NCBI GenBank assembly: GCA_947460345.1 | Contig: CANHGM010000027.1 | Coordinates: forward strand, 1 to 33,599 | From: Bacteroidota bacterium | GTDB lineage: Bacteria; Bacteroidota; Bacteroidia; UKL13-3 | Length of the DNA stretch: 33,599 nucleotides | Direction of reading: 5' to 3' | Part shown: positions 1 through 33,599 of the stretch, in pieces | Numbering within the stretch: position 1 is the first letter of the stretch | How the letters are laid out: each line of letters opens with the position of its first letter | Notes under the pieces: model-generated | What the model was told of the DNA's origin: nothing | What the model saw: the letters and a program-made list of their open reading frames with translations, nothing else | Database searches by the model: none | Program-made: the position numbers and the translations under genes

Positions 1-131
1 GTGGATATATAGTGAAAAATGGTAATCATAGAATATTAAAACTATCACTTGCTATGAAGCGACGAGAATGGTTTACTGGACTTTGGATGAACATTAATAA
101 TATAAGTAAATCAACTGCTTTTTATTTCTAA
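1..131 (+). CDS. IS1380-like transposase, C-terminal fragment
   Basis: An open frame from base 3 reads into the window and stops with TAA at 129-131, inside the terminal repeat. It encodes about 42 residues including GYIVKNGNHRILKLSLAMKR, then REWFTGLW. This matches the C-terminal end I recall for Bacteroidota IS1380-family DDE transposases. The catalytic part lies outside the window, so it cannot be judged whether this copy is active. The stop codon overlaps, on the opposite strand, the stop of the neighbouring small gene. Confidence 0.7.
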   Translation, partial: GYIVKNGNHRILKLSLAMKRREWFTGLWMNINNISKSTAFYF

Positions 132-146
132 TGACAATTTTGGGAT
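1..146 (+). mobile_element. Right end of an IS1380-like insertion sequence
   Basis: The window opens inside an insertion sequence. Its right end is marked by the terminal repeat CTAATGACAATTTTGGGAT at 128-146. The same 19 bases recur at 33191-33209, at the 5' end of a minus-strand remnant of the same transposase family, so the two sites behave as the right and left inverted repeats of one IS type. The true repeat may be 17 bp (ending in GGG), with the shared AT a chance match. No target duplication can be checked because the left end lies outside the window. Family assignment rests on the transposase residues, recalled from memory. Confidence 0.75.
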
Positions 147-349
147 AAAAAGAAAACGCCTATGCCTATATATACAAAACCTTTGGCTCTGAGTTTGGCA
201 TAATATGCTTTTTTTAAATCAGCAATAATATATGTCACTTCTTCTTCGCTCAAATTCTCAGACCTGAAAAAGCTTGATATTTCTTCAATGCTTTTTTCTT
301 CTTTCCTCATTTGATGAGCTTTCTGAATATGTGATATTAGTTTTTCCAT
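128..349 (-). CDS. Small helical/membrane protein truncated by the IS
   Basis: A 73-residue protein of unknown function. Residues 1-50 are charged and look helical (EKLISHIQKAHQMRKEEKS, then a stretch rich in Glu and Ser). A hydrophobic segment begins near residue 57 (GFVYIGIGVFF) and breaks off after about 11 residues. The last six residues, LSQNCH, and the TAG stop are encoded by the IS terminal repeat at 128-146. The original protein therefore probably continued through a full membrane span, and the IS insertion replaced its C-terminus. The ATG at 349 is supported by a TATATTTG promoter box at 370-363 on the minus strand. The product may be non-functional or may be a shortened peptide. Confidence 0.6.
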   Translation of the reverse strand: MEKLISHIQKAHQMRKEEKSIEEISSFFRSENLSEEEVTYIIADLKKAYYAKLRAKGFVYIGIGVFFLSQNCH

Positions 350-362
350 GTCATCGTTTTAG

Positions 363-370
363 CAAATATA
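363..370 (-). promoter_or_regulatory. -7 promoter box (TATATTTG) of the truncated gene
   Basis: The minus strand reads TATATTTG, a perfect match to the Bacteroidota -7 consensus TAnnTTTG, followed by C. Only 13 nt separate the box from the ATG at 349, so the 5' leader would be very short. No clear -33 element was identified. Confidence 0.55.
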
Positions 371-438
371 AACGATTCATGTTTAATCAATTCATAGTTC
401 GGTAATTTGTATTTAATTTAAATAAAAACAACCTAGCC

Positions 439-3072
439 TTACATCATCTGCGGACCAGAGTTTTTGTTTTGATTTTTTCTTCTTAATAAAGAAGTATCAA
501 ACTTTCCAAATTTATATATAAACGTAAGCCTTACCATTCTCCAGTCTCTTTGATAAAAAGAGTTTTGAGTAAAGAACGGTGAGTTTGAATATATATCAAT
601 TCTTCTGGTGTGAAGTACATCAGTAAAGTTTAAGATTAACGAACCTGGTTTAGTTACGTTATCACTCTTTTTCTTTTTGTCCTTATTCTTTTTTAAATCA
701 AAATCATATTTAATTCCAAGATCAAGCCCGCCTGATTGTCTTTGATAACCTTGAGCTGATGAATTGGATTGGTTTCCACTAAACCAATTTGATCCGGAAC
801 CGTCTGGTTGTAACGACACTTTAGATTGATAATCAGCTATCACTTGAAACAACAATACTTTGCTGTATTTATATATCAAATAATATCTTGCAAACATGGT
901 GTTTCTAGAAATATTAAAAGTTTGAGAGGATTCATTGCCGCTTATCTCAGAATGATATAAGTTGACGTTTGTATTCATCTCTATTTTTTTACCTACTTTA
1001 TTTTGGTAGTTCAATTCAACCCCATAAGCCGAAGCATTGTTGGCGTTGCCATATGTCGACACCACTATATTTCTACCTAACTCTGCATTGTATTCCGTGT
1101 TTTGCACTTTGGTGATTAGGTTATTGGCTCTTCTGTAATAAGCATTGGCTATAAAAGATCGTTTTCTATCCCAAGTATAGGTATATGAAACTTCAGATTG
1201 AATGCTGTATTCTGGTTTTAGTCCAGGATTTCCTTTACTTAAATTAAGTGAATCAGAAAAATCGGTATAGGGTATAAGTTGAAAAAAGTTTGGCCTGTTT
1301 ACTCTTCTGCTGGCATTTAATTGAATGTCTTGTTTGTCATCAATTTTATATGAAGCAAATACACTTGGAAATAAACTAATAGGATAATAGTTTCTAAATT
1401 TGAGGTCTTGCTTTACCAATATTCCATCATATATATAACTCTCAGCTCTTAAACCACCTTGTATATTCCATTTTTTGAGTTCATGTGTATACGTGGCGTA
1501 AGCTGCATGTATTTGTTCTTTATAGTTATAATTATTTGTTTGAGTTTGAACCTCAACCATGGTTGTAGTTGTATCTGTAGAAATTCTACCAATATTGTTA
1601 CTGTTAAAATTAGATATCTGAGTTCTTATACCTGATTCTAGTTTGCCTTTTTTTCCAATGGGGTCTGTATAATCTATTTGACCGATGACAAAAGAAACAT
1701 CCCCGCCACCTACTTGCTCTTGCTGCGAACTTTTCTTATAACTGTTTTTCAATGCATCGGTATATAAATTATTGCTGAAACTATTGAAATCGCTTGTGGC
1801 TTTGCTATAATATACATCAGTTGTAAATTCTTTACCATTCTTAGTAAATAGTTTTTTATATTGAAATGAACTTCCTATGTTCTTGAAATTTCTATCACTG
1901 GTTGAATTTCTGTTAGCGTATGAAAGTCCTCTTGGAGAAATATATGGGAATTTGTCGCTGCTGTCATACTTGATATCTAAAATATTCGATGAATTTAAAC
2001 TGCCATTGGTATAATTATAAGAAACGGTAATAGTATTTCTGTTGTTTATCAACCAATCAAATCCAATATTCGAATTGATAAATTTGTTGTTAAATATATT
2101 TTCTGAAGTTTGATAAACACTATCTATTGGGTTTGCATAGTTGTTTATTCTATTGCTATTTCCATCAGCAATAGATTTGTTTGTGATATAATTTAATCCC
2201 CCAAAAAAATTCACTTTCTTTTCCCTGATATTAAAACTGATTACATTTGTAGTTCTTAGCCTTCTGTCAATGGCTGCTACTATGTTCCCGTTATAACCTA
2301 TACGTTTGTCTTTTTTCAAAACAATATTTAAAATACCACCACCATTGCCTGAGGCATCATATTTAGCCGATGGGTTGGTGATAACTTCTATAGACTGTAT
2401 GGTGTTTGCTGGTATTTGTTCAAGCGTAAGGTTTGTAGGTCTTCCATCTACATATATGGTTGGTTTGGCATTTCTCACAGTTACGTTTCCATCAATATCC
2501 ACATTCACACCTGGCAAAGTTTTTAAAGCGTCAGTGGCTGTGCCTCCTGCTGCTACAGTCATTTTGTCTACATTGTATATCTTGCGATCTACAGCTGTTT
2601 TCATAAATGGTTCATCTGCTTTTACCACCACTTCTTTCAATTCAAGATTGTTGGGCGTAAGCATAATATTTCCTAAGTCTTTATCAAATGTTCCTGCGTC
2701 TATATCAAAGCCTTTTTCTTTGTCAAACTTTACATCAAATGAAACTCTTTTCTCTACTGGCACATACCCTAAGGCAAATACTTTTAATTTCATATACCCT
2801 TGCGATGGCAGGTTGTCTATACTAAAATCTCCATTAGACTCTGTTAATTGACCGCCTTTTAATAGTGGCTTGGCTTCATGCGTTTCTTCGTCATACCCAT
2901 CTTGCCAAATTTGTACTGATGCTGCTTCTATCCCTTTATTGGTTTTTGCATCTAATATTCTTCCATAAAATCTGCCTTTTTGAGATTTTATGATAACCAA
3001 GCTAGGAGCAGCAGCTTGAACAAATGGAATAGAACCGATTAAAATTAAAAGACTAAGTAGAAAGTTTCTCAT
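439..3072 (-). CDS. TonB-receptor-like outer-membrane beta-barrel protein
   Basis: Outer-membrane beta-barrel protein of the family with a carboxypeptidase-regulatory-like domain, plug and barrel. From the ATG at 3072 the protein has 877 residues. It begins with a clear signal peptide (MRNFLLSLLILIGSIPFVQA). It is followed by a regulatory-like Ig fold (GRFYGRILDAKTNKGIEAAS), the hinge LKEVVVKADEP, a plug (DALKTLPGVNVDIDGNV, YVDGRP, SIEVITNPSAKYDA), and about 600 residues of alternating aromatic strands. A TTG at 3102 would add ten residues ahead of the signal peptide. I prefer 3072 because a near-consensus box CAAATTTG (3108-3101, minus strand) lies 28 nt from it, the same distance as at other genes here. 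The C-terminus ends in a Lys/Asn/Gln-rich tail rather than a terminal aromatic. The substrate is unknown, and no partner SusD-like gene is adjacent. Confidence 0.85.
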   Translation of the reverse strand: MRNFLLSLLILIGSIPFVQAAAPSLVIIKSQKGRFYGRILDAKTNKGIEAASVQIWQDGYDEETHEAKPLLKGGQLTESNGDFSIDNLPSQGYMKLKVFALGYVPVEKRVSFDVKFDKEKGFDIDAGTFDKDLGNIMLTPNNLELKEVVVKADEPFMKTAVDRKIYNVDKMTVAAGGTATDALKTLPGVNVDIDGNVTVRNAKPTIYVDGRPTNLTLEQIPANTIQSIEVITNPSAKYDASGNGGGILNIVLKKDKRIGYNGNIVAAIDRRLRTTNVISFNIREKKVNFFGGLNYITNKSIADGNSNRINNYANPIDSVYQTSENIFNNKFINSNIGFDWLINNRNTITVSYNYTNGSLNSSNILDIKYDSSDKFPYISPRGLSYANRNSTSDRNFKNIGSSFQYKKLFTKNGKEFTTDVYYSKATSDFNSFSNNLYTDALKNSYKKSSQQEQVGGGDVSFVIGQIDYTDPIGKKGKLESGIRTQISNFNSNNIGRISTDTTTTMVEVQTQTNNYNYKEQIHAAYATYTHELKKWNIQGGLRAESYIYDGILVKQDLKFRNYYPISLFPSVFASYKIDDKQDIQLNASRRVNRPNFFQLIPYTDFSDSLNLSKGNPGLKPEYSIQSEVSYTYTWDRKRSFIANAYYRRANNLITKVQNTEYNAELGRNIVVSTYGNANNASAYGVELNYQNKVGKKIEMNTNVNLYHSEISGNESSQTFNISRNTMFARYYLIYKYSKVLLFQVIADYQSKVSLQPDGSGSNWFSGNQSNSSAQGYQRQSGGLDLGIKYDFDLKKNKDKKKKSDNVTKPGSLILNFTDVLHTRRIDIYSNSPFFTQNSFYQRDWRMVRLTFIYKFGKFDTSLLRRKNQNKNSGPQMM

Positions 3073-3196
3073 ATAAAATTGTTTAAAGATTTGGTTAAAC
3101 AAATTTGAAGGTAAAAAAGTTACTAAAAAAATATTTAATCATTCTAAGCATCTAAGCATACTTCAACATCAATACTTAGGTAAAAAAGTTGTAGGC

Positions 3197-3204
3197 TATC
3201 TTTG
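3197..3204 (+). promoter_or_regulatory. -7 promoter box (TATCTTTG) of the EamA operon
   Basis: TATCTTTG matches the TAnnTTTG consensus exactly and is followed by CA, as at several other promoters here. It ends 5 nt before the TTG start codon at 3210, which puts the predicted transcription start at or next to the start codon. Confidence 0.6.
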
Positions 3205-3209
3205 CAGCT

Positions 3210-4130
3210 TTGAAAAGCAAATTACCTTTAGTTCATTTGTCACTATTTGCCGTAGCTTTAATTTATGCTATAGTGTTTAGTATCGCTAGAGAAGTGATGC
3301 AATATATTCCCCCGTTCGGATTTATTGTGTTAAGGGTGGGTACTTCATTGTTTCTCTTTGTGCTGTTATATATTCTATTTATCAAAAATGAGTTTATTGA
3401 GAGAAAAGACTTGACCCGGGTATTGCTATGTGGGGTATTTGGTGTGGGTGCTAATATGTTGTTGTTTTTTAAAGGCCTTGCCAATACCACCCCCATAAAT
3501 GGTGCTATATTAATGACCAATACCCCCATTTTTGTGGTAATTATAGCAGCTTTTTATAAACTAGAACGGTTGACTGCAGCAAAACTTGCAGGTATTGTTA
3601 TAGCATCGATAGGAGCCACTTTGTTGTTAGCAGGCAAAAACTTTAACTTCAGCAGCAACACTTTGATGGGCGATTTAATGGTGACTATCAATGCCATTAT
3701 ATATTCGTTTTATTTGGTGCATGCCAAACCACTATTGTATAAGTATAAACCTGTGACTGTTTCAGTATATACGTTTGCAATAGGGTTGCTTTTTACGCTT
3801 CCTTTCGGATTTCAAGAATTGACACATAGCAAATGGGACCTGTTGCAGGCTGACCTTAGTAACCATACTTATATATGGCAAACCATATGGTTCAAAATTG
3901 CTTTCATCATAATCGGAGCTTCTTTTTTTACTTACCTGTTAAATGCTTGGGCTTTGAAACATGGCAGTTCATCTTTGGTAGGGAGTTATATATATTTACA
4001 ACCCGTATTAGCGGCTATTATAGCTCAAATAGCAGGCAAAGACCAATTAACTACCCACAAGGTTCTATTAATGATTTTGATTTTAATAGGTGTATATTTA
4101 GCTACCAAAAAAAATAAAGAATTGGCATGA
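3210..4130 (+). CDS. EamA/DMT-family drug/metabolite transporter
   Basis: A 306-residue integral membrane protein with about ten hydrophobic segments, the length and pattern of the DMT (EamA) family. It has two homologous five-helix halves; the second begins near TLMGDLMVTINAIIYSFYLV. GLANTTPINGAILMTNTPIF and GIVIASIGATLLLAG are typical of helices 3-5 of an EamA repeat. The start is TTG; the next in-frame ATG is about 30 codons in and would remove the first helix, so TTG is preferred. Its stop overlaps the ruvX start (ATGA at 4127-4130), which shows translational coupling. The substrate cannot be read from the sequence. Confidence 0.85.
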   Translation: MKSKLPLVHLSLFAVALIYAIVFSIAREVMQYIPPFGFIVLRVGTSLFLFVLLYILFIKNEFIERKDLTRVLLCGVFGVGANMLLFFKGLANTTPINGAILMTNTPIFVVIIAAFYKLERLTAAKLAGIVIASIGATLLLAGKNFNFSSNTLMGDLMVTINAIIYSFYLVHAKPLLYKYKPVTVSVYTFAIGLLFTLPFGFQELTHSKWDLLQADLSNHTYIWQTIWFKIAFIIIGASFFTYLLNAWALKHGSSSLVGSYIYLQPVLAAIIAQIAGKDQLTTHKVLLMILILIGVYLATKKNKELA

Positions 4131-4552
4131 GAGCATTAGCATTTGACGTAGGATTAAAACGTATAGGTATAGCAGCTACCGACCCGTTGATGATTATAGC
4201 CAAACCACTCATCACGTTATCACCAGCCCAAATTGCCGATTATCTTGAGGTGTATATAAAAGACGAAGAAGTAGTGCAATTTGTGGTAGGAAAACCTATG
4301 CGGTTAGATGGTTCTGATTCAGAGTCGGCACACTTGGTGGTACAATTTAAAAACTGGTTGGCACAAACATGGCCACATATACCCATGGAAGACATTGATG
4401 AAAGGTTTACCTCATCTATGGCTCAGCAAAGTATATATGACAACGGGATAAAAAAGAGCGATAGAAAAAATAAAAAGAATATAGACTCAACTGCGGCTGC
4501 CTTAATTTTGCAGACTTGGTTAGATAAAAAAACAAACTTATTAGATTTATAA
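4127..4552 (+). CDS. ruvX: Putative Holliday junction resolvase RuvX (YqgF)
   Basis: A 141-residue RNase H-like nuclease of the YqgF/RuvX family, at the usual family length. Known roles are resolution of recombination junctions and 16S rRNA 5'-end processing. The N-terminal motif LAFDVGLKRIGIA carries the first catalytic Asp (residue 7). VVGKPMRLDGSDSESA is the conserved second block. DERFTS and the late Asp in IDSTAAALILQTWL complete the active-site pattern. It overlaps the EamA gene by 4 nt and is followed 4 nt later by def, so the three genes look like one operon. Confidence 0.92.
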   Translation: MRALAFDVGLKRIGIAATDPLMIIAKPLITLSPAQIADYLEVYIKDEEVVQFVVGKPMRLDGSDSESAHLVVQFKNWLAQTWPHIPMEDIDERFTSSMAQQSIYDNGIKKSDRKNKKNIDSTAAALILQTWLDKKTNLLDL

Positions 4553-4556
4553 AATT

Positions 4557-5117
4557 ATGATCATGCCTGTTTACGCTTATGGCGAACCCATATTAAAAGA
4601 AATAGCTGGTGAAATTAGTCGCTCGTTTCCTAATTTAGAGAAGTTTATTGCAGATATGTGGGAGACTATGTACCACACCAATGGCGTAGGATTGGCTGCA
4701 CCACAAGTGGGTGTTTCGGCTCGAATGTTTGTGGTAGATTCTACACCCATGTACAATGAAGATGGGAGCGAAGGAGTAGGCACTAAAAAAATATTTATAA
4801 ACCCAGAGATGCTAGTTGAAAGCGGTGTGCCTTGGCATTATGAAGAAGGATGTTTAAGCATTCCGGGCATCAGAGAAAATGTGCAAAGAAGACCAGAGAT
4901 TAAAATCAGCTATTACGACGATAACTTCGAGAAGCACACAGAGACCTTTGATGGATACACTGCAAGGGTAATACAGCATGAGTTCGACCATTTGAATGGG
5001 GTGTTGTTTATTGATAAAATCTCCCCTTTAAAAAAGCAATTGATTAAAGGTAAACTCAGTGAGATACAAAAAGGCTTTGTGAAAGTAGATTACAAAATGA
5101 AGTTTCCTAAAAGATAA
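4557..5117 (+). CDS. def: Peptide deformylase
   Basis: Removes the formyl group from the N-terminal Met of new proteins; Fe2+ or Zn2+ dependent and cytoplasmic. All three signature motifs are present in the 186 residues: GVGLAAPQVG at 43-52, EGCLSIPG with the metal-binding Cys near residue 99, and QHEFDHLNGVLF with the HExxH-type metal site near residue 140. The region between motifs 1 and 2 (about 50 residues, with NEDGSEGVGTKK) fits the longer type-1 forms common in Bacteroidota. The start could be either the first or the third codon (ATGATCATG). It follows ruvX by 4 nt. Confidence 0.95.
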   Translation: MIMPVYAYGEPILKEIAGEISRSFPNLEKFIADMWETMYHTNGVGLAAPQVGVSARMFVVDSTPMYNEDGSEGVGTKKIFINPEMLVESGVPWHYEEGCLSIPGIRENVQRRPEIKISYYDDNFEKHTETFDGYTARVIQHEFDHLNGVLFIDKISPLKKQLIKGKLSEIQKGFVKVDYKMKFPKR

Positions 5118-5142
5118 ATTATAGATACTCAGTTTTTATGAT

Positions 5143-5150
5143 TATTTTTG
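5143..5150 (+). promoter_or_regulatory. -7 promoter box (TATTTTTG) of the THX gene
   Basis: TATTTTTG matches TAnnTTTG and is followed by CA. It lies 23 nt before the ATG at 5174, in the 56-nt gap after def, so THX can be transcribed separately from the upstream operon. No clear -33 TTTG is seen. Confidence 0.55.
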
Positions 5151-5173
5151 CATCAAATTAAAAACACAATATC

Positions 5174-5302
5174 ATGGGAAAAGGTGACAATCGCAGCAAA
5201 AAAGGAAAAATTATCAACGGCTCATTTGGCGTAAAACGTTTAAAAAAGAGTTATATGATCAGTGCCGTAGCTAAAATAGAAGCTGAAGCTAAAACTAAAT
5301 AA
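5174..5302 (+). CDS. Small ribosomal protein THX
   Basis: A 42-residue, very basic protein beginning MGKGDNRSKKGKIINGSFGV. This is the hallmark of the Bacteroidota form of ribosomal protein THX, a peptide bound at the top of the small-subunit head. The conserved part is the first 30 residues; the tail (AEAEAKTK-like, Ala/Lys-rich) is variable in the family. It has its own promoter box and is followed by a strong terminator at 5331-5359, so it is probably a single-gene transcript. Confidence 0.88.
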   Translation: MGKGDNRSKKGKIINGSFGVKRLKKSYMISAVAKIEAEAKTK

Positions 5303-5330
5303 TCAGCTATATTTTTCTTAAAGAATTTAA

Positions 5331-5359
5331 ACCTCTCGATTTTTTCGGGAGGTTTTTTT
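5331..5359 (+). terminator. Rho-independent terminator after the THX gene
   Basis: The stem ACCTCTCGA (5331-5339) pairs with TCGGGAGGT (5345-5353) with one mismatch or wobble and a 5-nt T-rich loop, and runs into seven T residues (5353-5359). It lies 28 nt after the THX stop and closes the 3210-5302 transcripts. Confidence 0.85.
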
Positions 5360-5635
5360 GTTTATAGGCTGAATGGGGTTTTATAAGTGTAATGAGTATT
5401 ATATGGAGCAAAACTATTTGCCTATGCTTATAAAGAGACTGCTGCGAAACGAAGCCTGAAAGTCTGATATACTAGTAAAAAAAATCTATATATACTTTAA
5501 AGAAAACCCAGGAGGGGTGTGATATGATACACATATCATATATATATAAGTGCACTTCATAGCTTTTTTGAAATTGTGTCTTGGAAGTATATAAAACAAG
5601 TCTTTGACTTAAATATATATACCAGACTTTTGTAA

Positions 5636-5703
5636 CTCCGTTAACGCCAATCTAACGCGAGGAAGTTGTCTCCGTTAACGCCAATCTAACGCGAGGAAGT
5701 TGT
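5636..5703. repeat. 34-bp tandem direct repeat, two perfect copies
   Basis: Positions 5636-5669 and 5670-5703 are identical, and a third copy starts at 5704 (CGCCGTT against CTCCGTT) before turning into the 5702-5726 hairpin. Each unit contains TAACGC twice and can itself fold: CTCCGTTA pairs with TAACG(C)GAG with one bulged C around a 9-nt loop. The copies abut directly, without spacers. Confidence 0.85.
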
Positions 5704-5794
5704 CGCCGTTCTTCAAGAACGGTGACTTATATATATAAGCAAGGTCTGTGACCTGGGATTGTTGCTATAATGTTTTTTTTGATATATATATGAA

Positions 5795-5858
5795 TATATT
5801 TGCAACAATGAATTTGCGTCGTTCTATTAGGCATGAAGATCAAATATATTTTTTATAA
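5795..5858 (+). promoter_or_regulatory. Orphan promoter box with a 16-codon ORF
   Basis: TATATTTG (5795-5802) followed by CA is a perfect -7 box in the middle of the gene-free region. Five nucleotides later an ATG (5808) opens a 16-codon frame, MNLRRSIRHEDQIYFL, ending at 5858. The spacing resembles the near-leaderless genes in this window. It may drive a small RNA, a tiny peptide, or be a relic of a lost gene; nothing here decides between these. Confidence 0.3.
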
Positions 5859-6211
5859 CTAACTGTTTTACACTGGATAGATTTATATTCACAAAAAAAG
5901 AAATCAAGATATATTCATTGAAAGTTTAACACATTGTATAGAGAATAAAGACAAATATTATAGTTTAAAGCCGGGTTACAAACCCTGCATGTATGAATAT
6001 TACACCGTTCTTGAAGAACGACGATAACGCAGTTCTTTGATACATTAAAAAAGAAGTAATTTGAAAAGCCAATTGCTGATTGAAACGTTAAAATACCCCC
6101 ATATATATGCAAAAAGGGTGTATATGAAGCCAATGTAAATTGTTTTTAGAAGTTTATTGTGTTGATATATAGCAAACTAAGGCCATAAGGTGGTATAAAT
6201 GACAAATCCGC

Positions 6212-6245
6212 TTTGTATTTTATCGAAAATTTAGTAGTATATTTG
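6212..6245 (+). promoter_or_regulatory. Promoter of the 6275-9419 operon
   Basis: A -33-like TTTG at 6212-6215 and a perfect -7 box TATATTTG at 6238-6245 are separated by 22 bp, close to the Bacteroidota spacing. The ATG at 6275 follows after 29 nt. Confidence 0.6.
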
Positions 6246-6274
6246 CACTAGAAATTAATCTAACAACTTACCGA

Positions 6275-7090
6275 ATGCAAAGAACGAAAAAGAGGGTACT
6301 TTATATCTGTTCTGAGATGAACCCTTATTTGAACTTGAGTAGTGTTGGCGACCTAGCCCGTATTCTTCCTGAAAAAATTCAACAAAAAGATCATGAAATA
6401 CGTGTGCTTATGCCACGCTTCGGATTAATTAACGAACGTAGAAACAGACTGCATGAAGTAGTTCGTCTATCAGGTATCAATATCACTATTGACGACAACG
6501 ACAACCCACTCACCATTAAAGTAGCTTCTCTTACTGAAGCTAAAATGCAAGTTTACTTCCTAGACAACGAAGATTACTTTCACCGCAAATTTGCTTTTAA
6601 AGGCGAAAACGAAGAGTTTTTCTTAGATAACGACGAACGTACCATCTTCTTTTGCAAAGGTGCCTTAGAAACCGTTAAAAAACTTGGTTGGGCTCCTGAT
6701 ATCATCCATTGTAATGGTTGGATGACTAGCTTAATTCCGTTATACCTGAAAACTATTTATAAAGACGAGCCTGTATTTAAAAATGCTAAAGTAGTATATA
6801 CCGTGTTCGATAATCAATTTGAAGAATGCCTAGGAAAAGATTTCTCTAGAAAAGCTTCTTTAAATAATATAAACGACGAAGACATGGAACATTTTAATAA
6901 TGCAGATTGTTTGAAACTTTATAAAGGTGCAGCCCGTTTCAGTGATGCATTGGTCATTCATACAGATGCTACAAGTGAAATGAAAAAATATCTTTCTAAG
7001 CTTACTATTCCAACACTTGACCATAAAGATGAAGACTTAGGCGAAGTATATACTGAATTTTATGAAAATCTTACAAACCAGAGAAACTAA
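6275..7090 (+). CDS. Glycogen/starch synthase-like protein (N-terminal GT5 domain only)
   Basis: A 271-residue protein resembling the N-terminal Rossmann domain of GT5 glycogen synthases. It starts KKRVLYICSEMNPY, with LMPRFGLINERRNRLHEVV, KMQVYFLDNEDYF, DNDERTIFFCKGALE and APDIIHCNGWMTSLIPLYLK in family order. Full-length GlgA is about 470-500 residues; here the C-terminal nucleotide-sugar-binding domain is absent. The family's Lys-x-Gly-Gly ADP-glucose motif is replaced by NLSSVGDLA. Such stand-alone versions are, as I recall, common in Bacteroidota beside DUF4270 genes, so this is a family trait and not a fresh truncation. Catalytic activity is doubtful. Its 3' end overlaps the next gene by 29 nt. 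Confidence 0.75.
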   Translation: MQRTKKRVLYICSEMNPYLNLSSVGDLARILPEKIQQKDHEIRVLMPRFGLINERRNRLHEVVRLSGINITIDDNDNPLTIKVASLTEAKMQVYFLDNEDYFHRKFAFKGENEEFFLDNDERTIFFCKGALETVKKLGWAPDIIHCNGWMTSLIPLYLKTIYKDEPVFKNAKVVYTVFDNQFEECLGKDFSRKASLNNINDEDMEHFNNADCLKLYKGAARFSDALVIHTDATSEMKKYLSKLTIPTLDHKDEDLGEVYTEFYENLTNQRN

Positions 7091-8378
7091 ATTTTTTTTT
7101 TCAATTTTAATATGTCTGTTTACGCTTGCTTCTTGTAAGCAAAAAAACGACGTAGGCCTTCCAGGTGCTGAATCTATAAACGCACTCCAAACAGATACTT
7201 TTACTTTAGTTACTACTACTGTAGCCGAAGATTCTATCAGAACCGATGAGCTCAATACATTCCCCATCGGCTCTATAGGCAATGATCCTGTCTTTGGCTC
7301 AAGCACCTCCAACTTTTTCACCCAATTTCTGTTAATGACCGATAATTGGACGTTTGGTACTGGGGTTAAATTTGATTCAGTGGTACTTACCATGGCGTAT
7401 ACAGGTGGTTTCTATGGCGACTCAAGTAGTATTCAAAAAATACAAGTGAGCGAGCTGTCTGATGAAATTGCCTATAACACCAACTACTTCTCTAATATTA
7501 AGTTTAATTATCAAAATAATATTGGAACTTGGCAAGGCTTGCACCACACCAAAGATAGCGTGTCTGTTAAAGGAACGAATGCTGCTCCACATCTTCGCAT
7601 CAAATTGTCTGATGCATTTGGACAAAAAATAATTGCCAATGGCAAAACATGGTTAGACAACCCTGATTTTCTTAATACCTTTAAAGGATTAGCTATTACT
7701 GCAGAAAATATGTCGAGCACAGGTTGCCAAGTATATTTCGATCCTACTTCACCTTATTCTGCTGTGACTGTTTACTATAATGATTCTATGAAAAAAGATT
7801 TTTCGTTATATACAAATGGGGCTAGATCTACTGCCAGAATCAATCAATTCCAACATCAGTACTCTACTTTCATCAAAAACACTATCACCCAAAAACGCAA
7901 TGCTGATACTTGCTATATACAAGCACAAGCTGGTTGTAAATTGAAATTAGAATTGCCTACCTTGTTCAATATAGCCAACCAAAACCCTGGTGCATCTATA
8001 GTAGTGCATGGAGCCGAACTGGTGGTGAGACCTTTAGATGGATCATTTACCAACGATTTCCCTAAACCTGTTAAACTTCTTTTAGTGAAGTGCGACTCAT
8101 TAGGAAACAACTCTCCAATATTAGATTTATACTTGTCGTCGTTTGATGCAAAATATTTAGGCGGTACTTACAATACCAATAAAGCAGGATATTCATTTAA
8201 TTTTTTAAACGAAGTTCAAGAATTATTTAAAAATTATGCAAAAGGACAGAACACTAACTATGGTTATTTTGTTCTAATACCAGGGGACAATCCTATGTCA
8301 GCTTCTCGCATGTTAGTTGATACTAGAAAAACCCAAAAACAAATACAATTTAAGCTCACCTATTCAGTAGTAAAATAA
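7062..8378 (+). CDS. DUF4270 lipoprotein
   Basis: A 438-residue surface or periplasmic lipoprotein of the Bacteroidota-specific DUF4270 family. The signal sequence ends in the lipobox LASC, with the lipidated Cys at residue 25. The following ...TLVTTTVAEDSIRTDEL and the FPIGSIGNDPVFGSSTSNFF block are the family hallmark. LVPGDN/ASRMLVDT-like residues near the C-terminus also fit (LIPGDNPMSASRMLVD). The function is unknown. It overlaps the glycogen-synthase-like gene by 29 nt, an association I recall from other Bacteroidota, and is followed by aroF after 3 nt. Confidence 0.85.
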   Translation: MKILQTRETKFFFSILICLFTLASCKQKNDVGLPGAESINALQTDTFTLVTTTVAEDSIRTDELNTFPIGSIGNDPVFGSSTSNFFTQFLLMTDNWTFGTGVKFDSVVLTMAYTGGFYGDSSSIQKIQVSELSDEIAYNTNYFSNIKFNYQNNIGTWQGLHHTKDSVSVKGTNAAPHLRIKLSDAFGQKIIANGKTWLDNPDFLNTFKGLAITAENMSSTGCQVYFDPTSPYSAVTVYYNDSMKKDFSLYTNGARSTARINQFQHQYSTFIKNTITQKRNADTCYIQAQAGCKLKLELPTLFNIANQNPGASIVVHGAELVVRPLDGSFTNDFPKPVKLLLVKCDSLGNNSPILDLYLSSFDAKYLGGTYNTNKAGYSFNFLNEVQELFKNYAKGQNTNYGYFVLIPGDNPMSASRMLVDTRKTQKQIQFKLTYSVVK

Positions 8379-8381
8379 GTT

Positions 8382-9419
8382 TTGATTATTATATTAAACA
8401 ATGATATAACTAAAGAAGAGGTTATTCAATTGATAAACAAATTGACTGACCTAGGTTTAGAATATCATCAATCAAATTTGGGCGGCCGTTTACTTATGGC
8501 TATCCCCAATGCCCCTAAAGATTTTGATTTAAGACAAATTCAAATGCTGAATGGCGTGCATGAAGTATATCAAGTAACAGAGCCATACAAACTGGCCAGC
8601 AGACGTTGGAAAAAGGAGCCTACCATTATAGATGTAAAAGGGGTGAAAATTGGCGGCAATACTTTAAACCTGATTGCTGGTCCTTGTGCTGTTGAAAATG
8701 AAGACCAAATATTTGAAGTAGCTGAGTTGCTCAACCGTAATAATATAAAATTTATTAGAGGCGGGGCATATAAACCCAGAACGTCTCCATATGCATTCCA
8801 AGGTTTAAGAACAGAAGGATTGAAACTTCTAAGAAGAGCTGCTGATGCATACAATTTAAGAGTGGTGACCGAAGTGATGGATTTGAGTTTGTTAGACGAA
8901 GTATATGAATATGCCGATGTATTGCAAATAGGCACCAGAAATATGAGTAATTTTTACTTCCTTTCTGAGCTTGGCAAAATAGACAAACCCATATTACTAA
9001 AAAGAGGCATGAGTGCCAAAATACCTGAATGGCTAATGGCTGCCGAATATATATTGAGTGGTGGAAACGAGAAAGTGATTTTGTGTGAAAGAGGTATCAG
9101 AACGTTTGACGACTCAGTAAGAAACACATTAGATGTTGCTGCATTTCCTATAATAAAAGAATTATCTCATTTGCCTATATTTAGCGACCCAAGTCATGGA
9201 GCTGGTATTAGAAACAGAGTGATACCAATGGCTATGGCCAGTATAGCTGCAGGTGCTGATGGGTTAATGATTGAAGTACATACCAACCCAGAGAAAGCTT
9301 TGAGCGATGGACCGCAGTCTTTATACCCACAACAATTAGAAGAAATGATTGACAAGCTTAGACCCATAGCTGAAGTTGTGAATAGGTCGTTTGACTTTGA
9401 CAAGGTAGTAGTAGAATAA
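8382..9419 (+). CDS. aroF: 3-deoxy-7-phosphoheptulonate (DAHP) synthase, type I-beta with regulatory domain
   Basis: Condenses phosphoenolpyruvate and erythrose 4-phosphate, the first step of aromatic amino acid synthesis. The 345 residues comprise an N-terminal ferredoxin-like domain (about 1-70), as in the Thermotoga-type enzyme where it senses Tyr or Phe, and a TIM-barrel catalytic domain. Motifs are AGPCAVE (about 98-104), RGGAYKPRTSPYAFQG, IGTRNMSNF, LLKRGMSA, SDPSHGAG (about 267-274) and IEVHTNPEKALSDGPQSL. The start is TTG, 3 nt after the DUF4270 stop; the next ATG is inside the regulatory domain. Feedback inhibition by aromatic amino acids is expected from the domain layout. Placement behind a DUF4270 gene suggests co-transcription without an obvious metabolic link. 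Confidence 0.9.
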   Translation: MIIILNNDITKEEVIQLINKLTDLGLEYHQSNLGGRLLMAIPNAPKDFDLRQIQMLNGVHEVYQVTEPYKLASRRWKKEPTIIDVKGVKIGGNTLNLIAGPCAVENEDQIFEVAELLNRNNIKFIRGGAYKPRTSPYAFQGLRTEGLKLLRRAADAYNLRVVTEVMDLSLLDEVYEYADVLQIGTRNMSNFYFLSELGKIDKPILLKRGMSAKIPEWLMAAEYILSGGNEKVILCERGIRTFDDSVRNTLDVAAFPIIKELSHLPIFSDPSHGAGIRNRVIPMAMASIAAGADGLMIEVHTNPEKALSDGPQSLYPQQLEEMIDKLRPIAEVVNRSFDFDKVVVE

Positions 9420-9460
9420 GAGAAAATTTAATGTAGATGTATTAAGAATAGAACAACGAA

Positions 9461-11809
9461 CTATTCTCCATCAAAATCGATGAGCTGATTGCTGAGCTCC
9501 TTTTTCATGTTTATATATTTTTCTAATGATACTAGCATAGCTGGTAGCAGCAATAGGTTCATAAACATACCTATAAACAAAGTAATAGAGGTGAGTAGTC
9601 CTAATGCAACAGTTCCGCCAAAAGTACTAAAAGCAAAGATGATAAACCCACAGAATAAGATAACAGAAGTATAAACGATACTCACACCACTTTCTAGAAT
9701 AGAATCGCTCACCGCCGGACTTATAGCCCATTGATTTTTCTTTAAAAAGTATCTGTATTTGGCTAAGAAGTGTATGGTAAAGTCTATGGAAATACCATAG
9801 GTGATACTAAATATAATAATGGTTGAAGCTTTCAGGTGTATATCACCAAAACCCATAATACCTAGTGTAATAATTAATGGAATGATATTAGGCACCAAAG
9901 AAATCAAAATCATTCTCCAGCTTAAAAACAAAAAGGCCATCAATATACTGTTAAGCAATAAGGCTAAAGCCATAGAGCCCGTGAGGTTTTCTATTAAATA
10001 ATCATTTCCTTTTAAGAAAATCAAACTGGTACCCGTCATTTTAACGGCATATTTTTCAGGTGGAAAAATGCTGTCAATTCTAGCCCTTAATTCTTTTTTA
10101 AGTTCGTTGGTTCTTACCGAGCCTACATCAGCCATTTGTATACTAATACGTGCAACTTGCCAATTGCTGTCGACCAGTGATTTTACTAAAGACATATTGC
10201 CACCTTTCTTCATTTGCATATATCCTTGAAGGGCTATAAACTCATCTGAACTTGGTAGTTGGTAACTCTCAGCCGAATAACCATGAAAGGCTTGAGAGGA
10301 AAACTTAATCATTTCTAGTAAAGATACCGGTTTAGAAAACTCCTTATATGAAGAAAGCATGTTTTGCAAATCATCCATTTTGCTCAATGCTTTTAAAGAA
10401 GTCCTAAAAGTACCTTTCTTTTTGCTGTCTATCTCTATCTCAAAAGGCATTACCCCTTTAAACTGAGATTCAAAGAATTTTAAATCTGTATATACTTTGT
10501 CTTTTTTAGGCACATCATCAAGTATATATCCAATACTTTTAACCTGTGTAAAACCAATACCACCAGCAATAGTTAAAAAAGCAGTGGCTATATATATCCA
10601 TTTTCTTTTTTCGAATACCATACGCTTACACCATTGCATAAAACCACTCATGTTTTGATTGTCTAAGTGTTTTAGTTGTTTTGGGGTAGGGGCTGGTAAA
10701 AAAGTATATACAACAGGGATAAATAATGCTGACACTATATATACCACCATAATGTCGATGGCTGAAACTACTGAAAACTCATCTAGTAACGAGCTACCAG
10801 TAAAGTTAAAAACCCCAAATCCGATGGCTGTTGTTACGTTAGTTAAAAATAAAGCTAATCCATTTTTAGAAGTAACACGGGTAAGAGATAAGACCCTGTT
10901 TTTATGTTGCCTGTATTCTTGGTGATATACATTTAATAAATAGATACAATTTTGAATGCCTATAATTACAATTAAAGGTGGCACCAAGCCCATCAGCACT
11001 GTAATCTTATATCCCAAAATGGCTATGGACCCTACGGTGACTACTACACCTATGATTACCACAATAAGCGAATAAAAAGTAGCAACAAACGACCTGAAAA
11101 ACAACCACATGATAATGGTAGTCACAATTAAACTAAGTAAAGTAAACAGTTGTAATTCGTTTCTTACCTTAGTTGCATATACAGTTCTAATATAAGGCAA
11201 CCCAGAAAAATAGACTTCGGTATGGTGTTGCTCACCAAAGGCTTTAGCGGCTTTTTCAATATTCTCAACCAGCGTAATTCTTTCTTTGCTGTCGAGTTTG
11301 TCTTTCTTAAGGGTTATAGCCGCAAGTGTGGTATTGCCTGAATCGTTGAGGAGAATACCTTCGTAAAATTTTAATCTTGAAATGATTTCATGTAAACTAT
11401 CTAACTCAGCTTGAGTTGATACTTTATTTTGAAACAACGGGTTGAGTTCAAATTTGTGTTTCTCTTCGTTTTTATTGATGGTATATATTTTAGTAATGGA
11501 TACTATTTTTTCAACCCCATCTGTTTTTTCAATATTATTACACAGGTCGTAAAACGAGTTAAAGAATTCTTTTTTAAAGATGTCGTTATTTCTAACGCCC
11601 ACCACTAAAACACTGCCATCTTCCCCAAACCTGTTTTTGAAATTTACATAATCTATGTAGTCGCTATCGTCTTTAGGGATAACCTTTGCAAAATCATAAG
11701 CAATAGTTACTTTGGTGGCATAATACCCACATGTAAGAGTAATGATACCTAAAAATACCAAAATCAAAAACCTTTGTCTGATGATAAAACCTGCTATAGA
11801 TTGCCACAT
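9461..11809 (-). CDS. MMPL/RND-family transporter
   Basis: A 782-residue membrane protein with the internal duplication of RND/MMPL permeases. It has a single first helix (about 8-32), a large periplasmic loop (about 35-215), a bundle of five helices (about 218-374), then helix 7 (about 397-415), a second loop and a final bundle (about 610-765). The loops carry the pattern ...AYDFAKVIPKDDSDYIDY and VFYSGLPYIRTVYA-like segments seen in MMPL proteins. The STIIIFSITYGISIDFTIHFLAKYRY block contains the Gly/Asp of helix 10. No adaptor or channel gene adjoins it, as is usual for MMPL proteins, which move lipids or hopanoids. It lies 67 nt downstream of odhB on the same strand. Confidence 0.85.
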   Translation of the reverse strand: MWQSIAGFIIRQRFLILVFLGIITLTCGYYATKVTIAYDFAKVIPKDDSDYIDYVNFKNRFGEDGSVLVVGVRNNDIFKKEFFNSFYDLCNNIEKTDGVEKIVSITKIYTINKNEEKHKFELNPLFQNKVSTQAELDSLHEIISRLKFYEGILLNDSGNTTLAAITLKKDKLDSKERITLVENIEKAAKAFGEQHHTEVYFSGLPYIRTVYATKVRNELQLFTLLSLIVTTIIMWLFFRSFVATFYSLIVVIIGVVVTVGSIAILGYKITVLMGLVPPLIVIIGIQNCIYLLNVYHQEYRQHKNRVLSLTRVTSKNGLALFLTNVTTAIGFGVFNFTGSSLLDEFSVVSAIDIMVVYIVSALFIPVVYTFLPAPTPKQLKHLDNQNMSGFMQWCKRMVFEKRKWIYIATAFLTIAGGIGFTQVKSIGYILDDVPKKDKVYTDLKFFESQFKGVMPFEIEIDSKKKGTFRTSLKALSKMDDLQNMLSSYKEFSKPVSLLEMIKFSSQAFHGYSAESYQLPSSDEFIALQGYMQMKKGGNMSLVKSLVDSNWQVARISIQMADVGSVRTNELKKELRARIDSIFPPEKYAVKMTGTSLIFLKGNDYLIENLTGSMALALLLNSILMAFLFLSWRMILISLVPNIIPLIITLGIMGFGDIHLKASTIIIFSITYGISIDFTIHFLAKYRYFLKKNQWAISPAVSDSILESGVSIVYTSVILFCGFIIFAFSTFGGTVALGLLTSITLFIGMFMNLLLLPAMLVSLEKYINMKKELSNQLIDFDGE

Positions 11810-11876
11810 TTTTTTATTTCAGACTATGGTGTTTTATATATATATGAATGAATCTAATTAGTATAAAAACTTAATA

Positions 11877-13091
11877 TTATACATCTAATAACAAACGAGC
11901 TGGGTCTTCAAGTAATTGCTTTACTCTCACCAAGAAGCTTACTGACTCTTTTCCATCAATAATTCTGTGGTCGTAACTTAAAGCTACATACATCATAGGT
12001 CTAACTACTACTTCGCCTTTAATAGCAATTGGTCTTTCAACTATATTGTGCATACCTAAAATAGCTGATTGTGGAGAGTTGATAATAGGTGTAGACATTA
12101 AACTTCCAAACACGCCACCGTTGGTGATGGTGAAAGTGCCACCGGTCATTTCTTCTAGGGTTAATTTGCCATCTCTAGCTTTAACAGCTAACCCAGCAAT
12201 TGTTTTTTCTATATTAGCTAATGATAATTGTTCAGCATTTCTGATAACCGGAACAACAAGACCTTTAGGTGTAGATACGGCAATTGACACATCGCAAAAA
12301 TTATGGTATATAATTTCTTCGCCATTTATTTGAGCATTTACTGCTGGCCATTCTTGTAATGATTGACAAACAGCTTTTACAAAAAACGACATAAAGCCTA
12401 AGCCAATACCATGTTTCTCTTTAAAAGCATCTTTATATTTAGCTCTTAAATCCATAATGGGTTTCATATCTACTTCGTTAAAAGTAGTGAGCATAGCAGT
12501 TTCATTTTTAACGGCAACTAACCTTCTGCTGATGGTTTTTCTTAAGTTGCTCATTTTTTCTACTCTTTCAGATCTGTCGCCAACCATTGAAGGCAGGGTA
12601 GGAGCAGGAGCAGATGAAGTAGCAGGTTTAGCAGATGGTGCAGAAGCATTTTGAGCATCATCTTTAGTGATTCTACCGTCGCGGCCAGTGCCACTCACAG
12701 CAGAAGCATTTATTCCTTTCTCAGCTAATATTTTTTGTGCAGCAGGGCTTGGAGTTCCGCTTGCATAAGTGTTGTCTGATTTTAGGGGTTGAGCTGTTTC
12801 AACAGCTGCAGGGGTTTCGGTTTTAACTGTGGTTGCAGCTTCAGTTGGTTTAGCAGCAGCCGTATCAATAGAGCAAATGATGGCACCCACTTTAATGGTA
12901 TCTCCTTCAGCAGCCATAGGTTTTAAGATTCCAGCAGCTTCAGCATTTAGCTCAAAAGTTGCTTTATCACTCTCAAGTTCACAAAGAACTTCATCCATAT
13001 TCACATAGTCACCTTCTTTTTTTAGCCAACGTGCAACAGTTACTTCACTGATGGATTCGCCAACTGCAGGAACTTTAATTTCAAGAGCCAT
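11877..13091 (-). CDS. odhB: Dihydrolipoyllysine succinyltransferase (E2 of 2-oxoglutarate dehydrogenase)
   Basis: TCA-cycle E2 subunit of 404 residues. The lipoyl domain (1-75) has the lipoylated Lys43 in ESDKATFE. An Ala/Pro/Thr-rich linker leads to the peripheral-subunit-binding domain ([14 protein letters not shown] ... [12 protein letters not shown], about 115-150). A second linker then leads to the catalytic acyltransferase domain ending in [10 protein letters not shown], with catalytic His375 and Asp379. A single lipoyl domain and the sequence [16 protein letters not shown] fit the succinyl rather than acetyl type. The E1 gene is not adjacent. A promoter box with -33 element precedes it at 13121-13148. 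Confidence 0.92.
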
Positions 13092-13120
13092 AATTAGTTA
13101 CATTAAATTGATTGAAGATG

Positions 13121-13148
13121 CAAACCTACTACTAAAACACAAGGCAAA
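13121..13148 (-). promoter_or_regulatory. Promoter of odhB
   Basis: On the minus strand a TTTG (13148-13145) is followed after 16 bp by TAGGTTTG (13128-13121), matching TAnnTTTG, then CA. The ATG at 13091 follows after 29 nt. Confidence 0.55.
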
Positions 13149-13172
13149 CAAGTGAAAAAACAAGGACTTACC

Positions 13173-13207
13173 TAAAAAATTATATAACCATTCAAAGGGT
13201 TATATAA
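13173..13207 (-). terminator. Rho-independent terminator of the 2OG oxygenase/export operon
   Basis: A perfect 10-bp stem (TTATATAACC at 13180-13189 with GGTTATATAA at 13198-13207) with an 8-nt loop is followed on the minus strand by ATTTTTT. It lies 16 nt past the stop at 13223 and separates the operon from odhB. Confidence 0.7.
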
Positions 13208-13222
13208 AATGGTGTATATCAA

Positions 13223-13996
13223 TTAATGGTCAGCAGTTTTTGACTTAGAAAACAAGCTCTTAATTTTTACTGCAGGCACCCACAATTTAGAAAGCATATA
13301 TTTACCAAAACCTTGTTCTTTTTCAACATGCCATACGGTAGTTCTTGGGCTTTCAACAGGGTGGTTGTGAAGTGAGTAAGCATATGCAGCTATAGAAGTT
13401 CTGTATTTACCTTCAGGGAAATTGATTGGGTCGTAACCATGCAAAGTATATGAGCGGCAATGCATAATGGCCAATCTGTTAAATGGTACGTCCACTTCGG
13501 TTTTTACACCATTTCTTTCGTCTTCTAATCTTAACTCTCCACCATATTCCTTCTTCCAATCTTTGTTTATATATATCAATAGATTTAAGTTTCTATACCA
13601 TTTTTCATTTAAGGGATGGTAATTAAAATCGGCATGCATGTCTAAGAAACTGTCTTTTCTGCCTTGATGAATTCCTCCACCATAAAAAGTATCGTCTACA
13701 AATACATTTTCGTTAGAGACATAACTTAACCAATCTTTAAAACGTGCTGAAACTAAATCGTTATATAACTCTTCGAACACACCTCCCATTTCCCAATATC
13801 TAGATTTTTCGAATTTGTTTTTAGCAAATACATAGTCAGCACTTGGGGTATCTATTTCAGGTATTAAGTTGTAAAGTTCAGTAAGTTTAGATTCATCACA
13901 TAAGCCGTCTATACCTATATGTGGGAATGGTTTGGCTTCAATAAATTGTTTTCTAAATTTTTCTTTATTGGCTTCTAAATATTCAAAATTAATCAT
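13223..13996 (-). CDS. 2-oxoglutarate/Fe(II)-dependent oxygenase
   Basis: A 257-residue protein of the prolyl-4-hydroxylase-like 2OG-Fe(II) oxygenase superfamily. The iron triad is visible as His121-x-Asp123 (LDMHADFNYHP) and His186 (YTLHGYD), and Arg199 (GKYRTSIAAY) is the probable 2-oxoglutarate ligand. NLNLLIYINKDWKKEYGGEL is the core double-stranded beta-helix segment of this family. The substrate is unknown; homologues hydroxylate proteins, sugars or small molecules. It lies 78 nt downstream of the TolC-like gene on the same strand and ahead of the terminator at 13173-13207, so read-through from the export operon is likely. A weaker CACTTTTG box upstream could also serve it. Confidence 0.82.
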   Translation of the reverse strand: MINFEYLEANKEKFRKQFIEAKPFPHIGIDGLCDESKLTELYNLIPEIDTPSADYVFAKNKFEKSRYWEMGGVFEELYNDLVSARFKDWLSYVSNENVFVDDTFYGGGIHQGRKDSFLDMHADFNYHPLNEKWYRNLNLLIYINKDWKKEYGGELRLEDERNGVKTEVDVPFNRLAIMHCRSYTLHGYDPINFPEGKYRTSIAAYAYSLHNHPVESPRTTVWHVEKEQGFGKYMLSKLWVPAVKIKSLFSKSKTADH

Positions 13997-14074
13997 ACTC
14001 GTATTATTTATTAATGACGCAAAAGTGGATAAACCAATTGATTAAAATAATGATTAAAATCAGTTTTTAATTAT

Positions 14075-15403
14075 CTACAAATATTTTTCCCAAAGCACTT
14101 TCTTATACAGAATCTCACATCTTAATACGGCTGCTTGGTTTTGAATATCGATATAATTGTTTTTAGAAAACTGATATTCATAAAAATTGATAGTCCCTAA
14201 CTCAAATGCTTTCTCAGCCAATTCATACTGTTGTTTATATAAAGCCAATTGTTCTTGGTATTTTAAATAAGTATTTTTCATACTTTCTAATTCTGCTCTT
14301 TCTGTCGACTCACTGTTTTTAATCGTATACTTCATGTTCTCCATTTTGTATTGGATAAATTGGGTGTACAATTGTTGACGTTTTATATTGATATTGTTTA
14401 AATTTTTATTAAACACCGGAATCTTTAAATTGAAGAAAGCAATTTTAGAAAGATTATTACTAAATTGGGTATTCAATTCAGTTTGTATCAGATTAGAACT
14501 TCTGGTAGTAAAGCCTCCGCCAATACTTAAAATGGGATACTTGGCCGACTGTGCTACTTTTATGGCATGTTGATTGGCCTCAAGTTGAAATGCTAGTGAT
14601 TTGATTTGAGGAGACAAGCTGTCTTTGATATATTTAACAAACAAGAAACGCTCAGGATTTTCAGCAGAAAGGTTGTCAAAATTGAATGCAATATCTGTTG
14701 TGTCTTCAATATTCAGTTTAGCTTTAAGTGTTTTTATATATATATTGTAGTCTCCAGTAGCTTTTAAAAGTTTTAACTCTTTGGCCGAAATGTCAGTGGC
14801 AATACTTAACTCGTCTTTTTTAGAAACAATTCCAAGAGCCATTTGCTTCTGAACTTTTGTAAGTAAAATTCTACTTCTATTCAACTGTGTTTGATTGTTT
14901 AAAATCAATTGCTTTGTTGTATATATTTTGTAATACAGTTGCGTTATTTCAAGACCTATTTGCATATCTAATGCTTTGTTTTCGAAACCTGATGCTTCAT
15001 ATAACAATCTGTTTTGTTCAGCTGTATGGTATATTCTGCCTCCATTAAACACTTCAATTTCAGAATATAAAGAACCGCTATATACTTGGCTACTAAAATT
15101 ACTTAATACATTGGTTGCAGGGTCTATAAATAAACCCCAATTATAACTTCTTCTAATATTTGCTTCGACAGTGGGTAAATATTCGTTTTTGGCTGCTTGA
15201 TAATTTAGCTTTAAAATTTCTTGATTTATTTTATTGGCTTTAATGTTTGGATTGGCTTGTTTTGCCATTTCTATGCATTGTTCTAAAGTGTATATATTGC
15301 TTTGGCCATATATATTTAAATGGCATAAAAACATAAAACATGCAATTGTTAAAACAAGCAATTGTTTAGATAAAAACGATATATATACTTTTGTTTTTTT
15401 CAA
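14075..15403 (-). CDS. TolC-family outer-membrane channel protein
   Basis: A 442-residue outer-membrane efflux protein. An N-terminal signal sequence (LLVLTIACFMFLCHLNIYGQ) is followed by the classic opening YTLEQCIEMAKQANPNIKANK. Two repeats of long coiled helices and short strands follow; the second starts near LAFQLEANQHAIKVAQSAKYP and ends AEKAFELGTINFYEYQFSKN. This is the pattern of TolC protomers, which trimerise into a channel through the outer membrane. The start is TTG, 5 nt after the DUF4956 stop, so it is the last gene of a five-gene run. The preceding HlyD-type adaptor two genes upstream is its natural partner. Confidence 0.88.
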   Translation of the reverse strand: MKKTKVYISFLSKQLLVLTIACFMFLCHLNIYGQSNIYTLEQCIEMAKQANPNIKANKINQEILKLNYQAAKNEYLPTVEANIRRSYNWGLFIDPATNVLSNFSSQVYSGSLYSEIEVFNGGRIYHTAEQNRLLYEASGFENKALDMQIGLEITQLYYKIYTTKQLILNNQTQLNRSRILLTKVQKQMALGIVSKKDELSIATDISAKELKLLKATGDYNIYIKTLKAKLNIEDTTDIAFNFDNLSAENPERFLFVKYIKDSLSPQIKSLAFQLEANQHAIKVAQSAKYPILSIGGGFTTRSSNLIQTELNTQFSNNLSKIAFFNLKIPVFNKNLNNINIKRQQLYTQFIQYKMENMKYTIKNSESTERAELESMKNTYLKYQEQLALYKQQYELAEKAFELGTINFYEYQFSKNNYIDIQNQAAVLRCEILYKKVLWEKYL

Positions 15404-15408
15404 TGTTC

Positions 15409-16086
15409 TTATCCTTCTTCGTCAAAAAATAGATTTACATTTTTAACTCCATCTATCATCTTCATTTCTTTTACTAGGTCTTTGCCTTCTTCTTCTTTTT
15501 TTAGTTTTATATAATAAGACAGCTCCATCAATTCTTTTTTGTCTTCACCTACTGCTTTTACGTTCACCATATTGTATCGTCTACAATATTTGCTTAAGAT
15601 AACTCCCGCATCAAAGTCTTTTCCATCAACTGTTTCGATAAGCATTTGCAACAAAAAATCTCTTTTTCTTGGGGCTGATAAATTGATGTTTACTATCACA
15701 AAAAATACAATTCCAATAATAAAAGTTCCCATGATGGCTACTTCATATAAACCTACGCCAGCAGCCAAACCAGCAGCCAATGCAAAAAGTATAAATATAA
15801 TATCTTGAGAATCTTTTACGGCCGTTCTAAACCTAATGATAGACATGGCACCCACCAACCCAAATGCTGTGGCTAGATTGTTACCAATAACCATGATAAC
15901 AACTGTCATTACTAGCGTAAGCATAATAAATGAATTGACAAAATTTGAAGAGTAACTTAACCCTTTATAAGTTATTCTATATAATAAGGCAATCATCATA
16001 CTACATAAGAGAGACACAGCTAAGTGCTGAATCACTTCTTTGAAAGTAAGTGAGTAAAAAAACAGGTCTTTTAATTCTTCATTCAT
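15409..16086 (-). CDS. DUF4956 inner-membrane protein
   Basis: A 225-residue protein with about four membrane helices in residues 15-150 and a soluble C-terminal domain (about 155-225) of ACT/ferredoxin-like appearance. The family signature is clear: GLVGAMSIIRFRTAVKDSQD followed by a Gly/Ala-rich helix (FALAAGLAAGVGLYEVA), somewhat like MgtC proteins. DUF4956 proteins are known to occur next to VTC-type polyphosphate polymerases, as here, but their role is unsettled. Its ATG overlaps the stop of the VTC gene (ATGA, 16083-16086), so the two are translationally coupled. In this operon it is the only multi-spanning inner-membrane protein, hence the best candidate for an inner-membrane conduit. 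Confidence 0.88.
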   Translation of the reverse strand: MNEELKDLFFYSLTFKEVIQHLAVSLLCSMMIALLYRITYKGLSYSSNFVNSFIMLTLVMTVVIMVIGNNLATAFGLVGAMSIIRFRTAVKDSQDIIFILFALAAGLAAGVGLYEVAIMGTFIIGIVFFVIVNINLSAPRKRDFLLQMLIETVDGKDFDAGVILSKYCRRYNMVNVKAVGEDKKELMELSYYIKLKKEEEGKDLVKEMKMIDGVKNVNLFFDEEG

Positions 16087-16877
16087 TTGATATAATTTAA
16101 ACTAGAGAAACCTATTGGCGATAGTCTCGTTCTTCGGTTTTCTATATGTGTGTCAATACCATCAGCATATTTACTGATAGCTTTAAGTTTTAACGAAAAT
16201 TCTTCTACTAAATTAAATACCCAATTGGGGGGGGAGTTGCTATATTTTACTTCAAATACAAAAGCCGAATTGTTTAAATATTTTAATCTTTCACATTCAA
16301 AAAGTTCGTTCATTTTGGGGTATAAGGCCGTTCTTACATTTTTATCAAAAGTGATTCTTATATCTTTGTCAAACAGTCCCATATATGCTTCTCTTTCATA
16401 TACTACAAGGTTCATAGGTCTCAGCGAAGAACCGAAATGGTGGTATAAATATTTATTAGCAGCTTCTTCAGCATCTTCAAATCCTTTCATGGGTTTTACA
16501 ATACCATCCATTAACCCATAATTCAACAACTCGTTGCTTTGATCAAAATAATATGGAGCTCTAACTTTAGAAATTCTATCTCCTGATTTTACTTTGATTT
16601 CTAAAAAAGCCAAACAACCTTCATTGTAAGTGTCATATGACCTAATTCTAAATTTATTTCTAAACTCTAAACCATCTTTTTTCTCTTCATAAAACCGCAT
16701 ATTAGGAGTGTCAAAATAGATACTTTGGACTTTATATTCACTAATTCCACCTGCATTTTTGTTAGTAAAATCATCAGGCTTAACAAATGGAAGTAGTCTA
16801 TTGCGTAAAGCTTCTAAGTTATCATTGCTAACAAAGAATTTTCTTTCGTATCTATATTTTGATTTATATGCTTTCAA
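16083..16877 (-). CDS. VTC-domain polyphosphate polymerase
   Basis: A 264-residue protein consisting almost wholly of a VTC domain, the catalytic tunnel domain of the yeast Vtc4 polyphosphate polymerase (triphosphate tunnel metalloenzyme fold). The basic and acidic tunnel residues are visible in order: YRYERKFFV, VQSIYFDTP, FRNKFRIRSYD, FLEIKVKSGDRISKVR, VVYEREAY, RITFDKNVRT, FVFEVKYS and ISKYADGID. This set argues for an active enzyme making polyphosphate from nucleoside triphosphates; that follows from the family and is not tested here. No membrane helix or signal is seen, so it should act at the cytoplasmic face, probably on DUF4956. The start is TTG, 3 nt after the adaptor's stop. Confidence 0.88.
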   Translation of the reverse strand: MKAYKSKYRYERKFFVSNDNLEALRNRLLPFVKPDDFTNKNAGGISEYKVQSIYFDTPNMRFYEEKKDGLEFRNKFRIRSYDTYNEGCLAFLEIKVKSGDRISKVRAPYYFDQSNELLNYGLMDGIVKPMKGFEDAEEAANKYLYHHFGSSLRPMNLVVYEREAYMGLFDKDIRITFDKNVRTALYPKMNELFECERLKYLNNSAFVFEVKYSNSPPNWVFNLVEEFSLKLKAISKYADGIDTHIENRRTRLSPIGFSSLNYIK

Positions 16878-16880
16878 TTC

Positions 16881-17954
16881 TTATCGATAAAATATATTGC
16901 CAAAAATTCTTTTACTATATTCCCATAAAGTAACATCATCTGCATGTATTTTAGTTTGAGTGAACATGCCAGGTATAATGTCTTTTCTTTTAGTTGATAG
17001 GGTAGAAGTAATATATACTGCTTGTCTTCCTCCAACAAGTTGTATGACGTTGTCTATATTAGATATATTGGCTGTTAGCTGTTCGTCAGTATGGAAAAGA
17101 TATAAAACAACTTCGTCATTCTCTTTTATATACTGCATTTCTTTAAATTGGATAGGTGCAATCACTATAAGAGAAGAAGTATCAAGCAAAGTGGCTAAAA
17201 TTTCTACATCAGATATGGCTCCCTTTTTGTGTTGCAACATGCCACTAAAGGGTGCAGTAACAGTAAATTTTTGAAGCCTTGATTTGATCATTGAAATTTG
17301 ATTGCTTATAGCATCTATTTTAGCTAGGCTTAAATCTAATTGTTGTTTTTTATCACCTGATTGCAACTTCATGATTCTTGCATTTTGTAAGTCGATATCG
17401 ATTTGTAAAATTTCTAAATTATTTTGAGCAATTTCATATTCTTGTTTTGAAATCAAGCTGTCTTTATATAGTTTTTCGGTGCGTTCAAATAATTTTTTTT
17501 GATTGATATATTTTTCAGTAGAAAGTTTTTTATTGGCTAATGCTTCTGAAATAATTTCAGGTTTTTCGCCTGTAGCTGTTACTTCATATCCTGCTTGTTC
17601 TATTTTTAAATTATTTTCAAGTTGTGCTAGTTCGTTGGCCAGTTCATTCGAATATAATCTACCGATGACGTCTCCTTTGCTTAAAAACTTTTTGCTACTT
17701 AAATTACTTTCTAGTTCAAAGTCAAACATATCGCCTCTTAAAAATTCTCTTCCACCATAATTGTTTATTTGGTCAAGAGCATTGTCTTTCATAGTAGCTA
17801 ATATTCGACCGTCTGTAGTTCTTCCTAGTATCCATTCTTTGGTAGCGAATATCTTTCCAGTTGCATATATATTGTATGGAACTTTTAGAGGCAAAAACCT
17901 AATGATAATGAAAAGGAGAGCAAGTGAAGACAGAATAATATATGTTTTTTTCAT
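16881..17954 (-). CDS. HlyD-type periplasmic adaptor (membrane fusion) protein
   Basis: A 357-residue adaptor anchored by one N-terminal helix (IILSSLALLFIIIRFLPL). A half-lipoyl segment follows (KFLSKGDVIGRLYSNELA), then a long coiled-coil hairpin of about 120 residues rich in Leu/Glu/Lys/Gln. The return lipoyl half FTVTAPFSGMLQHKKGAISD and a beta-barrel domain (VIAPIQFKEMQYIKENDEVVLYL) complete it. Such proteins bridge an inner-membrane transporter to a TolC channel. No ABC, RND or MFS pump accompanies it; its operon partners are VTC and DUF4956. The loop around residues 40-80 (GRTTDGRILATMKDNALDQI) before the lipoyl half is unusual. Its ATG overlaps the lipoprotein stop (ATGA at 17951-17954). 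Confidence 0.85.
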   Translation of the reverse strand: MKKTYIILSSLALLFIIIRFLPLKVPYNIYATGKIFATKEWILGRTTDGRILATMKDNALDQINNYGGREFLRGDMFDFELESNLSSKKFLSKGDVIGRLYSNELANELAQLENNLKIEQAGYEVTATGEKPEIISEALANKKLSTEKYINQKKLFERTEKLYKDSLISKQEYEIAQNNLEILQIDIDLQNARIMKLQSGDKKQQLDLSLAKIDAISNQISMIKSRLQKFTVTAPFSGMLQHKKGAISDVEILATLLDTSSLIVIAPIQFKEMQYIKENDEVVLYLFHTDEQLTANISNIDNVIQLVGGRQAVYITSTLSTKRKDIIPGMFTQTKIHADDVTLWEYSKRIFGNIFYR

Positions 17955-18934
17955 TTTACCTGACTTATACTTATTTTATATAGTGTTGGAGAAACAGATT
18001 GATAGTTTTCATTTGAGAGCAATAATGAGTCGTTGTTTATATAACATACACCTTCAATTTGTCCTACGTTGTTTCTAGAGCCAAGCTGAACTTTGTATTT
18101 GTTCCCAGTAAAAAATTGATTGTCTTTAAAGTTTTTTAAGACCCAAAGAAATGCATCGTTGGTATATGGATTATAACCTGTTAATGTAATAGATTTTTGA
18201 TCTATGGAAATATCAGCACCTGTTACTAAGCCATTGGTGTTGAATAATCCTTTTAGCTCAGCGGTATAGGTTCCAGATTGTTTTGGAATTTTATAAAGTC
18301 TTGTTTTTAAATCTTTATGACATTTAGTAAATAAGTAAATACTTTCATCTTTTACAATCATGGCTTCGCAGTCATAATTATTGATTTCAGCTTTTCTAAA
18401 ATCTGTTTGATCTGGATAGTTAAAACTAATTGTTTCAATAGAAGCTTTGCTGTTGTTTTTAAAAAGTGTATCAGCAATCTTTTTTATTTTATATATAACC
18501 AAATCAGTACGGTTTCCATTGTTGTTGCCAAAGTCACCTACATATATATATTCATCATCTTGAGCAATATCTTCCCAATCGGTATTCAATGAATTATTTA
18601 AAAATATATTTTCTTTCTCTCCACCATCACTGGTATCAATACTAAATATTTTTGTCTCCCCACCACCGTCAGTAAATGTCCATATTCTTTGGTTGCTATA
18701 TAACAAACCTGAGTTCTCATTAAATTTCGTTTTTAATTGTAAGAAGCTATCTGGTTTGATATTGAAAGTAGGATAAACACAAGAAGTGTCATCATATTTC
18801 GACTCGCTTGAAAAGTTATTAGCGGCTGAATCAGTACAACCACTTTTGGATGAGCAAGAGCAAAGTGCTAATATACAAATTATTAGCAATAGTTTTGTGG
18901 TTTTTAAATCTTTTACTCTAGTTCTTAGCTTCAT
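17951..18934 (-). CDS. Lipoprotein with a beta-propeller-like domain
   Basis: A 327-residue lipoprotein, first gene of the export operon. The lipobox LCSC puts the lipidated Cys at residue 27. Next comes CTDSAANNFSSESKYDDTSC, a copy of the Bacteroidota extracellular module usually read as GCTDxxAxNYxxxAxxDDGSC. The remaining 270 residues have repeating strand motifs (NEDWEDIAQDDEYIYVGDFGNN-like, NYDCEAMIVKDESIYLFTK, QIEGVCYINNDSLLLSNEN) that look like propeller blades. The exact family is not certain. It starts from a back-to-back promoter at 18938-18953 and overlaps the adaptor gene by 4 nt. It may be the surface or periplasmic component that handles the exported product. Confidence 0.75.
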   Translation of the reverse strand: MKLRTRVKDLKTTKLLLIICILALCSCSSKSGCTDSAANNFSSESKYDDTSCVYPTFNIKPDSFLQLKTKFNENSGLLYSNQRIWTFTDGGGETKIFSIDTSDGGEKENIFLNNSLNTDWEDIAQDDEYIYVGDFGNNNGNRTDLVIYKIKKIADTLFKNNSKASIETISFNYPDQTDFRKAEINNYDCEAMIVKDESIYLFTKCHKDLKTRLYKIPKQSGTYTAELKGLFNTNGLVTGADISIDQKSITLTGYNPYTNDAFLWVLKNFKDNQFFTGNKYKVQLGSRNNVGQIEGVCYINNDSLLLSNENYQSVSPTLYKISISQVK

Positions 18935-18937
18935 TAT

Positions 18938-18953
18938 TATCTTTGCAAATATA
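18938..18953. promoter_or_regulatory. Abutting divergent promoter boxes
   Basis: TATCTTTG (18938-18945, plus strand) is followed directly by CAAATATA (18946-18953), which on the minus strand reads TATATTTG. Both match TAnnTTTG and they touch without a gap. The plus box ends 7 nt before the ATG at 18953; the minus box ends 11 nt before the ATG at 18934. The 18 bp between the two start codons thus hold the promoter cores of both transcripts, and both leaders would be zero to a few nucleotides long. Confidence 0.65.
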
Positions 18954-19504
18954 TGGATGTTAAGAAATTATTAACTCATTTTAGGAAAAAACTCTGTTTT
19001 TGTTTGATTTTATTTTTGTTGAATATTAATAATCAAGCAATTGCTCAGGCAGATAGCAGTTGTTTTAAGTTCAAGCCATATTCCTTGGGTTTTGATTATC
19101 ATTTACAAATAAATCATTTAGATTTTTCTCCTCAATTATATATTTTGCAGTACAAAAATATAGAAGGATTAGTTAGTTTGCACACATTATATTATTTTAA
19201 TAATACTGATAGGAAAGGTAAAATATCTTATGGAGTTGGTGCTATAGCAAGATACTTTTTCAATAAAAATATATATACGCAAGTTTCTTATCAGTATTTA
19301 AACATACCCATATTGCAGAATTTTGATATGACTTATACTAGAGCCATGAAAGCAGATATATTTTTAGGGATAGGGTATAGGCAAGAATTTTCAACACATT
19401 GGCATGCTCAATTAACGGCTATGTATAATGTAAACTATAAAGATTATTCACCATACGAGTCTAAAGTGTTGCTGAAAGCAGGTTTTGTGTATAAATTGAA
19501 ATAA
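18953..19504 (+). CDS. Small beta-barrel-like envelope protein
   Basis: A 183-residue exported protein with a signal peptide (LCFCLILFLLNINNQAIAQA) and a mature part made of alternating Tyr/Phe-rich strands (YHLQINHLDFSPQLYILQYK, KISYGVGAIARYFFNKNIYTQ, ADIFLGIGYRQEF) ending VLLKAGFVYKLK. That pattern and its final aromatic-x-Leu-Lys fit a small outer-membrane beta-barrel of perhaps eight strands. No family is recognised with certainty. It is divergent from the VTC/TolC operon and shares its promoter region, so the two may be co-regulated. It ends 1 bp before the convergent glycosyltransferase gene. Confidence 0.65.
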   Translation: MDVKKLLTHFRKKLCFCLILFLLNINNQAIAQADSSCFKFKPYSLGFDYHLQINHLDFSPQLYILQYKNIEGLVSLHTLYYFNNTDRKGKISYGVGAIARYFFNKNIYTQVSYQYLNIPILQNFDMTYTRAMKADIFLGIGYRQEFSTHWHAQLTAMYNVNYKDYSPYESKVLLKAGFVYKLK

Positions 19505-19505
19505 A

Positions 19506-20522
19506 TTACAACCAGTTTAACTCGCTGAATTTTTTCTTATTTTTGATGAAATATTGAAAGATGATACTGCCTTTATATATACCGAATTTATTCTGATTAT
19601 TTCCATTTTTAGGTTTTTCTTTTTGCCATTTAAATATATGCTTAAAAAACTGTCTGTGGGCTTTAGATACAGCCCAAGCATCATCTTTTCGTTTGTCTTT
19701 TACCAAAATTATAATTGACACAAAATCTAAGCAAAGTCTCATTGGGATTTTAATCAATCGCTCTAAACTACCCATGTTTCTCCACATGATAATGAGGTTG
19801 TTTCTAAAATTTAAATAGGTTTTGTAGTGATTTGATTTGTTTAATGTACCGCCACCCACATGATATATTTCAGATTCAGGACATACATATATTTTATATC
19901 CATTGTTTTTTAGTCTCCAACAAAAATCTATTTCTTCCATATGGGCAAACAGAGGTTCGTATAGACCTCCAAATAAATGATATATCTCGGCTTTTACAAA
20001 CAAACAAGCACCTGTAGCCCAAAATACCTCTGTAGGATTGTTGTATTGTTTTATATCTTCTTCTAATGTCTCAAAAATTCTACCTCTACAAAACATATAA
20101 CCCATGCTATCCATATATCCACCAGAAGCACCAGCATATTCAAATAATTTTTTATCATCAAACATTTTGATTTTAGGTTGACAGGCTGCAATTTTTTCAT
20201 CACTTTCCATCAATTTTATCACTGGCTCTATCCAATTGGGTGTAACTTCTATATCGCTATTTAGTAATATATAATAATCTGCTATTACATGTTTCAAACT
20301 ATCGTTATACCCTTTTGAAAAACCACCATTACTTTCGTTTTGAATGATTGTGATGCTTGGATAATTTTTACTTAAAAATGCAATTGAGTCATCTGAAGAA
20401 TAATTGTCGGCCACTACAATTTCTAAATTTGAATATGTTGAAGCCATTACAGATGGTAAAAATTTTTCTAACCAATGTTTACCATTGTAATTTAAAATGA
20501 CAGCAGCTACTCTTTTGTTCAA
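19506..20522 (-). CDS. Family 2 glycosyltransferase
   Basis: A 338-residue GT2 (GT-A fold) glycosyltransferase. RVAAVILNYNGKHWLEKFL opens the nucleotide-binding region; VVADNYSSDDS and NGGFSKGYN follow. LLNSDIEV (NSD at 88-90) is the metal-binding DxD-type motif. GACLFVKAEIYHLFGGLYEP and HMEEIDFCWRLKNNGYKIY carry the catalytic ED block. The rhamnosyltransferase-like organisation (WbbL type) suggests a role in polysaccharide or glycolipid assembly; donor and acceptor are unknown. The C-terminal part may associate with the membrane. The start is TTG, 2 nt after the stop of the upstream envelope-protein gene. Confidence 0.88.
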   Translation of the reverse strand: MNKRVAAVILNYNGKHWLEKFLPSVMASTYSNLEIVVADNYSSDDSIAFLSKNYPSITIIQNESNGGFSKGYNDSLKHVIADYYILLNSDIEVTPNWIEPVIKLMESDEKIAACQPKIKMFDDKKLFEYAGASGGYMDSMGYMFCRGRIFETLEEDIKQYNNPTEVFWATGACLFVKAEIYHLFGGLYEPLFAHMEEIDFCWRLKNNGYKIYVCPESEIYHVGGGTLNKSNHYKTYLNFRNNLIIMWRNMGSLERLIKIPMRLCLDFVSIIILVKDKRKDDAWAVSKAHRQFFKHIFKWQKEKPKNGNNQNKFGIYKGSIIFQYFIKNKKKFSELNWL

Positions 20523-20524
20523 CG

Positions 20525-21763
20525 TTATATTTTTTTTGTAAAATTAATAAATAAGCCGGCACCTGACATAACAGAAGGAGCCACTATTCCTTTTAGTCCT
20601 TTAACCAGTATATCAATACTATTCTGGCGGTAAAGCCAAGAATAGCCTATGTTTATATCATAATAATTATATCCACCTAAACACAATTGTGTGTTTATAG
20701 AATGATGGTTTTTTATTTTATAATAAGTACAAGCTAATTTAGGAATTTTGTATGCTTGGTATATATAGTCTAACGAAATATTTAGCACATCATTACCCAT
20801 TTTTTTAATATATTTTATATAAAAAAGTGCAGGCAACATTTGGTTGTATTTTTTATTGTATATATATTGATTGGGTATTTGTTTTAGGCTGTCTTCAATT
20901 CTTTTTCTAGCATCAGCAGATTGTAGCATTTGAAAATCATTAATGATAAGTCCTTCAAAATGGATAGTGGTGTCAATATCTGTAGTTTTTGGATTGTTAA
21001 CCCATGACACAAATCCAAAGTCTTTAAACCCAATAACAAAAGTTTGTTTTTTTTGTGGCAACACCATTTCAAAGTTAACTGCAGTGCCTATACCTCCTTG
21101 TTTTATAAAGGTATTTGATAGCGGTTTAGATTGATAGGTTTCGCTATTGAGTCTGATGTTTATATATTCACCATCTTTATCAGTATATACATTTCCACTA
21201 TAAATGTTTGCTTTGGTGTTCCAATAGCCAGAAACTATACTGATACCAGAACTGATGCTGTATTTTCTTTTTATTATTTTATAACCCACAGATGCAAATT
21301 GCCACGAAACATTCATATATGAAATATTAGATAAGTCTTTGTTTTCTCCAGCATAATAACTATTGCCATTAAGAGCTAACTCTAACAGTGGTTTGGTTAA
21401 ATTTGCGTGCAGATGAGACCTTTGGCCAATTTCAAACCATAAGCAGTTTTTGTTTTTTTGTTTAGCAATCCACTGAGCAGATATAGACAAATCATAACCA
21501 ATGCTGTTTTCTTGAAACATATGCTTAAATATTTTTTTCTTAGAATTGTTGTCAATTGTTTCAGCTCTAATAAAAGAAAGAATTCCTTGGTTAGTAAAAC
21601 CTTTTGAACCAAAATCAACATCAGATTTGAGAATAAGTTGGTTATTGACTTGAGGTAGTTGATGTGAAACTATAAAGTTTTGAATCTCTGATGTATCCTG
21701 ACTTACAGCAGTTTTGGTACACAGAAAAATGAATGCAACGATATGTAAATATTTTTTTAAGAT
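20525..21763 (-). CDS. Envelope/outer-membrane protein with no clear start codon
   Basis: The only ATG in this frame (21520) begins MFQENSIGYDLS, but the frame stays open upstream to a TAA at 21778-21776. That extension encodes an evident signal peptide, KKYLHIVAFIFLCTKTAVSQ, then DTSEIQNFIVSHQLPQVNN. The real protein therefore begins near 21763, giving about 413 residues. No ATG, GTG or TTG lies between the TAA and the signal peptide. The codon at 21763 is ATC, just before TTA and a run of seven A. The mature part is rich in Tyr/Phe/Asn strands (SISSGISIVSGYWNTKANIY, CLGGYNYYDINIGYSWLYR), typical of a Bacteroidota barrel protein. Either an unusual start, a lost start or a base error is involved. 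A degenerate box TATATTTA lies at 21791-21784. Confidence 0.55.
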   Translation of the reverse strand: MLKKYLHIVAFIFLCTKTAVSQDTSEIQNFIVSHQLPQVNNQLILKSDVDFGSKGFTNQGILSFIRAETIDNNSKKKIFKHMFQENSIGYDLSISAQWIAKQKNKNCLWFEIGQRSHLHANLTKPLLELALNGNSYYAGENKDLSNISYMNVSWQFASVGYKIIKRKYSISSGISIVSGYWNTKANIYSGNVYTDKDGEYINIRLNSETYQSKPLSNTFIKQGGIGTAVNFEMVLPQKKQTFVIGFKDFGFVSWVNNPKTTDIDTTIHFEGLIINDFQMLQSADARKRIEDSLKQIPNQYIYNKKYNQMLPALFYIKYIKKMGNDVLNISLDYIYQAYKIPKLACTYYKIKNHHSINTQLCLGGYNYYDINIGYSWLYRQNSIDILVKGLKGIVAPSVMSGAGLFINFTKKI

Positions 21764-21812
21764 ACTTGGTTTAAATTAAGCGGTAAATATACTACATTAA
21801 ATTAATTTGTTC

Positions 21813-21843
21813 TTTGTTTTAAGTGTCAATCAGTTTTTATTTG
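21813..21843 (+). promoter_or_regulatory. Promoter of the DUF3857/transglutaminase gene
   Basis: TTTG (21813-21816) and the near-consensus box TTTATTTG (21836-21843, one mismatch to TAnnTTTG) are separated by 19 bp. The ATG at 21848 follows only 4 nt after the box. Confidence 0.5.
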
Positions 21844-21847
21844 CAGG

Positions 21848-23791
21848 ATGAAGTTTATAATATCTTTGATATGTGGATGTGTGTTTGTTGTGAATCATTT
21901 GTATGCTCAATCTGATAATCCTACGAATGAATTTGAAAAATATAAAAAATTATATCTAGAAGAAAATGCTGTTTTTATAAAACATATAGATCGTGTAAAA
22001 ATTTCTTTGACAAAAGATAAAATCAATCCAATTAAAATAGAAGCCACTAATACTGAAGAGCTATTATTACTAAATGATAATGCTGCTTATTTTGCAAATA
22101 GGGTGTTAACGTCTTCTGTTTATGCCATGCTCAAAGATTTCGATGTATATTCATTGAACGCTGATGGTAATAAATATAAAAAAGTAAAAGTAAAAGATAT
22201 CATTACCGGGCAATCGAGCGATGGGATGATTTTTTATGATAGCGTTGTTGAGAAACGTATATACTTTTCTGATGTTAAAAAGGGAACCAAAACATATATA
22301 AACCAAACAATTGATTACCCAGAACCCAGAATGCTAAGGCCTTATTTTTTCCAAACATTTGCTCCTGCTCAAGAAATGGCTCTTGAAATTGAAGTGCCTA
22401 AGGGTATGAATATTAAATGGAAAATTTTTAATGATAGTTTGAATTTAATTAGAATTATTAGTTATGAAAGTAAAGGCAAAACAATATATAAATTTTCAGC
22501 AAGCAATACACCAAGGATAAAAAAAGAAGCTAACAATCCTGATGTGAGATACTTTGTTCCACATTTGATGTTTTGGATAGAAAACTATACTTTGAATAAT
22601 GAAACGGTAGCTGTGCTTGATGGTGCTGAATCTTTATATAAATGGAAAAGGCATTATATAGAAGGTCAAATAGATTCTGTTTCACCCGAATTAAAACATA
22701 TAGTTGATTCACTTACCACTGGTCAGAAAAACGAATTAGATAAAGTTAGAAATATATTTTATTGGGTAGAAGACCATATAAAATATGTAGCTTTTGAGGC
22801 TGGCTTAGAAGGCTTTATTCCAAGAAGTGCCTACAAAGTTTGTGATAGAAGGTATGGCGACTGTAAAGACATGGCTAATATATTAGTTTCTATGCTCAAA
22901 TCAGCCGGAATTAAGGCTTGTTTAGTTTGGATTGCTTCAAGAGATTTACCTTACAAATATTCAGTAACACCCTTACCCAATATTTCTAATCATATGATTG
23001 CATTATATAAAGATGGAGACCGTAATATATTTTTAGATGCTACAGGTCAATATTTACCTTTTGGCAGACCAACATCATTTATTCAAGGTAAAGAAGCATT
23101 GGTAGCTATAGATGCTAATCATTTCGAAATTGTATCTGTTCCTGTTATTCAGCCTTCTGAAAATGCAACTAGAGATAGTTTTGTTTTTGAATTAAAAAAC
23201 AATAATATTATTGGTGCAAGTCATGCCTCTTACTCTGGTTATATAAAAGTGAATCTGACACAAAGGTTAGATGGTGCTAAAGAAGAAGATCAAAAAAAAA
23301 TAGTCGAAGAAATATCAGCCATTGGCACAAATAAATTTAAACTTAAGTCATACAAAATTGACAATGTAAACAATAGAGATTTGCCTTTACATATTCAAAC
23401 AACTTTTGAAATTCCTGAGTATATACAAACAAATAAAGATGAGATATATATAAATTTGAACGTTGATAAAACATATAATAATTCATCAATAGATACTGCC
23501 CAAAACAAACAAATGATTGAGAGTGAATATAAAAATCTGTTTTCTACAGTAACTGTATTTATGTTGCCCTCTCAATATAAAGTAGAATATATACCTGAAA
23601 AATTTAGTAGAAAAAGTGATTTATTGGATATAGATATTACCTATTCACAAAAAGGAGATTTGATTATTCAACACAAAACAATTGTAGCTAATTACCTCAT
23701 GATATATCCAAAAGATTTTGAATATATAAACCAATCTATCAAAAAGTTAAATAAAGCATATAACGAAGTAGTTATTTTAAAAAAGAAATAG
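21848..23791 (+). CDS. DUF3857 and transglutaminase-like domain protein
   Basis: A 647-residue exported protein: signal peptide (FIISLICGCVFVVNHLYAQ), then a DUF3857 domain (about 50-260), a transglutaminase-like papain-fold domain (about 285-410) and a C-terminal beta region. The catalytic triad is visible as Cys339 (RYGDCKDMANILVSML), His382 (NISNHMIALY) and Asp397 (FLDATGQYLPFG). The substrate is unknown; such proteins act in the periplasm on peptides or proteins. Its promoter region is divergent from the envelope-protein gene at 21763, so it may be expressed together with it. It converges on the ABC transporter gene with a 7-nt gap and no visible terminator. Confidence 0.87.
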   Translation: MKFIISLICGCVFVVNHLYAQSDNPTNEFEKYKKLYLEENAVFIKHIDRVKISLTKDKINPIKIEATNTEELLLLNDNAAYFANRVLTSSVYAMLKDFDVYSLNADGNKYKKVKVKDIITGQSSDGMIFYDSVVEKRIYFSDVKKGTKTYINQTIDYPEPRMLRPYFFQTFAPAQEMALEIEVPKGMNIKWKIFNDSLNLIRIISYESKGKTIYKFSASNTPRIKKEANNPDVRYFVPHLMFWIENYTLNNETVAVLDGAESLYKWKRHYIEGQIDSVSPELKHIVDSLTTGQKNELDKVRNIFYWVEDHIKYVAFEAGLEGFIPRSAYKVCDRRYGDCKDMANILVSMLKSAGIKACLVWIASRDLPYKYSVTPLPNISNHMIALYKDGDRNIFLDATGQYLPFGRPTSFIQGKEALVAIDANHFEIVSVPVIQPSENATRDSFVFELKNNNIIGASHASYSGYIKVNLTQRLDGAKEEDQKKIVEEISAIGTNKFKLKSYKIDNVNNRDLPLHIQTTFEIPEYIQTNKDEIYINLNVDKTYNNSSIDTAQNKQMIESEYKNLFSTVTVFMLPSQYKVEYIPEKFSRKSDLLDIDITYSQKGDLIIQHKTIVANYLMIYPKDFEYINQSIKKLNKAYNEVVILKKK

Positions 23792-23798
23792 ATAAAAA

Positions 23799-25556
23799 TT
23801 AAACAACAGTTTCTTTCATTTGCTTCGAGTACAGTCCAGCGTAGTAACCATCTTGGTTAATTAAAAAATTGTGATTTCCTCTTTCAATAATTTGGCCTTT
23901 GTCTAATACAATTATTTCATCACAATTAATCACAGATGATACTTTATGACTTATAATGATAGAAGTAGTTTGATTTAAATGAGTTTTTAGATTAGATAAA
24001 ATTTGTTCTTCTGTTTCAGCATCTACGGCACTTAGGCAGTCATCTAGTATTAATAATTTAGGCTTTTTTATCAGAGCTCTTGCAATGGCTATTCTTTGTT
24101 TTTGTCCACCTGATAAAGTAATTCCTCGTTCACCTACCATTGTTTCATATGTATCAGCAAACTCAATTATATTGTCATGAACAGCAGCATCTTTAGCCGC
24201 ATTTATCATGTCTATCTCTGATGCATTTTCTTCACCAAATATCATATTGTTTTTGATGGTGTCTGAAAATAAAAAAACATCTTGAGGTACATAGCCTATG
24301 TCTTGTCTATATGCCGATAGATTTAACTGGTTTAATGGAATGTCATCAATATATATATGGCCTTCAGTTGGCTCGTATAATCTAAGCATTAATTGTGCTA
24401 AAGTAGATTTGCCTGAGCCTGTAGAACCAACTACTCCTAGTGAATCTCCTTTTTTGATATCAAATTGAATAGAACTTAAAGCTTCGGCTGATTCAACTTT
24501 ATACTTAAATGTAACGTTATTGAATTTGATTGATTCATTAAATTCATAAACATTATTTTGTGTATTATATATAGTTGGTTGTACATGTAAAAATTCATTA
24601 ATCCTAGTTTGACTTGCCTTAGCTCTTTGAATAAGTGATACGGCCCATCCTAATGACGTAACAGGGAATGATAACATATTGATATATATGATAAATTCAG
24701 CTATGTTTCCAATGCTAATTTCGCCTGCAATGGCTTGCTTGCCTCCAATATAAACAGTTAGTATAGAACTTATACCTACGAGCAGTAAAATACTTGGAAA
24801 CCATAAAGCATCTACAAAGGTTAATGCTAGAGATTTAGATTTATATATGTCAGCTTCTTTTTCAAATGCTTGTGTGATTGAATGTTCTTTTGAATAAGAT
24901 TTGATTACCCTTAAACCCGAAAATGCCTCTTGCACAAATGAGGTAACATTACTCAATTGCTCTTGCATGGCATCGCTTTTCTTTTCAATAAAATCATTTA
25001 CATAATATATAGATATTGCTAAGATTGGGAGAGGCGTAATTACCCATATTGTAAGCTCAACGTTTACTTGTAACATGGATGCTATTAAGACTATAAACAT
25101 CACCACCAAATTTACTAAATACATAATGGCTGGTCCTACATACATTCTAACTCTACTGACATCTTCGCTTATTCTGTTCATCATATCGCCAGTATTATTA
25201 GTTCTATAAAATGATGTATCTAGTTTTTGATATTGAGCATATATTTCATTTTTTAAATCATACTCAATATTTCTACTCATAACAATAAGTGATTGCCTCA
25301 TCAAAAACATAAAAATTCCACGAACGATGGCAGCACCTAAAATGATTAATGCATATATAAATAATTGACTTTTTAAATCAGAAAGTATATGATGGTTTGA
25401 TTTTAATGAAGAAGCAACTGTATCAAATGCATTTCTAACATATATAGCCCCAAATACAGAGAATACATTAGACAATGCAACACAAATAATACCTCCTATA
25501 AAATGTTTTTTATATTTAAAAAAGTATTTATTTAGGTGACCTAACTCACTTCGCAT
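23799..25556 (-). CDS. ABC exporter, fused permease and ATPase
   Basis: A 585-residue half-transporter of the MsbA/multidrug type. Six helices lie in residues 15-310 (first near FIGGIICVALSNVFSVFGAI) and the ATPase in 335-580. Walker A is GSTGSGKST (near 376), the Q-loop YVPQDVFLFSDT, the signature LSGGQKQR (near 478), Walker B LLILDD (near 503), the D-loop SAVDAETE, and the switch His in IIISHKVSSV. The residue after the Walker B Asp is Asp instead of the usual catalytic Glu, as in the degenerate half of heterodimeric exporters of the YheI/YheH kind. No partner half is in the window. It follows guaB by 5 nt on the same strand. Confidence 0.88.
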   Translation of the reverse strand: MRSELGHLNKYFFKYKKHFIGGIICVALSNVFSVFGAIYVRNAFDTVASSLKSNHHILSDLKSQLFIYALIILGAAIVRGIFMFLMRQSLIVMSRNIEYDLKNEIYAQYQKLDTSFYRTNNTGDMMNRISEDVSRVRMYVGPAIMYLVNLVVMFIVLIASMLQVNVELTIWVITPLPILAISIYYVNDFIEKKSDAMQEQLSNVTSFVQEAFSGLRVIKSYSKEHSITQAFEKEADIYKSKSLALTFVDALWFPSILLLVGISSILTVYIGGKQAIAGEISIGNIAEFIIYINMLSFPVTSLGWAVSLIQRAKASQTRINEFLHVQPTIYNTQNNVYEFNESIKFNNVTFKYKVESAEALSSIQFDIKKGDSLGVVGSTGSGKSTLAQLMLRLYEPTEGHIYIDDIPLNQLNLSAYRQDIGYVPQDVFLFSDTIKNNMIFGEENASEIDMINAAKDAAVHDNIIEFADTYETMVGERGITLSGGQKQRIAIARALIKKPKLLILDDCLSAVDAETEEQILSNLKTHLNQTTSIIISHKVSSVINCDEIIVLDKGQIIERGNHNFLINQDGYYAGLYSKQMKETVV

Positions 25557-25561
25557 GTATT

Positions 25562-27025
25562 TTATCTGCTGTAGTTAGGAGCTTCTTTAGTAATGGTTAC
25601 ATCATGCGGGTGACTTTCTTTCATAGCAGCTGCAGATATTTTTATAAACTGAGCTTCTTGAAGTTCTTCTATTGTCTTAGCACCACAATATCCCATACCA
25701 GCTTTTAGTCCGCCTACATATTGATAAACAACTTCTTTTAAATCGCCTTTAAAAGGAACTATTCCCACTATTCCTTCAGGTACAAGTTTGGCAATTTCTT
25801 CTTCAGCATCTTGGAAATATCTGTCTTTACTGCCTTCTTTCATAGCTTCAATACTTCCCATGCCTCTATAACTTTTAAACTTTCTACCATCTAATAATAC
25901 AGTTTCGCCAGGGCTTTCTTCAGTGCCGGCAAATAAAGAACCAGCCATGATTACTGAAGCACCAGCCACTAAAGCTTTAACCATATCGCCACTGTATCTA
26001 ATACCTCCATCAGCTATTATCGGAACACCGCTGCCTTTAACAGCTGCGGAAGCTTCCATAATGGCACTTAGTTGTGGAACACCAATACCTGCAATTATAC
26101 GTGTGGTACAAATACTGCCCGGACCTACACCTACTTTTATGCCATCTACACCTGTATCTAATAGTGCTTTAGCAGCAGCTCCAGTAGCAATATTGCCAGC
26201 TATAATTTCTGTAGTATTGAATATGGTTTTTGCTTTTTTAATTTCTTCAATCACGCCTCTTGAATGACCATGAGCTGTATCAATTACTATTACATCAACA
26301 CCTGCTTTTACTAGTGCACCTATTCGGTCTATTGTATCAGAAGTAACGCCTACAGCAGCCCCTACCATAAGTCTGCCGTGTTTGTCTTTGCATGCTTTTG
26401 GGTGGTGTTTTACATTTAATATATCTTTATACGTTATAAGCCCTGCAAGTTTGCCATCTGAGTCTACCACTGGTAATTTCTCAATTTTGTATTCCTGTAA
26501 AATACTTTCAGCTTGAATTAGATTAGTACCAAGGGGTGCAGTGATTAGTTTGTCTTTGGTCATCACATCTCTAACTAACTTATCTAAATTTCTTTCAAAA
26601 CGTAAATCGCGGTTGGTAAGAATACCCATTAATTTTCCATTGCCATCAATTACCGGAATGCCTCCAATTTTATTTTCACGCATGATACGATGAGCATCGT
26701 GAAGTGTTGCGTTTTCAGTTAAGGTTAAAGGTTCTTGAATCATCCCACTTTCACTTCTTTTTACTTTTCTAACTTCCTCAGCTTGTCTTTCTATAGACAT
26801 ATTTTTATGTAAAATGCCTATGCCACCTTCTCTTGCTAAAGCCATAGCCAATCTGTTTTCAGTTACTGTATCCATAGCAGCTGAAACTATAGGTACATTG
26901 ATAGTGAGATTTCTAGTAAGTTTAGTTTGTGTGGATACTTCTCTAGGAAGTATTTCGCTGTATGCAGGCAATACAAGCACATCATCGAAAGTAAGACCGT
27001 CTAATAAAATTTTTTGATTATTCAT
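25562..27025 (-). CDS. guaB: IMP dehydrogenase
   Basis: Oxidises IMP to XMP with NAD+, the committed step of GMP synthesis. The 487 residues match the family length. The N-terminal barrel part is GLTFDDVLVLPAYSEILP; two CBS domains (about 95-215) are inserted (MRENKIGGIPVIDGNGKLMGI, QEYKIEKLPVVDSDGKLAGL). The catalytic loop GPGSICTTRIIAGIGVPQ carries the active Cys near 305. The flap YRGMGSIEAM and the late EGIVGIVPFKG are also present. The adenine-nucleotide-binding CBS pair is the expected allosteric site. A TAGATTTG promoter box lies 27 nt upstream, divergent from the T9SS cargo gene. Confidence 0.96.
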   Translation of the reverse strand: MNNQKILLDGLTFDDVLVLPAYSEILPREVSTQTKLTRNLTINVPIVSAAMDTVTENRLAMALAREGGIGILHKNMSIERQAEEVRKVKRSESGMIQEPLTLTENATLHDAHRIMRENKIGGIPVIDGNGKLMGILTNRDLRFERNLDKLVRDVMTKDKLITAPLGTNLIQAESILQEYKIEKLPVVDSDGKLAGLITYKDILNVKHHPKACKDKHGRLMVGAAVGVTSDTIDRIGALVKAGVDVIVIDTAHGHSRGVIEEIKKAKTIFNTTEIIAGNIATGAAAKALLDTGVDGIKVGVGPGSICTTRIIAGIGVPQLSAIMEASAAVKGSGVPIIADGGIRYSGDMVKALVAGASVIMAGSLFAGTEESPGETVLLDGRKFKSYRGMGSIEAMKEGSKDRYFQDAEEEIAKLVPEGIVGIVPFKGDLKEVVYQYVGGLKAGMGYCGAKTIEELQEAQFIKISAAAMKESHPHDVTITKEAPNYSR

Positions 27026-27052
27026 GGCAAATACACAAGGTTATTTGCGGTG

Positions 27053-27060
27053 CAAATCTA
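27053..27060 (-). promoter_or_regulatory. -7 promoter box of guaB
   Basis: The minus strand reads TAGATTTG followed by CA, a perfect TAnnTTTG match, 27 nt before the guaB ATG at 27025. No clear -33 element was found. Confidence 0.55.
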
Positions 27061-27121
27061 CATCTTTTTTGTATATTTAGTATGCCTATTCTGTTTTTAT
27101 TAAAAGAGGTAAAAAAATAAC

Positions 27122-27151
27122 TTTGAAATTGTAAATTAATTAGTATTTTTG
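27122..27151 (+). promoter_or_regulatory. Promoter of the large T9SS cargo gene
   Basis: A -33 TTTG (27122-27125) and -7 box TATTTTTG (27144-27151) are separated by 18 bp, the clearest two-part Bacteroidota promoter in the window. The ATG at 27176 follows after 24 nt. Confidence 0.75.
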
Positions 27152-27175
27152 TAAACTTAATTAAATAAACTAAAT

Positions 27176-30100
27176 ATGATGAGAAAGTTACAAACCTCAA
27201 TTTTAACATTTGGATTGCTCTGCTTAATTGGCATTCAATCCGCCTTTTCACAAATTAATTTCAAAGCTACTAGTGCCTCAAATAAGGCTGGAACTTGGAC
27301 AGATATTTATACTTCAAATCTAGGTTCAGGTGTTTCATTTCAAAGTTATGATGATGCCAATTCAGATAATGCTGAAAACATCGGTTTCAATTTTGATTTT
27401 AATGGTTCTACTTATTCTACGTTAAGAATTAACACGAATGGTTTTTTAAAGTTAGGTTCAGATAATCCATCTGCAAACAATCTATTTTACTCTACTGCTA
27501 ATGGAACAACAGGTGGTGTTTTAAGTAGCACAAGTGCTATAGATAGTAATATTTTATCAGTATTTAATCACGACTTAGAACCAGGTGCTTCTAACAATCC
27601 TTACGTATATATATATACTACAGGTAATGCAGGAAGCAGAGTGTGTACCATACAATGGGGTGGTTTAAGAGATAAAACTACTAACCCAGTAATTCAATTT
27701 GATGAAATTAGTTTTCAAATTAAATTATACGAAGGTTCAAATGCGATTGAATATGTATATGGTCCATTTGTAGCATCTGCTAATGGTACTCAATTTAAAA
27801 CTGTTGGTGTTGGGTTGAAAGGTTCAAACAGTAATGCTGGTAGTTTGTTAGTTGCGACAAAAGCTTCTACAGGAGCATGGAATTCTACTACCTTTTTAGA
27901 TGGTAACTATACTGGAAACACCCATAATGTTAGAAATTCTGTATTGCCAGATTCTGGTCGAACTTATCAATTTATCCCTACATATAATTATGATCTTGCT
28001 ATTACTAATGTTTATTCATTAGGTAAAATGCCTGTTCCTTTTGCTGCTCCGCACGATTTAAAAGTAAGAGTTCAAAATGTTGGTGTAGATACGATATCTA
28101 ACTTTTGGGTATACTTACAAGTTTTAGGTAAAAACACGTTGCTTGATTCAATTAATTACTCTGGTAGTTTGGCTGCAGGAACAAACGCTATTCTTCATTA
28201 CACTAATTATTCACCAGCTTCAACTGGATATGATACAATTGTAGCATTTACAAATGCTGATAACAATACTTTTAATAATTCTAAAGTTTGGAATCAAGAC
28301 GTAAATTTAAATTCTTATAGTTATACTGATATTTCAATTCCTGCAACAGGTGGTGTTGGTTTTAATGGTGGTACAGGAGATTTTGTTGCAAAATTCAATT
28401 CTTCTAGTGCAAACTATATCAATCAAATTAAAACAAACTTTACTACCAATAATTTAAATTATCAAATTGGTATTTGGGAAGTTGATACTGCTACAGGCAG
28501 ACCAGGAGCAAATATATGGTCTTCTCCAACAGGTAATACTATTATTGGTCAAGCTGTAATGTCAGTAAATCCTCCAGTAGCTGTTAATGGAAGTTTCTTT
28601 GTAGGTGTGAGACAAACTGGTGTTACCAACGTTGGTTTTGCTTTCCAATTCGAAACGCCAATTAGAGATAGTATATTCTATTATACTGCTCCAACAGGTG
28701 GAACAACATGGACTGATTTTGCATCACTAGGAACTACAAACTTCCGTTTTATGATTGAGCCACGTTTGATGCTTCAAACAGATGCAGGAGTTATTAAAGT
28801 TATTACACCTTCAACTGATACATGTTCAGGTGGGAAAATAATGGACTTAACAGTTCAAATTCAAAATTTAGGTGTTGACACTATTGATTTAACTAAAGAT
28901 AGTATTGACGTATACGCTGTAGTTAAAGACCCAAGTGGTAACACAACTACTTATGGTCCTAAAACTTTAAATACAGGTTCTTTGATTTCAAGTGATACAC
29001 TTGATGTAACTGTAACTAATAATTTTGATATGAAAGCTTTAGGTGATTATGAAATTTATGCATATACTGTATGGGCTAAAGATAGTAATTACCAAAACGA
29101 TACAGTTCCAGCTGTAATTAGACAGTCAACTGGTGCAACTGCTATTGCTAATGCTATAGGAAACACTACTATTTGTAATGGCGATACTGCATTATTAAAC
29201 GCAGGAAGTAGCGTAAACGGAATCCAATTCCAATGGTACTTCAATGGTTCTGCTATTTCTAATGCTAATGATACTTTATACTATGCTACCGTTTCAGGAG
29301 ATTATTTCTGTGAAGTAACTAATGGATATGGTTGTATAGCCAATTCTGATACTATTTCAGTAGCTTCAAAAGGTGCTGCTTCTCCAACATTGATATACAA
29401 CTTTGCAGGATATTGCCCTAATGATAGCGTATTAATAACTGCAAGTACTTCAGCTAATAACTACAAATACCAATGGATGTTAAATGGTTCTCCTATTACT
29501 AATAAAACAGATTCTACTATTTATGTGAAGTCTACAGGTAAATATTCAGTTGAAGTTACTGATACTATAACTGGTTGCAGTGTAATGTCAAGTGATGTAA
29601 ATATTTCTGCTTTCAACTCACCTGATACTGCTGTGTCATTCTCAGGGTCTAACAAAATATGTGGAGGTGATAGTTTAAATTTAATTGCTGTAAATGCTAA
29701 AGGTTATTCTTACCAATGGTATTTTAATGGTAATGCTATTAGTTCAGCAACTGCATTAAATTATTATGCTAAAGCAAAAGGTACATATACTGTAGAAGTT
29801 ACTAATGCTACAGGTTGTAAAGCATCTAATGTAGGTGTGTTTGTTGATGTAGATGTTGTAAATACAACTATCACAACTTCTTCTGGTAAATTCTTCTTCT
29901 GTGATGCTGACTCATTAGTACTTAATGCACCTGCAGGTATGACTTCATATCAATGGAGAGATGCTGGTGGAATGATAAGTGGAGCAAATGCAAGTAGTTA
30001 TGTAGTTAAAGTTGGTGGAACTTATTCTGTAACTGTTACAAATTCTAATGGATGTAAAGCTACTTCTACTGGTGTGGCAGTTGGTTCAAGTCAATCACCT

Positions 30101-31060
30101 GTACCTTCTATTAAATCTGTATCTAACACTCAATTCTGTGATGGTGATAGTATTAAATTAGAAGCTAACTCTACTGCTTCTGGTTATTCATACCAATGGG
30201 CATTAAATGGATCTAATGTTAGCAATGCTACAGGTTCTACTATATATGCTACTGCTGGTGGTGATTATACTTTAAAAATTACTGATTCTGTTGGTTGTGC
30301 TGGCGAATCATTGCCTCAATCATTAATACAATTAGCAAGTCCTAAACCTGTTGCTTCTGCTAATAATAACACTGCTATTTGTGCTGGTGATAGTATTGTT
30401 TTAGATGTAACTTCTCAAACAAGTGTTCAATCTATCCAATGGAAATTAAACGCTTCAAATATTTCTAATGCTACAGGAAATACTTTATTAGTAACAACTG
30501 CAGGAAGTTATACTGCTGCTGTAACTGGAACAAATGGTTGTTCTGGTGTTTCTAATGCTATTAATGTTACAGTTAACCCATTACCTACTGCAACTGCTAC
30601 TTATACTAACAAAACTTTATCTGCTAATACAGGTACTAGTTTAACTTACCAATGGTATAAAGATGGTTCGCCAATAGCTGGTGCAACTGCTGCAACATAT
30701 GCTCCTACTACCAACGGTAAATACCATGTAGTAGTAACTGAAAATGGTTGTGATAACAAATCAAATGAAATCACTGTTACTGATATCGGATTTGCTTTAG
30801 TTGAGTTTGTAAATAACTTAAATGTGTATCCAAATCCTTCTAAAGGATTGTTTACTCTTAATTTAGATATGAACAATAGTGGTAAAGTAAGAATCAGAGT
30901 TGTAGAGCTTACTGGAAGAATTATCAGCGATGAAACACAACAAGTAAATAAAGGAAATAACTTTAACTCAATAGATTTATCAGGATATGCTCAAGGCATA
31001 TATATGTTAAACATTGAAATGAATGGTGTGAGTTCAACCATTAAGTTAGTTAAAGAATAA
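27176..31060 (+). CDS. Large secreted Ig-repeat protein with T9SS type-A sorting domain
   Basis: A 1294-residue cell-surface or secreted protein. A signal peptide (LTFGLLCLIGIQSAFSQ) comes first. A jelly-roll-like N-terminal domain (about 30-265; INTNGFLKLGS, FEISFQIKLYEGSNAIEYVYG-like) is followed by two CARDB-like segments beginning near 275 (DLAITNVYSLG) and 538 (DAGVIKVITPS). Seven Ig-like repeats of about 75-85 residues occupy about 660-1205. Most have Cys-x-x-Asp-Ser near the start, YQW in the middle and a late Gly-Cys; the seventh lacks the first Cys. The C-terminal T9SS type-A domain (about 1215-1294; LNVYPNPSKGLFTLN, GRIISDE, GIYMLNIEM, IKLVKE) targets it to type IX secretion. Each repeat's Cys pair probably forms a disulfide. 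It has a strong promoter and a perfect terminator. Confidence 0.9.
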   Translation: MMRKLQTSILTFGLLCLIGIQSAFSQINFKATSASNKAGTWTDIYTSNLGSGVSFQSYDDANSDNAENIGFNFDFNGSTYSTLRINTNGFLKLGSDNPSANNLFYSTANGTTGGVLSSTSAIDSNILSVFNHDLEPGASNNPYVYIYTTGNAGSRVCTIQWGGLRDKTTNPVIQFDEISFQIKLYEGSNAIEYVYGPFVASANGTQFKTVGVGLKGSNSNAGSLLVATKASTGAWNSTTFLDGNYTGNTHNVRNSVLPDSGRTYQFIPTYNYDLAITNVYSLGKMPVPFAAPHDLKVRVQNVGVDTISNFWVYLQVLGKNTLLDSINYSGSLAAGTNAILHYTNYSPASTGYDTIVAFTNADNNTFNNSKVWNQDVNLNSYSYTDISIPATGGVGFNGGTGDFVAKFNSSSANYINQIKTNFTTNNLNYQIGIWEVDTATGRPGANIWSSPTGNTIIGQAVMSVNPPVAVNGSFFVGVRQTGVTNVGFAFQFETPIRDSIFYYTAPTGGTTWTDFASLGTTNFRFMIEPRLMLQTDAGVIKVITPSTDTCSGGKIMDLTVQIQNLGVDTIDLTKDSIDVYAVVKDPSGNTTTYGPKTLNTGSLISSDTLDVTVTNNFDMKALGDYEIYAYTVWAKDSNYQNDTVPAVIRQSTGATAIANAIGNTTICNGDTALLNAGSSVNGIQFQWYFNGSAISNANDTLYYATVSGDYFCEVTNGYGCIANSDTISVASKGAASPTLIYNFAGYCPNDSVLITASTSANNYKYQWMLNGSPITNKTDSTIYVKSTGKYSVEVTDTITGCSVMSSDVNISAFNSPDTAVSFSGSNKICGGDSLNLIAVNAKGYSYQWYFNGNAISSATALNYYAKAKGTYTVEVTNATGCKASNVGVFVDVDVVNTTITTSSGKFFFCDADSLVLNAPAGMTSYQWRDAGGMISGANASSYVVKVGGTYSVTVTNSNGCKATSTGVAVGSSQSPVPSIKSVSNTQFCDGDSIKLEANSTASGYSYQWALNGSNVSNATGSTIYATAGGDYTLKITDSVGCAGESLPQSLIQLASPKPVASANNNTAICAGDSIVLDVTSQTSVQSIQWKLNASNISNATGNTLLVTTAGSYTAAVTGTNGCSGVSNAINVTVNPLPTATATYTNKTLSANTGTSLTYQWYKDGSPIAGATAATYAPTTNGKYHVVVTENGCDNKSNEITVTDIGFALVEFVNNLNVYPNPSKGLFTLNLDMNNSGKVRIRVVELTGRIISDETQQVNKGNNFNSIDLSGYAQGIYMLNIEMNGVSSTIKLVKE

Positions 31061-31080
31061 TTAAGTATATAACTTTAATA

Positions 31081-31118
31081 AAAGAGCCCGTCAAATATTT
31101 GACGGGCTCTTTTGTTTT
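31081..31118 (+). terminator. Rho-independent terminator after the T9SS cargo gene
   Basis: A perfect palindrome at 31083-31110 (arm AGAGCCCGTCAAAT), extended by flanking A and T residues, leads into TTTTGTTTT. It starts 21 nt after the stop codon. The A-rich left flank would also let it work on the other strand. Confidence 0.9.
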
Positions 31119-31212
31119 ACATAGGTTTTTTTTAAAAATTATAAATTCTCTTCTTTTATATGTTAGATTAGTTTGAACTTTATATAAATTATGAAATTTT
31201 GCGATTGGCTCA

Positions 31213-31220
31213 TATTTTTG
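31213..31220 (+). promoter_or_regulatory. -7 promoter box of the DUF4287 gene
   Basis: TATTTTTG matches TAnnTTTG and lies 29 nt before the ATG at 31250. This supports that ATG over an upstream TTG at 31199, which would lie ahead of the promoter box. Confidence 0.5.
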
Positions 31221-31249
31221 TTTTTCAATATACTAAGTTATTTTTTCAC

Positions 31250-31468
31250 ATGTCGTTTCAAGCATATATAGATAATATCAAAGCCAAAACAGGTAAGTCT
31301 CCTGAAGATTTTATGAAATTGGCAGAACAAAAAGGATTTTGCAAAAATGGTGAGATTGTATCTGGCATTAAAGCAACCCAAATAACAGATTGGCTAAAGA
31401 ATGATTTTGAACTTGGTCATGGTCATGCAATGGCAATATATACTTGGTTTAAAGGAAATAAAAAGTAA
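31250..31468 (+). CDS. DUF4287 domain protein
   Basis: A 72-residue soluble protein, MSFQAYIDNIKAKTGKSPED..., with GEIVSGIKATQITDWLKNDFELGHGHAMAIY in the second half. This is the small DUF4287 domain, often found alone or fused to DUF5655 in Bacteroidota; its function is unknown. The family motif L-G-H-G-H-A is intact. It is the first gene of a short same-strand run with DUF1801-like and SRPBCC-like genes, a grouping typical of small environmental-stress or accessory cassettes in this phylum (recalled, not shown here). Confidence 0.8.
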   Translation: MSFQAYIDNIKAKTGKSPEDFMKLAEQKGFCKNGEIVSGIKATQITDWLKNDFELGHGHAMAIYTWFKGNKK

Positions 31469-31471
31469 TAG

Positions 31472-31870
31472 ATGAGTGCCAAGAAAAAAGAAACAGTTGT
31501 TGAATATATTCATAAATTAGAACCTAAAATAGCTGAGCTTTTGTTGGCGATTAGGAAAGTGATATTAAATTCAAAAATAAAAGAACATATCAAATGGAAT
31601 GTACCAGCCTTTTTTTATGATGGGGAATTGCTACCTTTTGATCCAAAAGAATATAAAAGAGATATAAAATTGTTACCAATTTTCGTAATAAAGATTATGT
31701 ATTACTTATTTTTCCAAGTGGAGCTAAAGTTGAACATATGATTTCACTTTTCGAAGGAGACTATAAATGGTAGAAGACTTATAAGGATAGATAACATAGA
31801 AGATTTGTTTAATAAAGAAAAAGAAATTACTTCTGTTATTGATGAATGGGTTAAAGTCAAAAATATATAG
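31472..31870 (+). pseudogene. DUF1801 protein gene broken by two frameshifts
   Basis: The first frame gives MSAKKKETVVEYIHKLEPKI ... HIKWNVPAFFYDGELLPFDP and then runs into a TGA at 31739-31741. The family continuation is found in another frame from about 31668 (NFRNKDYVLLIFPSGAKVEH ... SLFEGDYK), then back in the first frame from 31769 (GRRLIRIDNIEDLFNKEKEI ... EWVKVKNI, stop 31868-31870). Two indels that cancel each other therefore break it; the second removes the expected Asp codon of the YxDGRR motif, consistent with loss of two bases. Read as one, it would be a normal DUF1801 protein of about 130 residues. Base-calling errors are an alternative to true decay. Confidence 0.75.
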
Positions 31871-31881
31871 TTAAAAATATA

Positions 31882-32265
31882 ATGAAAGAGCAAACATTTT
31901 CTGATATAGATAGCTACTTAGCACTTCAGACTACAGAGGTTAGATTGTGTTTACAGCATATAAGAGAAACCATTAAATCTGTAGTACCCGATGCAGAGGA
32001 ACTCATCAGCTATCAGATGCCTGCTTTTAAATACCATGGTATGTTGGTTTATTTTGCGGCTTTTAAAAACCATTGTAGTTTTTTTGCCGGAAACGGTTCA
32101 CTCATTCAATCAATGGCTGATGATTTAAAAGACTTTAAAACATCAAAAGCTACTTTGCAGTTTACTGTTGAAAATCCATTGCCTGATGCTTTAGTAATAA
32201 AAATAGTAGAAGCCAGAGTCAAAGAAAATTTGTTAAAATTAGAAAATAAAAAAACAAAAAAATAA
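31882..32265 (+). CDS. YdhG-like DUF1801 protein (frataxin-like fold)
   Basis: A 127-residue protein with the DUF1801/YdhG core: FSDIDSYLALQTTEVRLCLQ, then IRETIKSVVPDAEELISYQM, PAFKYHGMLVYFAAFKNHCS and FFAGNGSLIQ. The B. subtilis relative Fra (YdhG) is an iron chaperone with a frataxin-like fold; whether this protein binds iron is not shown. The reading frame is intact, in contrast to its two neighbours. It starts 11 nt after the broken DUF1801 gene and ends 5 nt before the SRPBCC gene, so all were once one operon. Confidence 0.82.
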   Translation: MKEQTFSDIDSYLALQTTEVRLCLQHIRETIKSVVPDAEELISYQMPAFKYHGMLVYFAAFKNHCSFFAGNGSLIQSMADDLKDFKTSKATLQFTVENPLPDALVIKIVEARVKENLLKLENKKTKK

Positions 32266-32270
32266 TATAT

Positions 32271-32785
32271 ATGTTGCCAACCATTTTAATGATAGTTGCA
32301 GGAGTAGTAGTTATAATACTTATTGCAGCTTTAGTAATGAAGAAAACATACAACATTGTATCTGAAGTTGTCATTAATAAAGACAGTAAAGTTATATATA
32401 ACTATATTATACATTTAAAAAACCAAGAAAATTATAGCAAATGGGTCATGGCAGACCCGTATGTAAAGTTGATCTATACTGGCACTGATGGCACAGTTGG
32501 TTTTAAAGCATCATGGCACAGCGATAAGAAAGATGTAGGCATAGTAGGAGAACAAGAGATTGTTAGATTAATAGAAAACGTTGGATATGATGTAGAAATA
32601 AGGTTTAAGAAACCATTTGAGGGGATAAGCTACGCTAATAATTCTATATATATATTATATCAAATAATCAATGTAAGGTGGTTACAACATTTAAAACTAC
32701 AACCCCTTTTCCTATGAATATAATGGTTCCATTTATAAAAAAAATGTTGTTAAAAGACATGAATGAAAATGGTTTGACGAAATAA
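32271..32785 (+). pseudogene. SRPBCC-family membrane-anchored protein, frameshifted and 3'-truncated
   Basis: Residues 1-127 in the first frame show a helix (ILMIVAGVVVIILIAALVM), then an SRPBCC (polyketide cyclase/START-like) domain: YSKWVMADPYVKLIYTGTDG, ASWHSDKKDVG, IRFKKPFEGISYANN. At 32645-32655 the sequence is an unbroken TATATATATAT. Beyond it the family sequence continues in another frame: SNNQCKVVTTFKTTTPFPMN, then IMVPFIKKMLLKDMNENGLT. Removing one TA unit restores the frame. The restored protein ends at 32783-32785, where the transposase remnant begins, about ten residues earlier than I expect for the family. The gene is thus broken twice: by a TA-repeat shift and by the IS junction. 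Confidence 0.75.
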
Positions 32786-33073
32786 ACTTATAAAATTATA
32801 TGCCATCATTACAAAGTTTAGTGCGGCTTCTGTAGCAAAGAAATCGTTTAGGTTAAAGCTGTCTGAACCAAAGTCATATTTCAATTCTTTGATTCTATTC
32901 TCGGCATCTGCTCTCATTCTATATGATTGCCATACAATTTCCGCAGGTAGATTTAAGTTGGTAACAAAACAGCTATTAAATCCATTTTATCCAACTTGTT
33001 TTTTAAAAAGTAGAATACCTGCCCAAGGGGTTATTTCTTTATCAGTAAACTCTATTTTTATATCCATTTTCAT
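32778..33073 (-). pseudogene. IS1380-like transposase remnant with internal deletion
   Basis: From ATG at 33073 the minus strand reads MKMDIKIEFTDKEITPWAGI, then LLFKK, the N-terminus I recall for Bacteroidota IS1380 transposases. After a frameshift and a TAA it jumps directly to the C-terminal part: FVTNLNLPAEIVWQSYRMRA, DAENRIKELKYDFG, FFATEAALNFVMMAYNFISL, FRQ. Most of the catalytic middle, several hundred codons in an intact copy, is missing, as are the last 60 or so residues beyond FRQ. It cannot be active. The missing C-terminal segment is the kind of sequence seen at 3-131 of the window. A short hairpin AGTAAG/CTTACT (33075-33091) lies just upstream of the ATG. Confidence 0.78.
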
Positions 33074-33209
33074 AGTAAGTTTTTCTTACTCAAAATTGAC
33101 TAAAAAAAACAAATACAAATACACTTTTTTTTTACTGATAGCAAGGATTAAGCCCTCACATTTTCTAATGACCGCCATTAGAAATTTTTCCTAATGACAA
33201 TTTTGGGAT
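32778..33209 (-). mobile_element. Internally deleted IS1380-like element
   Basis: The element's 5' end is the terminal repeat at 33191-33209 (minus-strand reading ATCCCAAAATTGTCATTAG), identical to the complement of the repeat at 128-146. Next to it, 33162-33184 folds as a 9-bp hairpin (TTTCTAATG/CATTAGAAA, loop ACCGC) that repeats the CTAATGAC start of the terminal repeat. The right end is lost: at about 32778 the transposase frame joins the 3'-truncated SRPBCC gene. About 430 bp of the element remains. Confidence 0.78.
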
Positions 33210-33599
33210 TATTGATAAAATCCATTTGTTGAGTGGTGTAAAAGTATTCATATAATTGAGTGTTTAAAGAGTTAGTTTATTTGAGATTTTAGGTTAATCC
33301 AAAGAAACTATAATGGACTTCTTTTTTTCATCTCTCTATATATGATTGCTAATATTACATATCATAATATACTATAAATAAGATATATAAAAATTGTAAT
33401 TTGTAAGAAAATTAAATTATTGAATTAAAATGACAAAAGTTAGATACAAAAAATGTGTGCTTTGCTCTTTTGAAAGGTTGCTAAAAAGCTGTTTTTCTTA
33501 TATAGGGAAAAAAAATAATCTGAAAATTATATAGTATTAAAGTTCTTATATTCTCCTATTCTGATGCCTAAAAATTTATATATATATAGCTTGATTTTA
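33210..33599. other. AT-rich stretch without a recognisable gene
   Basis: No protein of convincing composition is seen on either strand. The only notable frame is 33430-33534 (+), 34 codons starting MTKVRYKKCVLCSFERLL, which lacks a promoter box and any family resemblance. Several TATATA tracts occur (for example near 33580-33590). No hairpin terminator, tRNA or repeat of the 5.6-6.0 kb type was found. Confidence 0.5.

Follow-up and report, generated by a model that had tools for sequence, protein, structure and literature searches.

Introduction

According to the enzyme descriptions in PMC8266576 and PMC6006769, TnpA-REP enzymes bind hairpins folded from single-stranded DNA and cut the strand next to them. 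Subclass 2.6, which corresponds to group 5 of Bertels and occurs in Bacteroidota, is characterized in the classification of Quentin et al. (2018, PMC6006769) by a length of about 179 aa and by the motifs NH[LIV]H, WQ, and YIH[QN]NP. In the same classification, the hairpins on either side of these genes are atypical and lack GT[AG]G, and they recur at other places in the genome.

Here, we compare these systems with the interval 5360–6274 of a 33,599-nt stretch of Bacteroidota DNA (hereafter, the window; GenBank contig CANHGM010000027.1). Contigs such as C36 and C17 belong to the window's own genome (G000) unless another genome is named, and G004 is the genome of a relative from another genus of the same family. 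The segment 5699–6029 is very probably what remains of a transposable module built around a REP-associated tyrosine transposase (RAYT), in the form of a decayed, non-autonomous copy.

Results

The interval had been described as free of genes, and we found no credible intact gene in it. The only open reading frame of at least 60 aa lying inside (5915–6133, minus strand, TTG start) overlaps the right end of the element. Searches of the window for tRNA and tmRNA genes and with the curated covariance models of Rfam gave no match, and sigma-70-type promoters showed no excess.

All five of the hairpins with 3-nt loops listed in the preliminary description (TTT, TCA, TGT, ACA, and TGA) are present. 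Hairpins with a perfect stem of at least 5 bp, a 3-nt loop, and at least two G/C were observed five times, as compared with 0.32 expected, and none of 500 dinucleotide shuffles reached this count. The common CGTTCTT–AAGAACG core reported for two of them was recovered as well: CCGTTCTTNAAGAACGG occurs twice in the window at up to three mismatches (0.03 expected). These two hairpins turned out to be the outer parts of one 58-nt inverted repeat that had been overlooked. Its arms (5699–5756 and 5971–6028) are 78% complementary and lie 214 nt apart, and four of the five triloop hairpins are paired features of this one structure. For the fifth, AAGTC-TTT-GACTT (5598–5610, plus strand, triloop scan), no copies were found; BLAST of the own genome gave no match covering 5598–5610.

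The TA-rich palindromes noted earlier are real but not specific to the interval; TATATATA is found throughout the window (37 against 3 expected). For the most part, they reflect a peculiarity of the whole genome in this lineage. In G000 and in the genus g5, alternating AT tracts are over-represented. The raw counts of ATATATATATAT, taken whatever the G+C content of the genome, were 224 in G000, 92 and 71 in two g5 genomes, and 0–4 in seven other relatives. Inside the genes of the window, ATATAT occurs 104 times against 49 expected from synonymous-codon shuffles, i.e., twice as often, while AAAAAAAA occurs less often than in such shuffles (6 against 21).

The element (5699–6029, plus strand) is RAYT-derived, hairpin-ended, and internally deleted, with the termini GTTGTCG on the left and CGATAACG on the right. 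BLAST homology to the C36 copy begins and ends within a few nucleotides of these borders (query 337–672 of the 915-nt interval). Each end consists of two hairpins, an outer one with a CCGTTCT-nnn-AGAACGG core and an inner one with a 5-bp stem and a loop of 3 nt; the two ends are mutually inverted. The left end is formed by the outer hairpin GTCGCCGTTCT-TCA-AGAACGGTGAC (5702–5726; 11 bp including one G·T; 5706–5722 in the triloop scan) and the inner hairpin AGGTC-TGT-GACCT (5742–5754). Its right counterpart contains the inner hairpin GGGTT-ACA-AACCC (5973–5985; GGGTT-TGT-AACCC when read inward) and the outer hairpin CGTTCT-TGA-AGAACG (6006–6020). All four were mapped on the plus strand by the triloop scan, folding, and covariation. 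As single-stranded DNA, the left end has a computed folding energy of −13.3 kcal/mol (z = −5.6) and the right end one of −10.5 kcal/mol (z = −3.2). The 5′ foot before the stem is GTT in nearly all ends of the family, with no GT[AG]G foot.

Between the two CGTTCTT hairpins lies the remnant of a transposase gene, also overlooked in the preliminary description. A tblastn search with the G004 RAYT yielded two pieces, 5808–5915 and 5893–5949, in two frames (E = 8.6e-12). Together, they define a plus-strand remnant (5808–5949) covering residues 1–47, with one in-frame stop and one frameshift. The interior of the C36 and window copies encodes MSL/MNLRRSIRHEDQIYFL..., which is the RAYT N-terminus. A Pfam search of the C36 version of the remnant alone gave no match; therefore, its RAYT identity required the comparison with a full-length relative. 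The window remnant lacks the HUH and WQ motifs as well as the catalytic tyrosine, and the window copy is thus unable to make the enzyme. Just upstream of the RAYT start, the TATATTTGCA box (5795–5804, plus strand) resembles the Bacteroidota −7 element and recurs as a direct repeat at 6238–6247, upstream of glgA. Judged from its sequence, this box may act as a promoter.

A RAYT gene with a complete catalytic core is found between the same ends in G004 (C5:8975–9683). Its product scores 102.8 bits against the NCBIfam model NF047646 REP_Tyr_transpos (cut-off 80), and the gene contains one in-frame TAG near the C-terminus. The motifs are NHIH, WQ, and YVHLNP in the G004 RAYT and NHIH, WQ, and YIHMNP in the C53 RAYT, the Y motif being near YIH[QN]NP but inexact. 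A PDB sequence search with the C53 RAYT gave no hit at E ≤ 0.01. Around the G004 module (L095:935–1770), a 22-nt direct repeat, ATTATATATCCATTCCCACACA, lies 13–25 nt outside the hairpins, and this is the sole copy flanked in such a way. Target duplications are unexpected for the RAYT enzyme class. At the window copy, we found no direct repeats of at least 8 nt that would mark a target duplication.

We extended the comparison to the 29 RAYT loci of the family with enough flank, the window's own genome included. Inverted-repeat flanks beyond all 100 shuffles were detected at 23 of these loci, and the mean number of hairpins per locus was 2.97, as compared with 0.29 expected. The hairpin sequences differ between most of the loci. 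These data bear on the idea that an unrelated DDE transposase mobilised the inverted ends, or that the ends are an invertible-promoter recombination site, with the RAYT fragment as a passenger. We consider this extremely unlikely. The ends are indeed long inverted repeats, but the same ends surround a RAYT gene in another genus, other RAYTs of the family have hairpin ends of their own, and the covariation described below suggests that the ends are recognized as folded single strands.

Among the family genomes examined, clear copies of the ends were found only in three genomes of one other genus (g5), and one further family genome showed a weak match to the gene part. In a left-end scan of 84,980 species, in which the own genome may be omitted, exact matches occurred only in two Bacteroidota metagenome-assembled genomes. 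An empty site at def–thx–glgA was not readable; in none of the relatives examined does thx or def precede glgA, and in the genus g5, this position is occupied by pgk.

We found further copies in the window's own genome, which comprises 3.0 Mb on 76 contigs and gave 34 BLAST matches. The best of these were on C36 (88% over 336 nt) and C2 (85% over 157 nt). The C36 copy has the same internal structure and deletion junction as the window copy and unrelated flanks, and the alignment halts at the element ends. The outer hairpin was counted at 24 places in the match list at up to two mismatches, and at up to three mismatches it occurs at 36 places, compared with 11 for a reversed control pattern. 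The family has about 14 left ends in this genome, the window included. Paired inverted left and right ends are present in the window, on C36, C62, C3, and C58, and twice on C28. No intact cognate RAYT was found in the own genome, and its other RAYTs, on C53 and C17, have hairpin ends unlike those of the window family. The complete RAYT gene on C17 (C17:51119–52529; L023:1620–3030) has CGAGACTGGAGTCTCG / GCAAGACTGGAGTCTTGC double hairpins at its flanks, and its module has a left end of the window's family on one side and a right end on the other, i.e., these are nested elements. In a chimera on C55 (C55:6249–6499; L030:1750–2000), a window-family left end is fused to the last part of the C53 RAYT module, namely its C-terminal codons and its right end.

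The spacing between the outer hairpins varies among the copies by internal deletion, from about 125 to 300 nt and often only about 125 nt, and the copies stand in unrelated contexts. The preliminary description had offered a structured RNA as one of three options. Such a non-coding RNA gene, with a length of 200–400 nt, the TATATTTGCA box as its promoter, and the hairpins as domains, would fit the stable hairpins, their covariation, and the promoter-like box at 5795–5804. Its middle, however, would be a transposase gene fragment, the copies would differ in length and context as above, and Rfam matched nothing in the window. We regard the RNA gene as very unlikely. It was the option of a mosaic of REP-like elements that the genomic copies and the compensatory changes favored.

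Covariation was analyzed on 33 ends from two genera. Compensatory changes are present in both hairpins, which are paired in 93.2% of the cells. Changes on both sides were found in 40 cells, compared with 15.4 in shuffles, and the covariation score was 0.250, compared with 0.164; for both measures, none of the 500 shuffles was as high. Sliding the pairing partners caused a sharp drop in the covariation measures. Six pairs carried double changes, a number weakly above the shuffles (48/500). Much of the covariation is a difference between left and right ends (GTC..GAC against ATC..GAT; AGGTC..GACCT against GGGTT..AACCC); therefore, the independent events are fewer than the cells. A chance local arrangement of inverted repeats, which the preliminary description had linked to a lack of copies and of compensatory changes, has a negligible probability. 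An AT-rich region does favor short palindromes, and the TA palindromes are background, but the hairpin excess stands against chance, and the genome-wide copies and the covariation refute it.

The 34-bp tandem repeat abuts the left end (5636–5703, plus strand). Its two perfect copies (5636–5669 and 5670–5703) are as previously reported, but the fold claimed for each is no better than chance (z = −0.5). The second copy enters the element by 5 nt (GTTGT). The core of the tandem, CGCCAATCTA (5679–5688, plus strand), stands exactly 10 nt before GTTGTC. The same spacing was found in 4 of 13 left ends, with 0, 0, 1, and 2 mismatches (chance 2.7e-4 per site). This fixed distance makes CGCCAATCTA a candidate for the outer tip of the element or else for a sequence preferred as the target. 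The tandem itself may have originated by slippage or end-processing at the left border.

The surroundings contain two further features on the plus strand. At 5452–5521, copies in the own genome reveal the decayed end of a second repeat family (AGCCT-GAA-AGTCT ... ACCC-AGG-AGGGGT), which is 76% identical to C3:42994–43061 (E = 5.6e-6) and has two more copies on C39. A weaker copy on C55 (72%) lies beside an IS200-like transposase gene. This gene (L104:1900–2520) has the Y---Q--HH signature of subclass 1.2 and AACCCCGAAGGGGTGA hairpins on its flanks, in contrast with subclass 1.2, described as generally without terminal hairpins. The second feature, outside the element, is a terminator-like hairpin after thx (5329–5355, terminator scan). 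The small gene in front of it (5174–5302) encodes the 30S ribosomal protein THX of 42 aa, under the 60-aa limit of the ORF list; its product scores 25.3 bits against Pfam Thx, just under the cut-off of 29.7.

This terminator is relevant to the question of whether REP-like sequences at this site were domesticated to regulate thx or glgA, e.g., as a terminator, an mRNA stabiliser, or a protein-binding site. The left outer hairpin (5702–5726) scores as terminator-like, and roles of this kind are reported for REPs of other bacteria in the account of PMC6006769. However, thx already has its terminator at 5329–5355, the loss of outer pairs from the right hairpin and the broken state of the gene resemble drift, and no conservation was seen at the locus in the relatives examined. 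Domestication is therefore unlikely, and the element at this site, with the thx terminator on one side and the glgA promoter on the other, is probably inert DNA.

Discussion

With the above results in hand, the puzzling gene-free kilobase is largely accounted for as transposon debris. Hairpins would form at the ends during replication or another single-stranding process. By analogy with the characterized enzymes, a RAYT supplied in trans would then recognise the outer hairpin with its conserved 5′ GTT foot, cut these ends, and move the segment between the two inverted ends. Copies short of most of the gene would have retained the ends and spread as small passengers. Movement of such deletion derivatives is suggested by two copies that share their deletion but not their flanks. 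The spread presumably ended when the cognate enzyme was lost or decayed in the own genome.

A broader and more tentative proposal is that in this Bacteroidota family, the group-5 RAYT modules behave like insertion sequences, each moving as one unit from end to end, and yield deleted passengers with both double-hairpin ends. We see this as possible, with the odds somewhat against it. Movement of this kind predicts what was found in the window and C36 copies, namely the same internal deletion within unrelated flanks. If true, it departs from the published view, in which RAYT genes and their REPs (REPtrons) are not transposed together as one unit. The left and right ends, with their compensatory changes, and the deleted copies make both whole-module movement and the part of the hairpin read by the transposases testable.

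The element shares several features with IS200/IS605 and their MITE-like deletion derivatives: an HUH-Y1 transposase, subterminal hairpins, and no target duplication evident at the window copy. It differs in that the protein here is a RAYT (REP_Tyr_transpos above the cut-off, transpos_IS200 below), and in that the ends of the window family are inverted repeats of each other. As in a REPIN or BIME (Bertels and Rainey 2011, PMC3116915), two inverted hairpin repeats make up a small, non-autonomous, dispersed intergenic unit. Unlike those, the window family has a low copy number (about 14 left ends), a longer spacer, a piece of a transposase gene, and no GTAG tag. The family works like a REPIN, but we do not file it as a classical one, since it lacks GTAG and is present in few copies.

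The closest match is subclass 2.6 as portrayed in PMC6006769. The RAYT of the parent form is about 180 aa long and has NHIH, WQ, and Y.H.NP motifs, matching that portrayal in all but the exact Y motif. The hairpin flanks have no GT[AG]G foot, and copies of the window-family hairpins occur elsewhere in the genome, again as described there. The differences are that the gene of the window copy is cut to its first 47 codons, and that the window family has two hairpins per end, a layout apparently outside the flank descriptions of that source. Placed by motifs and flank features, the window family is a new repeat family within a known kind, most likely RAYT group 5 (Bertels) or TnpA-REP subclass 2.6 of the Bacteroidota. 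It thus provides a described repeat family for a RAYT group about whose ends little is known ("atypical secondary structures").
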